Below are positions 1 to 64,000 of a stretch of 64,000 nucleotides of DNA, in pieces. Source of the DNA: Pectobacterium zantedeschiae (GTDB taxonomy: Bacteria; Pseudomonadota; Gammaproteobacteria; Enterobacterales; Enterobacteriaceae); NCBI RefSeq assembly GCF_004137795.1, contig NZ_NWTM01000006.1:124001-188000 (forward strand). The letters run 5' to 3'. The position numbers and the translations under genes were made by a program. The notes under the pieces were generated by a model. That model was given only the letters and a program-made list of their open reading frames with translations. It was not told the origin of the DNA and searched no databases. Every line of letters starts with the position of its first letter. Within the stretch, counting starts at the first letter, position 1.

Positions 1-525
1 TTTAATCTTAAGGATGTGGAGAATATGGCTGCACTCACTGCTGACTATGATCATCTTCGCCAGAAACTGGTTGAGGATTACGCCGAATCAGAAGAGGAGA
101 TCAAGGAGCAGCTTATGCAGAGCGAAGAAGGCTTACAGCTTTATCGTTCAATAACTCGTTTCCTCTATGAAGATAGCCTGCGGCCCGACTATACCGGCTC
201 TAACGCGGCCTTACAGAAGGATGCTAAAAAACGCGCATGTGGCGTTATTCAACGCAGCTGGGCGTGGGGCAACCTGCTTGCTGAAATTTTCCCTGACGCC
301 ATCCGTTTATCTATTCACCCGCAACCTGCGGACAGCCTAAAACTGGGTATTCATATGATGCCCACCAAAGATGACTGGTTGACGCCCTGGCATGGAGTTG
401 CCGCCAATGTTAATGGGCAGTTTGTACTTATGAAGAATATGGATGCACAGCAGTTGGCCGGTGAGGTGGTAGAAATTCGTGGCATGCCTAGCCATTACTT
501 AGTCAAACAGCCGGATGTGGCATAA
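1..525 (+). CDS. isnA: isocyanide (isonitrile) synthase, PvcA/IsnA family, 5' end outside window
   Basis: C-terminal half of a PvcA/IsnA/DIT1-type enzyme, which converts the amino group of L-tyrosine (or tryptophan) to an isonitrile using ribulose 5-phosphate. The frame is open through base 1, so the gene begins upstream; the GTG at 16 and ATG at 25 are internal. About 174 residues remain of a family length near 320. The family segments visible are an RLSIHPQ block, a TPWHGVAA block and a GMPSHYL block near the C-terminus. It is followed by an oxygenase and a glycosyltransferase on the same strand, the arrangement known from rhabduscin clusters. Family assignment is from residue pattern; the amino-acid substrate is inferred from context. 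Confidence 0.8.
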   Translation, partial: FNLKDVENMAALTADYDHLRQKLVEDYAESEEEIKEQLMQSEEGLQLYRSITRFLYEDSLRPDYTGSNAALQKDAKKRACGVIQRSWAWGNLLAEIFPDAIRLSIHPQPADSLKLGIHMMPTKDDWLTPWHGVAANVNGQFVLMKNMDAQQLAGEVVEIRGMPSHYLVKQPDVA

Positions 526-595
526 GCGTGCTCTTCCCTCGCTTTATCATCTGCTGAAAATATCAACATTGTCATCTTATAAAGGAATATACACG

Positions 596-1447
596 ATGGA
601 AAATAGCATGAACTGTCACATCGAAACGCTTTCCCCTTTTGGTGCGTTGCTGACGCCTGTCGACACGGGGCAAAGTATCACCACGCTGCCGATCGATACA
701 TTGCGTGATCTCGCTCGCAAGCACCATCTTCTGGTACTGCGTGGGTTTTCTTCTGGATTTTCCAAACCTGAAACGTTGACCGAGTATGCCGGTCACTGGG
801 GGGAAATCATGATGTGGCCTTTCGGGGCGATTCTGGACGTGAAGGAACATGCGGATACCAAGGATCACATCTTTGATAACAGTTACGTACCGCTGCACTG
901 GGATGGGATGTACAAACCAACGATCCCCGAATTTCAACTGTTCCACTGCGTCTCTGCGCCGGGGCAGGATCAAGGTGGGCGTACCACCTTCGTTGATACC
1001 ACACGTTTGCTGGCTGAGGCCGACTCACAGTTAGTTGATGAGTGGCGTCGTGTTTCAATCACTTACCGCATTAAAGCCGTTGTGCATTACGGTGGTGAAG
1101 TGACTTCACCATTGGTTATTCCTCACCCTAACGGCGTTGGTGAGATTATGCGTTATAACGAACCGCCGACCGAAGGGGAGCGTTTCCTTAACCAGCATGC
1201 GCTGGAATACCATCATGTCACGCCGGAAGCACAAAATACATTTAGCCAGACGTTGCGGCAGCACTTGTACGATCCCCGTTATTATTATGCGCATCAATGG
1301 CTACAGGGGGATGTTGTCATAGCCGACAACTTCTCGCTATTGCATGGTCGCGAAGCCTTTACAGCGCAGTCTGCGCGTCACCTGCAACGTGTGCATATTC
1401 AGGGCACTCCGATTTGCGTGAATACCTGTATTGATAACGCGGCATAA
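596..1447 (+). CDS. isnB: isonitrile-tailoring Fe(II)/2-oxoglutarate oxygenase, PvcB/IsnB-like (TauD/TfdA fold)
   Basis: Non-haem Fe(II)/2-oxoglutarate dioxygenase, 283 aa. In known pathways the homologue oxidatively decarboxylates tyrosine isonitrile to the vinyl isonitrile. The iron-binding facial triad is visible: HWD near residue 100 and a distal His in LLHGREAF near residue 248, followed by an Arg around 262 that would bind 2-oxoglutarate. The start at 596 is chosen because AAAGGA lies 9 bases upstream; a longer frame opening at 515 has no ribosome site and overlaps the synthase. It lies 70 bp after the synthase and 11 bp before the glycosyltransferase, so the three are probably one transcript. 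Confidence 0.82.
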   Translation: MENSMNCHIETLSPFGALLTPVDTGQSITTLPIDTLRDLARKHHLLVLRGFSSGFSKPETLTEYAGHWGEIMMWPFGAILDVKEHADTKDHIFDNSYVPLHWDGMYKPTIPEFQLFHCVSAPGQDQGGRTTFVDTTRLLAEADSQLVDEWRRVSITYRIKAVVHYGGEVTSPLVIPHPNGVGEIMRYNEPPTEGERFLNQHALEYHHVTPEAQNTFSQTLRQHLYDPRYYYAHQWLQGDVVIADNFSLLHGREAFTAQSARHLQRVHIQGTPICVNTCIDNAA

Positions 1448-1458
1448 GGGAAAACATC

Positions 1459-2799
1459 ATGGCACATATTCTCATGGCGGCGATGGCAACGCCGGGTCAT
1501 GTTTACCCGTTGCTGACCATCGCTCGCTATTTGGTTGAGCAGGGGAACGATGTCACGTTGTTTAGCGGTGTGCTGTTCCGCGAGCAGGCAGAGGCCGCAG
1601 GTGTGGGGTTTATTCCTTTTAGCGATGACATTGATTTCGATTACCGACACCTTGAGCAGCATTTCCCCAAACGTGCGATGCTGCCGCCGGGTAACGCGCA
1701 GATGGCTCTGGCCCTGAAGGATTTCTTTGCTGCGCCGATTCCATTGCTGGATAGCCAGTTGCGTGACGCGTTGGCAAAGACTCATGCCGATTTGCTCATG
1801 GTTGAAAACTGTTTTTATGGTGTTTTGCCGCTATTGTTCTCCGAACGGCGGCCTCCCGTTATCGTAGTGGGTGTTACGCCGTTATCCTATTCAACGCGAG
1901 ATTCTGTTTTTTATGGGCCTCGCATTCCTCCCAAATTGCTGCCGCCCGATCTGAGTCGTGAGCAACTTGTTGATGAGGAAACCCGGGGATTCATGAGCGA
2001 GGTTCAACACGCGTTTAATCACGCAATGGTGCAGGCGGGAGGAAAGCCACTTGAGCAGCCTTTTATGGATGCGCTAATTGGCCGCTGCGATCGTTTCTTG
2101 CAGCTATCCACTACCGAGCTAGAGTATCAGCGTGACGATTTGCCACAAAGCGTGAGATTTATTGGACCATTATCCCACCACGTTGCAGCAGAACGTGTCC
2201 CGCAATGGTGGGGGGAGGACGACAGTCGGCCGCTTATTATTGTTTCACAGGGAACGCTGGCGAATGTCGACCTGCAACAGCTCATTGGGCCAACATTGCG
2301 TGCGCTGGCTGACTTACCCGTCAGAGTGCTGGCGACCACCGGAGGACGTTCGGTTGATTCACTGCAAGCATCCTTGCCTGAAAATGCCAGAGTGGTGAGT
2401 TTCCTCTCTTATGACGATTGGCTACCGACGGCGTCGATATTAATAACCAATGGTGGATATGGCTCAATTAATGCTGCGCTGAAGGATGGTGTTCCCTTAA
2501 TTGTGGCCGGAGTAGGGGAAGATAAGCAGGAAGGTGCTGCGCGCGTGGTATTCGCCAAATGCGGAATTAACCTGCAAACCAGTACGCCAAGTGAACGGCA
2601 GATTAAACAGTCTGTTATTGAGATATTGGAGGATCCCGGCTATTTACAGCGTGCAAGATGGATCCAGGCAGATTATGCCAGCCATGATGCATTTGCTCTG
2701 ATTCAGGCCGAAGTGAACGCATTATGTCTTTCAAAGGAATATCCGCCAAAGGAAGATGGCATAACATCAGGCAGGGATGTATCTCTGCTTCGCGCTTAG
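1459..2799 (+). CDS. GT1-family glycosyltransferase of the isonitrile cluster
   Basis: 446-aa UDP-sugar-dependent glycosyltransferase of the GT-B/GT1 (MGT-like) type. The N-terminus MAHILMAAMATPGHVYPLL matches the acceptor-side start of this family. The donor-side segment near residues 325-360 (ITNGGYGS...GVP...GEDKQEGA) corresponds to the usual HGG...P...D/Q signature, with N replacing the common H. AAGGG lies 8 bases before the ATG. In rhabduscin clusters the equivalent enzyme glycosylates the vinyl-isonitrile phenol, so I infer the product here is a glycosylated aromatic isonitrile. The sugar cannot be read from sequence. Confidence 0.8.
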   Translation: MAHILMAAMATPGHVYPLLTIARYLVEQGNDVTLFSGVLFREQAEAAGVGFIPFSDDIDFDYRHLEQHFPKRAMLPPGNAQMALALKDFFAAPIPLLDSQLRDALAKTHADLLMVENCFYGVLPLLFSERRPPVIVVGVTPLSYSTRDSVFYGPRIPPKLLPPDLSREQLVDEETRGFMSEVQHAFNHAMVQAGGKPLEQPFMDALIGRCDRFLQLSTTELEYQRDDLPQSVRFIGPLSHHVAAERVPQWWGEDDSRPLIIVSQGTLANVDLQQLIGPTLRALADLPVRVLATTGGRSVDSLQASLPENARVVSFLSYDDWLPTASILITNGGYGSINAALKDGVPLIVAGVGEDKQEGAARVVFAKCGINLQTSTPSERQIKQSVIEILEDPGYLQRARWIQADYASHDAFALIQAEVNALCLSKEYPPKEDGITSGRDVSLLRA

Positions 2800-2834
2800 C
2801 CATTATTTAGTGATTATGCTCTGAAATCAGCCAC

Positions 2835-2866
2835 GCGTTATGGGGTGAAACGGTGCCCCATAGCGC
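2835..2866 (+). terminator. stem-loop after the isonitrile operon
   Basis: An 11-bp stem (2835-2845 with 2856-2866, one G-U pair) closes a 10-base loop 35 bp after the glycosyltransferase stop. Only a short TATT follows, so it is a weak intrinsic terminator or an mRNA-end stabiliser. Confidence 0.45.
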
Positions 2867-2928
2867 TATTGCGGATCATATTTTTAAAATAGAATACGCG
2901 CACGGATGTTTTATCGCAGGGGCAGTAT

Positions 2929-3351
2929 ATGAAATTATTTTTAGCTGTGATTTTTTCAGCATTGATGATTCCTCAGACCGGCTTTTCAGCAACAAAAACG
3001 AATGCGCTGACGTTGCTGAAACATTTGGATGTGACCACCTTCCGCAGTTCCTTTGGGCCGAAACATTTCCCTAAGGGAACGCTGCTGAAGGATACTGGTG
3101 ACTACGAGTTTAGCCAGGAAAAAGACCGGGCAGATGCAACGGAAAAAGATGGCAGTTGGACATATTCGCTAAAGATTATCTCGGAAAATGAAAAAGAGAT
3201 AATTGCCTGTTTCGTAGATGATGCGCACATTGGGAGCTATTTTTCGACAAGTCCTTTCCTGATAAAGAAAACGAAGAATGCTCAGGCCTATTCGGTGATT
3301 GAGCTTGATCACGATATAGAAGGATGTGCACTCAACCCCAAAGATCAATAA
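2929..3351 (+). CDS. small secreted protein of unknown function
   Basis: 140-aa protein with a clear Sec signal peptide: K at position 3, a hydrophobic core through about residue 15, and a likely cleavage after GFSA near residue 21. The mature part is hydrophilic, about 120 residues, with two Cys residues (near 102 and 134) that could pair in the periplasm. I do not recognise the family. It stands alone between the isonitrile operon and grxB, with its own stem-loops on both sides. Confidence 0.65.
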   Translation: MKLFLAVIFSALMIPQTGFSATKTNALTLLKHLDVTTFRSSFGPKHFPKGTLLKDTGDYEFSQEKDRADATEKDGSWTYSLKIISENEKEIIACFVDDAHIGSYFSTSPFLIKKTKNAQAYSVIELDHDIEGCALNPKDQ

Positions 3352-3406
3352 TCTTGATTGCCATCGGTAAATGAATAATGTTCGTGATCCGAACGTTATT
3401 AAAAAT

Positions 3407-3438
3407 AAGGAGCCGCCATAAGCCGCTCCTTTTTTGTT
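3407..3438. terminator. intrinsic terminator shared by convergent genes
   Basis: Stem AAGGAGC/GCTCCTT (3407-3413 with 3425-3431) with an 11-base loop followed by TTTTTTG. The upstream flank has A-runs, so it can act for the small secreted protein (+) and for grxB (-). Confidence 0.75.
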
Positions 3439-3453
3439 TTTATTATCGCTGTT

Positions 3454-4089
3454 TTACAGCGCTTTATCGGTTAACAACGCAACCTTACTGGCTGTTGATA
3501 CGCGTTCAAGGTACGCGTGGACGTTAGGGCCAAACTGCACGCCTTTCACTATCGTGAGCGACAGTAAAATAGGGAATAGAATAAAATCGGTGGTGGAAAT
3601 GGCATTGACGTTTGCCAGACGCGGCTCCAGCGCTTCGAGTTTCTGCTCCACTTCTGCAATCAGTTCTGGCGTTTTTGCTATCAGCGCATCCAGGTCACCG
3701 AAGGCTTTTTCTTCACGCAGGATATAGGCGTGACGCGCTTCAGGCGTGGAGAGCTCTTTGAAATCGGCTTTTGTGAAGCGGGGAACGGCAAGGTTAAACA
3801 CCGCGCTGGAAATGGACTTACACCAGGCTTCAATATCAGCATCAACCGGTTTGTCGGCGATTAACGGTGCTTGCTTGCTGTCCACATAGTGGACGATATC
3901 CATGCTTTCCGGCATGAAGCTACCATCTTCTTTCTGCAGGATAGGTACCACTTTACGACCCACCATGCGCGTTGGCGTGTCGACATCTCCCTCCATAATA
4001 ACGGATTGCTCAACAGGCAGATCTTTCAGACCAAAAATCATTCTGGCTCTGACACAGAATGGGCAGTGTTCGTAAATGAAAAGTTTCAT
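3454..4089 (-). CDS. grxB: glutaredoxin 2
   Basis: 211-aa GrxB: a GST-fold glutaredoxin that reduces disulfides and glutathionylated proteins using glutathione in the cytosol. The dithiol active site CPFC is at residues 9-12, and the conserved block MPESMDIVHYVD is near 59-70. Length matches E. coli GrxB (215 aa). It is monocistronic, divergent from the LysR gene and convergent with the small secreted protein. Confidence 0.95.
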   Translation of the reverse strand: MKLFIYEHCPFCVRARMIFGLKDLPVEQSVIMEGDVDTPTRMVGRKVVPILQKEDGSFMPESMDIVHYVDSKQAPLIADKPVDADIEAWCKSISSAVFNLAVPRFTKADFKELSTPEARHAYILREEKAFGDLDALIAKTPELIAEVEQKLEALEPRLANVNAISTTDFILFPILLSLTIVKGVQFGPNVHAYLERVSTASKVALLTDKAL

Positions 4090-4304
4090 GCATCGCCTCG
4101 TAAGATTTTGAAAAAGTCAGCAAAAGTTTGCCAGCCCGGTCATGACAAGTCATGCCATCAGAGTAATACCTGATGCTGTTGGTGGTAAAGCGAATGTGGC
4201 TCGCCCTTGCTGAAGGCAAGAAAAGGAGAAGCGCATGTGAATCCACATGACACGTATCGGATTGCGGTATGATGCAGTGCAACCCCTTTTGCGGAAGAGA
4301 AAAA

Positions 4305-5186
4305 ATGGATCGTCTGAGCGCGCTGGAAACATTTATCTGCGTTTTTGAAACGGGTTCTTTTTCCGCCGCGTCCCGCAGACTCGGTATTGGACAGCCTGCG
4401 GTTTCCAAAGCGATTATGCAGCTTGAAAATCAGTTGGAAGTACCGCTACTGCTTCGCTCTACCCGAGGTCTGACGCCGACAGAAGCTGGTCAGCACTTTT
4501 ATGAGCAAATTGTCCCCGCATTAAAAATGCTGGGGGATGCTCAAGATAATGTGGTTAGCGGTAATACCGCGCTGTCCGGTCGGCTGCGCATCTGTGCGCC
4601 AGTGACCTTTGCCAGGCTACACATTATGCCCCGGCTCCATGAATTTATTGCCGAGCATCCACAGCTAAACGTTGATGTCATTCTTGACGATCGTCCGATC
4701 GATCTGATCGCTGAAGGTATTGATGTGGCACTGCGCTTGGGCCAGATGAAGGATTCAGGTTTGATCGCACAACGGCTGGCTTCTTGTACCATGCGCCTGT
4801 TGGCGACTCCCGACTATTTTTCGGTTCATGGCATGCCGGCTTCTCCTGCTGCCTTGGCCGCGCATTCGGCCATCATCTATTTGCAGGGAGAGAAAACCGA
4901 TCGCTGGATTTTTTCTCAGGGTGAGACACAGACCACGGTATTCCCTGATGGCCGTATCCGTGTTACAGCGGCAGAAGGCGTGCGTGCGGCCGTGCTGTCC
5001 GGCGCAGGATTGGCGGTGGCCTCTGAATGGATGTTCGCACCAGAGCTTGAGAATGGACAGGTTATTACCGCGCTGGATTCATGGTCGCTGGGTAAGATGG
5101 ATTTGTGGGCTGTCTATCCAGGAGGCCGTATGACATCAGTCCGTGCCAGAATTTTTACTAGCTTTGTTCAACGTCTTTTTTCCTGA
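4305..5186 (+). CDS. LysR-family transcriptional regulator
   Basis: 293-aa LysR regulator: winged-HTH at about residues 3-62 (with GSFSAASRRLGIGQPAVSKAI), then a periplasmic-binding-protein-like effector domain from about residue 90. The ATG at 4305 is chosen over an upstream frame start at 4269 because GGAAG precedes it at good spacing and the LysR N-terminus MDRLSALETF begins there. It sits 114 bp upstream of an MFS transporter on the same strand and may regulate it. The effector is unknown. Confidence 0.85.
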   Translation: MDRLSALETFICVFETGSFSAASRRLGIGQPAVSKAIMQLENQLEVPLLLRSTRGLTPTEAGQHFYEQIVPALKMLGDAQDNVVSGNTALSGRLRICAPVTFARLHIMPRLHEFIAEHPQLNVDVILDDRPIDLIAEGIDVALRLGQMKDSGLIAQRLASCTMRLLATPDYFSVHGMPASPAALAAHSAIIYLQGEKTDRWIFSQGETQTTVFPDGRIRVTAAEGVRAAVLSGAGLAVASEWMFAPELENGQVITALDSWSLGKMDLWAVYPGGRMTSVRARIFTSFVQRLFS

Positions 5187-5300
5187 CTCATTCCCATTCG
5201 GAATAGCTGATATCCACTTTGCCTCGCTACTGGGAATGATCACTGCGTCTTATGCTGCACTTATCGCTTGCCGACTTCCGGCGAGAAATACATAGAAGGT

Positions 5301-6497
5301 ATGATGATGAGTGCATTATCCAGCGAGGCGGGTGTCAGAACGCCGCATGTTCCTGGCAAGTTATTGATTTTCTCAATGGCGGCAGCTAGTGGGATTTCTG
5401 TTGCCAATATTTACTACAACCAGCCGATGTTGGGCGTGATCAGCGAAAGCTTTACGTCGAGCGAGGCAACTTCGCTGATTCCAACTGTGACGCAACTGGG
5501 CTATGCCTTGGGACTGCTACTTCTGGTGCCTCTCGGTGATAAATATGATCGCCGTCGGCTAATCGTGTGGCAATTCTTGGTGCTGGCGTTGGCCTCTGCA
5601 TGTGCTGCATTGTCGACATCGGCTTTCGCCTTATTAAGTACCTCGTTGCTCATCGGTTTTGGGGCTACCGCCGCACAGCAGATTGTTCCGGCTGCCGCAA
5701 CGCTTGCCGATGTGAAACTGCGTGGTGCGATTGTCGGGACAGTAATGAGTGGATTGCTGAGCGGTATTCTGCTTAGCCGTACGATTGCGGGCCTTGTAGC
5801 AGAAAGCGCTGGCTGGCGTGCGATGTTCTGGCTGAGCGTACCGCTGGCTCTGGCGGGCGCGTGGGCGATGGGAAGAATGTTACCGGCTTCACCCTCGAAT
5901 CAAGCCGTTCGTTACAGTGAGCTGATGCGTTCGCTGGTGACGCTGTGGCGTAATGAACGCACATTACGCAAAGCCACACTGATTCAGGCGCTGTTGTTTG
6001 CATCGTTCAGCGCGTTCTGGAGCGTGCTTGCGCTGTATCTGGAAAGCGGACGCTTTCAAATGGGGGCCGCCGCTGCGGGTCTCTTTGGTGTGATTGGCGT
6101 GGCTGGCATTTTTGCGGCTCCGCTGGCGGGAAGACTGTCTGATCGCGTCGGCAGTCGCCCGGTAGTGATTGCCGGAGCGCTACTGACGATGCTGTCATGG
6201 GGGATATTTAGCGGTTTTGATTCTGTTATTGGCCTGATTATCGGTGTTGTTCTGCTCGATCTCGGCGTTCAAAGTGCGTTAATTGCCAATCAGCATGTGA
6301 TCTACGGACTTGGTGAGACGGCCAGAGGTCGAATCAATACTGTGTTCATGGGCGGAATGTTTTTGGGTGGTGCGAGTGGATCCTCGGTTGCGATGGCCGC
6401 ATGGCATCAAGGAGGATGGCTGATGGTCGGGGGACTTGCCAGCACGTTGGCAATCATGGCGCTGCTGGCTGCGTTGATGAGCACGAAGAAAGCGTAG
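5301..6497 (+). CDS. MFS transporter (DHA1-type, 12 TM)
   Basis: About 398-aa major facilitator with roughly 12 hydrophobic segments. Motif A after TM2 is visible as GDKYDRRR, and PQ-rich drug/H+ antiporter features suggest an efflux role. Three ATGs are clustered at 5301, 5304 and 5307 with AGAAGG at 5294-5299; the later ones have better spacing. It follows a LysR gene on the same strand, a common regulator-exporter pair. The substrate cannot be assigned. Confidence 0.8.
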   Translation: MMMSALSSEAGVRTPHVPGKLLIFSMAAASGISVANIYYNQPMLGVISESFTSSEATSLIPTVTQLGYALGLLLLVPLGDKYDRRRLIVWQFLVLALASACAALSTSAFALLSTSLLIGFGATAAQQIVPAAATLADVKLRGAIVGTVMSGLLSGILLSRTIAGLVAESAGWRAMFWLSVPLALAGAWAMGRMLPASPSNQAVRYSELMRSLVTLWRNERTLRKATLIQALLFASFSAFWSVLALYLESGRFQMGAAAAGLFGVIGVAGIFAAPLAGRLSDRVGSRPVVIAGALLTMLSWGIFSGFDSVIGLIIGVVLLDLGVQSALIANQHVIYGLGETARGRINTVFMGGMFLGGASGSSVAMAAWHQGGWLMVGGLASTLAIMALLAALMSTKKA

Positions 6498-6619
6498 TTA
6501 TGATCGGAAAAGCAGGCTGGAATAGCCAGATATTGCAGTGAGGTAGTATCGCCAATGTTGTTTTACAACCGGCAGATTAACCTTACTTGCGGATGACAAT
6601 ACTATACATTCGGCTTGCT

Positions 6620-6724
6620 ATAGTCCTTGCATCCCTTGTCAGTACCTCACACCTTTGTGAGTGTTGTGTAGTTAACCATCCCTGTCATTAGAATGACCTT
6701 ACCCGCCTCGTGCGGGTTTTTTTT
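6620..6724 (+). ncRNA. candidate small RNA ending in a strong terminator
   Basis: The 288-bp gap between the MFS gene and the convergent diguanylate cyclase has no ORF. It holds a hairpin CTCACA/TGTGAG (about 6647-6662), a single-stranded spacer, and a T8 intrinsic terminator at 6701-6724. The terminator is 200 bp after the MFS stop, which suits an independent short transcript. A TATAGT -10-like element lies just upstream near 6620. I do not recognise a known sRNA family; it may simply be the 3' UTR of the MFS gene. Confidence 0.3.
6701..6724 (+). terminator. intrinsic terminator
   Basis: ACCCGC/GCGGGT stem (6701-6706 with 6712-6717), 5-base loop, then eight or more T. It is directional: the other strand lacks a T-run. 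Confidence 0.8.
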
Positions 6725-6785
6725 GCCTGCTATCTGAGTAGCGCTGAACGTACCTATCTATATAGTGGCATTTTTGATTGGATGT

Positions 6786-8360
6786 TCAGGGACTATTTTG
6801 TTTGGTAACGACTCGGTTTCTGCCTTCATGTTTGGCTTGATAGAGGGCGTCATCTGCGGTTTTTAAAACATTATCGATCTGTTCCGTTCCTGGAATAAAG
6901 CAGGTAACACCTAAGGAAATCGTAATATTCTCGGGAATTGGCAGTGGCATTTTTTCAACCTTTTTACGCAGCCGTTCGGCAATTTCAGCGGCTTGCTTCA
7001 TGCCGGTGTCAGGCAACAGAGCCAGGAATTCTTCTCCGCCAGTGCGACAAATCAGGTCAGATCCGCGTGACCCTTGCTTTATGTTTTTAGCCAGCAGCCT
7101 GATGACGTCATCGCCAATATTGTGTCCGTAGGTATCATTCACACGTTTAAAATGGTCGATATCAATCACAATCGCTGCAACCTGATTACTCTTTGATAGA
7201 ATGAGTTCAATATTTTCATAGATGCCACGGCGATTGAGTAACCCAGTGAGAGGGTCGGTGTGGGCCTGCAAACTTAGTTTTCCAATTCGTTTGTGCAGCA
7301 GTACCGTACCGAAAAGAATGACGCGTTTTAGCTGATCGACTTCGAAGTACCATGAGGGAACTTTCTTGATTTTTTCAATGACGCCGTGCTCTTCCATTTT
7401 GCTGGCTGAAACTGCCAGCAAACGCAGAGGGTTGGCAATATAAAAAGCGAGCAGGGTGAGTGCAATAAGCGTTAATGCCATTACCGGAGCGCCTTCATAT
7501 AAGACGGAACGCATGACGCCGTTAATTGAATCGATCACGTTTTGAGAAGGATGTAAGGTAATGATAACCCAGCCAGATGAATTGACCGTATCAAAGCCAG
7601 CCAGAGACGGAGTGCCTAGCATATCGGGTATGGCCAGGGTTCCACTCTTCTTGTTCTGAAAGGCTTCTTTGATTTTCTTGTCACAGATCGATTTGCCGAC
7701 CCACTGTTTATCTGGATGGTAGAGAACAACACCGTTTTTATCGATGACATAAACGCTGGAGTAATCATTATAGAAATGGGTATTCATGAATTCATTTAAG
7801 AAGCTTTTGCTTTTTAAATAAATTGTTCCACCAATATAACCGAGATAATTTCCCTGCTTGTCTTTTATGGGGGAAGACACCAAGACGATTAAGTTTCCGG
7901 TCATGGAGGTATAAGGCTGGCTGATTAACGGTCGCTGTTCCGTCAACGCGAGTTTGCTGGCCTCTGAGGTCAGTGTGCTACCTTTCAGATTGAGTGACGT
8001 TGGATAAACCGCGCGTATACGGTTCTGGCTGTCTGCAACAAAAATAGAATTAAAGCTTTGGCTCATGTGGTACGCCTGTTCGCTTTTCTCTAACAGTGCA
8101 TTATCGTTACTAAAATTATCTGCAATCCATGTCGCGCTATAGGCTAACTCCTGCTGTGCGGAAGATAAAAAACTTTCTGTGGTGGCAGCTAATTTGGTGG
8201 AATAATTAAGGTTTGAATTAAGTATCTGATCGGTAATGAGCTTTTTTTGTACGTTATAAACGGCGATATAGGCATTCGTCAGCGTAATCACCATGCTGGT
8301 AATCGCGAGAGATAAAATGAGCGAACGTAAATTGATTGGGAACCGCTTTCTTATTTTCAT
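6786..8360 (-). CDS. membrane diguanylate cyclase with extracytoplasmic Cache sensor
   Basis: 524-aa protein with TM1 near residues 12-33, a dCache-type periplasmic sensor of about 250 residues, TM2 near 288-312, a short linker and a GGDEF domain from about 360 to the end. The catalytic signature reads RTGGEEF, and an RxxD inhibitory site (RGSD) lies five residues before it. It should therefore make cyclic di-GMP from two GTP and be product-inhibited. The ligand sensed by the Cache domain is unknown. It is a single gene flanked by long spacers. Confidence 0.9.
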   Translation of the reverse strand: MKIRKRFPINLRSLILSLAITSMVITLTNAYIAVYNVQKKLITDQILNSNLNYSTKLAATTESFLSSAQQELAYSATWIADNFSNDNALLEKSEQAYHMSQSFNSIFVADSQNRIRAVYPTSLNLKGSTLTSEASKLALTEQRPLISQPYTSMTGNLIVLVSSPIKDKQGNYLGYIGGTIYLKSKSFLNEFMNTHFYNDYSSVYVIDKNGVVLYHPDKQWVGKSICDKKIKEAFQNKKSGTLAIPDMLGTPSLAGFDTVNSSGWVIITLHPSQNVIDSINGVMRSVLYEGAPVMALTLIALTLLAFYIANPLRLLAVSASKMEEHGVIEKIKKVPSWYFEVDQLKRVILFGTVLLHKRIGKLSLQAHTDPLTGLLNRRGIYENIELILSKSNQVAAIVIDIDHFKRVNDTYGHNIGDDVIRLLAKNIKQGSRGSDLICRTGGEEFLALLPDTGMKQAAEIAERLRKKVEKMPLPIPENITISLGVTCFIPGTEQIDNVLKTADDALYQAKHEGRNRVVTKQNSP

Positions 8361-8551
8361 TATGTCCGCCCCTACTTTCCGCTAGGTAAGCAAAATTAAT
8401 CATTTTTGTTTTTATGAAAATTTGTTATGCAAAACTTGTGATGTAGTACGGGCTGAACATCTTTTACGATCGTTGAATAAATCCCCTCTATTCAAAGTTA
8501 TAGACGCTAATTGGACTATCTGGCAACGTGTGATATCACGATTACTTCACC

Positions 8552-9226
8552 TTAATGGAGAGAATGTACGATCTCCAGTGTGCCGTTAATAATGAACTGC
8601 ACCCCCATGCAAACCAGCAAAAATCCCATCAGCCGTGAAATGGCTTCAATACCACTTTTTCCGATCAGACGCATAATCAGGCCTGAGCTTTTCAGACTGA
8701 GCCAGACAATCAGGCTGATCAACATAAAAGTAAGTACAGGAGCAACGGTAATAACCCATGGCGTGATATCGATGCCGCTCTTGATTTGTGATGCCGAACT
8801 GATGATGAGGGCAATGGTTCCGGGGCCTGCGGTGCTAGGCATCGCTAGCGGAACGAAGGCGATATTGACTTCATTGGCGGAGAAACTGTCGTTAATTTCT
8901 TCTTTTTTACTTTTGACTTCAGGCGCGTGTTCTGGCTTTTGCTGAGGGAAAAGCATGCGAAAACCGATGAATACCACAATAAGCCCACCGGCAATACGTA
9001 ATCCGGGAATGGAGATCCCGAAGGTGTTCATAACGATTTGGCCCGCGTAGTACGCGACAGTCATAATGATGAACACATAGAGCGAAGCCTGAAAGATCTG
9101 ACGATTTCGCTCCCCCTGACTCATGTTGCCGGACATCGCCAAAAATACGGCTACCGTTGTCAGCGGATTCGCGAGTGGCAGGATTAACACCAGACCAAGA
9201 CCAATGGTTTGAATCAATTCCAGCAT
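8552..9226 (-). CDS. marC: MarC-family inner-membrane protein
   Basis: 224 aa, about six TM segments, very close to E. coli MarC through the blocks [27 protein letters not shown] and [12 protein letters not shown]. Despite its name, MarC is not a proven drug efflux pump; its function is unsettled. It is monocistronic with a short leader. Confidence 0.88.
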
Positions 9227-9308
9227 TCTACGTTCCTTTTATGAGGGGGCTTTTTTTAGTTCCGAAAAACGGTCAATGGCGACCTGTCGCTATGGTATCT
9301 GGTGCAGT

Positions 9309-9797
9309 TTAAGCCAGCTCATCCTCCGCTAATTTCTTAAAACGATAGAGTGTTTTCGTCAGCATGTCGCGAGAAAACATATCAAACATTTGTCCGATCT
9401 TTTTCCCGATCAAACCTCCTGGTGGATTGTAGCGGATCGTCAGTGTTACTACTGTTCCGGCTTCCGACGCAGCAGGTTGAAAAGAAAGCCTGCCTTCATT
9501 GGGAACCCGCGCGCCTTCCAGAGAACGCCAGTGGATATACTCCCCCGGTTTTTCGTCAATGATACGAGCCTGCCACTCAATGAGAGCACCAATCGGTGTG
9601 TTAATCCGCCAGTTGGAATCGGTATGGTTCAGTATCTCGATACTGGCGAAATGGCCCATCAGAATCGGCAACGTTTCCGGTTTGCGCCAAAGATCAAACA
9701 AGCGTTCTGCCGGACGATGAATAGTAATGCTGCTGCTGATTTCATTGGCATAACTGCCGTTTTTCGCTTCAGTTCTTCTTAAGAAAGAGGGAAACAC
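9309..9797 (-). CDS. SRPBCC (START/Bet v1-like) protein
   Basis: 162 aa with the polyketide-cyclase/SRPBCC pattern: an early ITIHRPAERLFDLWRKPETLP strand-helix, a central EWQARIIDEKPGEYIHWRS block and the C-terminal long helix. Members bind small hydrophobic ligands or act as coenzyme-Q-type chaperones. No catalytic residues are recognisable and no ligand can be assigned. Sequence from residue 20 onward carries the domain; the first 19 residues are less certain. Confidence 0.7.
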   Translation of the reverse strand: MFPSFLRRTEAKNGSYANEISSSITIHRPAERLFDLWRKPETLPILMGHFASIEILNHTDSNWRINTPIGALIEWQARIIDEKPGEYIHWRSLEGARVPNEGRLSFQPAASEAGTVVTLTIRYNPPGGLIGKKIGQMFDMFSRDMLTKTLYRFKKLAEDELA

Positions 9798-10278
9798 CCG
9801 TCATTCTCCCTAATGTATTGTTACCCCTTAATGGGCATATGTACGTCATTCTGACCGATATCGACCAGCGAAGCAAAGTGGGAGAGGGGGGCGGTAGTGG
9901 TGGTGCAGGCTATTGCATCAATAGTCAGAATTTTTACGCGCCTAATGTTGCGTTAATGTTCGTTCGTTACTGTAAGTCTCAGACAGAAGCCGAATGATGT
10001 GCCGCAAAACACCAGGGTTTTTACATAACGATAATAGCAGTACCCCGCCCACTATTTTTAGTGGGCTTTTTTTTATTTATATTTCACTGTTTGGGTATTT
10101 TATTTTTATGTGAATTGATATTGGTCAATTTATTGCTAATGGATTTGTACCTATTAAGATGTAATAGTTATTTATCCATGTGTTCTGAGCCATAAATAAC
10201 GTGCTGATTGTGGACGATTTACTTTACAGGTGTGTCGTGATACGTTTATAGCCAGCTTTTATGCTGGTAGGAATAAAA
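9798..10278. other. 481-bp spacer with one plus-strand terminator
   Basis: No convincing ORF. It contains the upstream region of the SRPBCC gene (minus strand) and, at 10047-10075, a strong plus-strand terminator that no plus-strand gene upstream requires. A short transcript from about 9950-10075 is possible. Confidence 0.4.
10047..10075 (+). terminator. intrinsic terminator of an unassigned transcript
   Basis: Perfect GCCCACTA/TAGTGGGC stem (10047-10054 with 10059-10066), TTTT loop, and a T-run. No plus-strand gene precedes it for 3.5 kb. Confidence 0.8.
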
Positions 10279-10614
10279 ATGAATAACCCATTTATTGCCA
10301 AGTGGAGTCGTAATGGCAATCTGCTTTGTCATGGTCACTGGATAATATCTTTTAAAGAAAAAGATTTCACGTTACCGGAAAAATATAAAGAAAATCATAT
10401 GGGAACGATGGGGATCTACTCTGTCATCGATCCTGATGATGAAACCTACCGAGATGGATTAGATGAGGATGATTGGATTCTTGGAAATATCGACTGGCTT
10501 GCCGATAGTTTTGAAGAAAACAATGTCTCTATTGAAGAGTGTTATTTTAGATATTTTTTTCAGGCTATAAATAAACAGGACTGGCGATGCACTAGTTGCG
10601 CTGGTTGTATGTAA
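10279..10614 (+). CDS. hypothetical protein with acidic centre and CxxCxxC tail
   Basis: 111 aa from the ATG at 10279, which has TAGGAA 6 bases upstream; a frame start at 10261 is less likely. The centre is acidic and aspartate-rich, and the C-terminus carries closely spaced cysteines (RCTSCAGCM) that may bind metal. AT-rich compared with pncC next door, which suggests acquisition. Family not recognised; the small acidic character is compatible with an immunity-type protein but that is speculation. Confidence 0.55.
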   Translation: MNNPFIAKWSRNGNLLCHGHWIISFKEKDFTLPEKYKENHMGTMGIYSVIDPDDETYRDGLDEDDWILGNIDWLADSFEENNVSIEECYFRYFFQAINKQDWRCTSCAGCM

Positions 10615-10762
10615 ATTATACTGCCATTATTAATTACTCCTAACCTTTAGTGCTCCTGCCAAACGATAAGCTATTAGGGTCGTGCTGTTTTCTACCTGAT
10701 TATTTGATGGCGTTTTATACGGTTTCCCTCGCTTTTCATTCCTTTTTCATCGTCTTTGCTAT

Positions 10763-10797
10763 ACGCCTCGCATACTGTACAGCGGGGCGTCTTTTTT
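10763..10797 (+). terminator. intrinsic terminator before pncC
   Basis: Nine-pair stem (10763-10771 with 10782-10790, one G-U) and CTTTTTT tail, 150 bp after the hypothetical gene. Confidence 0.85.
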
Positions 10798-10848
10798 AGG
10801 GAAAAGTGTTACCCTGACCAAACAATCCTTGATTAAGATGAGGCGGCA

Positions 10849-11343
10849 ATGACGGAAACTGACATTCTGCGATTAAGCGCTTTGGTGGGAGAGAAACTCA
10901 AAGCGCGTGGTGCCACGTTGACGTGTGCAGAATCTTGTACCGGAGGCTGGCTGGCGAAGTCTATTACCGATGTCGCAGGGAGTTCTGGCTGGTTTGACTA
11001 TGGTTTTGTGACGTACAGCAATCTGGCTAAGCAGCGTCTGGTTAATGTGAGCGCCGAGACATTGGAGCGACATGGTGCGGTAAGTGAAGATGTCGTCAAT
11101 GAAATGGCCGCAGGGGCTTTGTTGGCAGCCAGTGCAGATTTTTCCATATCGGTAAGCGGCATCGCCGGGCCAGACGGTGGTACGGAAGATAAACCTGTCG
11201 GCACGGTGTGGTTTGGCTTCACAGACAAGCAGGGCGGGGCATTTGCCCGGACAATGCGGTTCAGCGGAGACAGAAATGCGGTACGCCTGCAATCGGTCCA
11301 TTTTGCGCTGCAAACGCTGCTCGACGTGTTTCTGAAAAAATAA
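10849..11343 (+). CDS. pncC: nicotinamide-nucleotide amidase (CinA C-terminal family)
   Basis: 164-aa PncC (YgaD): hydrolyses NMN to nicotinate mononucleotide in pyridine-nucleotide recycling. Family blocks are ESCTGGWLAKSIT near 28-40 and SGIAGPDGGTEDKPVGTVW near 102-120. It lacks the N-terminal COG1058 domain, as in E. coli. It sits directly upstream of recA, the conserved enterobacterial position. Confidence 0.93.
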   Translation: MTETDILRLSALVGEKLKARGATLTCAESCTGGWLAKSITDVAGSSGWFDYGFVTYSNLAKQRLVNVSAETLERHGAVSEDVVNEMAAGALLAASADFSISVSGIAGPDGGTEDKPVGTVWFGFTDKQGGAFARTMRFSGDRNAVRLQSVHFALQTLLDVFLKK

Positions 11344-11345
11344 TC

Positions 11346-11373
11346 TTGATGCTGTATGCGCATACAGTATAAT
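11346..11373 (+). promoter_or_regulatory. recA promoter with LexA (SOS) box
   Basis: -35 TTGATG (11346-11351) and -10 TATAAT (11368-11373) with a 16-bp spacer. The LexA box TGCTGTATGCGCATACAGTA (11350-11369) has the CTG-N10-CAG core and fills the spacer, so LexA blocks polymerase directly. Confidence 0.95.
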
Positions 11374-11450
11374 GTCAGTAATTATTCAGCAATTCATGAT
11401 TAAGCCGCCGCGTAGAGACTGTAGCTTTACGCCGCATGACAGGAGCATAA

Positions 11451-12524
11451 ATGGCTATTGATGAGAACAAACAAAAGGCACTTGCGGCAGCACTGGGCCA
11501 AATCGAAAAGCAATTTGGTAAAGGTTCTATCATGCGGTTGGGCGAGGATCGCTCAATGGATGTTGAAACCATTTCTACAGGCTCTTTGTCCCTTGATATT
11601 GCTCTGGGTGCCGGTGGTTTACCGATGGGGCGTATCGTTGAGATTTATGGCCCGGAATCTTCTGGTAAAACCACGCTGACCTTACAGGTTATTGCTGCCG
11701 CACAGCGCGAAGGCAAAACCTGTGCGTTCATCGATGCTGAACATGCATTAGATCCGATTTATGCGAAAAAACTTGGCGTAGATATCGATAATCTGCTGTG
11801 TTCTCAGCCAGATACCGGTGAACAAGCTCTGGAGATCTGTGATGCATTAACACGCTCTGGCGCGGTTGACGTTATCATTGTTGACTCCGTTGCAGCGTTG
11901 ACGCCGAAAGCCGAAATTGAAGGCGAAATCGGCGACTCCCATATGGGGTTGGCTGCACGTATGATGAGTCAGGCTATGCGTAAACTGGCGGGTAACCTTA
12001 AGCAAGCCAATACTCTGCTGATCTTCATCAACCAGATCCGTATGAAAATCGGTGTGATGTTTGGTAACCCTGAAACGACTACTGGTGGTAACGCACTGAA
12101 GTTTTATGCATCTGTTCGCCTGGATATTCGTCGTACTGGTGCTATCAAGGAAGGCGAAGAAGTTGTCGGTAGCGAAACCCGCGTTAAGGTCGTGAAGAAT
12201 AAAGTGGCGGCACCGTTCAAACAGGCTGAATTCCAAATTCTCTACGGTGAAGGCATCAATATTCACGGTGAACTGGTTGATTTGGGTGTGAAACACAAAT
12301 TGATCGAAAAAGCCGGTGCTTGGTATAGCTATAACGGTGACAAGATCGGTCAGGGTAAAGCAAACGCCTGTAATTTCCTGAAAGAGAACCCCGCGATTGC
12401 CGCTGAACTGGATAAGAAATTGCGTGAAATGCTGCTGCATAAAGGCAATGAACTGACGCCTACCGCAGCGGGAAATAGCCATGATGAAGATGAATTCGCT
12501 GGCGAAGGCAACGAAGAGTTTTAA
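11451..12524 (+). CDS. recA: recombinase A
   Basis: 357-aa RecA: ATP-dependent strand-exchange protein and co-protease for LexA. Walker [10 protein letters not shown] is near residues 66-74, and the C-terminal tail is acidic ([13 protein letters not shown]), which modulates activity. Next to recX, 45 bp away. Relevant to the prophage here because LexA cleavage would open the prophage SOS promoter at 50289. Confidence 0.99.
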
Positions 12525-12569
12525 TCGTGGCTGAATTATCTCTGATAGAACATTTCAGCGGATAGGTGG

Positions 12570-13058
12570 ATGAATAAACCATTACGCTATGCGATGAATG
12601 TGCTTTCTGTTCGCGATTATAGTGAAACCGAAATACGCCGCAAATGTGCGGCGTATTTATATAAGTCAGAAAGTACGGAAAATGAAGCAGATGAAGTCGC
12701 TTCACGCTCTGCGGCAGAAGACGTAGAAGCAGCAATTGCTTACTGCAAAGAACATGGTTGGCTGGATGATGCGCGTTATGCACGCCGCTATATCAGCAGC
12801 CGGAGCCGTAAAGGCTATGGTGTCCAACGGATCAGAATGGAGCTAAGCCAGAAAGGAATCGATAAGACAACGTTAGCCACGGCATTGAACGAGAGCGATA
12901 TCGACTGGTGCGCGCTGGCGAAATCTGTTGTCGAACGAAAATTCGGGCATCCTCTGTCCGATGAGTGGAAAGACAAAGTCAAACATCAGCGATATCTGCT
13001 CTATCGTGGCTTTTTTCATGAAGAAATCCAGTCAATTTATACGAATTTTTCAGATTGA
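12570..13058 (+). CDS. recX: RecX, modulator of RecA
   Basis: 162-aa RecX, which binds the RecA filament and limits its growth. Helical repeat protein; the signature YISSRSRKGYGVQRIRMEL near residues 71-89 is clear. It is slightly shorter than E. coli RecX (166 aa). Lies 45 bp after recA with no strong terminator between, so it is probably made by read-through. Confidence 0.95.
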   Translation: MNKPLRYAMNVLSVRDYSETEIRRKCAAYLYKSESTENEADEVASRSAAEDVEAAIAYCKEHGWLDDARYARRYISSRSRKGYGVQRIRMELSQKGIDKTTLATALNESDIDWCALAKSVVERKFGHPLSDEWKDKVKHQRYLLYRGFFHEEIQSIYTNFSD

Positions 13059-13196
13059 ACGCACACGGGATTTTACTTCCCATCGAAGAAAATTTATCTT
13101 ATTCCCACTTTTTTGTTCGTGAGTTGCTCGGTAACGTCAGCATGCTGGACTAACCTTGCCCGCGATCTGTTCTTCTAGCTTGATTCCAGGACAATT

Positions 13197-15824
13197 ATGA
13201 GCAAGAGCACCGCTGAGATCCGTCAAGCGTTTCTCGATTTTTTCCACAGTAAGGGACACCAGGTTGTTGATAGCAGCTCTCTGGTGCCGAACAACGATCC
13301 GACATTGTTATTCACCAATGCGGGTATGAACCAATTCAAAGATGTGTTCCTCGGGCTGGATAAACGTAGCTATGTCCGGGCGACGACCTCACAGCGTTGC
13401 GTACGTGCCGGTGGCAAACATAATGACCTGGAAAACGTAGGTTATACCGCACGCCACCACACCTTCTTTGAAATGCTGGGTAACTTCAGCTTCGGTGACT
13501 ACTTCAAGCATGACGCGATTCGCTATGCGTGGGAATTGCTGACCTCTCCTCAGTGGTTCAATTTGCCGAAAGAAAAACTGTGGGTAACGGTATACGCAAC
13601 GGATGATGAAGCCTACGGCATTTGGGCTGATGAAGTTGGCGTACCGCGCGAAAGAATTATTCGTATTGGTGATAACAAAGGCGGACCTTACGCTTCTGAT
13701 AACTTCTGGCAAATGGGCGAAACGGGGCCGTGTGGTCCATGTACTGAGATTTTCTACGATCACGGTGAGCACATCGCGGGTGGCCCGCCTGGAAGCCCTG
13801 ATGAAGATGGCGATCGCTATATCGAAATTTGGAATCTGGTTTTCATGCAGTTTAACCGTCAGGTTGATGGAACAATGCTGCCGTTGCCGAAGCCTTCCGT
13901 CGATACCGGTATGGGATTAGAGCGCGTGTCTGCCGTGTTGCAGCACGTCAATTCAAACTATGATATCGATTTGTTCAAAACGCTGATTGATGCGGTAGCG
14001 AAAGCCGTCGGTACGACGGATTTAACCAATAAATCATTGCGTGTTATCGCCGACCATATCCGTTCTTGTGCGTTCCTGATTGCAGATGGCGTGATGCCAT
14101 CTAATGAAAACCGTGGTTATGTGCTGCGCCGTATTATTCGTCGTGCTGCGCGTCACGGTAACATGCTGGGTGCTACTGATGCCTTCTTCTACAAGCTGGT
14201 AGCACCGCTGATTGAAGTCATGGGCCCGGCGGCAGAAGAGTTGAAAAAGCAGCAGTCTGTGGTTGAGCAAGCGCTGAAGATGGAAGAAGAGCAGTTTGCC
14301 CGTACGCTGGAACGTGGTTTGTCTCTGTTAGACGAAGAAATTAAAAACCTGAAAGGGGATACGCTGGATGGTGAAACGGCCTTCCGCTTGTATGACACCT
14401 ATGGTTTCCCTGTCGACCTCACTGCGGATGTGTGCCGTGAACGTGGCCTGAAAGTCGATGAAGAAGGTTTTGAAGCCGCGATGACGGCTCAGCGGCAGCG
14501 CGCGCGTGATGCCAGTGGATTTGGCGTTGATTACAATAGCCTCATCCGCGTAGATGAAAATACACCATTCTGCGGCTATGAAAAAACGCAGCAACAAGCA
14601 AAAGTCATTGCGCTTTATCACAATGGGAACGCGGTTGATCAGATTGCGGCAGGTGATGAAGCGGTAGTGATTCTGAACGAGACTCCGTTCTATGGTGAAT
14701 CCGGTGGTCAGGTTGGCGATCAGGGTGAACTGAAAAATGCTGGCGTCAGCTTTGCCGTTCAGGATACTCAGAAATACGGTCAGGCTATCGGCCACGTTGG
14801 TAAACTGACTCAGGGCACGCTGCGTGTTAACGATAGTGTTGATGCTAATGTTGATAACCAGCGACGCGAGCGTATTCGTCTGAACCACTCCGCGACGCAC
14901 TTGCTGCATGCCGCGCTGCGTCAGGTTCTGGGCGATCATGTTGCACAGAAAGGTTCTCTGGTTAATGACAGCTATCTGCGCTTTGACTTCTCACATACAG
15001 AAGCGATGAAACCTGAACAGATTCGTCAGGTTGAAGATATTGTCAACGCACAAATCCGCCGTAACCTCACCGTGCAAACAGATGTCATGGCGCTGGACGA
15101 TGCGAGAGCAAAAGGCGCGATGGCACTGTTTGGTGAGAAGTATGACGACCATGTCCGTGTCCTGACGATGGGGGATTTCTCCATTGAGCTTTGTGGGGGC
15201 ACACACGCCAGTCGTACTGGTGATATCGGTCTGTTCCAAATCATTTCTGAATCAGGTACTGCTGCTGGGGTGCGTCGCATTGAAGCGACCACGGGTGAGA
15301 ATGCGCTATCCGCGCTGCATCGCCAGAGCGACGTTCTGCAAGATATCGCGCAACTTCTGAAAGGGGATAGTCACAACCTGACGGATAAGGTACGCTCTGT
15401 TCTGGATCGTGCCCGCGCGTTGGAGAAAGAGCTTCAGCAGTTGAAAGCTCAGCAAGCGGCTCAGGAAAGTTCGTCACTGTCTGGTAAGGCAAAAGAGGTT
15501 AACGGTGTTAAGTTGTTGGTTACGCAACTGGACAACGTGGATCCTAAGCTGCTGCGCACGATGGTTGACGATCTGAAGAATCAGCTAGGGTCTGCTGTTA
15601 TCGTTCTCGGAACGGCGGCAGAAGGCCGGGTTAGCTTGATTTCTGGTGTAACGAAAGATCTGACTGACCGTGTCAAAGCCGGTGAACTGATTGGGTTTGT
15701 TGCCCAGCAGGTTGGCGGTAAAGGCGGTGGTCGTCCAGATATGGCTCAGGCCGGTGGCTCAGATGTATCTGCGTTACCTGCTGCACTGGCAAGCGTTGAA
15801 TCTTGGGTTGCAGCTAAGCTATAA
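13197..15824 (+). CDS. alaS: alanyl-tRNA synthetase
   Basis: 875-aa AlaRS, full length. The class II catalytic domain is N-terminal (from residue 1, with motif around [10 protein letters not shown]). The editing domain has the zinc-binding HSATHLLH and the CGGTH motif near 665, and a C-Ala domain follows. Charges tRNA-Ala and clears mischarged Ser/Gly. Confidence 0.99.
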
Positions 15825-15860
15825 ACGATAGATAACGTTTTATTCGCGTTATCCAACAAA

Positions 15861-15890
15861 ACGCCATAACTTTCTGGTTGTGGCGTTTTT
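15861..15890 (+). terminator. alaS terminator
   Basis: Ten-pair stem (15861-15870 with 15877-15886, one G-U) with a T-run. The following 255 bp up to csrA hold no ORF and should contain the csrA promoters. Confidence 0.88.
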
Positions 15891-16146
15891 GTCTGCGGAA
15901 AAGGATCCGGCAAACAGGATTGAAAGTGTGTTACCTTCAGATATTCTGAAGCTTTATGTGCTCAGTCCTGTTGTTGTGATAACAAAAGCACAAGCTACTG
16001 ATATCGACTAAACTAACAAGTAGTGACACCGGAGTATGATGGTGGTGGTTATACCATCGTCTAGGTTTACGTTTTCACGGCACATGATGGATAATGGCGG
16101 GGAGACAGAGAGACCCGACTCTTTATAATCTTTCAAGGAGCAAAGA

Positions 16147-16332
16147 ATGCTTATTTTGACTCGTCGAGTTGGCGAAACCCTCATGATCGGCGATGAGGTA
16201 ACGGTTACCGTATTAGGAGTGAAAGGCAACCAGGTGCGTATTGGTGTTAATGCGCCTAAAGAGGTTTCTGTCCACCGTGAAGAGATCTATCAGCGTATTC
16301 AGGCCGAAAAATCTCAACCTACGTCATATTGA
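16147..16332 (+). CDS. csrA: carbon storage regulator
   Basis: 61-aa CsrA/RsmA: dimeric RNA-binding protein that binds GGA motifs near ribosome sites. In Pectobacterium the RsmA homologue represses virulence enzymes. The RNA-binding residues in LTRRVGE and the C-terminal VHREEIY are intact. Its own Shine-Dalgarno AAGGAG contains a GGA, consistent with autorepression. Confidence 0.98.
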
Positions 16333-16535
16333 TTGACAATGCGTCTCGTGTTCGCGGGACGCAATTGTTATTTCCTGCTTTTCCCCCACACATTTATCGA
16401 TGCATCTACTTTTACTACGCGCTTCTTGTCGCAAGGTAACCGACTGTTTTTCTGTCGATAAAACAGACTTTTTGTTGTGAAAATGCGCGTCTTGGACGCG
16501 AATTGTTCAAACGAACGCAAGGTGGGAAAAATTGT

Positions 16536-16563
16536 TTGACTTATAAGTCTGGGAAAGTAATAT
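16536..16563 (+). promoter_or_regulatory. promoter of the tRNA-Ser/Arg cluster
   Basis: TTGACT (16536-16541), 16-bp spacer, TAATAT (16558-16563), followed by a GC-rich discriminator (GTGCGCC). This is typical of stringently controlled stable-RNA promoters. It lies about 63 bp before the first tRNA. Confidence 0.7.
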
Positions 16564-16626
16564 GTGCGCCACGCAGTACCGGTGAGCACTAACAAGAAGT
16601 ACTTAGTAGCGAAACAGGTAATGTAA

Positions 16627-16719
16627 GGTGAGGTGGCCGAGAGGCTGAAGGCGCTCCCCTGCTAAGGGAGTATGCGGTCAAAAGCTGCATCGAGGGTTCG
16701 AATCCCTCCCTCACCGCCA
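16627..16719 (+). tRNA. serV: tRNA-Ser (GCT)
   Basis: 93-nt class II tRNA with long variable arm, anticodon GCT in the loop CTGCTAA, and encoded 3' CCA. Nearly identical to E. coli serV and in the same place between csrA and the tRNA-Arg genes. Confidence 0.97.
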
Positions 16720-16727
16720 TTTAATAT

Positions 16728-16804
16728 GCATCCGTAGCTCAGCTGGATAGAGTACTCGGCTACGAACCGAGCGGTCGGAGGTTCGAATCCTCCCGGATGC
16801 ACCA
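16728..16804 (+). tRNA. argV: tRNA-Arg (ACG), copy 1
   Basis: 77 nt with acceptor stem GCATCCG/CGGATGC, anticodon ACG (CTACGAA loop) and encoded CCA. Eight bases after tRNA-Ser. Confidence 0.97.
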
Positions 16805-16875
16805 TTAAATACAGCCCTTGCAAGGCAATCAGTATTAGTGAAAGCAAGTTTTTTCGTAGATAAAGAATTAGTAAT

Positions 16876-16952
16876 GCATCCGTAGCTCAGCTGGATAGAG
16901 TACTCGGCTACGAACCGAGCGGTCGGAGGTTCGAATCCTCCCGGATGCACCA
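16876..16952 (+). tRNA. argV: tRNA-Arg (ACG), copy 2
   Basis: Identical to copy 1; separated from it by 71 bp of unrelated spacer. Confidence 0.97.
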
Positions 16953-17003
16953 TTCTTAAGTATCTCATTTAATTGCTCACCCCATATTTCTGCACCACAC
17001 TCT

Positions 17004-17080
17004 GCATCCGTAGCTCAGCTGGATAGAGTACTCGGCTACGAACCGAGCGGTCGGAGGTTCGAATCCTCCCGGATGCACCA
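17004..17080 (+). tRNA. argV: tRNA-Arg (ACG), copy 3
   Basis: Identical to copies 1 and 2; spacer of 51 bp. No T-run terminator is obvious directly after it. Confidence 0.97.
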
Positions 17081-17489
17081 TATTTCACTGTAAATAAAAT
17101 TCTGATCTTGTTCTTATAATGGACAGTGCTTTGTTCGTAAGTATAAGGCAAGAAGACGTTGTTTTAGTTACAGCGCCATAGAGCTAGGCAAGTCAGGCAA
17201 TTCTCTCAGCTGCACCATCTTTGTTTTACCACCTGCTCTCTTTCATACTCGCTACAGCGACACAGTTCTCTGTTCTGCCAATGTCAGAACGATATTTTTT
17301 AAAGTGCGTCTGTGCATGCACTCTTATTTTCTTATCCTGCCTATATATTGAGAACGAACCTACGAATAAATGAAGGTTATCTTACTACTATAGTGGTAAT
17401 AACCTGTTTTTTATAAGGTTATTGAGTAAGCGACAACGTTTTCACTTTACGATAAAGTAAGTTCTCTTTTCAGTGGTCATGGAGTCATG
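17081..17489. other. 409-bp non-coding spacer between tRNAs and yqaB
   Basis: No ORF. Holds an 8-bp inverted repeat AATAACCT/AGGTTATT near 17397-17422 without a T-tract, and a second one ACTTTA/TAAAGT near 17452-17466, which may be part of the yqaB promoter or operator. No tRNA relic could be established. Confidence 0.5.
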
Positions 17490-18056
17490 ATGTACGATCG
17501 CTATCAAGGGCTGATCTTTGATATGGATGGCACTCTACTTGATACAGAGCCGACGCACCATAAAGCGTGGGATCTGGTTCTTGCCCGATATGGCATGAGT
17601 TATGATGCCAGTGCCATGACAGCATTGAACGGCTCGCCTACCTGGCGTATTGCTCAGCGTATTATCGACAGCCATCAGGCTGATATTAATGCTCACCAAC
17701 TGGCTGCGGAAAAGACCGCCGTTGTTGAGGAAATGCTGCTTGATACGGTGAAACCACTACCGTTGATTGATGTTGTTAAACATTATCACGGGCGTCGTCC
17801 TATGGCGGTCGGCACGGGTAGCACGCATGGTATGGCTGACAGATTACTAACGCATTTGGGTCTGCATAACTACTTTGATGCGATCGTTGGGGCTGACGAT
17901 GTCACGCAGCATAAGCCTTTCCCGGATACTTTCCTGCGTTGCGCAGCGTTGATTTCTGTCGCACCGGAACACTGTATCGTGTTTGAGGATGCAGACTACG
18001 GTGTTGAAGCTGCTAAGCGAGCCAACATGGCCGTGGTTGATGTCCGAACATTGTGA
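17490..18056 (+). CDS. yqaB: fructose-1-phosphate phosphatase, HAD superfamily
   Basis: 188-aa HAD phosphatase. The nucleophile motif DMDGT has Asp at 11 and 13, and motif IV DADYG is near 173. E. coli YqaB acts on fructose 1-phosphate. The second of two adjacent ATGs (17490) is chosen because GGAG at 17481-17484 is then 5 bases away and the N-terminus matches E. coli. Its stop overlaps the yqaA start. Confidence 0.92.
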   Translation: MYDRYQGLIFDMDGTLLDTEPTHHKAWDLVLARYGMSYDASAMTALNGSPTWRIAQRIIDSHQADINAHQLAAEKTAVVEEMLLDTVKPLPLIDVVKHYHGRRPMAVGTGSTHGMADRLLTHLGLHNYFDAIVGADDVTQHKPFPDTFLRCAALISVAPEHCIVFEDADYGVEAAKRANMAVVDVRTL

Positions 18057-18481
18057 GTGAATTCTGGGCCGTTTTTTCTCTTTTCTGGAGTAGCTTGCTC
18101 AGTGCAACACTGTTGCCTGGCAGTTCGGAAGTTCTGCTGGTGACACTATTGCTGGCTGACAGTGCAAAACCCTACCTGTTGATCGCGGTAGCAACGGTAG
18201 GAAATACGCTGGGCGGGTTAACAAATATTTTTATAGGGCGCTTACTCCCTCAGCCAAAAAAACAAGCTGGGTATACGGTGGCCATGCGCTGGTTACAGCG
18301 CTATGGCTGCGCTGCGCTGTTATTTAGCTGGGTGCCGGTAGTAGGCGATTTATTGTGCGTGTTAGCGGGTTGGTTACGTATGCCCTGGGTGAAATCAGCG
18401 GTTTTTATCGGAATTGGAAAAGCGCTGCGATATATCGTATTGGCAGGTATAACGTTACAGGGTATGGCGTGGTGGTCTTAG
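18053..18481 (+). CDS. yqaA: YqaA, DedA-related inner-membrane protein
   Basis: 142 aa, about four TM segments, with LLPGSSEVLL near residue 21 and FSWVPVVGDLLCVLAGW later, both typical of the SNARE-associated/DedA-like family. GTG start overlapping the TGA of yqaB, so translation is coupled. Function unproven; relatives are lipid or ion transport-associated. Confidence 0.9.
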   Translation: MSEFWAVFSLFWSSLLSATLLPGSSEVLLVTLLLADSAKPYLLIAVATVGNTLGGLTNIFIGRLLPQPKKQAGYTVAMRWLQRYGCAALLFSWVPVVGDLLCVLAGWLRMPWVKSAVFIGIGKALRYIVLAGITLQGMAWWS

Positions 18482-18548
18482 CCAGATTGCAATGCAAACT
18501 GGTGAGTGCTGCTGAGTTTCAATTATGCTTACAACCATTACATTTTAA

Positions 18549-20116
<1,568 letters not shown>

Positions 20117-20117
<1 letters not shown>

Positions 20118-20191
20118 AAAGAAAAGGCCACAGAAACTGTGGCCAAATAAACATCTCTAATAGGGATGATGATAATAAATGCGCGTCTTTC
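20117..20191 (-). ncRNA. micA: MicA small RNA
   Basis: About 75 nt on the minus strand in the gshA-luxS gap. The 5' end GAAAGACGCGCATT matches E. coli MicA, followed by an AU-rich Hfq region and a terminator stem GGCCACAG/CTGTGGCC with T-rich tail (plus-strand A-run at 20116-20126). MicA is a sigma-E-dependent sRNA that represses ompA and other envelope mRNAs. Being antisense to the luxS 5' region it can also pair with the luxS leader. Confidence 0.9.
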
Positions 20192-20269
20192 AGTAAGTCA
20201 GACTCGCATAAAAAGGAAAAGTTTCCCGGAAACGAGAAAAAATGAATTTTTCTATGAGGAGGTGGCATT

Positions 20270-20785
20270 ATGCCGTTACTAGATAGCTTTACTGTTGACC
20301 ACACTCGTATGGCTGCACCTGCCGTTCGGGTCGCTAAAACCATGAAAACCCCTCATGGCGACAATATTACTGTGTTTGATCTGCGTTTCTGTCGTCCAAA
20401 CATCGAAGTCATGCCGGAGCGTGGAATTCATACGCTAGAACACCTGTTTGCTGGCTTTATGCGGGATCATTTAAACGGTGATGGCGTTGAGATTATCGAT
20501 ATTTCTCCGATGGGGTGTCGTACCGGTTTCTACATGAGCTTGATCGGCACACCGGATGAGCAACGCGTTGCTGATTCCTGGAAAGCAGCGATGTCGGACG
20601 TTCTGAAAGTGACTGATCAGCGTAAAATCCCTGAGCTGAACGAATTTCAGTGTGGCACCTATGAGATGCACTCATTGAAAGAAGCGCAAGAGATTGCTCA
20701 GCACATTGTGGATCACGATATTGGCATTAACCAAAACGACGATTTGGCACTGCCGAAAGATAAACTGGCTGAGCTACATATCTAG
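20270..20785 (+). CDS. luxS: S-ribosylhomocysteine lyase
   Basis: 171-aa LuxS: cleaves S-ribosylhomocysteine to homocysteine and DPD, the AI-2 precursor. Metal-binding HTLEH gives His54, Glu57 and His58; Cys83 in MGCRT completes the site. AGGAGG is placed 9 bases before the ATG. Confidence 0.98.
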
Positions 20786-20810
20786 TTTATTGGGTATGAG
20801 CAAATAAAAA

Positions 20811-20839
20811 AGAGAGCCGAAAGTGGGCTCTCTTTTTTT
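20811..20839. terminator. bidirectional terminator between luxS and ypjD
   Basis: AGAGAGCC/GGCTCTCT (20811-20818 with 20826-20833), 7-base loop, T7 on the plus side and an A-run before it that serves the minus strand. Confidence 0.85.
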
Positions 20840-20854
20840 GTATTCGTGAATATG

Positions 20855-21649
20855 TCAGACCGCGAGAAAGTGCTGTATAACCCGGCTGCCAAAGTAGGAA
20901 AGGGTCAGCATCAGTGCACCGATGAGGCTAAACCAGACGACGCGCCGACCCCGCCAGCCTTCATGGTAATGCCCCCAGAGCAACAGAATATAGATAAACC
21001 AGGCAAACAGGGAGAACACAGCCTTGTGCAGGTTCTCTTTGTTATCAATCAGGTTATCCATATAGAACAAGCCGGTACAAAGCGTCAGCGTAAGCAGGAT
21101 GACGCCAATCTGCGTGATGTGAAACATCTTACGTTCAATGCTCATCAGCGGTGGCATGTCAGCGGCAAACCCTAGCTTTTTGTTCTTGAGCAGATAGTCA
21201 AGCCAGGCAAGCTGGAGCGCATAAAGTGCCGCAATCAGCAGAGTTGCATAGGAAAAAAGTGCCAGGCCGATATGGATCATTAAACCCGGTGACGCTTCCA
21301 GATGCGTAATAAATTCACTCGGCATGAAGCTAGCGAAAGCCAGATTGATTAGCGCAAAGGTGTAGACGATAGGGAGAATAAACCAGCCGCGATCGCGCGC
21401 AGCGACAATCGTCATAACGGTACAGATGATGAGGCTGACAAGCGAACCGATATTCAGCAGACTAAGGTTTTGACCTGCCTGCACATCGAAAATGCGTTGA
21501 TAGAGCGCCACCGCATGGCAGATTAGCGCAGCGCTGGCCGAGAGTATTGCCAGCCGACGATATGCACTGTTCTTGCGTAGCAGACTGGGGATAATCAGTC
21601 CGAGGCTGAGTGTGTAGGCGACAAGCGCCACAATAGCGAAAACAGACAT
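20855..21649 (-). CDS. ypjD: YpjD, CcsA/HemX-like inner-membrane protein
   Basis: 264 aa with about eight TM segments, strongly similar to E. coli YpjD (blocks NLSLLNIGSLVSLIICTVMT and LLWGHYHEGWRGRRVVWF). Assigned to the cytochrome c assembly/HemX membrane family; some Salmonella literature calls the homologue CorE and links it to Mg/Co export. Divergent from ffh, as in E. coli. Confidence 0.9.
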   Translation of the reverse strand: MSVFAIVALVAYTLSLGLIIPSLLRKNSAYRRLAILSASAALICHAVALYQRIFDVQAGQNLSLLNIGSLVSLIICTVMTIVAARDRGWFILPIVYTFALINLAFASFMPSEFITHLEASPGLMIHIGLALFSYATLLIAALYALQLAWLDYLLKNKKLGFAADMPPLMSIERKMFHITQIGVILLTLTLCTGLFYMDNLIDNKENLHKAVFSLFAWFIYILLLWGHYHEGWRGRRVVWFSLIGALMLTLSYFGSRVIQHFLAV

Positions 21650-21818
21650 ACAAATAGGTTATTAAATATCAACTAGGTAAAATAGAGAATCAGTATAGCG
21701 TTAGTCTCCGTGGGTACCAACAGTTCTCCATCAGCAGCGCTGAGATCGCTCCCGCTTTTGTGTATAATCTCTTCCATTCGTGTCGCGCTGGCGGCCTGTC
21801 TTACGTTGAGCATGAGAT

Positions 21819-23180
21819 ATGTTTGAAAATTTAACCGATCGACTCTCGCGCACATTGCGCAATATCAGCGGCCGTGGGCGGTTGACTGAAGAAAACATTA
21901 AAGAAACGCTGCGTGAAGTACGTATGGCATTGCTGGAAGCCGACGTCGCGTTACCTGTGGTACGTGATTTTATCAATCGCGTAAAAGAACGTGCTGTTGG
22001 GCATGAGGTCAACAAAAGCCTGACGCCGGGTCAAGAGTTCGTCAAAATTGTTAAAAACGAACTCGTCAGCGCCATGGGTGAAATCAACGCCGAACTGAAC
22101 CTTGCCGCTCAGCCGCCAGCGGTTGTTCTGATGGCCGGTTTGCAAGGTGCCGGTAAAACGACCAGCGTGGGCAAGCTGGGTAAATTCCTGCGTGAAAAGC
22201 AGAAGAAAAAAGTGCTGGTGGTTTCTGCTGACGTCTATCGCCCTGCGGCGATTAAGCAGTTGGAAACGTTGGCACAGCAGGTGGGGGTTGATTTCTTCCC
22301 GTCCGATGCACAGGAGAAGCCACTTGCTATCGTGGAACGTGCGTTACAACACGCGAAGCTGAAATTCTACGATGTCCTGTTGGTCGATACCGCCGGTCGT
22401 CTCCATGTCGATGATGCGATGATGGACGAAATCAAACAGGTTCATGCGGCGATTAAGCCAGTTGAAACGCTGTTTGTGGTTGATGCCATGACGGGGCAGG
22501 ATGCGGCGAATACGGCAAAAGCCTTTAATGAAGCGCTGTCGCTGACAGGTGTGATCCTCACCAAAATTGATGGTGATGCCCGCGGTGGTGCGGCGTTATC
22601 TATTCGCCATATTACTGGCAAACCGATTAAATTCCTCGGCGTTGGCGAAAAAACCGAAGCGTTGGAACCGTTCTACCCCGATCGCGTTGCATCACGCATT
22701 CTCGGTATGGGCGATGTGCTTTCTCTGATTGAAGATATTGAAAGCAAGGTTGATCGTACACAGGCAGAGAAGCTCGCGAAGAAGCTGAAGAAGGGGGATG
22801 GGTTTGATTTGACCGATTTCCTGGATCAGCTTAAGCAGATGCGCAATATGGGTGGCATGGCGAGCATGATGAGTAAAATGCCTGGCATGGGCCAACTGCC
22901 TGATAATGTTAAGTCACAAATGGATGACAAGGTTCTGGTACGTATGGAAGCGATCATTAATTCGATGACGATTCAAGAACGTGCTAAACCTGAGATTATC
23001 AAAGGTTCGCGTAAACGCCGTATCGCACAGGGCTCAGGCATGCAGGTGCAGGATGTGAACCGTCTTCTGAAACAATTTGATGATATGCAGCGAATGATGA
23101 AGAAGATGAAAAACGGCGGCCTGGCGAAAATGATGCGCGGTATGAAAGGGATGATGCCACCAGGATTCCCGGGGCGTTAA
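21819..23180 (+). CDS. ffh: signal recognition particle protein
   Basis: 453-aa Ffh: N and GTPase (G) domains with P-loop GLQGAGKTT near residue 106, and a Met-rich M domain that binds signal peptides and 4.5S RNA. A TGTATAAT -10-like element lies near 21762, about 57 bp before the ATG. Confidence 0.98.
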   Translation: MFENLTDRLSRTLRNISGRGRLTEENIKETLREVRMALLEADVALPVVRDFINRVKERAVGHEVNKSLTPGQEFVKIVKNELVSAMGEINAELNLAAQPPAVVLMAGLQGAGKTTSVGKLGKFLREKQKKKVLVVSADVYRPAAIKQLETLAQQVGVDFFPSDAQEKPLAIVERALQHAKLKFYDVLLVDTAGRLHVDDAMMDEIKQVHAAIKPVETLFVVDAMTGQDAANTAKAFNEALSLTGVILTKIDGDARGGAALSIRHITGKPIKFLGVGEKTEALEPFYPDRVASRILGMGDVLSLIEDIESKVDRTQAEKLAKKLKKGDGFDLTDFLDQLKQMRNMGGMASMMSKMPGMGQLPDNVKSQMDDKVLVRMEAIINSMTIQERAKPEIIKGSRKRRIAQGSGMQVQDVNRLLKQFDDMQRMMKKMKNGGLAKMMRGMKGMMPPGFPGR

Positions 23181-23283
23181 CCACCGAAACCGATGGTGTA
23201 GAGAAACTCTTGGCGAGATTATACGCTTTAGATTGCTTTTTGCGCCAAAATGAGTAAAATTTTCGGGCTTTTTATATGACATA

Positions 23284-23317
23284 CTGGGCTCCGTTCCTCG
23301 ATGGGGCCCAGTTGTTT
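23284..23317 (+). terminator. stem-loop with T-rich tail upstream of rpsP
   Basis: CTGGGC/GCCCAG (23284-23289 with 23306-23311) followed by TTGTTTT, 21 bp before the rpsP ATG. It could end the ffh transcript or act as an attenuator for the ribosomal operon. Confidence 0.5.
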
Positions 23318-23337
23318 TATTCACTAAAGAGGATGTT

Positions 23338-23586
23338 ATGGTAACAATTCGTTTGGCACGTGGCGGCGCTAAAAAACGCCCTTTCTATCAAGTAGTCGTG
23401 ACCGACAGCCGCAATGCGCGTGATGGTCGTTTCATCGAGCGCGTAGGTTTCTTCAACCCAATCGCATCTGGTCAAGCAGAAGCCCTGCGTCTGGATCTGG
23501 ACCGTATCGAGCATTGGCTTGGTCTGGGTGCAACTGTGTCTGATCGCGTATCTTCGCTGATCAAAGACGCTAAAAAAGCAGCATAA
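23338..23586 (+). CDS. rpsP: 30S ribosomal protein S16
   Basis: 82-aa S16, first gene of the conserved rpsP-rimM-trmD-rplS operon. N-terminal [20 protein letters not shown] is diagnostic. AAGAGGA precedes the ATG. Confidence 0.99.
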
Positions 23587-23604
23587 TCTGTTGCGGTGGT
23601 GATC

Positions 23605-24153
23605 ATGAGCAATCAACTCAGTCCAAAACCTCCCGTTAACCCGATTGTGATGGGGAAAATTGGGTCGGCGTATGGCATCCGAGGTTGGCTCAGAGTGTTT
23701 TCATCCACCGAAGATGCCGAGAGCATTTTTGATTATCAACCTTGGTTCATCCAGAGCAAAAGCGGTTGGCAGCTTGTCGAGATTGAAGGCTGGAAGTATC
23801 ACAATCAGGATCTGATCATTAAAGTGAAAGGTGCTGATGACCGTGATGCGGCTAATTTACTGACTAATTGTGAAATTGTCGTAGATTCGTCACAACTGCC
23901 CGATCTGGGCGAAGGTGATTATTACTGGAAGGATCTTATTGGCTGTCAGGTCGTAACCGTAACCGGTTATGAGTTGGGTAAAATCATCGACATGATGGAA
24001 ACCGGCTCAAACGATGTGATGGTGATAAAAGCCAACCTGAAAGATGCCTTCGGGGTCAAGGAGCGGCTGGTTCCGTTCCTCACCGAACAGGTTGTTAAGC
24101 GCGTCGACCTTTCTGCTCAAACTGTTGAAGTAGATTGGGATCCTGGTTTTTGA
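23605..24153 (+). CDS. rimM: 16S rRNA processing/ribosome maturation factor RimM
   Basis: 182 aa, binds S19 in the 30S head during maturation. The ATG at 23605 gives the family N-terminus [20 protein letters not shown]; an ATG-like start three codons earlier is unlikely. PRC-barrel half has [11 protein letters not shown]. 18 bp after rpsP. Confidence 0.97.
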
Positions 24154-24191
24154 ACTCTGAATCGACCAGTAGTACCCAGCGGAACGAGACT

Positions 24192-24947
24192 ATGTGGATT
24201 GGGGTGATTAGCCTGTTTCCAGAGATGTTCCGGGCAATTACTGATTACGGAGTCACTGGCCGGGCAGTTAAAAATGGCCTGCTGAACGTACAGTATTGGA
24301 GTCCTCGTGACTTCACTTACGATCGGCATCGCACCGTGGACGACCGGCCTTATGGCGGCGGCCCCGGAATGCTGATGATGGTGCAGCCTTTACGGGATGC
24401 GATCCACGCAGCAAAAGCAGCGGCAGGCGAAGGCGCAAGAGTGATTTATTTGTCACCTCAGGGCCGTAAATTAGATCAGCAAGGCGTACGTCAACTCGCT
24501 ACTAACCAGAAGATGATTCTGGTCTGTGGACGGTATGAGGGGATTGATGAGCGCGTAATTAAAACCGAAATCGATGAAGAATGGTCGATAGGTGATTACG
24601 TACTTAGTGGTGGGGAACTACCAGCGATGACCCTGATTGACTCAGTTGCCCGTTTTATACCGGGTGTTCTGGGGCATCAGGCTTCAGCAGAAGAAGATTC
24701 TTTTGCTGATGGATTGCTGGATTGTCCTCATTTTACACGCCCTGAAATACTGGAGGGCATGGATGTTCCGGCAGTATTACTGTCTGGCAACCATGCGGAA
24801 ATACGTCGCTGGCGATTGAAGCAGTCGCTGGGCCGAACCTGGCTTAGAAGACCTGAACTTCTGAAAAGCCTAGCTCTGACTGACGAGCAAACAAGGTTGC
24901 TGGCTGAATTCCAACGTGAATATCAGTCTGAGCAACAAGAGTATTAG
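24192..24947 (+). CDS. trmD: tRNA (guanine-N1-)-methyltransferase
   Basis: 251-aa TrmD, methylates G37 of tRNAs with SAM through a trefoil-knot fold. The correct start is [13 protein letters not shown] at 24192; a longer upstream frame from 24135 overlaps rimM. Knot motifs [11 protein letters not shown] and [10 protein letters not shown], and the catalytic Asp region [11 protein letters not shown], are intact. Confidence 0.97.
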
Positions 24948-24994
24948 GTGGTTACGCCAGTCTACTGTGCGAACCCAACTATCAGTTTACCTAG

Positions 24995-25390
<396 letters not shown>

Positions 25391-25398
25391 TTTTCAAT

Positions 25399-25427
25399 AG
25401 CCTAGCGTAATAGCTAGGCTTTTTTTT
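25399..25427 (+). terminator. phage-supplied terminator for the rplS operon
   Basis: AGCCTAGC/GCTAGGCT (25399-25406 with 25413-25420) plus T8, 9 bp inside attL. It replaces the native terminator now at 61217-61246. Confidence 0.9.
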
Positions 25428-25433
25428 ATTTAA

Positions 25434-25473
25434 ATGGCGGCAAAGTGGCGGCAGAGAAAAAGCAGTGGCGACA
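25434..25473 (+). repeat. integrase arm-type repeats, left arm
   Basis: Three direct copies of RTGGCGRCA: 25434-25442, 25445-25453 and 25465-25473. The first two are 11 bp apart, about one helical turn. The same pair occurs at 61049-61068 at the end of int. A 24-bp stretch is identical between the arms (25435-25458 and 61050-61073). Confidence 0.7.
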
Positions 25474-25484
25474 GATAGGCAAAA

Positions 25485-25505
25485 GAAAACCCGCTTTCGC
25501 GGGCT
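25485..25505 (-). terminator. terminator after ogr
   Basis: CCCGC/GCGGG stem (25490-25494 with 25499-25503), read on the minus strand into a T-rich tail just after the ogr stop. Confidence 0.7.
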
Positions 25506-25518
25506 TTAGGTTGTTGTG

Positions 25519-25737
25519 TTAAATCCAGAGTGCTCCCTGATTTGACCGATCAGGATGTGGCGGGACGGGCTTAACATCGCCCGGCGTCATAATAATATCT
25601 GCTATGGTTTCCATTGATTTGAATGTGCAACCGCAGTTGATATTCTGGCACTGGTGATAACGTTCTTTTGTCTTGTTCGTAATGTAGCGACTGGATCTCG
25701 CGTGTGCTGCATTTTGGCAGAGTGGGCAATGCATCAT
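25519..25737 (-). CDS. ogr: Ogr/Delta-type late gene activator
   Basis: 72-aa zinc-finger transcription activator of P2-family late promoters. C-x2-C at residues 4 and 7, then a second Cys pair (C-x4-C) about 22 residues later, bind one Zn and contact RNA polymerase alpha. A candidate binding site is present ahead of gene V (37583-37600). Confidence 0.93.
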   Translation of the reverse strand: MMHCPLCQNAAHARSSRYITNKTKERYHQCQNINCGCTFKSMETIADIIMTPGDVKPVPPHPDRSNQGALWI

Positions 25738-25824
25738 TTCGTAAATCGCCTTATCGTCCTGTCTGGTTTATATTGCCAATCATATCACTTTATTCGATTT
25801 TTAAAATATTGATTTGAAAATGAA

Positions 25825-26973
25825 TTACTGCTCACTTCCCTCATACTCAACATCAGACAGCAGCACTTCCAGCTCCAACGCGGTAACGTAACCCGAATTA
25901 CTCAAACTGTGCGTCACTTTTGAGATTGTCCATTCCTGTTCGTCGATCACCTGTTTGAATCCGCTCACCTGAACAGGCGTTTCCGGGAACAGGTCAGCAC
26001 GCCCCATTGCCAGCGTGATAGAGAACTCCGCCACACCACGTTGCAGTTTGTCCCACTTCGACTGTGCGGCACGCATGGCCTGTGCTTTGGTCGCAAAAAC
26101 CGTGGTCAACGCCAGTACGTTCTCATCCGTGCCAACCAGATAATCCCCCTCGCGCGCTTCCGGCGCTTTGGTGGCTTTCTTCGCTTTCGGGTGGGTTTTC
26201 TGTGGACCCTGATGCAGCAAGACTTTGCGCTGCACTTTGACCTTTTTAGGTTTCTTCGGCTGTGGCTCTTTAGTATGCAGCCAGCTTGCCGTCACACCTG
26301 TATACGCGCCACGGTCAGCCAGGCTAAAACTGTGCCGATCGCCGTCGCTGCGTTCAATCATCTGCTGTGGGATAGGCTTGCCACTGGCCGTCTTCCCCGT
26401 TCCGGGGCGGATAAACAGCAAGCGTCCAGCTTTGATTGCTACAATTGCCCCGTTGCGCTCGGCCAGCCGGGTAATAAATACCGCGTCGGTTTCCTGCGTC
26501 TGGTCGATGTGCGGAATTTTTATCCCGGCAAAACCGTCGGCCAGCATCGGTGCAAGATTGTTACGCTTTGCCACCTGTTCAACAATCGCCCCCAGCGTGG
26601 TGTCGTGATAGGACAGCTCACGCCGCGAGTTCAGCGACCCGCGAAAATCGGCACTCCGCGCCCGGATGGTCAGCGTATCCGGCGTGCCACGGTGCTCTAT
26701 TTCATCCACCGTAAAATCGCCTTTGCCGATCAGCGCTTCACCTTCCCAGCCCAAAAATACCGACAGCACCGCGCCCCGGCGGGGCAACTGCATCTGTCCG
26801 TCGCTGTCGTCCAGCTCGATGTCGAGCTGGTCGGCCTCAAAGCCCCGGTTATCGGTCAAACTGAGCGACAGCAGGCGCGGACTGATAACGGTCGTGATGT
26901 CCTGCTCATTCAGGCGCAACAGGTACGCCGGGGCGGTTTTACTGCCCGCACGAACATTCAGCGGGTTAATCAT
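25825..26973 (-). CDS. D: tail/late control protein gpD
   Basis: 382-aa P2 gpD homologue, part of the baseplate hub under the spike (T4 gp27-like). Has a Lys/Pro-rich insertion at about residues 235-270. Last gene of the FI-D tail operon, overlapping the U stop by 4 bp. Confidence 0.93.
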   Translation of the reverse strand: MINPLNVRAGSKTAPAYLLRLNEQDITTVISPRLLSLSLTDNRGFEADQLDIELDDSDGQMQLPRRGAVLSVFLGWEGEALIGKGDFTVDEIEHRGTPDTLTIRARSADFRGSLNSRRELSYHDTTLGAIVEQVAKRNNLAPMLADGFAGIKIPHIDQTQETDAVFITRLAERNGAIVAIKAGRLLFIRPGTGKTASGKPIPQQMIERSDGDRHSFSLADRGAYTGVTASWLHTKEPQPKKPKKVKVQRKVLLHQGPQKTHPKAKKATKAPEAREGDYLVGTDENVLALTTVFATKAQAMRAAQSKWDKLQRGVAEFSITLAMGRADLFPETPVQVSGFKQVIDEQEWTISKVTHSLSNSGYVTALELEVLLSDVEYEGSEQ

Positions 26974-27455
26974 GCGAATAATCCCCCGATAGCGGATTGC
27001 GCCCGATTAGCCATTTCCCCGGCGCTGCCGATCAAGCCCTCCGCCTGCTGGCGTAAATCGCCCAGCATTGCAGACAGCGACGAGTCCACGCGGGTCAGCG
27101 TGATGGTGAACTCAATCCGCCGGGCGCGGCCATCAGGGAAAAAATTGGTTTTCGTCTGGCTGATACTGTTCACCACAAACACGCCGTAAATCGTGCCGCT
27201 GCCCTCAATCAGCGGCCATGCACGCCCCTGATCGGCCATCGTTTCCAGCATCAGCAGTGACAGCGTGCCGCCTGTGATTTCGGGCAGCAGTTCCCCCGAC
27301 AGCGTGATTTTCTCTTCTTCAATGCCTAAGAACTGCAACGCCGGGCGCTGACCGACACGACTGTTTGACGGCCAGCGGTAATCAACGTTGCGCTGCATGT
27401 TCTGGTAAGGCAGGGTCTGGAGCTGGAACACAAACAGCCCTAATGTGAGCATCAT
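26970..27455 (-). CDS. U: phage tail protein gpU
   Basis: 161 aa, P2 gpU family (tail assembly; may bind DNA or the tape measure). Start at 27455 (MMLTLGLFVFQLQTLPYQ) has GGAGG 8 bases upstream and follows the T stop directly; the longer frame into T is a shadow. Confidence 0.92.
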   Translation of the reverse strand: MMLTLGLFVFQLQTLPYQNMQRNVDYRWPSNSRVGQRPALQFLGIEEEKITLSGELLPEITGGTLSLLMLETMADQGRAWPLIEGSGTIYGVFVVNSISQTKTNFFPDGRARRIEFTITLTRVDSSLSAMLGDLRQQAEGLIGSAGEMANRAQSAIGGLFA

Positions 27456-27456
27456 C

Positions 27457-30285
27457 TTATTCGCCTCCCTGATAACTGTACTGACTGAATGCGCGTGACC
27501 GCGCAGCGCGTTCCCGCTGCTCAAGCTGGCGCGTAACTTCCTGCGCAATGCCTTTCTCACTCTGGCCGGGCTGGGCAACAATACTGATAGGGGCGTGAAT
27601 ACTGACCGGGGACGATGCGGCACTGGTCTGAACCGTCGGCGCTATCGGGCGATAGGCTGACATGTTCATCGTGGCCGATGCCATTGTGGCCGTATCCTGA
27701 CGGCTGGTGACATTCGCTGAACTCGCCGCAATGTCCTGCGTACTCACACCGCTGTATCGGGCAGCAATGGCTTTTGCATCTTTACCCTGCGGAACCGGTG
27801 CAGTGCTGCCCCCTGCCTTTAGCGCGGCGGCCTCTTGTGGCGGGAGGATACTGTCAGCGGTCGGGAGTTTTTTCGATTTCTCATCAACTAGCCCCAGCTT
27901 TTCCAGCAGCCATGACACGCCTTTTTTCAACGACTCCAGCGGGTGCATGATGATATTCAGCCCGCTTGCCAGCGCTTCACCAAAGCGTTTCCCCATGCTG
28001 GCCGCGCTGTCCAGCTCGGCGGCAGTGGATTTGACCGGATTCAGCAGATCGCCGAACCAGCCAAACAGCGCCCGGATTTTGTCACCAATCCACGTAAAGA
28101 CGGGTTGTAACGGCTCAAACGCCGCAATAATCGGCGCACTGGCCGCAACAAATCCCTCAACCACGCCGCCGATAAAGGCCTGAATCGGCTCCCAGTATTT
28201 CCAGATAAGCAGTGCGCCGCCAACCAGCGCCGCGACAGCCAGCCCGACGGGAGACAGCAGGACGCCTAACGCACTGCCAACCAGCGTAATGCCAGTGCGC
28301 AGCAGTGCCAGCGGTGAGGTAAACAGCCACATCAGCACCCGGCCAAAACCCGACATCGCGCCCCGGATAATGGTCAGCGGGTTACTGACCGCCCCGAATA
28401 CCGAGGTCAGCGCAGAGGCTCCGGCACGTAGCAGCATCAGCGGCGACTTTGCCAGCCAGCCGATCATGCCGCCGAGGCGGTTTAATCCCATAGATAACTT
28501 GGGTAATCCCTTTCCACCGACCTTACCGAATCCGGCACTCAGTAAACCCGCTCCGCCAACTAATGCATTAATCCCGCTCATAACAGGCCACGCAACCAGC
28601 CCGATCCCGCCCAGCACCGTAATTAACGCCGTGGCGGCTCCGCCTACCATGACTATCTGCCGCGTCAGCTCCGGGTTAGCCTTGACCCATTCATTGACGC
28701 GGGTTAACCATTCCGTCGCGGCCTGCGTCAGTTTGCGCAGCGCGCCATCATCGTCATTGAACAGGTTAAAGCGCAGGCTGGACATCGCGCCCTGTAGCCG
28801 CCCGATATCCCCTTCGAGGTTATCGCGCAGGGTATCGCCCATGCGATCAGCCGCCCCGGACACGTCACCGAGCTTGTTTTCGGCTCCGGCCAGCGCGGCC
28901 AGAAATTTCGGTATCTGGTCAATCGACAGGTCTTCAATCGGCGTACCAAACAAAGCAATGGCCGCGTTTGCCCGTTCCGCCGGGTCTTTGATTTTCAGCA
29001 GCCCGTTGGCGGTTTTCTGCATCGCGGCGCGCGCTTTATCACCCCCGCTGGCGATGGCGGTAGACATTTTGGCGGCATTGAGTCCGGCGGCGTCATAGGC
29101 TTCAATGCTGGCTTTTGACATGTCCGACCCGCGAATGCTGAATTCCTTCACCGCGTCGCCCGTCTTGTCCAGTGCAAACTTGCCTTGCTGCGCCATTTCA
29201 ACCAGCAGCGTCATCGCCTCCGATCCGCTGAATCCCATGTTGCGGAAGTGGGTCGAATACTCGTGCAGAATTTCCGGCAGTTCGCCGCGCATCTGTGCAG
29301 ACACGCGCTGCATCCCGGACACCATCAAATCAAACGCCTCGTCGCTGTTTTTGGCGAGGCCGTTTTTCATCATGATGGCGGCTATCTGGATACTCTCGGT
29401 TGCGCCACCGCCGAGCGCCGTTTGTATGTCCAGCGCCTTACGCGATATGCGCGCCAGCTCGGTTTCTCCTACATCCCCCATCGCCCCTAACGTGCTACGC
29501 ACGGCGGCCACCGCGTCCGCTATCTGAGTGAGATCGTTACTCACACCGGAGGCGTTAACCTCCTTGATAACGCGGGTGTACTGTTCGCCGTCGGCGGCAT
29601 TCCCGCCCGTCTGCGCCGCAATGCGCGCCCCGTGTCCGTCAGCCTGCACCGACGGTGCAATCAGACGGCTTTCGGCATACAGCGCCGCTGAACCGAGGCC
29701 AAACGCCGCCGCGCTGGTATTACGCACCCCGGCGGTGATTTCTTTGCCTTTTTCATAACGCTGTCTGACCGCGTTCAGTTTTTCCTGTTGCTGACTGACG
29801 CGGGAAAGCGCGGCGCGCTGCTGGTCAAGCGTCGTTGTAGTTTGAGATATGTTGTTGCGTAATTTGCGCTCTGCGCCGGACAGGTTGCGCGTGCTGACGC
29901 CTGTCTGTTCTAGCTCGGTACGCTGGCGCTGTACCGACTGGCGCAGCGCCGCATACTCTGTTTTTAACGTAGCGGCCTGACGTTTCGCCCGCTCCAGCGC
30001 CTGCGCCTGCCGTTTGGTGGGATGCTCGCTATTGCGCAACTCTGCCGACAGCCCGGCGGCTTTCGCCTGAGCCTGCTGGAGTGCCGCACCTGTTTCGCTG
30101 AGCTGGCTTTTTGCCTTGCGGAAACCGTCGATACGCCCGGCCTGCGCGTTCAGGTCTTTGAGCTGGGTCTGTGAATCGCGGATATTGCCCGACAGCTTTT
30201 TACTTTCGGTTTGCACGGCCTTAAACGGGCGGGTCGCCCTGTCCACGGCTTTCAGCAAAACGCTTAACTGTAGAGTGTTACTCAT
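27457..30285 (-). CDS. T: tail tape measure protein gpT
   Basis: 942 aa: sets tail length and is injected with DNA. N-terminal 250 residues are coiled-coil (KSQLSETGAALQQAQAKAAG), the centre has several Ala/Gly/Leu hydrophobic segments (about 530-710), and the C-terminus is Ser/Thr-rich. Length is near that of other members of the P2 family. Its ATG overlaps the E' stop. Confidence 0.95.
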   Translation of the reverse strand: MSNTLQLSVLLKAVDRATRPFKAVQTESKKLSGNIRDSQTQLKDLNAQAGRIDGFRKAKSQLSETGAALQQAQAKAAGLSAELRNSEHPTKRQAQALERAKRQAATLKTEYAALRQSVQRQRTELEQTGVSTRNLSGAERKLRNNISQTTTTLDQQRAALSRVSQQQEKLNAVRQRYEKGKEITAGVRNTSAAAFGLGSAALYAESRLIAPSVQADGHGARIAAQTGGNAADGEQYTRVIKEVNASGVSNDLTQIADAVAAVRSTLGAMGDVGETELARISRKALDIQTALGGGATESIQIAAIMMKNGLAKNSDEAFDLMVSGMQRVSAQMRGELPEILHEYSTHFRNMGFSGSEAMTLLVEMAQQGKFALDKTGDAVKEFSIRGSDMSKASIEAYDAAGLNAAKMSTAIASGGDKARAAMQKTANGLLKIKDPAERANAAIALFGTPIEDLSIDQIPKFLAALAGAENKLGDVSGAADRMGDTLRDNLEGDIGRLQGAMSSLRFNLFNDDDGALRKLTQAATEWLTRVNEWVKANPELTRQIVMVGGAATALITVLGGIGLVAWPVMSGINALVGGAGLLSAGFGKVGGKGLPKLSMGLNRLGGMIGWLAKSPLMLLRAGASALTSVFGAVSNPLTIIRGAMSGFGRVLMWLFTSPLALLRTGITLVGSALGVLLSPVGLAVAALVGGALLIWKYWEPIQAFIGGVVEGFVAASAPIIAAFEPLQPVFTWIGDKIRALFGWFGDLLNPVKSTAAELDSAASMGKRFGEALASGLNIIMHPLESLKKGVSWLLEKLGLVDEKSKKLPTADSILPPQEAAALKAGGSTAPVPQGKDAKAIAARYSGVSTQDIAASSANVTSRQDTATMASATMNMSAYRPIAPTVQTSAASSPVSIHAPISIVAQPGQSEKGIAQEVTRQLEQRERAARSRAFSQYSYQGGE

Positions 30286-30711
30286 TGTTATGGTGTCCGC
30301 TGCGTTTCAGCGCTTTGTCGCGCCACAGGATCAACTCGGTGAGGGTCATCGGGTACAGCTCGGATGGCGGCCAGTGAAAAATCACCGCGATATCCGCCAT
30401 CAGCTCATCAACACTCAGGCTTCGGGGGAGGTTCCCTGTTGCGATTTCGGCGTCAAAAAACCGACCACCTTGCCAGCGATGGCAATCATATCCGGCAATT
30501 CCATGCGGGTGATGTCGGCCTCGGTCAGTGACGGCAGCGTCATGCGTGGCAGCACTTTAATCAGTGCGTCTACGTCCGACCCGGCCAGCGCCGCCAGACT
30601 GACGCCGCGCAGCGTTCCGGTAGTCGGTTTAATCAGGGTGATAGTGTCGATGACGGTTTCGCCGCGTTTAATCGGGATTTCCAGCGTTACAACGTTGTCG
30701 TCTTTGTTCAT
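30278..30711 (-). CDS. E': tail assembly chaperone gpE+E' made by -1 frameshift
   Basis: At 30460-30454 the minus strand reads TTTTTTG in register T-TTT-TTG, the same slippery site used by P2. After a -1 slip the frame continues for 58 more codons, ending RSGHHNNE at 30278, giving about 144 aa. The stop overlaps the T start codon, as in P2. Confidence 0.88.
30415..30711 (-). CDS. E: tail assembly chaperone gpE (short product)
   Basis: 98 aa from MNKDDNVVTLEIPIKRGET at 30711; upstream frame to 30840 is overlap with FII. Short form of the E/E+E' pair that coats the tape measure during tail assembly. Confidence 0.9.
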   Translation of the reverse strand: MNKDDNVVTLEIPIKRGETVIDTITLIKPTTGTLRGVSLAALAGSDVDALIKVLPRMTLPSLTEADITRMELPDMIAIAGKVVGFLTPKSQQGTSPEA

Positions 30712-30778
30712 GATGTTGCCTCTGTGTTCAGATAAAAAATAGAAAGAAGACGGCCAGCGCCGGGCTGGCCAGACAGGG

Positions 30779-31300
30779 TTACGCCAGACCAATCGCCCGG
30801 CGGTGTTGCTCCAGACGGTCAACGCCGACCACACGCTCAATCATGTTGATGGTGTCAATCTCGATCATTTCCTTGCCGTCGATGGTCAGCTTGTAGTACG
30901 TGCATTGGGTCGAAATCTTGGTTTCGGTATCTTCACCTTCTTTGCTTTCGCCGCCGTCGATCTCCTTATGACGGCCGCGCATCACCACTTCCACGGCAGA
31001 AATTTCCCCGGTGTCGTCGCGTTGATACGACCCATTAAAACGCAGCAGTACCGCATCAATGCCCGGTGCGGCGTACTGGCTCCACAGGGTTTCGTCTGCA
31101 AAACCGCCCATCGTCCATTCCATCGACAGCGCGTCATCATCCAGACCAAAGTCAATGGGTGCGCTGCCGCTCATGCCGCCGCCGCGATAGTTCTCCAGCT
31201 TGCGCGTGAGTTTCGGCAGCGTGACGGCAGTCGCTACGCCCATGTAACTCATGCCGTCATTGAACAGGTTCATCATTTTCAGTTTGCGAGGCAGTGCCAT
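30779..31300 (-). CDS. FII: major tail tube protein gpFII
   Basis: 173 aa, P2 FII family; forms the inner tube. N-terminus MALPRKLKMMNLFNDG is diagnostic. 14 bp after FI. Confidence 0.96.
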   Translation of the reverse strand: MALPRKLKMMNLFNDGMSYMGVATAVTLPKLTRKLENYRGGGMSGSAPIDFGLDDDALSMEWTMGGFADETLWSQYAAPGIDAVLLRFNGSYQRDDTGEISAVEVVMRGRHKEIDGGESKEGEDTETKISTQCTYYKLTIDGKEMIEIDTINMIERVVGVDRLEQHRRAIGLA

Positions 31301-31314
31301 AGCGCGTTAGCTCC

Positions 31315-32484
31315 TTAGCTGTTGACCGACGCGGCCAGATTCACCAGATATTTATCGGTGATGCGCTGGCGCAGGGTGAGATTTTCCAGAGGCGGAACAG
31401 GGGTATAGTCGTAATCGATATACAGTTTCCCGGCCTTGAGGGTGTCTTTATCGTTGGCGGTTTCATCGAACCAGCAATCGGCGTCAATGATGTAGCCGCC
31501 CGTTTTCAGCTCACGGAATTTGGCCTTGATACCTTCGATAATGTCTTTGATAAGCGTCGGGGTAACGGGCTTGTCCACCGCCCACAGGTGCGCTTCGGCC
31601 ATCGTGTCGGCCAGCACCTGCGCGGTGCGGGTGTAGCTCTCAAACAGGAACAGCGGATCGTCAGAACAGGTGCGGTTACCCCAAAATCGAAAGCCGTCTT
31701 TACGAACCAGCGTGGTGATGCCTGCCTGATTCAGCAAATCCGCATCGGTGCCGGGTGCCTGCAAATCCCAATACACCGACGCGCTGATACCTGTCACGCC
31801 GTTCACGCCGACGTTAGACAGGGTTTTATGCCATCCGGTTTCTTGGTCGATTTTGGCGCGCAGCCCTAACGCGCGGGCGGTGGCATATGCCGTGGTACTG
31901 GCGTTGGCCGTGGTGTCCCACGCGATAAAATCCGGCCAGATCACCATCAATTCCCGCTGGCTGAAATTCTCGCGGTAGTTGATGGCGTCCGACAGGGTTT
32001 TGCAGCCCCACGCGCTGACGTAACCAAAGGCACGCAGCGACTGACAGACCGACGCTAACGCGGTGGCAACGGGTAACGAATCCAGCCCCGGCGCACCGAG
32101 AATGCGCGGTTTTACGCCCGTGACGGTCAGCGCATCTAACAACGCTTTCATACCGGTGTATTTGCCGTTTTCGTCACTGCCGCCGATCACGTTGCTGATG
32201 GTTTCGGCCTCGTCTTTGCCCTCAGCCACGCGCACCACAACGGTAACGGGCTTGGACTGGTCGGCGATAGCTAACAGGGCAGCGGCCAGCGTGCCTTTTT
32301 TCCCGGCCTTGCCGACGGCGGACAGCACGTTGGTAATCAGTACCGGGGTATTGAGGGGAAAGGTGGCCGCGTCGGCATCGGATGCGGTACACACCATGCC
32401 GATAATGGCCGTGGAAACAGTGGAAATAACGCGCGTGCCGTCGTTAATCTCGACGACCTGCACGCCGTGGTGAAAATCACTCAT
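31315..32484 (-). CDS. FI: tail sheath protein gpFI
   Basis: 389-aa contractile sheath subunit. Conserved start with [16 protein letters not shown] and C-terminal [14 protein letters not shown]-type strand. First gene of the FI-FII-E-T-U-D operon, so a late promoter should lie in 32485-32739. Confidence 0.96.
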
Positions 32485-32739
32485 AAATTCAGACTCCAGC
32501 TAATAGCACGATTGCTGCATTAGGAGCGGCTATTGTCTGGCGGGTCGCAGGCGTGGGCGAGTCATGCTGGTAGGGTGGAGGCTGGCACAACACCGGGGCG
32601 GAAAACAGGCATGAAAAAAGCCCACCGTTGGCGGACGGTGGGCTTGCTTTCCCCGGCGTATCATTATTATTTTAAAACCAATCACATAATGACATTCGAC
32701 GTGGTTATTTTATAAACGTTTATACAGATCAATTATGCA
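32485..32739. other. spacer between tail fibre assembly gene and FI
   Basis: Holds a GC-rich terminator GCCCACCGT/ACGGTGGGC (about 32619-32642) after gene G and presumably the FI late promoter. I did not find a clean TGT-N12-ACA Ogr site. A 14-bp palindrome TATAAACGTTTATA is at 32711-32724. The segment about 32615-32755 resembles DNA outside attR at 61264-61405. Confidence 0.6.
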
Positions 32740-33186
32740 TTATTGATCGGCTGTAGCGATCAATTCGCCACCCGGTGCCAACGGCCAGTCGATATCTGGC
32801 GCTGTAGATACGTCCACTTTCGTGAGGGCATAACGATACTTTTGCCAGTCGGATAAGATGAGTTTATCGCGTTCATCAATATAACCGCCGTCTAATGCGT
32901 CTTTCAGGGGGGCGATCATTTCTGTCGCGTGTGCTAACAACGCCGTTTTTTGGTTTGCCGCCATGCTGGCTAATGCTGCTTTGGTGATTGAGGGGGCGTT
33001 AATCCAGACCGGACGCCCTTTTTTCGCCCCCAGCATTTTCCCAGCCGGAGGAACTTGCCGCCAGTATGTGCGCGTTTCAACTGGCGTCAGCGTGACTGTA
33101 TCGGCGGGCAATGTCCCTGCCGCTGCATATTCATCCTGCCATGCTGTCTGGTAAAAACCGTTGGTTGTCGGTGAATAGAGAATCAT
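32740..33186 (-). CDS. G: tail fibre assembly protein gpG (Tfa family)
   Basis: About 148 aa, chaperone for fibre trimerisation. The C-terminal motif DWQKYRYALTKVDV followed by DIDWP is the Tfa signature. Start at 33186 (or 33189) is set by GAGG just upstream. Confidence 0.88.
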   Translation of the reverse strand: MILYSPTTNGFYQTAWQDEYAAAGTLPADTVTLTPVETRTYWRQVPPAGKMLGAKKGRPVWINAPSITKAALASMAANQKTALLAHATEMIAPLKDALDGGYIDERDKLILSDWQKYRYALTKVDVSTAPDIDWPLAPGGELIATADQ

Positions 33187-33196
33187 CATTACCTCA

Positions 33197-35047
33197 TTAC
33201 TGGCCGATGGCAAAAATCAGCGGATAGGCCAGACCCTGCGTACCCGTCCCGAACCATTGTGGAAACACTTTTATATTGGTGTTTGTCCATTGTGATACCT
33301 GAAAAATCTGGTCACTCTGAATCGTGTCATTTCCTTTTGTAAACACCCCGGCAAACAGACATTTTGAGGGAAAGACGACAGGGAACGATATTGCTGGATA
33401 TTCGGTTCTTTCGTCACTGCAAATCGGCCCCGTCATCCACTGAATGATTAAGCCGCCCGGCTTATCTGGAATGCGCACGTAATCCGCTTCTGTTAACGTC
33501 CGGGTACCCAATAAACTCAGCAATGCCGATAGGCTCTGGTCGGTTTCTGCTTTCGTGTACGCGCCGACATCGGCGGCTGTCGGCTTGAATCCGGTATGAT
33601 AGAGCTTGACCGGATCTAACCATTTACCATTATTTTGTTTATACAATGAAAAATCATACGCGGGGGACGTCATATCCTCTTCAACCAGTGCAAATCCGTA
33701 GTATTCATGATCAAAGAAATCTTCACCGTTTGCATTCCCTCCACGATGGCGTACCGAGATGTGACAACGCCAGCGTCCGTTCCCGCTCATTTCTCTCACG
33801 CTGCCCATTGACTGCGAACGGGTTAGATATTCCAGATAATCAGGGAATGAAGCGGGCTTATAGGATGTACCCACATTCTGAACGGCACCTTTTATTGTCC
33901 CTGCGCCCCCGTTCCCCTGTGATAATGGCAGTGTGAGGCCGATATGTTCACGAAACAGTGGTTTATCGGGAATGTCCGCGCCGTTCTGGTCTTTTGCCAG
34001 CTTTCCAGCCAGCGCATTCAATACCGTGGTGGAGAAATTCGGATCATTACCCAACGCATTCGCCAGCTCTTGCAGCGTATCAAGCGCCGCAGGGGAACCG
34101 TTCACCAGTGCGGCTACCGCTGCTTTGACAAAAGCCGTGGTCGCTATCTGCGTATCGTTTGCCGCTGCCCCGGCGGTGGGGGCTGTCGGCGTTCCGGTCA
34201 GCACCGGGCTGACTTTGGGCGCATACTGCGTGTGCGGATCAGCCGCTGACGCATGGGCATTGAGCTTATTGGCGGCGTCCGCTTTCGCCTCTGCAATCGC
34301 ATTCAGGATGGTTGCTGAGAAAGCCGGATCGTTACCCAGCGCCGCCGCCAACTCTTGCAACGTATCCAGCGCCCCCGGCGACCCGTTAACCAATGCGGCA
34401 ATAGCCGCTTTCACAAAGGCCGTGGTTGCCAACTGAGTGTCATTCGATGCCTGCGTAGCCGTGGGCGCGGTGGGCTTGCCTGTCAGTGCCGGGCTAGCCT
34501 TTGGCGCATACTGCGGGTGTGGATCAGCGGCGGCAAGATGTAGCCGCATCACGTTGTCAGCGTAGGCTTTCACCTCGATTACGGCGTTATCGACATAGCT
34601 CCGCGTTGCCAGCACCACAGCCGGGTCGATTTTCAGTGTCACGGCGTCGGTACTGCTGACAATCAAAATCATGCGCACGGTCTGAATGCGGCCGCTTCCC
34701 TGCTGCAATAGCGGCTTGTACGTTTCCGGGCAATTGGCGACCGCAATCAGATTGCCGTCGTCATCAAACAGGCCAACCTCACGCACCCACCAACCACCCT
34801 CATTTTCGGGGATTACCTGCTCGGCGATAATCTGGCTGGGGTTTTTCGGGTCAACACTCAGGGTATTCAACGCCGCCCGGCGCTGTTCGTTAATCAGCGC
34901 CGTTTGTGCCGGGTTCGGTGTCGGCAAGACGCCGCCGCCGTCACCGACGGCCATTTGGGTAATGTTCAGGCGGCTACCCAGCGCGGTCGCGTTAGCCAGT
35001 TTGGCCGCGCCGATGTTCGTTAACAGGGCAAAATAGGTTGCACTCAT
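33197..35047 (-). CDS. H: tail fibre protein gpH
   Basis: 616 aa receptor-binding fibre. The N-terminal ~150 residues are the conserved baseplate-attachment domain. Then come two ~95-residue shaft repeats beginning ADPHPQYAPK (about residue 170) and ADPHTQYAPK (about 265). The C-terminal head (IIQWMTGPICSDE...) resembles gp53-like fibre tips. The central and distal parts would set host range. Confidence 0.92.
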   Translation of the reverse strand: MSATYFALLTNIGAAKLANATALGSRLNITQMAVGDGGGVLPTPNPAQTALINEQRRAALNTLSVDPKNPSQIIAEQVIPENEGGWWVREVGLFDDDGNLIAVANCPETYKPLLQQGSGRIQTVRMILIVSSTDAVTLKIDPAVVLATRSYVDNAVIEVKAYADNVMRLHLAAADPHPQYAPKASPALTGKPTAPTATQASNDTQLATTAFVKAAIAALVNGSPGALDTLQELAAALGNDPAFSATILNAIAEAKADAANKLNAHASAADPHTQYAPKVSPVLTGTPTAPTAGAAANDTQIATTAFVKAAVAALVNGSPAALDTLQELANALGNDPNFSTTVLNALAGKLAKDQNGADIPDKPLFREHIGLTLPLSQGNGGAGTIKGAVQNVGTSYKPASFPDYLEYLTRSQSMGSVREMSGNGRWRCHISVRHRGGNANGEDFFDHEYYGFALVEEDMTSPAYDFSLYKQNNGKWLDPVKLYHTGFKPTAADVGAYTKAETDQSLSALLSLLGTRTLTEADYVRIPDKPGGLIIQWMTGPICSDERTEYPAISFPVVFPSKCLFAGVFTKGNDTIQSDQIFQVSQWTNTNIKVFPQWFGTGTQGLAYPLIFAIGQ

Positions 35048-35655
35048 GCGGTTACGCTCACGTTGTCGATTAAATGAAGTGCTGCCCCGGTCACATCCAG
35101 ACCGGACACAGTAATTGTTTCAGGAAAATAGGGGTAAACGGTCAGCGCGTCGCCGTCATAAGACAGGGCGGCTACATAGGCCGCGCCCTGTGTGTCTAGG
35201 TTGATATTTAGCCCCAGCAGGTGCCGCGAGGCGGGCTTAGCGTCGGCAATCAGCCGCTCCAGCTCGTAAAACGTTTCCTCGGTAATGCCGCTATCCTGCA
35301 CGCCAATATCCAGGCGAAACGTGCCTGGCTCTCCGCCGTTCTGAAACCATTCACTGATACGGATCAGATAACCAAACGGCTCCACCACACGCCGCAGCGC
35401 ACCAATCGTGCCTTTGTGACGGTGGATAAAGAACGCATCGCGGATCACCTGACGTTTCACGCTCTCCGGCCATGCCTCATCCCAGCGGTCAACGGAAAAC
35501 GCCCACGCCAGATACGGCAGCAGGTTAGGCGGGCAGGTGTCCGGGTTCCACAGCAGACGCAGGGGAACGGGTACGCGGGTAATCTCGGCACAGGCGGTGG
35601 CGGCGGCCACTTCCAGCGCAGACGACCCGACAGGCAGCAGGCGGGTATCACTCAT
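35044..35655 (-). CDS. I: baseplate wedge/tail protein gpI
   Basis: 203 aa, P2 gpI. Start MSDTRLLPVGSSALE at 35655 overlaps the J stop as ATGAGTGA; the frame to 35670 is not needed. Confidence 0.93.
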   Translation of the reverse strand: MSDTRLLPVGSSALEVAAATACAEITRVPVPLRLLWNPDTCPPNLLPYLAWAFSVDRWDEAWPESVKRQVIRDAFFIHRHKGTIGALRRVVEPFGYLIRISEWFQNGGEPGTFRLDIGVQDSGITEETFYELERLIADAKPASRHLLGLNINLDTQGAAYVAALSYDGDALTVYPYFPETITVSGLDVTGAALHLIDNVSVTA

Positions 35656-36556
35656 CGGCACCGCCCACACCCAGCCGATAGCCGGAACAATAGGACGCCT
35701 GCGCGTCAGTCAGCACGATATCGTCGGCGGGTGTCGTCAGCTCGACCCGTTGCACGCCCTCGACGTGCAGCGCAGCGTAAATCGCCGAGCGACGAATATC
35801 CCGCCCTAATCGGTGCTGCGCACTGATATAGGTTTTTAATTTCTGCTCGGCCGCAGCGCGAACAGGCTCTTTTTCCGGTCCCGAATACAGATACAGCGTG
35901 GCGTCAATCTCATACGGAACAATCACAGCAGACTGTACCGTGACCCGGTCAGCTACCGGGCGCACGTCTTCGCCGTTCAGGGCGGCGGCCACGATGGCGA
36001 CCAGCTCCGTGCTGGCGCTGCCGTCTCCCTCGCGTGACAGTACCGACACCGTCACGCTGGCCGGGCTGGGGCTGATAACTGACACATCCGCCACACGCCC
36101 GTCGGCGCTGCGTCCGTGGTACTGATAGGCACCGACCGACCCGGCAACGCTCAAGCCCTCAAACGACTGTTGAATGCGCAGGCGGAAATCGCTGTCGGAT
36201 TCCATCAGGGCAGGCGTGGGCGGCAGGGTCGAATTGTCTGCCGGATTAATCACCAGACGGGACACGCTGAAATTTGCGCCGAGCTGGTCGAGGTCATCAC
36301 CCTGCGCAAACGCCACCATCACGGCGCGTGCCGCTTCATTGACGCGCTGGCGCCACAGTAATTCACGGTAGGCGTTTTCCTGTAGCAGCTTGACGATCGG
36401 ATCGGATTCCAGCGACAGCGTGCGTGCGACAGCGGCGCGCTGGTCTTCCGGGTAGAGCGACAGCAGCATGGCTTTGCGCTCGGTGTAAATCGCCTCGTAG
36501 TCCAGTTCTTCCACCACGGCAGGCGCGGGAAGCTGGCTTAAATCAATCATCGCCAT
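35648..36556 (-). CDS. J: baseplate protein gpJ
   Basis: 302 aa, P2 gpJ family (T4 gp6-like wedge protein). N-terminus MAMIDLSQLPAPAVVEELDYE is typical. Confidence 0.95.
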   Translation of the reverse strand: MAMIDLSQLPAPAVVEELDYEAIYTERKAMLLSLYPEDQRAAVARTLSLESDPIVKLLQENAYRELLWRQRVNEAARAVMVAFAQGDDLDQLGANFSVSRLVINPADNSTLPPTPALMESDSDFRLRIQQSFEGLSVAGSVGAYQYHGRSADGRVADVSVISPSPASVTVSVLSREGDGSASTELVAIVAAALNGEDVRPVADRVTVQSAVIVPYEIDATLYLYSGPEKEPVRAAAEQKLKTYISAQHRLGRDIRRSAIYAALHVEGVQRVELTTPADDIVLTDAQASYCSGYRLGVGGADE

Positions 36557-36559
36557 TGG

Positions 36560-36904
36560 TCAGCTCACAGAAACAGAAAGGAAAAAGGCGTTGCTGTCAG
36601 CCAGCGCGCCTGTGATATCAACGTACAACTGACCGTCGAATGCGCTGGTCAGGTTGATGGCCGTCAGCGTGATGCGTGGTTCCCAGCGCAGCAGCGCCAT
36701 GTAACACGCTGCCATGACCTGCAATTTCACTGCGGGGTTTTGTGGCTGGTCGATCAGCGCCGACAGCAGCGAACCGTAATCACGGCGCATCACCCGCGAC
36801 CCGATGGGCGTGATGAGAATATCGCGCACGCTCTGGCGAATGTGCTCAAGGTCGCCGAGCGTCTGACCGCTGTCACGGCTCATGCCGAGGTAACGCGCGG
36901 TCAT
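36560..36904 (-). CDS. W: baseplate protein gpW (gp25-like)
   Basis: 114 aa with IRQSVRDILITPIGSRVMRRDYGS, the gp25/lysozyme-like baseplate signature. Overlaps V by 4 bp. Confidence 0.95.
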   Translation of the reverse strand: MTARYLGMSRDSGQTLGDLEHIRQSVRDILITPIGSRVMRRDYGSLLSALIDQPQNPAVKLQVMAACYMALLRWEPRITLTAINLTSAFDGQLYVDITGALADSNAFFLSVSVS

Positions 36905-37536
36905 AGTGGTGCACCCGTTATGCCGCCGCTGTCGCCGGGGTGTTTGTGGGTGTGCAACACTTTGCCATTGGACGACAGCGACCCGCCGGAATGCTCTATG
37001 TTGCCGCTCATTGTGCCGCCTTGTTTCACCTCCAGCGTTCCGGTAATCAGCTTGTTGGTGCAGACCACTTCCGGCGTGTCTAACGTGATGCGCGTGGAGG
37101 CGTTCACGGTGACCAGCGGCGCGGTGGCAGTAATGGATTCAGAGGCGGTGATATCGGCGGTTTTAATCCCGCTGACGGTCAGCGCCCCGGTTGCGGGTTC
37201 GTACTCAATAATCGCACCGTCGGGAAAGCTGATATGTAACGCATCGGCAGACGCCGACGGCGCGGGGTTGTTATCGGAATAGATGCCGGGCAGCACAAAG
37301 GCGGTGTCCAGTTCGCCGCCGATGGACAGGATCAACACCTGTTCACCAATGGACGGTGCCCACCAGTCGCGTGAACGTCCGGCACGGCGCGTCAGCCAGT
37401 TCAACCAGCCCGTAGTCATTTCTCCGGTTTGTACCCGGCACAGGGCATCCGCTATGTTGACGTGGGTCACGACGCCGACACGGATCATATTGCGCAGTAA
37501 GCGCTGGAGTTCAGTCAGGGTAGCTTGTGTTTTCAT
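36901..37536 (-). CDS. V: baseplate spike protein gpV
   Basis: 211 aa, the membrane-piercing spike. N-terminal OB domain then a beta-helix with repetitive Ile/Thr/Val pattern. The iron-binding HxH lies near the C-terminus (LHTHKHPGD). First gene of the V-W-J-I-H-G operon. Confidence 0.95.
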   Translation of the reverse strand: MKTQATLTELQRLLRNMIRVGVVTHVNIADALCRVQTGEMTTGWLNWLTRRAGRSRDWWAPSIGEQVLILSIGGELDTAFVLPGIYSDNNPAPSASADALHISFPDGAIIEYEPATGALTVSGIKTADITASESITATAPLVTVNASTRITLDTPEVVCTNKLITGTLEVKQGGTMSGNIEHSGGSLSSNGKVLHTHKHPGDSGGITGAPL

Positions 37537-37582
37537 TACTTCATGGTGGATACTTTGAACGACTCACACAAACTTTTGGCGT

Positions 37583-37600
37583 TGTTCCATGATTAGAACA
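37583..37600 (-). promoter_or_regulatory. candidate Ogr-binding site of the V operon
   Basis: TGTTCTAATCATGGAACA on the minus strand is an exact TGT-N12-ACA dyad with extra symmetry (TTGTTC/GAACAA). It is centred about 55 bp upstream of the V start codon, the spacing class known for P2-family late promoters. Confidence 0.7.
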
Positions 37601-37638
37601 ACAGGACGGATTCATCTTCTTTAACGGGATGCCTGGAT

Positions 37639-38697
37639 ATGACGGATTTTTTTAATTCCCATGATGTAAAAGAAGCAATTAACAATTATGCTAATTTTAT
37701 TAATAACATAACTGTAAACTCCGGATTTGAGAGGGAGAAAAATAGAAATCTAGTGACTATATTGAAACATATGAATGAACACTCCGAGGAATGGAATGAA
37801 AATACACAATACACCATAAACTCCGTAGCCGTTGATTTTATTCGTGAATTCGCTAACAAAAGCAATCAAGTCGGTGAAATAGATTTTATTTTTTCCACTG
37901 TGTTCAGGTTTTTGATGGAGTTAAGTTTTAATCAAAAAGATAATCTAAGTGCTGAACTGGATGAATTTAAGTTTTTTACCATTAGAAATAAAGCTCAATT
38001 TTCAGATAAAGCGAAAAAAATAATAGAATACTCATTGAGTTGCTTACCTTTTGATTTAATTAGAAATGAATATCATAATGATGATATTCAATATTTCAAA
38101 AAAGCAGCTAAAGCTGAACGACTGATGAAGGAACGGATCGATGGGTGGGATTTAAGACTGGAGGAGAAAATAGAAAAAGCTGAAGCGTTAAAATCAAAAC
38201 TCGATGAGCAAGAAACGGCTTATAATTTTGTTGGGCTATATCACGGCTATAATACTTTATCGAAAGATAAAAGGTCCGAATTAAATCGAGCTTTTATTTT
38301 TACTTTTTCACTTGCTTTTTTAGTTTTGCTTCCATTTTCTGTGAGTGTTTTTTTAGTATACAAAGAAATGATTAAGTTCGATTCCATAATTTCCTCGTTA
38401 AATCTACTTCCATTCTTTACATTAACATTTATATTTATTTATTATTTTAGAATTTCCCTTGTTAATTACATATCCATAAAGGCTCAAGTGAATCAGATTG
38501 AATTAAGGAAAACACTTTGCAGTTTTATACAAAAATACTCTGAGTATGCGAAAGAAATGAAAGCTAATGATGGAACTTCACTAGAGAAGTTTGAATCAAT
38601 AATTTTTTCAAATATCATGCCCTCAGAAGATAAGATCCCTTCAACCTTTGACGGAATTGAGCAAATAGCGAAATTGATTGAGAGTATTAAAAAATAA
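37639..38697 (+). CDS. cargo protein: coiled-coil with two TM segments, unknown function
   Basis: 352 aa encoded opposite to its neighbours and clearly AT-richer than the tail genes. Layout: soluble N-terminal helical domain (1-150), charged coiled-coil (about 155-195), two TM helices (about 218-240 and 255-275) and a ~75-residue cytosolic C-terminal helical tail. No enzyme motif is visible. Position between S and V is a P2-family cargo locus. The same topology is seen in the 466-aa protein at 58006. A membrane effector for superinfection exclusion or abortive infection is a reasonable guess only. Confidence 0.7.
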   Translation: MTDFFNSHDVKEAINNYANFINNITVNSGFEREKNRNLVTILKHMNEHSEEWNENTQYTINSVAVDFIREFANKSNQVGEIDFIFSTVFRFLMELSFNQKDNLSAELDEFKFFTIRNKAQFSDKAKKIIEYSLSCLPFDLIRNEYHNDDIQYFKKAAKAERLMKERIDGWDLRLEEKIEKAEALKSKLDEQETAYNFVGLYHGYNTLSKDKRSELNRAFIFTFSLAFLVLLPFSVSVFLVYKEMIKFDSIISSLNLLPFFTLTFIFIYYFRISLVNYISIKAQVNQIELRKTLCSFIQKYSEYAKEMKANDGTSLEKFESIIFSNIMPSEDKIPSTFDGIEQIAKLIESIKK

Positions 38698-38704
38698 AAA
38701 TGAA

Positions 38705-38724
38705 GCCCCGCCATCAAGCGGGGC
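38705..38724 (-). terminator. terminator of the ORF6N gene
   Basis: GCCCCGC/GCGGGGC stem (38705-38711 with 38718-38724), followed on the minus strand by a T-rich stretch. Lies in the gap between the convergent cargo gene and ORF6N gene. Confidence 0.8.
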
Positions 38725-38737
38725 AGTTAGCAATAAA

Positions 38738-39370
38738 TCAGTTCTGCTTACTCAGTTCATCACACTCTGCACGCTTATCCTTCAATAATCGCATCAACAG
38801 ATTCACGGTATTAACCGCTGACCCGTGTTTGCAATCCAGTGTTGGGAATAGTGCCTGCATATGCGGCCAAAAATCCGTTGTTAGATATTCTACTGATTTG
38901 AATAACGCATTCAGTTGCGAAGTTTGGATATGGTTGAAGATAAGCGGTGTCTCAGGAATATAAAATTCCAGCTCGCAAGGGTGAACGGGCTTTTGCGGTA
39001 GTGGCTGAACGTCTTTTACCTGCGGGTTGAAATAGCAGTCTTCCAACTTCTCGAACACATCCCACGCCTGATCGGTTTCCAGCATCTTGGCGTGACGTGC
39101 TGCTCCGCGTTCTGTCCAAAGGATGAGGCTACGGGCGCGTTTACCGACTAACCCGTTTAAATCGGGTCTGTTCTTAAATTCTTTTAATTCTGAATTGGTT
39201 ATCTTGAAATAATGCTTACCACAAACAAAGCGTTGCGCATTATTGAGGTAGTTGTCAGAAATGTTTTTAGGTTTTGAACCATAAAGCTGAGCTAAGAGTT
39301 CAGTAGTAATGACAGGGACATTGTTGTGTGTGACAACGGAAAGGCTTTCTACAGATAGTTGAGTAGTCAT
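38738..39370 (-). CDS. ORF6N-domain protein, putative antirepressor
   Basis: 210 aa. The N-terminal ~100 residues match the ORF6N DNA-binding domain (PVITTELLAQLYGSK, then NNAQRFVCGKHYFKI and LILWTERGAARHAKML). The C-terminal half is unassigned. ORF6N/KilA-N/BRO proteins are common phage antirepressors. SD GAGG is 5 bases before the ATG and is flanked by a sequence that can fold into a long hairpin (39379-39439), suggesting RNA control of translation. Confidence 0.75.
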   Translation of the reverse strand: MTTQLSVESLSVVTHNNVPVITTELLAQLYGSKPKNISDNYLNNAQRFVCGKHYFKITNSELKEFKNRPDLNGLVGKRARSLILWTERGAARHAKMLETDQAWDVFEKLEDCYFNPQVKDVQPLPQKPVHPCELEFYIPETPLIFNHIQTSQLNALFKSVEYLTTDFWPHMQALFPTLDCKHGSAVNTVNLLMRLLKDKRAECDELSKQN

Positions 39371-39378
39371 GATGACCT

Positions 39379-39439
39379 CGTTAATTTTTTCGAGTTACCA
39401 CAAACGGTGTGGTGCCGGGAGGCTCGAAACGGCTTAACG
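39379..39439 (-). promoter_or_regulatory. SD-adjacent hairpin controlling the ORF6N gene
   Basis: On the minus strand, box B (39439-39423) pairs with box A' (39394-39379) in two helices of 7 and 6 bp around a small internal loop, with an inner hairpin CCACA/TGTGG (39398-39412). A' runs directly into the Shine-Dalgarno, so folding would restrict initiation. Confidence 0.6.
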
Positions 39440-39468
39440 AAACCGCGGACTTATTTCCCTTGCGGGTA

Positions 39469-39537
39469 TTATATTAGTCGCCCTCCCGACATTGAGCGGG
39501 GTGTGGCCGCGCTATGCGTCCACTGAATGACAGGCAT
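39469..39537 (-). CDS. 22-codon leader ORF upstream of the ORF6N gene
   Basis: ATG at 39537, stop at 39469, 22 codons, lying between box A (39571-39588) and box B (39423-39439). No strong SD. Could be a translated leader that couples ribosome movement to the RNA fold, or chance. Confidence 0.35.
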   Translation of the reverse strand: MPVIQWTHSAATPRSMSGGRLI

Positions 39538-39540
39538 AAA

Positions 39541-39600
39541 AAATCCAACACTATCGGGGTTGGTTGTCCGCGTTAAGAGGTTTTCGAGGCCTCGTGGAGC
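39541..39600 (-). ncRNA. candidate C4-like antisense RNA
   Basis: Minus strand: -35 TTGATT (39632-39627), 18-bp spacer, -10 TATGGT (39608-39603). About 60 nt would follow, ending at a CCAAC/GTTGG stem plus T6 near 39541. It contains box A (39588-39571), which is complementary to box B in two 7-bp blocks. Two-box antisense control ahead of an antirepressor is the logic of P1/P7 C4 RNA. Confidence 0.4.
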
Positions 39601-39637
39601 GAACCATAGCGGAAACTGTCAGGTAAAATCAACCGTT

Positions 39638-40087
39638 TTATCTACTTAGATGTTCTATCACCAATCCTTCAACCTCTTTTATCTCCCGATCGCTGAACCC
39701 CAGCAGCGGCCTTGCCTCGTATTGCACATCGGCACTATTACGATTAGGTCGATCGCGCAGGCCGTAATGATGCACCCGCGCCATGCGCTGCACCCGTCCG
39801 ATAAATTCCACGCTGGCCGCATCGACAGTGCCTTTGGCTTTCAGGTATTTTGCGGTTCGCAGTTTCTGGAACATCTGGCGTTTAACCCGACCTTTCTTGC
39901 CCTTGATTGGCTGGGCTTTACGCGGGGCATAGGGGGTGCCGTCCGGTGCTGTCTGCGCTTTGATGTGATGTTGCTGGCTACCGCGCAGGGCTTTTGCCAC
40001 CGTTCCGGCCAGTTTTCGACGGCCTGACGCCGACAGGCTGGCAAGCAGCCCGGCCAGCTTGTCGTCAAACGGTTTCAGCTCATTCAT
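39638..40087 (-). CDS. S: tail completion protein gpS
   Basis: 149 aa, P2 gpS family (phage virion morphogenesis). C-terminal VHHYGLRDRPNR-type segment is conserved. Last structural gene of the O-S operon; overlaps R by 8 bp. Confidence 0.93.
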   Translation of the reverse strand: MNELKPFDDKLAGLLASLSASGRRKLAGTVAKALRGSQQHHIKAQTAPDGTPYAPRKAQPIKGKKGRVKRQMFQKLRTAKYLKAKGTVDAASVEFIGRVQRMARVHHYGLRDRPNRNSADVQYEARPLLGFSDREIKEVEGLVIEHLSR

Positions 40088-40535
40088 TCCACTGGCTCAC
40101 TAATTCACCGTTGATATACATGGAATCCGGGCGCGCTACGGGAACAGGTAACGGCGGTTCTGGCGCGTGGGTCACATGCAATGCCTTGTCTACCTCTTTG
40201 ACGATCACACGCTCAGTGAGTTTCAGGCTGATGCTGATATCACAGCTACCGTTATCGTTAATGTCAGCCAGATAGGTAAAGCCCTTACGATCATGGCCGA
40301 TATCCGGCTGATTTTCACGTACCCACGCCTGAATCGGCACTAATAACCAGTCGATATCGTCAGTAAAATCCGTGATAACCAGATTCAGCGTGTACTGGTT
40401 CTCAAACGACAGCGACGCGGCCAGCGTGGACACTACCGTGCCGCTGTCGATAAAGACATGCAGCATATCCGGGTTATTTTTCAGTACCGGCACCGCGTCA
40501 TTTAAGGCGCTGCGCAGGCTGTTGGGTTTCAGCAT
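40080..40535 (-). CDS. R: tail completion protein gpR
   Basis: 151 aa from MLKPNSLRSALNDAVPVL at 40535; upstream frame lies within lysC. P2 gpR is 155 aa. Confidence 0.92.
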   Translation of the reverse strand: MLKPNSLRSALNDAVPVLKNNPDMLHVFIDSGTVVSTLAASLSFENQYTLNLVITDFTDDIDWLLVPIQAWVRENQPDIGHDRKGFTYLADINDNGSCDISISLKLTERVIVKEVDKALHVTHAPEPPLPVPVARPDSMYINGELVSQWNE

Positions 40536-40788
40536 CGTGTTGTTCCTGACAGTGTTTGACGGTTTCAACCTGTAGCGCACAGCTCACCAGTGCGCCTTCC
40601 AGTTGACGGTTATCGGCACTTAAATCACCGTTGGTCTGTGGGTTGCTGCCCGGTATCAGGCAGCTCGTTACTTTCGGACAGCCAACGTAAATAAGCGTCG
40701 GGGTTGTCAAAGTCGGGGCGGCGGTGCAGCCGCTTAACATCGTCAGGCAAATTAGCGCTGTACCAGCGGCGCAAATCGGCGTTTTCAT
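40498..40788 (-). CDS. lysC: outer-membrane spanin subunit LysC (Rz1-like)
   Basis: 96 aa with a lipoprotein signal: lipobox LSGC with Cys near residue 21. Encoded in another frame, largely overlapping lysB, the classic nested Rz/Rz1 design. Works with LysB to fuse inner and outer membranes at lysis. Confidence 0.82.
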   Translation of the reverse strand: MKTPICAAGTALICLTMLSGCTAAPTLTTPTLIYVGCPKVTSCLIPGSNPQTNGDLSADNRQLEGALVSCALQVETVKHCQEQHDAETQQPAQRLK

Positions 40789-41071
40789 TAAGCAACCTCG
40801 TTAGTGTACGTTCGCGCCCGGCGGCCAGTTGCCCGGCCTGTGACAGTTTCGTGCGGAGTGCCGCCTGTGCCTGTTCATTGCGCCGGGTGTTGTTCTGCAA
40901 CGACCCGATGGCGGCAGACTGTGCCAGCAGTGTGTCTTTTTGCTGACTCAGGGTAATAGCCTGCTGGCTTAACGAGTTTTCAGCGCGGGACAGTTGCCAC
41001 TTAGTGATAACCAGCACGGCCAGCAGGCAGGCGGCAACGATGGCGGAGAACTGTGTCAGGGGCTTACTCAT
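40625..41071 (-). CDS. lysB: inner-membrane spanin subunit LysB (Rz-like)
   Basis: 148 aa: one N-terminal TM (residues 8-24) then a periplasmic coiled-coil rich in Gln/Ala/Leu. P2 LysB family. Confidence 0.88.
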   Translation of the reverse strand: MSKPLTQFSAIVAACLLAVLVITKWQLSRAENSLSQQAITLSQQKDTLLAQSAAIGSLQNNTRRNEQAQAALRTKLSQAGQLAAGRERTLTRLLNENADLRRWYSANLPDDVKRLHRRPDFDNPDAYLRWLSESNELPDTGQQPTDQR

Positions 41072-41577
41072 GCCGCCCCCTTAAGACAAACCGCACGCTC
41101 ACGCTGGCGACGGGTTTCAATACCGCGTGATACCTCGCCGTTGACATACACCCAGCGCAGCAACTGGTCACAGGCGTTGCGCCACTGGCCTTTGTTGATA
41201 AAAAACGCCAGCGTAGAGCGACATGCCGCGCCAACACCGACATTAAACGCAAAACTCACTATCGCGTCATAGACGGCCTGCGGCATATTAACGGCCATAC
41301 AGCGTGCCAGCGCCTTTTCGACCCGCAACACATCGGCAACCAGATTGACCGCCGCCTCACGCTCGGTGATGGTTTTCCCCGGCACCACGCCAGCGGTGTG
41401 TCCGATCCCGTTTGTCCACACGTTCGCACTGCACTGATACGGGCTTAATCGGCATCCCTCAAGGTCGGCAATCAGCGCCAGCCCCTCTTGTGACGTTTTC
41501 AGCAACGAAAAATCCGGCACTAACGCGGCCAGCGCTAACACCGTGGCAATAACACAGCGTTTAACGAGTGATTTCAT
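41068..41577 (-). CDS. K: SAR endolysin, GH24 lysozyme with P1-Lyz-like cysteine pattern
   Basis: 169 aa. N-terminal signal-anchor-release segment (about 9-26, Ala/Val/Leu-rich) rather than a cleavable signal. The active site reads E40-x-C42-x6-C49-x5-T55. P1 Lyz has the same E-x-C-x6-C-x5-T arrangement with a further Cys in its SAR segment; here Cys8 could play that role. Degrades peptidoglycan after holin-triggered release. A different fold from P2 gpK. Confidence 0.9.
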   Translation of the reverse strand: MKSLVKRCVIATVLALAALVPDFSLLKTSQEGLALIADLEGCRLSPYQCSANVWTNGIGHTAGVVPGKTITEREAAVNLVADVLRVEKALARCMAVNMPQAVYDAIVSFAFNVGVGAACRSTLAFFINKGQWRNACDQLLRWVYVNGEVSRGIETRRQRERAVCLKGAA

Positions 41578-41770
41578 GGATAACCTCGCGGGGATTATCG
41601 ATAGTTTTCAATAGCTGGTAACTCTTGCGGCGGTAGTACCAGTTAACGCCAACGGTGAACACCACCCCCAGCGCCCCGAAATAGGCCGCGAAATCCTGCG
41701 GCGTCATCGCGCCGAAAAATGCCAGCGCGACGCTTATCCAGTACGCGATAAACGACGTGATTCTTTCCAT
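41561..41770 (-). CDS. Y: holin, HP1 family
   Basis: 69 aa from MERITSFIAYW at 41770 (an ATG four codons earlier overlaps the X stop). Two TM segments (about 4-22 and 28-46) and a basic tail. Sits at the P2 gene Y position before the endolysin. Confidence 0.85.
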   Translation of the reverse strand: MERITSFIAYWISVALAFFGAMTPQDFAAYFGALGVVFTVGVNWYYRRKSYQLLKTIDNPREVIHEITR

Positions 41771-41772
41771 AT

Positions 41773-41976
41773 TCAATCCCATAAACTCACCGTTTCTGCG
41801 ACAGGGGCGGCAGCAATATCCGGCAGGGTTACGGCGGTGCCGTGGGGCAGTATTGCCCCGAATTCAGCCACCCCCGGATTAGCCGCTAACACCGCCTCAA
41901 CGGCACCCTGCGTGTGCCCGTAGTGGCGATAACACAGGGCGTCCAGCGTGTCGCCCTGCTGTGCGATAACGTTCAT
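41773..41976 (-). CDS. X: tail protein gpX (LysM domain)
   Basis: 67 aa LysM-type: QQGDTLDALCYRHYGHTQG near the N-terminus. Part of the P2 tail hub; may hold peptidoglycan. Overlaps L stop/start. Confidence 0.93.
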   Translation of the reverse strand: MNVIAQQGDTLDALCYRHYGHTQGAVEAVLAANPGVAEFGAILPHGTAVTLPDIAAAPVAETVSLWD

Positions 41977-42479
41977 CAGATATGCCCGATGATGCAGCGA
42001 GGCTTATCCTGCAAGTGGCTGATTGACCAGCGCGCATCGCGCCACAGCTCATCAATCGTGCCGTCGAGCGCATCGGCCTTACGGTCGCCTTTGGCGCTGG
42101 CGTCATAGCTTCGGTAACGCTCGTACAGCGTTGCCGTGGTAATGGCGCTGACTGCACACAGATAGTGGTGCTCTTTTTCGCTCTGGCCGTCGAGTCGCTC
42201 GGCGGGAACGGCGTCCAGCGTTTTAAACCCTGCCGCCATCTGTGCCGCGCGGTACTCGTACAGTTCGGCGTTAACTTCAGAAATGGCGGTTTTCGCCGCA
42301 TGGCGCAGGCGCTCCGGCGTGACGGTGTTCTCAAGGCGCATCAGCGTGCGCAGGGTTCCCGGCTCCACATCCGGCCAGAAGAAGGTGTTTTCGATTACAG
42401 CATCCTGTTTCGCGGGCACCGGAATAACCACCGCATCCGGGCGTGGCTCCGCTTTCGCGGTAAAAATCATTGTCGTCAT
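41976..42479 (-). CDS. L: head completion/stabilisation protein gpL
   Basis: 167 aa, P2 gpL. Conserved segment ISHLQDKPRCIIGHI at the C-terminus. Confidence 0.93.
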   Translation of the reverse strand: MTTMIFTAKAEPRPDAVVIPVPAKQDAVIENTFFWPDVEPGTLRTLMRLENTVTPERLRHAAKTAISEVNAELYEYRAAQMAAGFKTLDAVPAERLDGQSEKEHHYLCAVSAITTATLYERYRSYDASAKGDRKADALDGTIDELWRDARWSISHLQDKPRCIIGHI

Positions 42480-42570
42480 GACAACCTCTGAATAGGTGGG
42501 CGGTGGACACAGGCTCAGAAAACAGTGAACTGTTCCGGCCTGTGTGCCGCCCGGCGCGGGGCGCGTTGGG

Positions 42571-43230
42571 TTAACGGCTGGCCGCTGCTTTGCGCAGCGC
42601 CGTTTCCAGCCGCTCTATGTCTTTTTTCACACCGCTTCGGCTATCAAGCTGAAAGGCACGTTTCAGGTGAAACAGGGCTTGCTCCGGCTTGCCGCTGCGC
42701 AAGATCAGGCCGATGATTTTGTGCAGTTTGGCGCGCACCTGGTCGGGCATGTCCTCTGCATCGGTCAGGGTCAGCGTATCGATCAGCAGGTTAATGTTGA
42801 CCGCCTGCCCGGCGGTATGGGCGCGGGTCGCAGCGTCGGCGACCTCTTCGGCTAACAGGTACGGCGTCGGGCGGGTGTAGCCCTCTGGCATCACCAGCTT
42901 ATGCGCGATGGCATAACGGGCAATCTCCAGCGCGCCGGGAACGTCCCCGGCGTCGAGCTTCCACACCATGACCGTCATCAAGACCGCATCCTGTGCGCCG
43001 CGACCGTTTGCCAGCACTCCCGCCACCCACGGCGCATAGCTGGGTAACAGCCCGCTTTTCATCTCTGCTTTACGCTCAATGGAGCGCACCTGTTTTAACG
43101 TGCGTTTGTCAGCCGCAAGCCGGAACAGCATTTGCTCGTATCCGGTGGCCTGTCGCAGCGGATCATTCTCCCGCTGCGACGCCTCGGCAGCCGACACCCG
43201 CATCATATGACGCTGGGCGGGGCTTAACAT
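42571..43230 (-). CDS. M: terminase small subunit gpM
   Basis: 219 aa, P2 gpM: recognises and, with gpP, cuts cos. N-terminus MLSPAQRHMMRVSA is typical. Confidence 0.94.
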   Translation of the reverse strand: MLSPAQRHMMRVSAAEASQRENDPLRQATGYEQMLFRLAADKRTLKQVRSIERKAEMKSGLLPSYAPWVAGVLANGRGAQDAVLMTVMVWKLDAGDVPGALEIARYAIAHKLVMPEGYTRPTPYLLAEEVADAATRAHTAGQAVNINLLIDTLTLTDAEDMPDQVRAKLHKIIGLILRSGKPEQALFHLKRAFQLDSRSGVKKDIERLETALRKAAASR

Positions 43231-43232
43231 GC

Positions 43233-44348
43233 TTAGGCTCCGGTGTTATCGGTTTGGGTTTCAGTACCAGGCGCGGCAGGCTCAGCGGCCTTTTCTGCTT
43301 CCGGCGGTTTCGGGAACTTACCGAGCTGGATGTTTTCGATCACGCAGCCACAGCCGTAATCTTCCACGACGTAGTCCTGTTTAATGGATTCGTAGTTTTC
43401 GATACGGTCACGCTTGGCGTTCTCTTCGAGGTGGCGGCGGTGACTGTCGTCCATGTAGTAGATAGACAGGTTATCCAGACGGGTGATCATCAGGGCATTG
43501 GCCGGGAAGTATGGCACGCGCACGGCAGGTAAATTGCCGATACGCTTCTGGCTGATAATCACATCAGCGGCCAGTATTTCGCTGTTTTCCTGCTGCTTGT
43601 TGACCAGTGGGAAATACTTATCGGACAGTAGCTGACGGCCACAAATCACCACCAAATCCGGATCTTCCTGATGCCATTCGTCGATCATGGTGTTGGTCGC
43701 GTCCATCACCAGGGCGTCGAGGCTGACATAATCGCCGTTCTCACCGACGCGGATTTGCTCGGAAATCACTGCGCCGTCTTCGCCCACGACTTTACTCATC
43801 ACACGTTTGGCAGATTCATTGCGGTACTTTTGCAACCAGCCCACCGCCACATCCTGCAAGAGCGGATTTTTAGTACGGTCAGAGGTCGCCGCACGCTTCA
43901 CGCCGTGCCATCCGGCCATGATGTAATCCAGCGACTGACGTTTGGCGATAGCGTTACGCAAACGCAACTGGAAATCCTGAAAACGCGCCCATAGGTCAAG
44001 GGTGTTGTAACGGATATGGAAATCAAAGTTCATCTGTTCGCACTTGTACTGGCGTGCTTCCAGACTCAGCAGATCGGCGGTTTCACGCTCGTCACCGTTT
44101 GATGTATCCGTGGTGCTGGCAACTGACCCGGACACGCCGAGGCCGATCTTTTCCCCGGTCAGCTCGGCAACCGGCACGATGTTGATGCGGGTCAGGAAGT
44201 CAGAGGACTCTTGCACCACCTCCATCAGCGACTGCGTGACGGACGGCTCAACGCTGAATTTCTTGCTCAGCGTTTCCACCTCAACGCCATTCAGTGCGGC
44301 AAGCTGGGTCATGTAGGCATTAAATTTAAAACGGGTTTCTTTACGCAT
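43233..44348 (-). CDS. N: major capsid protein gpN
   Basis: 371 aa HK97-fold capsid precursor. N-terminal MRKETRFKFNAYMTQLA is the P2 signature; the first ~30 residues are expected to be removed by gpO. Confidence 0.96.
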   Translation of the reverse strand: MRKETRFKFNAYMTQLAALNGVEVETLSKKFSVEPSVTQSLMEVVQESSDFLTRINIVPVAELTGEKIGLGVSGSVASTTDTSNGDERETADLLSLEARQYKCEQMNFDFHIRYNTLDLWARFQDFQLRLRNAIAKRQSLDYIMAGWHGVKRAATSDRTKNPLLQDVAVGWLQKYRNESAKRVMSKVVGEDGAVISEQIRVGENGDYVSLDALVMDATNTMIDEWHQEDPDLVVICGRQLLSDKYFPLVNKQQENSEILAADVIISQKRIGNLPAVRVPYFPANALMITRLDNLSIYYMDDSHRRHLEENAKRDRIENYESIKQDYVVEDYGCGCVIENIQLGKFPKPPEAEKAAEPAAPGTETQTDNTGA

Positions 44349-44397
44349 GGTTTTTCCTGTTCTTTCCGAAAAAGGGTATCGAGGGGGTACGCCCCGG

Positions 44398-45252
44398 TTA
44401 GCAGTTGGTCAGCAACGAGGCTTCGCCGTCGCCACCTGTCGCCGCCGGGCGGCGCTTTTGCGACAAGCTCTCTGTACCGTCCAGCGTGGCTTTCAGGGCA
44501 GTGAACCGCTGCTCACTGGCGCTCAGCTTCTGCGTCAGGGTGGCAATATCCTGCTGCTGGCGCTGCTCAAGCTGGGTAAAGCGCTGCTCCACGCTGTCGG
44601 CGTTGGTTTGCACCTGCCCGGCGACAGCGGCCACGGCTTCATGCACATCGTTGAAACGGGCGTCATCACTGGATTGCTTGCGGCCAAACAGGGCGGTGAT
44701 GCGAGACAACAGCGTCGGCTCCACGTCCGGCAGGTCTTCAAATTCCAGTGTCACTTCGGTAGCGACAGAAAAGAGGTTTTCCGGGGAGGATTTGCGCATA
44801 GCCAGCGGGCTATGCTTGGCTTTGGCGCTGAACTCCAGCATTTCTGTGCCGAGGCTGGCCGGGTCATCAGTGACCGCCAGACCGACCAGGCAGCTTTTCC
44901 CTGAGTTGCTGAAATTGGGTTGAATTTCCATTGAGGTATAGATTTTCTGGCGCGCTTTAATCATTGCCACCAGTTCATCTGTCGGGTCGATTTTGGCAAA
45001 CAGCGCCAGCTTGCCGTTGAGCACAGAATCATCCTCAATCTTCTCGGCTTTCAGCTCGACCACATCGCCATAGCGGCGAAACGGGCTATCAGGCAGCAAA
45101 CCTTTAACGTGCTCAATGTTGATGCGGCAGCCATAGACTCGCGGATCAAATCCTTCGCCCATCTGTTGAATATCGTTCGCGTCAATGATGCGACCATCAC
45201 AGGTGTCGCCCTCGACACCGATACGGAACCACTTAGAAACTTTCTTTGCCAT
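44398..45252 (-). CDS. O: capsid scaffold/protease gpO
   Basis: 284 aa, the same length as I recall for P2 gpO. Start MAKKVSKWFRIGVEGDTCDG at 45252; upstream frame to 45318 is spacer. N-terminal half is the serine protease, C-terminal half is coiled-coil scaffold, and it ends at LLTNC. Confidence 0.95.
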   Translation of the reverse strand: MAKKVSKWFRIGVEGDTCDGRIIDANDIQQMGEGFDPRVYGCRINIEHVKGLLPDSPFRRYGDVVELKAEKIEDDSVLNGKLALFAKIDPTDELVAMIKARQKIYTSMEIQPNFSNSGKSCLVGLAVTDDPASLGTEMLEFSAKAKHSPLAMRKSSPENLFSVATEVTLEFEDLPDVEPTLLSRITALFGRKQSSDDARFNDVHEAVAAVAGQVQTNADSVEQRFTQLEQRQQQDIATLTQKLSASEQRFTALKATLDGTESLSQKRRPAATGGDGEASLLTNC

Positions 45253-45391
45253 TTTCTCATCCGTTGTTTGCGGGAAGTCGGGGCGAGTATCCGGCGTGAC
45301 ACTATGGCGCGCCATCAATCACGGTTCGCTAACCGCTGGCACAACAGGCACTTAAGGCGGTGAGGGGCGGCGCTGACGTAGCCTTGCCGTC

Positions 45392-47161
45392 ATGAATACA
45401 GCCATCGATACCACCATCATCAGCGACCCACGGCGACAAGCGGCTTTGCTCTACTGGCAGGGCTTTTCGGTGCGTCAGATTGGGGAAATGCTGAACCAGA
45501 AAACGCCGACCGTTCAGAGCTGGAAGCAGCGCGACGGCTGGGACGCTATCGCCCCGGTATCGCGTGTTGAAGCCAGTCTGGAAGCACGGCTAATTCAGCT
45601 CATCATGAAGACGAAAAAGGAGGGGCATGACTACAAAGAGATTGACCTATTAGGCCGTCAGATTGAGCGGCTGGCGCGGGTGAACCGCTACAGCCAGACG
45701 GGTAACGAGGCCGATCTCAATCCCAACGTGCGCAACCGCAACAAGGGTGAACGCAAGGCACCAGAAAAGAACCTGTTCAGCGAGTCGGCTATCGAGAAGC
45801 TGAACGACATTTTCCTAGATGAAATTTTCGAGTACCAGCGCGGCTGGCATCAGGCCGGGTTACAGCACCGTATCCGCAATATTCTGAAATCGCGCCAGAT
45901 TGGGGCGACGTTCTATTTTGCGCGGGAAGCCCTTATCGATGCGCTGACTACCGGACGCAATCAGATTTTCCTGTCAGCGAGTAAGGCACAGGCGCACGTC
46001 TTTAAAAACTACATCATCGACTTTGCCCGGCTGGTCGATGTTGATCTGAAAGGCGATCCGATGGTGCTCCCCAACGGGGCGCGCCTGTTCTTCCTCGGCA
46101 CCAATATCCGCACCGCGCAGAGCTACACCGGAAACCTGTATCTGGATGAATATTTCTGGATCCCCAAATTTCAGGAGCTGCGCAAGGTCGCCAGCGGCAT
46201 GTCATTGCACAAAAAGTGGCGCTCCACGTATTTCTCCACGCCGTCGAGTCTGGCACACAGCGCCTATCCGTTCTGGTCAGGTGAGCTATTCAACAAGGGA
46301 CGCAGTAACAAATCCGATCACCTGCATCTTGATTTAAGCCACGCGAATTTGTCCGGCGGCGTGCTGTGCGGTGACGGGCAGTGGCGGCAGATTGTGACCG
46401 TGGAAGATGCGCTGGCCGGGGGCTGCAACCTGTTCGACCTCGACCAGCTCACGCTGGAATACAGCCCAGCAGAGTATCAAAACCTGCTGATGTGTGAGTT
46501 TGTCGATGATAAGGCGTCCGTATTCCCGTTTGAGGAATTGCAGCGCTGTATGGTCGATGCGCTGGACGAGTGGGAGGATTTTAACCCCTACGCGCTGCGC
46601 CCGTTTGCCTATAAACCTGTCTGGATTGGTTACGACCCGTCACACACGGGCGACAGCGCGGGCTGTGTGGTACTGGCACCGCCGCAGGCACCGGGCGGTA
46701 AGTTCCGCATTCTGGAGCGCTTCCAGTGGAAAGGCATGGACTTTGCCGCACAGGCCGACGCTATCAAGCTGTTGACGGAAAAATACATCGTTGAATACAT
46801 CGGCATTGATGCAACGGGCATCGGTCAGGGCGTTTATCAACTGGTACGCGGCTTCTTCCCGGCCGCGCGCGAAATCAAATACTCACCGGAAATTAAAACC
46901 GCGATGGTGCTCAAGGCAAAAGACACCATCACCAGCGGACGGCTGGAGTACGACACCAGCCACACCGACATCACCCAATCGTTTATGGCCATACGCAAAA
47001 CCATGACGGCCAGTGGTAACCGCACCACCTATGAAGCCAGCCGCAGCGAGGAAATCAGCCACGCTGACGTGGCATGGGCAACCATGCACGCGCTGTTAAA
47101 CGAACCCCTGACCGCGATTAACGGTCATGTCCCTGTCAGCATTTTGGATTTTAACGAATGA
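45392..47161 (+). CDS. P: terminase ATPase subunit gpP
   Basis: 589 aa large terminase. N-terminal HTH (QGFSVRQIGEML), ATPase segment SRQIGATFYFAREAL, DEYFWIPKF Walker B region, and a C-terminal nuclease-like part with YDPSHTGDS. Divergent from O; overlaps Q by 4 bp. Confidence 0.96.
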   Translation: MNTAIDTTIISDPRRQAALLYWQGFSVRQIGEMLNQKTPTVQSWKQRDGWDAIAPVSRVEASLEARLIQLIMKTKKEGHDYKEIDLLGRQIERLARVNRYSQTGNEADLNPNVRNRNKGERKAPEKNLFSESAIEKLNDIFLDEIFEYQRGWHQAGLQHRIRNILKSRQIGATFYFAREALIDALTTGRNQIFLSASKAQAHVFKNYIIDFARLVDVDLKGDPMVLPNGARLFFLGTNIRTAQSYTGNLYLDEYFWIPKFQELRKVASGMSLHKKWRSTYFSTPSSLAHSAYPFWSGELFNKGRSNKSDHLHLDLSHANLSGGVLCGDGQWRQIVTVEDALAGGCNLFDLDQLTLEYSPAEYQNLLMCEFVDDKASVFPFEELQRCMVDALDEWEDFNPYALRPFAYKPVWIGYDPSHTGDSAGCVVLAPPQAPGGKFRILERFQWKGMDFAAQADAIKLLTEKYIVEYIGIDATGIGQGVYQLVRGFFPAAREIKYSPEIKTAMVLKAKDTITSGRLEYDTSHTDITQSFMAIRKTMTASGNRTTYEASRSEEISHADVAWATMHALLNEPLTAINGHVPVSILDFNE

Positions 47162-48168
47162 AAAAGCGTAAATATCGTAAATCACAAACGGCAGTCGTCA
47201 GCCAGGCACAGCCGATAGAGGCATTCACTTTCGGTGAACCGTCCGCCGTTCTGGATCGCCGCGACATTCTGGACTATGCCGAGTGTATCCATAATGGCCG
47301 ATGGATTGAGCCGCCGATCAGCTTTAGCGGTTTGGCTAAAAGCCTACGCGCTGCGGTACACCACAGCTCACCCATCTATGTGAAACGTAACATTCTGGTA
47401 AGCACGTTTATTCCGCACCCGCTATTGAGTCAGCAGGACTTTAGCCGCTTTGTACTGGATTACTTGGTGTTTGGTAATGCGTTTCTGGAAAAGCGGCTGA
47501 ACCGGATAGGGGGCTTATTACGGCTGGAGTCTAGTCCGGCCAAATACACCCGGCGCGGGGTAGAGGAGGATGTTTACTGGTTCGTGCAGTCATTCAAAGA
47601 GCCGCACCGCTTTGAACCGGGTAGCGTGTTCCATCTGCTGGAGCCGGATATCAATCAGGAAGTGTACGGCCTGCCGGAATACATCAGCTCGTTGAACTCG
47701 GCCTGGCTGAACGAATCGGCGACGCTGTTCCGGCGCAAGTATTACCAGAATGGCGCACATGCGGGTTATATCATGTATGTGACCGATGCGGCGCAAAGCG
47801 GCACAGACGTAGAACGACTACGCTCTGCGATGAATAACACCAAGGGATTGGGGAATTTTAAGAACCTGTTTTTCTATGCGCCTAACGGCAAGCCGGACGG
47901 CATCAAGATTGTGCCGCTCAGCGAGGTGGCAACCAAAGACGACTTCTTTAACATCAAGAATGCCAGCCGTGACGACCTGCTCAGCGCCCACCGCGTACCG
48001 CCGCAGATGATGGGGATTATCCCGAATAATACGGGCGGTTTCGGGGATGTGGAAAAGGCGAGTCAGGTGTTTGTCAGGAACGAGTTGGTACCTTTACAGG
48101 AACGGATGAAAGAGATTAATGAATGGATGAACGAAGAAATTATAAACTTTAACGCATATGCGTTTTAA
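47158..48168 (+). CDS. Q: portal protein gpQ
   Basis: 336 aa (P2: 344). Basic N-terminus, conserved FGEPSAVLDRRDILDY and HRVPPQMMGIIPNNTGGFGD. Forms the dodecameric portal vertex. Confidence 0.96.
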   Translation: MKKRKYRKSQTAVVSQAQPIEAFTFGEPSAVLDRRDILDYAECIHNGRWIEPPISFSGLAKSLRAAVHHSSPIYVKRNILVSTFIPHPLLSQQDFSRFVLDYLVFGNAFLEKRLNRIGGLLRLESSPAKYTRRGVEEDVYWFVQSFKEPHRFEPGSVFHLLEPDINQEVYGLPEYISSLNSAWLNESATLFRRKYYQNGAHAGYIMYVTDAAQSGTDVERLRSAMNNTKGLGNFKNLFFYAPNGKPDGIKIVPLSEVATKDDFFNIKNASRDDLLSAHRVPPQMMGIIPNNTGGFGDVEKASQVFVRNELVPLQERMKEINEWMNEEIINFNAYAF

Positions 48169-48224
48169 TTTTGAGATTCAGTTATGTCAATAAGCCTTTG
48201 GATTTCATGGATAAAGTCCTGAGG

Positions 48225-48971
48225 CTATTTTAAATAATTCGATACGTAATTATCCATGTTGGCTTGTTTAAGTATTTTGCTATTTTTAATGTAATTTAAA
48301 TTATCCCATTCAAAGTAACTGCAAAGTATAACAATTATTGTGAGTAATTTTTCATCTGTCAAATTTATTAGTAATTCATATTGTTCTTCTCTTTCGTTCT
48401 CTTCGACTTTATCATTGATTAATTTAAGGGGAAGATAAAATCTTCTGGCTAAAGAAAAGAAATGTTCATCTACATCCAAGTCCTCAAGCCATTCACAAAT
48501 TCTCTCTTTCCCAATACCTCCATTAACTAATAAACTTAAGCTGTCGTCGATGTAAGTAACTGCATTGCCAGATTTGTATTGAATAAGTGATGTTTCTTCG
48601 GGGGTGTTTTCATGCTGTAATTCATTATTGTGAGGGGCGTCATCGATCGCAATACGTAATTTGTCAAAATTAGATTCTTGAGCTTCGATTAAACTAAAAA
48701 AACGCATTTCAAATTTTTTATAATTTTCTAGTTTCTCCTGTCTCTTTAATTCATGCATTAAAGCCTGATTCGACTGCAACTGTAATCTAACAGAGTGTAT
48801 TAATAAGCATATGGAGATAAAACTCAAGATGGGATTTAATACCCCACCCATAAAATCACCAAATTGCCCCCATACGTCTGCACCTTGTGTACTAAGGTAA
48901 CTTACTCCGAAGTTTAAGGAATACAATCCCCAAACAACTATAATCAACGCTAAACATAAAGTCTTTAACAT
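48225..48971 (-). CDS. putative phage abortive-infection membrane protein (PutAbiC-like)
   Basis: 248 aa: two TM segments (about 4-24 and 42-60) around WGQFGDFMGGVLNPILSF, the hallmark of the putative AbiC family. A ~190-residue helical cytosolic domain follows. AT-rich. Its ATG is 1 base after the stop of the upstream gene with no SD of its own, so translation is coupled. Located between cos and Q, an insertion place for cargo in P2 relatives. Abortive infection is inferred from family naming, not shown. Confidence 0.72.
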   Translation of the reverse strand: MLKTLCLALIIVVWGLYSLNFGVSYLSTQGADVWGQFGDFMGGVLNPILSFISICLLIHSVRLQLQSNQALMHELKRQEKLENYKKFEMRFFSLIEAQESNFDKLRIAIDDAPHNNELQHENTPEETSLIQYKSGNAVTYIDDSLSLLVNGGIGKERICEWLEDLDVDEHFFSLARRFYLPLKLINDKVEENEREEQYELLINLTDEKLLTIIVILCSYFEWDNLNYIKNSKILKQANMDNYVSNYLK

Positions 48972-48972
48972 C

Positions 48973-49791
48973 TTATTGTACCGTATGAACTAGATATTTT
49001 ATTGTTTCGCCGCTGTTAATTCTGACACGGCTAACTGTTAGCCTAAGATAAATACGCCCTTCGGAAGATGGAGAGTTATTTACATGTAAGTTTGCTGAGA
49101 TCATTTTCTTTTGACTTGACATAATTATACGTAGAGGACTATAAAAGCCAAAAGCAACTGTTTCATCTTCTCCTTCAAGTACAAGTCTTCCATTACCAGT
49201 TCTAGCATTGAATCTCGTGATGTAAGCTCTAATTTCCTCTGTTTTTTTTGCTACCTTTGACTTAAAGAGGTTTGTTGCAGTAGCCGTGTCTAATTCAATA
49301 ACTTTCTTTTTGTCATGCGCTCTTTGTTTGAAATTAAGTTCTATGTTGTAATTTTTTTTGACATTTATCTCATGCATCCTTTTTAAGGGTGCTCTTATTC
49401 TTCCTATTAACTCATCTTCAATATCTGACAAGCCTTTGACAACTTCTTCTGCTTCATTAGATAATTCTCGCGTTTCTAAATAAAGAGATTGTGAGATAAA
49501 AAAACTCATCACTTCATTAAAAACAGGTTTGGATATTCTACGAAGTTCATAAATTAATTCAGGCTCATTAATCACTAAGTCAAAGTTCTGCCCATAAGAA
49601 CCTGTAAAATTCTTTTTTAGTACAGCTCGTGCAGGATTTACATGTGTACGTCTTTTGATGATTACTTTCCTTAGAATAGCCTCAGCCAAAAGACAAGTAA
49701 CTTCAGCTGTTCCGCCGAGAGTTGCTATGCCATATTCCATATCAACTTCATCATCACCGCTTTTGATTATGACATCGTAATTAACACGCAT
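48973..49791 (-). CDS. unknown partner of the AbiC-like protein
   Basis: 272 aa from the ATG at 49791 (AAGGAAAGG just upstream; a TTG ten codons earlier is less likely). N-terminal ~90 residues look like an alpha/beta domain, the middle is helical and charged, and the last ~80 residues look beta-rich. No TM, no catalytic motif that I recognise. Cotranslated with the membrane protein; plausible sensor or regulator of it. Confidence 0.7.
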   Translation of the reverse strand: MRVNYDVIIKSGDDEVDMEYGIATLGGTAEVTCLLAEAILRKVIIKRRTHVNPARAVLKKNFTGSYGQNFDLVINEPELIYELRRISKPVFNEVMSFFISQSLYLETRELSNEAEEVVKGLSDIEDELIGRIRAPLKRMHEINVKKNYNIELNFKQRAHDKKKVIELDTATATNLFKSKVAKKTEEIRAYITRFNARTGNGRLVLEGEDETVAFGFYSPLRIIMSSQKKMISANLHVNNSPSSEGRIYLRLTVSRVRINSGETIKYLVHTVQ

Positions 49792-49843
49792 TACCTTTCC
49801 TTGTGAAAGTTGATTGCACAAAAAATTAAGATTAATCTCACTC

Positions 49844-49858
49844 TAGCATGGCATGCTA
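49844..49858 (-). promoter_or_regulatory. palindromic operator candidate of the cos-Q cassette
   Basis: TAGCATGCCATGCTA: 7-bp arms around one base. On the minus strand it overlaps the spacer and -10 of a possible promoter (TTCAAA, 17 bp, TAGAGT), so a bound protein would block transcription. Confidence 0.4.
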
Positions 49859-49899
49859 TGTCTTTGAACATTTAACCTTTAAATTTGATAACGCGCGCA

Positions 49900-49918
49900 A
49901 TGCTATCCCCGCCACGCC
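49900..49918 (-). other. cos site
   Basis: Minus strand GGCGTGGCGGGGATAGCAT. It differs from the P2 19-nt cohesive end, as I recall it, at 3 positions and from that of 186 at 1. Lies between the rep/early side and the packaging genes, as expected. Confidence 0.88.
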
Positions 49919-50045
49919 TGCCCGCTTTGTGTGTCGCTTTTCATGCACTCGCACGATCCAGCGCGATCCGCGCCAGCTATGGCGTTAACGGGGATAAATT
50001 GGGCTTAGATCATCATGCAAAATCATGCGGGTTATGCATGCATGG

Positions 50046-50267
50046 CTAAAAGACGGCATCCTCTAATCGTTTTTTCAGGTATTCGACCAGTTCCGACTTG
50101 TCACTAATCTCTCGATACTCTCTGGTTTCTATCGTGCCGTTCGCCAAATCCGCAATGATTGACATCGCGGTTTTTAATTCGTCTACATCGCACTGAGCCA
50201 CTAACGATATGTCGGCGATTAACTGAACCCGCGACAAAACGGCCTGTATGTGTTCCGTGTTTTCCAA
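50046..50267 (-). CDS. small LexA-controlled prophage protein (Tum position)
   Basis: 73 aa if it starts at the TTG at 50267 (AAGGA 11 bases upstream); an ATG at 50300 lies inside the LexA box and is unlikely. Acidic helical protein, no clear DinI/Tum similarity. In phage 186 the gene at this place, tum, is LexA-repressed and encodes an antirepressor that inactivates CI. Functional equivalence is inferred from position and SOS control. Confidence 0.55.
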   Translation of the reverse strand: MENTEHIQAVLSRVQLIADISLVAQCDVDELKTAMSIIADLANGTIETREYREISDKSELVEYLKKRLEDAVF

Positions 50268-50288
50268 GGGGTGCCATTTCCTTATTTT

Positions 50289-50308
50289 TACTGTATGCAT
50301 ATACAGTA
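50289..50308 (-). promoter_or_regulatory. prophage LexA (SOS) box and promoter
   Basis: TACTGTATGCATATACAGTA on the plus strand matches the TACTGT(AT)4ACAGTA consensus at 18 of 20. On the minus strand TTGACG (50333-50328), 17 bp and AATACT give a promoter whose -10 and start region are covered by the box. Confidence 0.88.
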
Positions 50309-50426
50309 TTTTACATATTGAAATTTTCGTCAATCACTTAGTGTGCTACAGGTGACTGATTGGTTATGCGTCCCACGCCATGCAAAACGGCGTGACATGT
50401 CACTAGAACATTTCACGCCGAGGCAT

Positions 50427-50765
50427 TCACAGAATTAACTTTAAATCATGCCAGCCTTGCGTATTCCAGCACTCAGATGAACCAGACAGGCAGCACTCGG
50501 AAACGGGTAACTTCTCCCAGCATTTCTGGCATTTACGCTGACTTAGCTCCGCTATTTTTTGCTGTAGGGCTGCGGCATCCTGACGAATTAACGTGGTCAT
50601 GTACTCGTCGATATCATAGGGATCGCGCCCCGGACGACGCAGGGCGCAGTTGCGCTTCAACATTTCCAGTTCTTGCGCATCAACGTGGATCTCGACTTTC
50701 ACCACGCCAGCATCACGCTGGCGTGCGCGCTGGGCGGCTTTACGCTCGGTGGGGGATTTAGGCAT
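50427..50765 (-). CDS. hypothetical early phage protein, possible zinc site
   Basis: 112 aa. N-terminal ~45 residues basic and like a short ribbon-helix or AT-hook segment (KSPTERKAAQRARQRDAG); C-terminal part has several cysteines (QKCWEKLPVSECC). Overlaps the upstream gene by 1 base. Family not recognised. Confidence 0.6.
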   Translation of the reverse strand: MPKSPTERKAAQRARQRDAGVVKVEIHVDAQELEMLKRNCALRRPGRDPYDIDEYMTTLIRQDAAALQQKIAELSQRKCQKCWEKLPVSECCLSGSSECWNTQGWHDLKLIL

Positions 50766-51079
50766 TATTCCCCCTTACTTTCTGGCAACCATCTACATTC
50801 AAAAAGCCGTTTGAATTCTTCTGGGGTATCATCTCGCATGATTGGCTTTAGGTCATGTAGGTTGTAGCCCTTAGCCCAATCTATACCGATCCACACCAGA
50901 GAATTACTGGATGGTGGGATGATGACAGCGCGGAGGGATAAAATTTCTTTCGCCATTTCTTCGATAATCTCACTATCGCAGGCGGCGGCGAGGCATACAG
51001 CGAGCAATCTATCATCCGGTTTGTAGTTCGCCTTTTGTGCTAATTCTTTAATTTGTTGCAACTTCTCGTTAGTTAACAT
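50765..51079 (-). CDS. hypothetical early phage protein
   Basis: 104 aa, helical first half, then an IGIDWAKGYNL strand. Follows gpA with a 2-bp gap in the early operon. No recognised family. Confidence 0.6.
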   Translation of the reverse strand: MLTNEKLQQIKELAQKANYKPDDRLLAVCLAAACDSEIIEEMAKEILSLRAVIIPPSSNSLVWIGIDWAKGYNLHDLKPIMRDDTPEEFKRLFECRWLPESKGE

Positions 51080-51081
51080 CG

Positions 51082-53379
51082 TTAAACCTCCATCTGATTA
51101 CTAAACCCCGGCCACTCATCAGCCGCCGGGTATGAAATAAGTTCGCCGTCAACCTTCATCTTTGCCCCACGCGCCAGCGCTTCCAGCTCCCAGCGTTGAG
51201 CTGTGATACCTCGCTGGGATAAATCACGCTGAATATGGGGTATCCGCTCCCGTTCTTCGCCCGTTAATCTGGCTGACGGTGACGGATCGCGGAGGGTATT
51301 GGGGTCAAAATCTCGCTGCTTGTGATTCTTCCTGACGGATTGCTCACGCAGACGCATTCCTAGCGCCCTCACAGCCGCGTCGTCATTCCAGTCAATCGGT
51401 GAGTTATCGGTTTCTGATGTCGTCGCTATGACGCTGTTTTCGGCCTGCGTTTTGACATTTGCGCCCGACCGTTGAGAACCCAACCCACAGTTATTGACAG
51501 GACTCCGAGGCGCGCCGGGGGCGCTTTTTAAAGTCAAAGGCTGAACTTCAACGGCTTTAGAAACAATGCGCCACTCGGTTGTCCGGGTTTCAAAAACATG
51601 ACCTTCACCCAAGTGCGGGGCGAAAATCCCGATCACCTTTTGCACCTCTTCGTCATACTCGTTGAGCTTGTCCGATACCCGGCGCGCAACACGCACCGTT
51701 TGCAGTTCGCGGGAAACATTCGCGCCGCCCTGTGCCGCCATGTATGCGGAAAAATCGCCAGCATCAGCAGCACAGCGAACCGCTTCGACTTGTTCATCGA
51801 ACTGGTCAGTAAGATTGACACTGCGTAACGTGCCGCTACGGCATTCGCGGTAAGCGCCCATCGTGGGGATACCGATAGGTTTAAATTGAGGGATACGCCA
51901 CGTTGACGCCCACGCGGTAACGGCTACCGCCATATCACGCAGCGGCTTTCCGGTGTCTTTATCGATCTCACCGTCAAGCGCGTAGCCGTCAATATTTTTG
52001 GCAATGTACTTAGCGATATAGCCAGCGGCACCACCTTTATTGAGGTGTTTACATTCAAAGCGGTAAGTTGCTGCGCCGCGTTCTCCGCCGTCTTCTTTCA
52101 GGGCATAGCGGCGCATAATATCGATCACCGATTGGCGATGTGCGCGCTTGCAAAACAGCATCATGTGCCAGTGCGGTGTCCCGTCGTGATGCGGCTCGAC
52201 AACGCGCATCCCGTAAACCTTAAGGCCATTATCTTTAAACGCTGTGCGCATCTTGCCCCATATCTTGACTAGATAGCGCTGGCCGTCTTTGGGCGTAAAG
52301 GCTTCACTGTCCCATTTTCTATTAAACTGGACTTTCTCGTTGTCGCGCTTACCAATAGTGCGAGTCGGGTGATATTTCGACGGGGTAGTGATAGTGATAA
52401 ACATCCCTACGTCTCGCTGTTCGCTGGCGTAACGCTCAATCCCGGCGATAGTGCTCATTAGCTCCATACGTCGAATTTCCGGGTTGGAAATACTCGCCAT
52501 CACCTTGTCGATCAGGTCGATACGTTCACCTGTTGCGACGTTCTCCAACTCACAGCTTTTTAGGTAATCCATATTAGCGAGGCGACGCGCCTGTACATCG
52601 CGGATCGCCATTTTGCTGGCATAAGGCGACGCCTTTTTACTGACCTGACCGACTGCGATCATCAGCGCTTCACGCCAGCGGGTACGCTGGGCTTTAAGCT
52701 GGCGAGTCCACCATTCCTCATTAATCAGGCGGGACACGCTGGCAATCGCCTTGCGTATATTCAGCGTGCCTTTGCGGTAGTTCTTCCAGAAAAGCGGGGT
52801 GATATTGAACGCACGCGCCATGCTGGCGACATGGCCGAAAAGCTCGGCCTGTGCCGCATCGGTAAAAAGCGCATCAGGTTGACCGCCGAGCTGTGCTTTC
52901 ATGGCATCGCTCATTTCTTCATACGCCGAAAATATCTGGCCTGAAATGCGCGCAGCCAGACGCCCCAGCGCTTTGTCATTCATGCCGGGCAGCGTTTGAT
53001 AAGCGTCAGATTCAGACAGGAAACACTCGGAAGCATGGCGATTCATCGCGTGGCGGGTATTGATTGCCTCAATACGCGGCCACATGCGCTGCATAAAGCT
53101 GTTAACCAGAAAACGATTAGCGCTCAGCATCCCTTTATTTTTTTTCAGGTAAACGTAGCGATTCAGGCAGATTTCGCGCAGGAAGTGCGGTTGCTGGTTA
53201 ATTTTGGCTAAAACGGCTTGCCCCTGAGTCCATTCCTCACGGGTAAGCTGTCTTTCTTCCGGCACGATGGCCGGGCGTGGGGCGTTCCACGGATACGCAC
53301 CCACGAACGCCTCGCGGGTGCTGCCGGGAAAAGGTGGCGGTGGAGTGGGAGCGGAGCGCCCCCGATGGGTCGTGGTCAT
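51082..53379 (-). CDS. A: replication initiation endonuclease gpA
   Basis: 765 aa, P2 gpA rolling-circle initiator. HUH motif in TPHWHMMLF near residue 404, and the two-tyrosine motif YIAKYIAK near 450, the place of Tyr450/Tyr454 in P2. Nicks at its own coding region and joins the ends. ATG overlaps the stop of the upstream gene. Confidence 0.95.
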   Translation of the reverse strand: MTTTHRGRSAPTPPPPFPGSTREAFVGAYPWNAPRPAIVPEERQLTREEWTQGQAVLAKINQQPHFLREICLNRYVYLKKNKGMLSANRFLVNSFMQRMWPRIEAINTRHAMNRHASECFLSESDAYQTLPGMNDKALGRLAARISGQIFSAYEEMSDAMKAQLGGQPDALFTDAAQAELFGHVASMARAFNITPLFWKNYRKGTLNIRKAIASVSRLINEEWWTRQLKAQRTRWREALMIAVGQVSKKASPYASKMAIRDVQARRLANMDYLKSCELENVATGERIDLIDKVMASISNPEIRRMELMSTIAGIERYASEQRDVGMFITITTPSKYHPTRTIGKRDNEKVQFNRKWDSEAFTPKDGQRYLVKIWGKMRTAFKDNGLKVYGMRVVEPHHDGTPHWHMMLFCKRAHRQSVIDIMRRYALKEDGGERGAATYRFECKHLNKGGAAGYIAKYIAKNIDGYALDGEIDKDTGKPLRDMAVAVTAWASTWRIPQFKPIGIPTMGAYRECRSGTLRSVNLTDQFDEQVEAVRCAADAGDFSAYMAAQGGANVSRELQTVRVARRVSDKLNEYDEEVQKVIGIFAPHLGEGHVFETRTTEWRIVSKAVEVQPLTLKSAPGAPRSPVNNCGLGSQRSGANVKTQAENSVIATTSETDNSPIDWNDDAAVRALGMRLREQSVRKNHKQRDFDPNTLRDPSPSARLTGEERERIPHIQRDLSQRGITAQRWELEALARGAKMKVDGELISYPAADEWPGFSNQMEV

Positions 53380-53630
53380 TGATGATCGCGCATCACTGAT
53401 TCAACACGCGCCATCAAAGCGGCCTGCATTTCTTCCGCTGCCTCTGGCGCGCCGGGTTGGCTGATACCTGCAAAAAAATCATTGATTTCACTTAGAACCA
53501 GTTGAGTTAAATCGGCTTTCTTCTTTTCTTGCAGGGCAATCTCTTTAGCTAAAGCGGATGCTCTAGCCGCATATTCCATCGCCAGACGTGACATTGGCGG
53601 TAAATCTTCGGTGATAAGGTCGTTACTCAT
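53376..53630 (-). CDS. hypothetical early phage protein
   Basis: 84 aa, mostly helical (AMEYAARASALAKEIALQEKKKADL). Translationally coupled to both neighbours by ATGA-type overlaps. Unknown function. Confidence 0.6.
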   Translation of the reverse strand: MSNDLITEDLPPMSRLAMEYAARASALAKEIALQEKKKADLTQLVLSEINDFFAGISQPGAPEAAEEMQAALMARVESVMRDHQ

Positions 53631-53851
53631 AACCCACCCCGATAATGCTTACCTTTCAGTTCGTGAATGCCCTGACAGGACGCGCAGCGGGTCACGCCTT
53701 CGATTGCTGCCCGGCGAGCTTCGGGTATCGGTTGATCGCAGTCTTCACACTCGAACGCAGAAACGCCGCGCTGGGCGCTCCGGGCGATGGCGATCTGATG
53801 GTCTAACATGTCTTGCTGGCGCTGCTGCACCATGTCCATAGCATCCGGCAT
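53627..53851 (-). CDS. TraR/DksA C4-type zinc-finger protein
   Basis: 74 aa with CEDCDQPIPEARRAA and CASCQ, the four-cysteine TraR/DksA finger. Members of this size bind the RNA polymerase secondary channel. Common in P2-like early operons. Confidence 0.85.
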   Translation of the reverse strand: MPDAMDMVQQRQQDMLDHQIAIARSAQRGVSAFECEDCDQPIPEARRAAIEGVTRCASCQGIHELKGKHYRGGL

Positions 53852-54159
53852 TACTCTTGCTCCTTATCGTTATTGAGCTGGTCAAAAGCTGACTGGCACA
53901 GCGCCGCAAAGCGCTTGCTTTCGGTCAGCAATTTCTTGGCATCAGTGACGTTTCCGCGCCAAATTTCGGTGGCGATAGCTCGATGCACAAAATCGTTAAT
54001 GAGGCTGACGGGGTTTTGATAAACAGCCAGCGTGGATAAATTAGGCTGGTCGCCGTCTTCTTTCCCGCATTTAATTTCGCCCAGCGCAAAGTCATAGCCG
54101 ACTTTCGCTATTGCATAATTGCCGTTGACATCGACGCGGTTGTAAGCTGGGTTTTCCAT
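53851..54159 (-). CDS. conserved early phage protein (DUF5405-like)
   Basis: 102 aa; the segment SLINDFVHRAIATEIWRGNV is what I associate with DUF5405 in P2 relatives. TAATG stop/start overlaps on both sides. Confidence 0.65.
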   Translation of the reverse strand: MENPAYNRVDVNGNYAIAKVGYDFALGEIKCGKEDGDQPNLSTLAVYQNPVSLINDFVHRAIATEIWRGNVTDAKKLLTESKRFAALCQSAFDQLNNDKEQE

Positions 54160-54407
54160 TACATCACCGCCTTGATATCTGACCCGGAATGATTAAAGGC
54201 GTCTGATTCCTGACGTAATAATTCGATGATTTCAACACTGCTTAATTCATTAATAGCGGCATGAGTCGCCAACTTATCCAGACGAGAAGAAAACGACGTG
54301 TGCGCATCGGCTTTCGCCTCATTACGTGCCTGAGAAAGCATTAACTGAATGCCCTCGCTTTCAGCCTTGCGGTGCATCGCCTGACCGACTGTTTTATACA
54401 TGTGCAT
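54159..54407 (-). CDS. conserved early phage protein (DUF2732-like)
   Basis: 82 aa, helical, with GAGG 5 bases before the ATG. Pattern SSRLDKLATHAAINELSSVEIIELLRQE fits the DUF2732 family of P2-like phages. Function unknown. Confidence 0.65.
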   Translation of the reverse strand: MHMYKTVGQAMHRKAESEGIQLMLSQARNEAKADAHTSFSSRLDKLATHAAINELSSVEIIELLRQESDAFNHSGSDIKAVM

Positions 54408-54469
54408 ATAATCCTCAGATAAAGGGAGTCCCGACGCGGTTAAGCGCCTAATTAATTTCAGGAGGTTAT

Positions 54470-54970
54470 TTAATTCAGATATTCTTCGGGTTTAATTGCC
54501 GTCAGGATATCGGGGGCGGCTTCAAACAAGCTGAATAGCTCATTTAAGGCATGTGATATTTTATTTCGCCACGGACATGAAACATCATCAATCCTCCAGT
54601 AAGGCTGATTAAATTCATTTTCACTTAATCCCGCATGAAAAAATAACGACCGTCTTTCACCGACACTTAACCAACTTAAAAAGGTCGAGGTTTTTTCACG
54701 ACGTTTGCGGCTCAGCGAGAATATGCGGCGTAGCTCGTCAATCGCACAGACAATACGCTCACGTTCTGCGGTTGGCATTTCTTCCAGACGGTAAACGGTC
54801 TGGCTCTTTTTCATCTGCGCATGAAAGCAGATGGTCAAACGGTCGCGCTCATGCAGGCTGTTGTAATACGCGCAGGTTTCGCGCCAGCGACTATCGGCAA
54901 AGTGCTTGCCGATCACGTTGCGCAGCCCGGCGGGTAAATTCTGCATACTGCTGACGGTAAAGGCTGTCAT
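54470..54970 (-). CDS. B: replication protein B
   Basis: 166 aa P2 gpB-like helicase-loading protein: CAYYNSLHERDRLTICFHA and EEMPTAERERIVCAIDELRR are the conserved blocks. Needed for lagging-strand synthesis in P2. Confidence 0.82.
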   Translation of the reverse strand: MTAFTVSSMQNLPAGLRNVIGKHFADSRWRETCAYYNSLHERDRLTICFHAQMKKSQTVYRLEEMPTAERERIVCAIDELRRIFSLSRKRREKTSTFLSWLSVGERRSLFFHAGLSENEFNQPYWRIDDVSCPWRNKISHALNELFSLFEAAPDILTAIKPEEYLN

Positions 54971-55143
54971 GCGTTCCTCCGTAGCACTGACTTGATAGAA
55001 CGGATAACCCGCTGGGCATAATTTGCCGAGCGGTTACGGATGATGATCCCCTGACGGCCTTTGCCTTTGGTGATCGTAAAATCTGGTTTTGTCTCCGTCT
55101 GGTGCCACCAGAGGAACGGCGCTATTGATATTGGTGCTTGCAT
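54967..55143 (-). CDS. small basic early phage protein
   Basis: 58 aa from MQAPISIAPFLWWHQTETK at 55143, with AGGAGG just upstream; the longer frame has no start signal. Strongly basic C-terminus. Overlaps gpB by 4 bp. Position recalls the Fil protein of 186, but I cannot confirm similarity. Confidence 0.55.
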   Translation of the reverse strand: MQAPISIAPFLWWHQTETKPDFTITKGKGRQGIIIRNRSANYAQRVIRSIKSVLRRNA

Positions 55144-55277
55144 GGTTTCCTCCTTCCTATTGGTAACCGCCCACGGATAGACGGTTGCAAATAAGTGCCG
55201 GGTTTTAGCCATGCCCGGCGCATGGCCTTGTGGTAGGATTGAATCGCCAAAAACAACCAACCACAAAAGAGGGAATC

Positions 55278-55466
55278 ATGATTGAAAAGGAAATAATCAA
55301 TCTTCTCGATAAAACGCTTTCACAAACTCTCGACGTTATTGAACCGATCAAATTGTCCGAAAATGACCGTCATGAAATTGAAAGCCTCTATAAACAATTA
55401 GGCAAAGCACTTGACCGTAGTTTAGGTACTAATATCAGCCCCAAAGGATTTGTGGGGAACATTTAA
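55278..55466 (+). CDS. small plus-strand protein inside the early operon
   Basis: 62 aa from the ATG at 55278, with GAGGGA 6 bases upstream. Charged helical protein (NDRHEIESLYKQLGKALDRSL). Points against the early operon and ends 4 bp inside the convergent 199-aa gene. Could be expressed in the lysogen and antisense to early transcripts. Confidence 0.55.
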   Translation: MIEKEIINLLDKTLSQTLDVIEPIKLSENDRHEIESLYKQLGKALDRSLGTNISPKGFVGNI

Positions 55467-56062
55467 ATACCGACGGGGCGTTTAATCGTCCCGCGTTCTT
55501 TACCCAAATAATCCAAATAAGCAGATGCAATTTTTTCATAAGAAAGGCCAGTATCAAACCGCTTACCTGAATTAAGATGTATAACAGCGGTTACACCATG
55601 TTTTCTTTTAATTTCAGAAATCGCCACTATGGAATCAGATTTGATAACAATGCGGCCATCAATCGTATTAATACGCATACAACCATAGGTATCTTTTGAC
55701 GGCGTTTTTTCCTCTATAAATCTTGAGGAAATGAAATCGTCAATACCATCAACGATGTTGGAAACGCTGCCGTAATTTTTATCAGCAAAACATTCAACCA
55801 CATAGTGAATATTACCGACATGTTCACCTTGAAAATAATATTGGCGGCATAAAGTGGCGGTATGTTTACTGTCCTTATTCAAGTTAATGAAACAACCACT
55901 TGATTGTTGTGATGCCGCTTTCAACTCAGTAATCTCATTGCTCATTTCACGCGCGTATTCTTCCGCATCGTCAAGAAACGAATTCGCATTCTTAATGTTG
56001 ACATGTCTTTTTTTCAAATCTTCACGCATGGCATTAATCAGACCAAAAATCGGCATTTTCAT
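55463..56062 (-). CDS. hypothetical protein between CII and early genes
   Basis: 199 aa. N-terminal coiled segment (residues 10-50), then an alpha/beta region ending in a strand pattern RINTIDGRIVIKSDSIVAI that resembles a small Sm/SH3-like barrel. AT-richer than gpA. Unknown; may be cargo. Confidence 0.55.
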   Translation of the reverse strand: MKMPIFGLINAMREDLKKRHVNIKNANSFLDDAEEYAREMSNEITELKAASQQSSGCFINLNKDSKHTATLCRQYYFQGEHVGNIHYVVECFADKNYGSVSNIVDGIDDFISSRFIEEKTPSKDTYGCMRINTIDGRIVIKSDSIVAISEIKRKHGVTAVIHLNSGKRFDTGLSYEKIASAYLDYLGKERGTIKRPVGI

Positions 56063-56071
56063 TTTTCTTAC

Positions 56072-56581
56072 TCACCCAATATTCAACGACGCACTAATAC
56101 CGCTCAGTGCATCTACGGTTGACGCTAACGCGGGGTTAGCCTGAATACGCGTCTGCAACGTTAAGCCGACAAGCGACAAATAACGCACACCCGCGTTGAT
56201 GCTCTCGATCACGTTATGCCGACGCGCTGGCGTCATACGCTCATCCGATACGCTTTCAGCAGCAACCGCGCCCACTGCGGCGGTGGCCTGCAATACATAC
56301 GTGGTTAGCCGTTCTGCCTTTGCCTCATTCACTGGCACGGCTGGCAGGCAATTAAGCTGCGCCAAAAGCCCATCGATCAGCGCCGCATCCTCAGTTACAT
56401 CGGTGATGGTCATCAGTTCGTCACAGGTCAGCTTGTGCGGCTGGTCTGGATTCAATTTGTTACGCAGGGTCTGATGATTCATGCCCACCTGTCCGGCCAG
56501 CTTCGCCAAATTGTGTTTTAACGCGAACGCCTGACAGGCGCGGTCAAAGTGTGGGTGTATGGAAATCTGATAATCAAACAT
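56072..56581 (-). CDS. cII: CII-type regulatory protein
   Basis: 169 aa from MFDYQISIHPHFDRAC at 56581 (AGGGAA upstream); the longer frame is leader. Phage regulatory CII family as in 186, where CII activates establishment of lysogeny. HTH-like QVGMNHQTLRNKLNPDQPHKL near residues 32-52. Confidence 0.88.
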   Translation of the reverse strand: MFDYQISIHPHFDRACQAFALKHNLAKLAGQVGMNHQTLRNKLNPDQPHKLTCDELMTITDVTEDAALIDGLLAQLNCLPAVPVNEAKAERLTTYVLQATAAVGAVAAESVSDERMTPARRHNVIESINAGVRYLSLVGLTLQTRIQANPALASTVDALSGISASLNIG

Positions 56582-56619
56582 GCCGAAATTCCCTTTAGTT
56601 TGAATAATCGAATTGTTAA

Positions 56620-56955
56620 TTACGCTTTTGACTTGATGTATCGGCAATTGACGGCCTGTTGGCGCAAGCGCTCACGCCATGCGAGCACATTGATTAAAAC
56701 GCGAGATTTATCTGCATGGCCTTTACCTGCCGCTGCACGGATAAGAGTACCGTCATCAAGCCATTTACGAACAAGGCTATCGCTGACCCCACTTACTTTG
56801 GAGAACTCGGCGACGGTCATAACATCTGCAATTGAGGCACGAAGCATAGGCTCTAATGCGATAGTTAATACGGTGGCTAACTGTTGGAATTGCTCAGGAT
56901 TAAGCGTTGAAACAGCGCTTTCCTGAGATAGTTCGGTTGATTTTGCGGTTTGCAT
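56620..56955 (-). CDS. cox: Cox/Apl-type excisionase-repressor
   Basis: 111 aa. C-terminal winged-HTH (MTVAEFSKVSGVSDSLVRKWLDDGTL at about 45-70). First gene from the early promoter. Cox/Apl direct excision and dampen the repressor promoter. Two direct TTTGGTT copies (56971-56977, 56988-56994) ahead of it could be binding sites. Confidence 0.78.
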   Translation of the reverse strand: MQTAKSTELSQESAVSTLNPEQFQQLATVLTIALEPMLRASIADVMTVAEFSKVSGVSDSLVRKWLDDGTLIRAAAGKGHADKSRVLINVLAWRERLRQQAVNCRYIKSKA

Positions 56956-57020
56956 ATCGCATCATCCTTCTTTGGTTGGTAGTAATGTTTGGTTATGTTC
57001 ACATCTTGGCAGATGGGAGC

Positions 57021-57051
57021 ACTTTAGATCGCTTTTATTTAACTGTAAATA
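57021..57051. promoter_or_regulatory. overlapping divergent promoters of the lysis-lysogeny switch
   Basis: Minus strand (early/cox): TTTACA (57049-57044), 17 bp, TAAAGT (57026-57021). Plus strand (cI): TTTAGA (57023-57028), 17 bp, TAAATA (57046-57051). The two promoters share almost the same 30 bp, so polymerase binding is mutually exclusive. Confidence 0.65.
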
Positions 57052-57077
57052 AAAAATAGCGTCCATTGTGGTGATTT

Positions 57078-57935
57078 ATGCGTCTTGAAAATGCGGTGGT
57101 TAGCGATGTACTGGAAAGAATCCTTTCTTCTTATGGGTTTACCATGCAAAAGGAGTTAGGAGAAAAACTTGGTATTGCTAAGAGTAATGTCGCTAGTTGG
57201 CTACAGCGTGGGCAGGTTCCCGGAAATGTAATCGTGCAATGTGCCCTTGATACTGGTGCTGATGTGAATTGGTTAGTTACTGGTGAGTTTGATAATTCGC
57301 ATTTGCAAACTGATGCGGGGATTTTAAAAGGCAAGCCGCTTTACGATCAGATACTCGCATCAGGTGGGAAAGCAGTGCTGCGCCGGATGATGGATGCCTA
57401 CGGGTTCAGAACACAAAAAGAGTTAGGCGACCTGCTGGGGATTTCTACCGCGACGATCAGCACATGGATTCGTCGTAACTTTTTTCCCGGTGATGTAGTG
57501 ATTGCCTGTGCGCTGGATACTGGCGTTTCTCTTGAGTGGCTGGCGACAGGGAAGGGCAAAGCGACTACAGCGCAAGGAACGGATGAGATTGCGCCAGAAA
57601 CCATCAACATTGATAAAAAACGTCTGCTGGCTGGCAAGTTAGAAGAAGATGGATTTTGTGCTATTGATGCATCATTTTTACCTGAGGGTATTACTCAAGA
57701 AAAACTATGCTACGTACGCTCAGGCAAAGACGCTTGGCTGGTCGAAATGGGAGAGGGTGAAATATCTAACGGCACATGGCTTTTAGATATTGATGGAACC
57801 TTAGATGTATATTCTGTATCGCGGCGTCCGGGAAATAAACTAATCGTCAGTGGTCGTGATAGTGAATTCGATTGCACTGTAGGTGACGTGGTTGTAAAAG
57901 GTATCGTTACTATTGTTTTTAAAACAGCAATATGA
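57078..57935 (+). CDS. cI: CI-type repressor with two tandem HTH domains
   Basis: 285 aa. Residues 11-70 and 100-159 are two copies of the phage CI HTH domain, alignable without gaps with 29 of 60 identical residues. The ~110-residue C-terminal oligomerisation domain resembles that of 186 CI and has no LexA-type protease motif. A single-HTH CI of this family is about 190 aa. Controls the switch promoters just upstream. Confidence 0.88.
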   Translation: MRLENAVVSDVLERILSSYGFTMQKELGEKLGIAKSNVASWLQRGQVPGNVIVQCALDTGADVNWLVTGEFDNSHLQTDAGILKGKPLYDQILASGGKAVLRRMMDAYGFRTQKELGDLLGISTATISTWIRRNFFPGDVVIACALDTGVSLEWLATGKGKATTAQGTDEIAPETINIDKKRLLAGKLEEDGFCAIDASFLPEGITQEKLCYVRSGKDAWLVEMGEGEISNGTWLLDIDGTLDVYSVSRRPGNKLIVSGRDSEFDCTVGDVVVKGIVTIVFKTAI

Positions 57936-58005
57936 TTATAGCGTTAATTTTTAAATAAACATTGATTTTTATATACTTCGACTATTACATGCAAAGGGAG
58001 TGCTC

Positions 58006-59406
58006 ATGACGGAAGATAATATCCAGGACAAAATAAGTGAGTCTATTCATAGTATTACATTATTTCTGAGGAGGTATAAGTCACATTATATTAATAATGA
58101 TTTGTTAGATGGAATAAAAAAAATTAGCATCGAAATGCTTAAGAAACTCAGAAAAATAAATAAATTAATTTCTTTGATTGGTATCAGTTCTAATCTAAGA
58201 AGATCTGAATATCTGAATTATAAACTTGATGAAGTTATTGACTTAAAGAAGTCGGCATTTATGCTTTTGGAAAATTATTCTTATCCTGAAGCTCAAGGTA
58301 CATATAATGAACTTGTTAGAGTAAATAATGAATTACAGGATGTAGTTACATCACTACAAGAAGAACATGATGAAGTGACGAATAAAAGGGATGAGTTACT
58401 CACTAGGTATGGTAGTACCTTATCAAATCTAGAGTTAGATGTTAAAAGCTCAGAAGATCTCATAAGCAGATTTATGAAAACTAAAAAAACAATGGATTTG
58501 CAAATTGATAGTGTGATGGAGAGTCGGGATAAATTACAGGAGTTAGATGATTTATATAGAGAGAAATTAGCTAGCCTTGAGTTCAATGAGGAAGACACAA
58601 AGAGAAAAATAGCACACTTAGGTAAAGCAAATGATGTTATTTCTTCATCCAGAAATATTATCGAAAAATACCATTCTGAAGTTGGTGTTCTTTTGGATGA
58701 ATTTGAAAAGATAAAGAGTGATTCAATTGATGTTCAATCAAGGGTTGATACATTACAAACTGGATTTTCGTCAGTAAAAACATTTTTTTTAAATAAAACC
58801 AAAGATATTGATGATATTACAGAAAAAGCTAAGAATGCCTTAGATAAGGCTAGCGATGTTGCTGTTGGAGGGCATTTCAAAGCACAATATGAAAATGCAA
58901 AAAGATTAGTTGTACTATGGCTTTTGTTCGGTGGGCTTTTTCTTATAGGAGCAATATTAATATGCCTGGCAACTGTATTTCCTGAAGTGACAAATACATT
59001 AATCGACAAAAGGCTGGAGGGGGGAAGTCAAACATCAATTATCATTGCCCGTTTGGCCATTGCACCTTTGTTTTTATTAGGTGCATGGTTTTGTGCTTAT
59101 CAATATAATAAACAAAAACAAATCATTGAAGACTATGCGTATAAAAAAGTATTAACATTATCTCTCCTTTCAATAAAATCTGAAATTGAAGAGATTGGTG
59201 AATCTCATGTTTCAGAATTTATAAAGGGCGTGCAGAAGGAAATATTGAAATCCCCACTGGATTCTTTAGATAAAAAACATTTTAAGAGAGAAAGTAAGAT
59301 TCTGAGGTTAATGCACAATGAGATGGCTAATAATTTAATAAAAAGAGTTAAAGAACATAGCCACCAAGAGAGTACACTTTCTCCTGTTGAAAAAGATAAA
59401 GACTAA
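58006..59406 (+). CDS. cargo protein: long coiled-coil with two TM segments
   Basis: 466 aa from the ATG at 58006 (AAGGGA 6 bases upstream). Coiled-coil from about 97 to 285, TM1 about 301-324, TM2 about 345-367, cytosolic helical tail with KQIIEDYAYKKVLTL. Very AT-rich. Between cI and int, a known cargo place in P2 relatives, and read in the same direction as cI, so it may be expressed in the lysogen. Membrane-effector topology; no enzymatic motif seen. Confidence 0.72.
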   Translation: MTEDNIQDKISESIHSITLFLRRYKSHYINNDLLDGIKKISIEMLKKLRKINKLISLIGISSNLRRSEYLNYKLDEVIDLKKSAFMLLENYSYPEAQGTYNELVRVNNELQDVVTSLQEEHDEVTNKRDELLTRYGSTLSNLELDVKSSEDLISRFMKTKKTMDLQIDSVMESRDKLQELDDLYREKLASLEFNEEDTKRKIAHLGKANDVISSSRNIIEKYHSEVGVLLDEFEKIKSDSIDVQSRVDTLQTGFSSVKTFFLNKTKDIDDITEKAKNALDKASDVAVGGHFKAQYENAKRLVVLWLLFGGLFLIGAILICLATVFPEVTNTLIDKRLEGGSQTSIIIARLAIAPLFLLGAWFCAYQYNKQKQIIEDYAYKKVLTLSLLSIKSEIEEIGESHVSEFIKGVQKEILKSPLDSLDKKHFKRESKILRLMHNEMANNLIKRVKEHSHQESTLSPVEKDKD

Positions 59407-59421
59407 AAGTACATGGGTCAT

Positions 59422-59460
59422 AAGGGATTATTTTACTATTAATACAATCCCTTTTCCTTT
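59422..59460 (+). terminator. terminator after the 466-aa cargo gene
   Basis: AAGGGATT/AATCCCTT (59422-59429 with 59446-59453) with a T-rich tail, 15 bp after the stop. Confidence 0.7.
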
Positions 59461-59608
59461 TTTTAGATTTTCTTTACTTGTAGCCAAGCAAGATTTTTCT
59501 ATGTGTCGATGAACCTCACCAAGCAGTAACATGTCAAAAGCTGCGCTGATGAGTATTTTTGTCAATCTCAGTCGGTTATAAATTGAATGAGCATAAAGGA
59601 GTATATCC

Positions 59609-59944
59609 ATGGAGTACCAAAGAATCCGTTTGAGGGTTGATGATGATTTTCGGGAATTATGTATTAAGCACGGTATTGAGTTAAGCCAAATAGAGTGTTT
59701 CAGCGCCAGCACAACAATAGAAGATGTTATCGACTTTGTATACAAGACAAAAGATGCCAGCGTTTATCTTGCTCTATTGGCCTATGTCATCGTCGAGTGG
59801 CTGAAAAATAGGAAAGGTCGAAAAATCCATATCGCAATAGAAAACGAAAAGATAAAAGAAATCACCGCTGAGAATGTGAGTAAAAAAGAGTTAGAGAGCA
59901 TCCTAACTAAAACTGTTGCTGTGTTTACGAATGAGTCTGAGTGA
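59609..59944 (+). CDS. small cargo protein with one hydrophobic segment
   Basis: 111 aa, AAGGAG 9 bases before the ATG. Residues about 50-64 (SVYLALLAYVIVEWL) are hydrophobic, followed by a basic stretch and a KIHI...KEITAENVSKKELESIL tail seen in small membrane-effector-like proteins. Separately transcribed from the 466-aa gene. Function unknown. Confidence 0.6.
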   Translation: MEYQRIRLRVDDDFRELCIKHGIELSQIECFSASTTIEDVIDFVYKTKDASVYLALLAYVIVEWLKNRKGRKIHIAIENEKIKEITAENVSKKELESILTKTVAVFTNESE

Positions 59945-60030
59945 GAAAGCACTTCATACTCAATGATGATTTTCTGTACATTGCGGAAAATTTAAAAAAT
60001 ATTCTTCTCAAATTAACCAGTTAAAATTAG

Positions 60031-61089
60031 ATGTCAGTACGAAAATTACCTAGCGGGAAATGGTTGTGTGAGTGCTACCCAAACGGGCGAGACTCCCGGC
60101 GAATAAGAAAGACGTTTAACACAAAAGGTGAAGCAGAATCCTTTGAAACCTACACCATGCGTGAGGTGGAAGATAAACCGTGGCTTGGTGAGAAAGAGGA
60201 TCGCCGCAACCTTAGTGAACTGATTGAGCTTTGGAATAATTTGCACGGGCAGGCACTTAGTGCCAGTAAATCCCGTATGGGTAAACTGCGTATCATCTGT
60301 AACGGGCTAGGTGACCCGGTGGCCTCAAGATTGACAGCGAAAGACTGGGCGCATTACCGGGATAAACGTCTACGTGGAGAAATTGATAACGGCTACCATT
60401 CTGACCCCAAAATGTGGATAGCGAAACCGATCACGGTGAACCGAGAACACCAATACCTTTATGCCATGTTCAATGAACTGAAAAGGCTAGGGGAGTGGAC
60501 GTTGCCTAACCCGTTAGAAGGGATGCGCATCTTTAAAGAAGCAGATCGTGAAATGTCGTGGCTGACGACCTCCCAAATCCAACAATTGCTGGATGCCTGC
60601 GAACGCTACGGAAAAATTTACCTTACGCGGATTGTTAAAGTATGTCTGGCAACAGGAGCAAGGTGGAGTGAAGCAGAAGGGCTAACCCGTTCTCAGCTAT
60701 CGCCTTACAAGCTGACGTTCTTTAAAACCAAAGGCAAAAAAAACCGGACGGTGCCGATCCCGCGTTGGCTTCATGATGAGTTATCAGAATTACAAGGAAA
60801 GATGTTCCAGCCGTGCTATCAGGATTTTGTAAAGATGCTGGCTTTAACAAACATCGAGCTTATTGAAGGGCAAAATACCCACGTTTTACGGCACACCTTC
60901 GCGTCACATTTTATGATGAACGGCGGGAACATCTTGGTACTTCAGCGCATTCTTGGGCACGCCAACATTCGTGAAACGATGCGGTATGCACACTTTGCCC
61001 CTGACCATCTGGAAGAAGCGGCTCATCTCAATCCCCTCGCTGGTTACAGTGGCGGCAAAGTGGCGGCAGAGAATAATAAAGGCTACTAA
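60031..61089 (+). CDS. int: tyrosine-family phage integrase
   Basis: 352 aa P2-type integrase. N-terminal arm-binding domain, then catalytic Arg in ATGARWSEAEG (about 211), HVLRH (about 283-287), LGH (about 310) and the nucleophilic Tyr in MRYAHF (about 318). The last codons overlap its own arm-type repeats (61049-61068), which explains the GGKVAAE tail. Start at 60031 has a weak SD. Confidence 0.95.
   Translation: MSVRKLPSGKWLCECYPNGRDSRRIRKTFNTKGEAESFETYTMREVEDKPWLGEKEDRRNLSELIELWNNLHGQALSASKSRMGKLRIICNGLGDPVASRLTAKDWAHYRDKRLRGEIDNGYHSDPKMWIAKPITVNREHQYLYAMFNELKRLGEWTLPNPLEGMRIFKEADREMSWLTTSQIQQLLDACERYGKIYLTRIVKVCLATGARWSEAEGLTRSQLSPYKLTFFKTKGKKNRTVPIPRWLHDELSELQGKMFQPCYQDFVKMLALTNIELIEGQNTHVLRHTFASHFMMNGGNILVLQRILGHANIRETMRYAHFAPDHLEEAAHLNPLAGYSGGKVAAENNKGY
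61049..61068 (+). repeat. integrase arm-type repeats, right arm
   Basis: Two GTGGCGGCA copies, 61049-61057 and 61060-61068, with the same 11-bp period as the left arm; 95 bp from attR. Confidence 0.7.
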
Positions 61090-61162
61090 ACATTACTATC
61101 TATAACAGTATAACGTATTGTTTTTTATGATAAGAATATGTTTTTTAATGAGGTCTTTGAAA

Positions 61163-61209
61163 AGCGTCTTAACTAAGATAGCGCTTTCGCAACATCCGAA
61201 AGTTGTTAT
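61163..61209 (+). repeat. attR core
   Basis: Identical 47 bp to attL; carries a copy of the last rplS codons (RLN stop). Confidence 0.95.
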
Positions 61210-61216
61210 GAATAAG

Positions 61217-61246
61217 GGGTTTAGCCTTTGGCTAAACCCATTTTTT
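61217..61246 (+). terminator. native rplS operon terminator, displaced by the prophage
   Basis: GGGTTTAGCC/GGCTAAACCC (61217-61226 with 61230-61239) plus T7, 8 bp after attR. In an uninfected chromosome it would follow rplS directly. Confidence 0.9.
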
Positions 61247-61263
61247 TGTGCTTGATTGCAGTA

Positions 61264-61440
61264 AAAAGCCCACCATTCTGGTGGGCTTGGTTTTCCCTGG
61301 TGCGATCATTATTGTTTGAATTTCAGTACCATGATGACATTAGATATGGTTATTTTATAAACGTTTATACAGATCAATTTTCCAATATTGATCGGTTACG
61401 GCGATCAACGTATCGCGTTGATACTGATTTTCTACCCTAA
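61264..61440 (-). pseudogene. relic resembling the end of a phage tail-fibre-assembly locus
   Basis: Outside attR. A GCCCACC/GGTGGGC hairpin, the palindrome TATAAACGTTTATA (61356-61369) and a 33-bp exact match (61347-61379 with 32702-32734) parallel the DNA after gene G. Read on the minus strand, a short frame ending in LIAVTDQYW aligns with the LIATADQ end of gpG. No full gene remains. Confidence 0.5.
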
Positions 61441-62379
61441 TTAAAACGTTTTGTTAGCGATGACCGTTGGGTACATATGCATACGATCGTTAATAAACTG
61501 AATATTTGTGAATCCGGCTTGTTCTAACTGCGACTGTGTTTGTTTGTGGGTACGAAACGCTGTCCATGTTGCCCCAATAATGCGTGAGAAAAGTACATGC
61601 TGAAGCGCTAGCAATTTCGGGGCTGTGTTTGTCCATGGTGAGTCTTGCGACTGCGTAGGAGGCGGTGTCATAAAGCTGGTGATCAGCGTGCCTCCTGGCT
61701 TCAATCCAGAGTAGAATACGCGGTAAAGCTCGATGACTTTGTCATCATCTTGTTCATAAACATTAAGTCCATTGCTGGTAATTACATCTGCTTGGGCGGC
61801 TAAATCAATTGTCCAGGCATCCGCAAGTACTAACGATATCTGGTTTTCTAACCCTTGCTGGCTGGCAAGTTTATAAGCTTCTTCCAGCGCCTGTTTATCC
61901 AGATCGATCCCAATTAATTTCACATCTCGATGCTGCGTATAATCCAGCAGCAGTAAATCTGCCATGACCCCGCAGGGAACAGATATCATGATAGCGTCTG
62001 GGCGCAAGAGTTTTTGAAGCAGACTCTGGAAAATACCGAATCGTTCACGTGTCGCCAAAACGTTGGGTAATTGTGTGTAGATGATCTCTTCGAGCGAGTT
62101 GACGTAGTGAGTTGGTCGATGTGCTATTACATTATGTGTCCAGTGCGCATTTAGCCCATGGTGTTTTAGTAAAAACTGGCCTAACTCAAGATGGGAGAAA
62201 GCGTCCAGAAGCACCAACTGTTCCTCTACGGAAATGCCGAGGTGAGCGCCTGACTCGAGAATATTGTTCTTTACCGCGCAGACCCATTCACCCTGGCTTT
62301 CCTTTGATGAGGCATCGTGTGATAAGAGCCTTGAGCTGTTATTTGGCGATGAGTGATGAGGCTTGTTTGAACCGGACAT
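61441..62379 (-). CDS. class I SAM-dependent methyltransferase
   Basis: 312 aa from MSGSNKPHHSS at 62379 (GGAG 7 bases upstream). Methyltransferase core from about residue 120: motif I SVPCGVMADLLLLD (atypical for the GxGxG loop), acidic strand VKLIGIDLDKQAL, motif LADAWTIDL and LKPGGTLITSF. N-terminal ~100 residues helical. Substrate unknown. It stands where yfiBNR would be expected in E. coli. Confidence 0.75.
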   Translation of the reverse strand: MSGSNKPHHSSPNNSSRLLSHDASSKESQGEWVCAVKNNILESGAHLGISVEEQLVLLDAFSHLELGQFLLKHHGLNAHWTHNVIAHRPTHYVNSLEEIIYTQLPNVLATRERFGIFQSLLQKLLRPDAIMISVPCGVMADLLLLDYTQHRDVKLIGIDLDKQALEEAYKLASQQGLENQISLVLADAWTIDLAAQADVITSNGLNVYEQDDDKVIELYRVFYSGLKPGGTLITSFMTPPPTQSQDSPWTNTAPKLLALQHVLFSRIIGATWTAFRTHKQTQSQLEQAGFTNIQFINDRMHMYPTVIANKTF

Positions 62380-62636
62380 ATGAACACTCCAGAATATCAA
62401 TCGCTATCAGGAATAATGGGATTAACTAGCAGTGGTCTATGATCTTGTGTTATCCCAGTATCAAGTTTTTAATAACTAGATGTGATTATTTGAGTGGGTG
62501 ATAATAGGGGAGAGGTATGTCTGGTGTATTTCTGTACGAGTACAAAAGTGAGTGGAATTGTTACCAGATACGATGAGCCATAGCCTTCCGTTAGCTACGT
62601 TGCGCATTAGTATGGATCATCGTATTCAGGAGGATA
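62380..62636. other. 257-bp spacer, methyltransferase upstream region
   Basis: AT-rich, no supported ORF. Should contain the methyltransferase promoter and any yfiL terminator; I see no convincing stem with T-run. Confidence 0.4.
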
Positions 62637-62984
62637 TTAAGGTAGATTCTGTTGCCAGCGAGCTCGTAGTGTCTCCGCAGCCTCTACGCCATCGCAGCTG
62701 GCGGGAAAGTTTTTCCCTGCTTTTCCCCATTCTTCCATATTGTCTGCACGGCAAAAAGCCGATTGCCCAGCGTGGTAACCACGCAGATAGGTTTCACGGT
62801 CAACCTGTGGGTTACCAAACCATTCCTGTAAGGTGCCGTCGTCTTTTACGACCACGCCAGAGGTCGCATCCTGATAACCAGCTTCATACCAGAACCCTGA
62901 CTCACTTTTAGCCGGCAGCGATGGTACGTTGCTTTGGCACGCTGTCATTAAAAGAATTACAGCCAAGACATAACTGTATTTCAT
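62637..62984 (-). CDS. yfiL: DUF2799 lipoprotein, YfiL-like
   Basis: 115 aa with lipoprotein signal and lipobox LMTAC (Cys near residue 16). Mature part has WYEAGYQDATSG and YLRGYHAGQ, the paired GY..G motifs of the DUF2799/YfiL family. Start at 62984 is chosen from three stacked start codons by SD spacing. Synteny (just before aroF, opposite strand) supports YfiL. Confidence 0.75.
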   Translation of the reverse strand: MKYSYVLAVILLMTACQSNVPSLPAKSESGFWYEAGYQDATSGVVVKDDGTLQEWFGNPQVDRETYLRGYHAGQSAFCRADNMEEWGKAGKNFPASCDGVEAAETLRARWQQNLP

Positions 62985-63029
62985 CATCAACCTTCATATC
63001 TGCGGCCATCGGCCCGAAGGAGCATCACG

Positions 63030-63746
63030 TCAGGCGATGCCCAGTTTTTCTTTCAGTAATTTGAGGTAGCGGCGACTGACAGGAATGTGTTTTCCCGTAT
63101 GTGTTAGCACTTCTGCTGCACCGTTTTCCATTAACTGGATTTCTTTCAGTTGCTCTGTGTTAACCATATATTGACGATGGCAACGGACGAAAGGCGTTTT
63201 TTCTTCCAGCGTTTTCAGTGAAAGTTGGGTATAGCCAGACTGACTGACGCCTACTACATGCACGCCACTGAGTTCCGAACAAAGATACTCGACTTCCTCA
63301 ATCTTGAGCAAAAAAATACGATTGTGCCCGTTACAGGGAATATGGCGAAGCAAAGGCTCTGCAATTATCTGTACGTTTTTATTTACACTAATGCCTCGGC
63401 GTAGACGATTTAGCGTTTTACTCAGCCGTTGTGCATCCAGTGGTTTAAGTAAATAGTCAAAAGCATGCTCTTCAAATGCCCTCACTGCGTATTCATCATA
63501 GGCTGTTACGAAGACGACGTAAGGCATATTTTCTGGATCCAGCATAGCAACCAGCTCTAAACCGCTGACCTTTGGCATCTGGATATCCAGGAAAATCACA
63601 TCTGGTTGCAGCCGATGGATAGCGGGTATTGCCTCCAACGCGTTGCTGCACTGTGCAATGATGGTGATATCAGATTCATTTTCCAGCAGCAGGCTGAGCT
63701 CTTCGCGTGCCAGCTGTTCATCATCGATGATTATGGCTTTCAGCAT
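63030..63746 (-). CDS. btsR: LytTR-type response regulator, BtsR-like
   Basis: 238 aa: receiver domain (DDEQ near 8-11, phospho-acceptor Asp in FLDIQMP near 54, Lys in LLKPLD near 102) and C-terminal LytTR DNA-binding domain (CHRQYMVN, VSRRYLKLLKEKLG). Closely resembles E. coli BtsR (YehT), which answers pyruvate. No sensor kinase gene is adjacent, unlike btsSR. Confidence 0.85.
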   Translation of the reverse strand: MLKAIIIDDEQLAREELSLLLENESDITIIAQCSNALEAIPAIHRLQPDVIFLDIQMPKVSGLELVAMLDPENMPYVVFVTAYDEYAVRAFEEHAFDYLLKPLDAQRLSKTLNRLRRGISVNKNVQIIAEPLLRHIPCNGHNRIFLLKIEEVEYLCSELSGVHVVGVSQSGYTQLSLKTLEEKTPFVRCHRQYMVNTEQLKEIQLMENGAAEVLTHTGKHIPVSRRYLKLLKEKLGIA

Positions 63747-63856
63747 CCTTCCCCCTTGTTAGCGTGATTCTATCATTATTCACACCGGGGATTCGCATGG
63801 TTGCGTCGGGAAGTGAGAAGGCATGCAGATATCGTTTTTCTGGCAATATTTGTGGT

Positions 63857-63911
63857 GGTAATTTTTTATTTACACCAGGTGGATTGAAATCTTTACGGTT
63901 CGTGTTATGGT
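63857..63911 (+). promoter_or_regulatory. aroF promoter with two TyrR boxes
   Basis: GGTAATTTTTTATTTACA (63857-63874) and TGGATTGAAATCTTTACG (63880-63897) both keep the G-N14-C core of TGTAAA-N6-TTTACA and are 23 bp apart, the usual spacing for cooperative boxes. The second overlaps TTGAAA (63884-63889), 16 bp before TATGGT (63906-63911). Confidence 0.65.
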
Positions 63912-63995
63912 GTAAACATCACGCGTAGGTTAGTTGTACAGACAGTAGGTTGTACCGACGATCGCGAACATACCGAACTCTTCAGGAATGGGATC

Positions 63996-64000
63996 ATGCA
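63996..64000 (+). CDS. aroF: start of aroF (DAHP synthase, Tyr-sensitive), 3' outside window
   Basis: ATGCA at the window edge after GGAATGGG. Only the first codon is visible. The call rests on the TyrR boxes and on E. coli synteny (yfiL then divergent aroF-tyrA). Confidence 0.5.

What the first reader, a model, noticed from the sequence alone, without database searches (positions are those of the whole stretch)
39371..39637. Two-box RNA switch ahead of a prophage antirepressor, C4-like but wired differently
Seen directly: on the minus strand, box A (39588-39571) is complementary to box B (39439-39423) in two 7-bp blocks, and B is also complementary to A' (39394-39379) in 7+6 bp. A' touches the Shine-Dalgarno of the ORF6N gene. 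B:A' would hide the ribosome site; A:B would free it. Box A lies in a possible ~60-nt RNA with its own promoter and terminator, and a 22-codon ORF lies between. P1/P7 C4 RNA uses two boxes to silence an antirepressor; here the antisense appears to target the anti-SD, which would activate. I know of no described P2/186-like second immunity locus of this form.
Basis: partly seen in the sequence, partly recalled or inferred. Interest (0 to 1): 0.75.

Follow-up and report, generated by a model that had tools for sequence, protein, structure and literature searches.

The report
C4-type antisense RNA silencing prophage antirepressor
A P2-like prophage carries a small structured RNA, of a family so far filed as a plant-pathogen small RNA, that appears able to cover the start signal of a neighbouring antirepressor gene, in the way the classical P1 and P4 phage immunity RNAs work.

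Summary
The three boxes are real, at the stated coordinates, and beyond chance. B spans the P3 hairpin loop and the strand after it. Both are complementary to box A' at the edge of the ORF6N Shine-Dalgarno and to box A upstream, which a terminator-like element follows. In 49 RF02221 loci, and in 88 further unique instances, RNAs match their own upstream and downstream flanks far better than other loci's flanks, although the words differ; control stretches show little or nothing of this. So the likely wiring is that of C4 (P1), CI (P4) and IsrK/STnc1160 (Gifsy-1): B is the antisense repressor, A its second target or decoy. 'Wired differently' is not supported; 'B:A' hides the ribosome site, A:B frees it' has a precedent in Gifsy-1. 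The gene product is 72% identical over 132 residues to Gifsy-1 STM2616. Apparently unreported in the passages read: RF02221 as a family is a C4-type silencing cassette, ahead of varied antirepressors and sometimes the toxin SymE. No experiment was done.

The parts
39603..39632 (-). possible promoter of the A transcript (TTGATT-18-TATGGT)
   Evidence: 8 of 12 matches; TTGA(C/T) at this place in 13 of 16 distinct related leaders. Weak in the window itself; not listed.
39571..39588 (-). box A (equivalent of a1b1 / seqA / IsrK)
   Evidence: two 7-bp blocks with B, 4 of 5000 shuffles as good; upstream complementarity kept across loci
39538..39563 (-). terminator-like hairpin and T run after box A
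   Evidence: CCAAC-N9-GTTGG-ATTTTTT; GTTGG-(A/C)-T6 in 13 of 16 distinct related leaders; terminator-like by a lenient rule, without a shuffled control, in 31 of 48 RF02221 loci; not listed
39469..39537 (-). 22-codon leader ORF, probably not a conserved peptide
   Evidence: sequence; length 4-46 codons in relatives, absent in one
39406..39490 (-). RF02221 (sRNA-Xcc1) structured RNA, proposed C4-type antisense repressor
   Evidence: 71.8 bits, gathering 53, E 4.3e-11; single match in the genome
39423..39439 (-). box B: P3 loop, 3' strand of P3 and the strand between P3 and P1 (b' and a' equivalents)
   Evidence: complementary to both flanks
39410..39413 (-). ACCA directly after stem P1, an RNase P-like cue
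   Evidence: sequence; [AG]CC at this place in 42 of 49 loci
39379..39394 (-). box A' (a2b2 / seqC equivalent), touching the Shine-Dalgarno
   Evidence: 0 of 5000 shuffles as good
39376..39379 (-). Shine-Dalgarno GAGG of the ORF6N gene
   Evidence: sequence
38738..39370 (-). ORF6N-domain antirepressor-like gene, 210 aa
   Evidence: Pfam ORF6N 2.3e-19; PHROG anti-repressor 1.6e-63; 72% identity over 132 aa to Gifsy-1 STM2616

Best explanation
The locus is a self-contained silencing cassette of the C4/CI type. A leader transcript starts upstream of box A. Many transcripts stop at the terminator just after A and give a short A RNA. Read-through transcripts contain the RF02221 RNA, which is cut out, probably by RNase P at its 5' end. 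This RNA (B) then binds, with its P3 loop and the adjacent strand, to A' at the Shine-Dalgarno of the ORF6N gene and keeps the antirepressor silent in the lysogen. A carries the same complement, so it competes for B: in abundance, or in cis on an uncut transcript, A takes B away and lets the antirepressor be made. Because the paired words differ from locus to locus while complementarity is kept, they may also set an immunity specificity. Shown here: the RNA family match, the boxes, their complementarity and its maintenance across loci, the gene. Inferred: transcription and termination in this strain, processing, binding in trans, the direction of the effect, the role of A, and the specificity.
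For: RF02221 match over B. In 49 loci, own B pairs with own upstream flank at a mean of -23.8 kcal/mol against -18.5 (sd 0.40) for permuted partners, and downstream at -18.2 against -15.3 (sd 0.37); 0 of 20000 permutations as good on either side. P3-loop complement of 6 nt or more on both sides in 30 of 49 loci against a mean of 2.5 and a maximum of 7 in 60 permutations. Second set of 93 unique B regions: a 7-mer complement on both sides in 48 of 93 against a mean of 3.06 and a maximum of 9 in 100 permutations, with 38 distinct words in the 48; without the 5 that are also in the first set, 45 of 88 against a mean of 3.17 and a maximum of 9 in 200. C4 loci give the same kind of result (n=34); shifted stretches and the 5' or P2 part of the RNA give little or none. 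P1, P4 and Gifsy-1 show the same order of parts. Gifsy-1: IsrK in trans raised anrP translation about 140-fold, and an ~80-nt species (STnc1160) is processed from read-through RNA (PMC4825925, passages). RF02221 RNAs exist as short RNAs elsewhere: 88 nt by end mapping and ~100 nt by Northern in Xanthomonas (PMC2996969, passages); 89 nt, 40293 transcriptome reads, ribosome coverage value 0.02 in E. coli O157:H7 EDL933 (PMC5331693, passages; that paper's threshold for non-coding is below 0.197).
Against: No expression data for this strain. The window's promoter match is weak and the consensus scan lists neither promoter nor terminator. In the predicted co-fold of B with the A' region the box pairing is not the minimum-energy outcome, whereas with A it is. 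Specificity inside one genome is not shown: against five C4 RNAs of the same genome the window RNA is the best partner of its own A' site, but it pairs better with two C4 downstream regions (-29.1 and -24.6 against -19.5), and one C4 RNA pairs better with the window's upstream region than its own RNA does (-27.7 against -26.2); own RNA is best in 5 of 6 upstream but only 2 of 6 downstream columns. Several loci lack a clear partner on one or both sides (for example L011, L015, L061), and in 19 of 49 the strict both-sides loop test fails, partly through mis-placed hairpins. One control, a stretch 700 bases upstream, had a small own-partner effect on one side (33 of 5000). In Gifsy-1, co-expressing STnc1160 made the IsrK growth arrest stronger, not weaker (PMC4825925), so a simple repressor-decoy scheme is not proven even there.
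Confidence: 0.8

Rival explanations
1. P4-like attenuation: B binds box A on the nascent leader and drives termination before the RNA and the gene are transcribed, so the main control is transcriptional and self-limiting; A is a target, not an activator.
For: A is followed directly by a terminator-like element present in 13 of 16 distinct related leaders; P4 CI works through seqA and seqC by premature termination (PMC4825925, passages; PMC10111431, passages).
Against: In 32 of the 48 loci with a shared word the A' word lies in or at a purine-rich ribosome site with a start codon just after, which termination alone does not need.
Confidence: 0.35
2. One reading: A is a trans-acting activator RNA that frees the ribosome site by binding B; B acts only in cis as an anti-Shine-Dalgarno strand.
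For: IsrK of Gifsy-1 activates anrP in trans (PMC4825925); own B pairs more strongly upstream than downstream in 42 of 49 loci (the upstream target searched is longer, 250 against 150 nt); the predicted fold of the whole leader pairs A with B and leaves A' in a small hairpin.
Against: B sits in an RNA known as a free short RNA in other bacteria, with an RNase P-like 3' cue in 42 of 49 loci, so a purely cis role is unlikely.
Confidence: 0.2
3. RF02221 acts mainly on distant host or plant mRNAs (virulence small RNA) and the flanking complementarity is incidental.
For: Earlier work places sRNA-Xcc1 under HrpG/HrpX control and proposes distant targets (as told in PMC12189769, passages).
Against: Flank complementarity is kept in locus after locus with different words; control stretches show little or none of it.
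Confidence: 0.04
4. Chance repeats in an AT-rich leader.
For: 4 of 5000 upstream shuffles reach the observed score.
Against: 0 of 5000 shuffles on both sides; maintenance across loci.
Confidence: 0.01

Closest known systems
C4 antisense RNA of phages P1/P7 (Rfam RF01695, with c4-a1b1 RF03163, clan CL00128)
   Same: three stems with P3 loop and following strand as antisense boxes; complementary box at a ribosome site and a second one upstream next to a terminator-like element; antirepressor control downstream (C4 structure and boxes as described in PMC5320573, passages)
   Different: the window RNA does not match the C4 model, even at E 5; its P2 domain (AATATAATACCC-GCAA-GGGAAATA) looks unlike that of P1 C4, by eye only
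P4 CI RNA with seqA and seqC
   Same: antisense core between two complementary boxes (PMC4825925); the C4 and isrK models match P4
   Different: the published effect in P4 is transcription termination ahead of replication genes, not cover of an antirepressor start
Gifsy-1 isrK - STnc1160 - orf45 - anrP
   Same: same order; STM2616 product 72% identical over 132 aa to the ORF6N protein; IsrK has its own promoter and terminator
   Different: its core RNA matches C4, not RF02221; anrP depends on orf45 translation
sRNA-Xcc1 (Rfam RF02221)
   Same: the window RNA is a full-length match (71.8 bits)
   Different: published as a trans-acting, virulence-linked or integron-borne RNA without, in the passages read, the flanking-box function; listed without a clan
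c4-2 (Rfam RF02944)
   Same: by name another C4-like family; the name was seen only in a table of PMC11701678
   Different: does not match the window; not examined further
P22 sar RNA
   Same: phage RNA that pairs with antirepressor mRNA (PMC12197685, passages)
   Different: recalled as a plain antisense transcript without a C4-like structure; not compared here

Membership tests
RF02221 sRNA-Xcc1 | covariance model score at or above gathering (53 bits) | tested here: met
   71.8 bits, positions 1-87 of 87
RF01695 C4 | covariance model score at or above gathering (45 bits) | tested here: not met
   no match at gathering in the window, none at E up to 5 in 38900-40100; P1, P4, Gifsy-1 and PhiR5_2 do match
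RF01695 C4 | P1-P2-P3 fold with P3 loop and following strand as antisense boxes | tested here: met
   Rfam alignment of RF02221 and loop/tail mapping; this is resemblance, not membership
RF01695 C4 | a1b1-like target upstream and a2b2-like target at the ribosome site | tested here: met
   complementarity; the RF03163 model itself does not match the window
RF01695 C4 | 5' maturation by RNase P | not testable with these tools
   only a sequence cue: ACCA after P1; [AG]CC in 42 of 49 loci
RF01695 C4 | represses antirepressor synthesis in the lysogen | not testable with these tools
   gene context only
RF01394 IsrK | covariance model match in box A | tested here: not met
   Gifsy-1 and P4 match
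ORF6N antirepressor proteins | ORF6N domain at or above the Pfam cut-off | tested here: met
   69.9 bits, cut-off 27.8
ORF6N antirepressor proteins | inactivates a phage repressor | not testable with these tools
   only relatedness to STM2616/AnrP and to PHROG anti-repressor families

The most novel reading that the evidence does not exclude
The whole sRNA-Xcc1 family is a general plug-in silencer: a C4-type antisense RNA flanked by a decoy box and a ribosome-site box, set ahead of interchangeable dangerous genes, such as phage antirepressors of several unrelated domains and the toxin SymE. The RNA in Xanthomonas integrons and Xylella islands would then be the cis-linked antidote of its neighbour and not primarily a virulence RNA.
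Probability: 0.6. Interest if true: 0.65.

Novelty: new variant of a known kind. Interest (0 to 1): 0.5.

Why it matters
It turns an Rfam family with an unclear, virulence-coloured annotation into a testable immunity device: each locus names its own target. It adds a further RNA family doing the work of P1 C4 and P4 CI in many Proteobacteria, including a P2-like prophage, and offers a concrete mechanism for the sRNA-Xcc1/symE integron cassette whose regulation PMC12444791 left open ('divergent regulatory mechanism', passage).

Tried and rejected
C4 membership of the window RNA: rejected. IsrK or c4-a1b1 membership of box A: rejected. A functional 22-codon peptide: not supported (in EDL933 an RF02221 RNA has a ribosome coverage value of 0.02; that copy was not shown to be this leader). 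A covariance model of our own: only 3 pairs were kept, probably because the variable P1 ends were not aligned; it was not used. An alignment of 18 loci was made but no model was built from it. Within-genome specificity against five C4 copies and in phage PhiR5_2 (own RNA best in 2 of 3 columns on either side): inconclusive. The plasmid search for a SymE-linked relative gave no match, and a second one (14 records) held no Xanthomonas record, so named Xanthomonas and Xylella loci were not tested.

Rows left out: searches used the window and 48 of the 58 loci L004-L061; L020-L028 (weak matches) and L034 (oversight) were left out. The automatic P3 finder mis-placed the hairpin in at least L038, L047, L049 and L060. 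One search used 40 of the 49 RF02221 loci (those with full flanks; the window was not among them) and 34 C4 loci. In one search, 53 of 59 loci gave a downstream ORF by the rule used; 48 of these were scanned with Pfam, leaving out L012, L013, L024, L026 and L028. Of the 93, 85 gave an ORF and were scanned. Searches capped or filtered: searches used stricter Infernal filters.

Full report
What is there. On the minus strand, in the gap between the P2-type tail genes S (39638-40087, Phage_tail_S) and V (36901-37536, baseplate and spike domains), lies a leader followed by a 210-residue ORF6N-domain gene; a 352-residue gene on the other strand fills the rest of the gap. In phage P2 the same gap holds the nonessential Orf30, so this looks like a cassette in a known insertion spot. 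The three boxes of the finding are exactly where stated: A = CTCGAAAACCTCTTAACG, B = CGTTAAGCCGTTTCGAG, A' = CTCGAAAAAATTAACG. Two-block matches of this quality arise in 4 of 5000 shuffles upstream, 0 of 5000 downstream and 0 on both sides.

The part that was missed. The gathering-threshold Rfam scan of the whole window gives RF02221, sRNA-Xcc1, at 39490-39406 with 71.8 bits (cut-off 53); box B lies inside it. In the Rfam alignment B spans the P3 hairpin loop, the 3' strand of P3 and the single strand between P3 and the closing stem P1; loop and strand are open for pairing. It is the only RF02221 match in the genome. C4 (RF01695) does not match here, although the same genome holds five C4 matches elsewhere.

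Comparison with C4, CI and IsrK. The C4 model matches P1, P4, Gifsy-1 and phage PhiR5_2 (4 of 6 records tried); RF02221 matches PhiR5_2, a Vibrio and a Bordetella phage (3 of the same 6). In P1 and Gifsy-1 the Rfam family c4-a1b1, described as the a1, b1 targets of C4, lies just upstream of C4, and isrK matches upstream of C4 in Gifsy-1 and in P4. Read by eye, the P1 locus shows GTTAGTGCGGAC upstream, the C4 RNA, and GTTAGTGAGG downstream; the window has TTAACGCGGAC and TTAACGAGGTC in the same places. The order box - terminator - antisense RNA - box at the ribosome site is thus that of known systems. RF02221 is listed without a clan.

Test of the pairing across loci. RF02221 was found in 26 of 369 genomes of the class and 47 of 394 of the order, counting matches at E up to 0.001, the window's own genome included in both. 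In 49 loci the antisense region pairs with its own upstream flank at a mean of -23.8 kcal/mol, against -18.5 (sd 0.40) with partners permuted among loci, and with its own downstream flank at -18.2 against -15.3 (sd 0.37); none of 20000 permutations is as good on either side. In strict terms, 30 of 49 loci carry a 6-nt or longer complement of the P3 loop on both sides, against a mean of 2.5 and a maximum of 7 in 60 permutations. A second set, drawn by a conserved motif from named genomes and viral contigs, gave 93 unique antisense regions: 48 of 93 have a 7-mer complement on both sides, against a mean of 3.06 and a maximum of 9 in 100 permutations, with 38 distinct words. Five of the 93 are also in the first set; without them it is 45 of 88, against a mean of 3.17 and a maximum of 9 in 200 permutations. 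Thirty-four C4 loci behave alike (0 of 5000 on either side). Controls: stretches 600 bases downstream, the first 26 nt of the RNA and its P2 region show no clear own-partner effect (334 to 2071 of 5000 permutations as good); a stretch 700 bases upstream shows a small one on one side (-16.4 against -15.4, 33 of 5000) and none on the other (971 of 5000). Loci related by descent are not independent, so the permutation counts are not exact probabilities.

Where the target lies. In 32 of the 48 second-set loci with a shared word, the A' word lies in or at a purine-rich ribosome site with a start codon just after, as in CAAACAGGAGCAGACTTATG. Among 16 distinct leaders related to the window's (21 rows, 5 exact duplicates), GTTGG-(A/C)-T6 is present after A in 13 and TTGA(C/T) stands at the -35 place in 13. 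By a lenient rule without a shuffled control, a terminator-like element follows A in 31 of 48 RF02221 loci, and GCGG closes A in 34 of 48. The window's own promoter match is weak. The 22-codon ORF starts right after the T run but is 4 to 46 codons long in relatives and absent in one.

What the gene is. The product matches PHROG anti-repressor families (best 1.6e-63) and is 72% identical over 132 residues to Gifsy-1 STM2616, which by gene order is the AnrP of PMC4825925 (an inference). A match to the leader is found in 160 of 5426 E. coli genomes (125 at 80-90% identity, 35 at 60-80%; 136 cover at least 80% of the query); the 60 rows listed lie ahead of genes annotated Bro-N, AntA/AntB, KilA-N, ORF6N or Ant, or have no annotated feature under the match. 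So the leader travels with different genes. Pfam on 48 downstream proteins: P22_AR_C 9, Bro-N 9, P22_AR_N 8, KilA-N 4, SymE 4, ORF6C 4, AntA 2, Rha 1, ORF6N 1, plus single helix-turn-helix hits. On 85 from the second set: P22_AR_C 22, Bro-N 22, AntA 11, KilA-N 11, P22_AR_N 10, ORF6N 10, Rha 5, ORF6C 5, and one each of ORF11CD3, SymE and YdaS. One protein can count under two names. Of ten class-level proteins scanned singly, four are SymE and the others have no match above a Pfam cut-off.

How it most likely works. B is made as part of a read-through leader, is cut out (a tRNA-like [AG]CC follows P1 in 42 of 49 loci; RNase P cuts C4 according to PMC5320573, passages), and covers the antirepressor start. 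A has the same complement and mostly the stronger predicted pairing (42 of 49, with the longer target as a caveat), so it can compete for B; in the predicted fold of the intact leader A indeed pairs with B. In Gifsy-1, IsrK in trans raised anrP translation about 140-fold and STnc1160 is processed from read-through RNA, but co-expressing STnc1160 with IsrK made the IsrK growth arrest stronger (PMC4825925, passages). Whether A here activates as a decoy or is a termination target as in P4 cannot be decided from sequence. Orthogonality between cassettes of one genome is not shown.

Is it in print. Within the library searched, 18 papers name sRNA-Xcc1 and 2 name RF02221 (both are also among the 18). 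Passages of seven of the 18 were read (PMC2996969, PMC12189769, PMC12444791, PMC11932112, PMC5331693, PMC12370729, PMC11701678); the other 11 were seen only as listing. None of the passages read says that the family is a C4-type antisense RNA with flanking targets. The one paper holding both 'sRNA-Xcc1' and 'C4 antisense RNA' is PMC12189769, whose table puts C4, isrK and sRNA-Xcc1 within 400 bases of each other in a Xylella genome. The 2011 sRNA-Xcc1 paper is not held. ORF6N, antirepressor and small RNA together gave no paper. That C4 and isrK profiles find CI and seqA relatives is in print (PMC10111431, passages). Most subscription journals and all bioRxiv preprints are outside the library, so the novelty claim is limited.

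Verdict. The new element is the RNA core: RF02221 as a further family doing this work, ahead of several kinds of dangerous genes.

Noticed in passing
G000 C3:2657443-2657530, C3:3073663-3073750, C3:3048888-3048974, C4:47195-47285 and C4:47837-47927: The same genome holds five C4 matches, two of them some 550 bases apart.
   Followed up: partly
window 37639-38697 (+): 352-residue protein in the P2 Orf30 spot between the ORF6N gene and V, opposite strand to both; PHROG of unknown function, weak PADLOC hit to an oligonucleotide cyclase (5e-4).
   Followed up: partly
window 48225-49821 (-): Two accessory-looking genes next to the plus-strand gene 47158-48168; unknown PHROGs, the 248-residue protein with a weak ZorB/MotB-like hit (4.6e-4).
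   Followed up: partly
G539, G601, G683, G746, G451, G581: RF02221 copies lie a few hundred bases or less apart in several genomes, as if cassettes stack up.
   Followed up: no
L003/L079/L082 (Escherichia phage PhiR5_2): One phage carries two RF02221 copies and one C4; each RF02221 copy lies ahead of a gene annotated antirepressor, the second of these followed by IbrA and IbrB.
   Followed up: partly
L066 (OW849252.1 7240-12476): The same leader precedes a gene annotated hypothetical on a conjugative IncL/M plasmid; equal matches on two other plasmids are annotated KilA-N.
   Followed up: no
L004, L006, L029, L030: RF02221 lies directly upstream of SymE-family toxin genes, with an A' word next to GGA(G). 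In L006 it stands right before the start codon; in the others the first start found lies upstream of the word, so the real start is probably a later in-frame ATG.
   Followed up: partly
window 39370-38738 (-): The first 132 residues align with Gifsy-1 STM2616 at 72% and the rest does not, as if the C-terminal part had been swapped.
   Followed up: no
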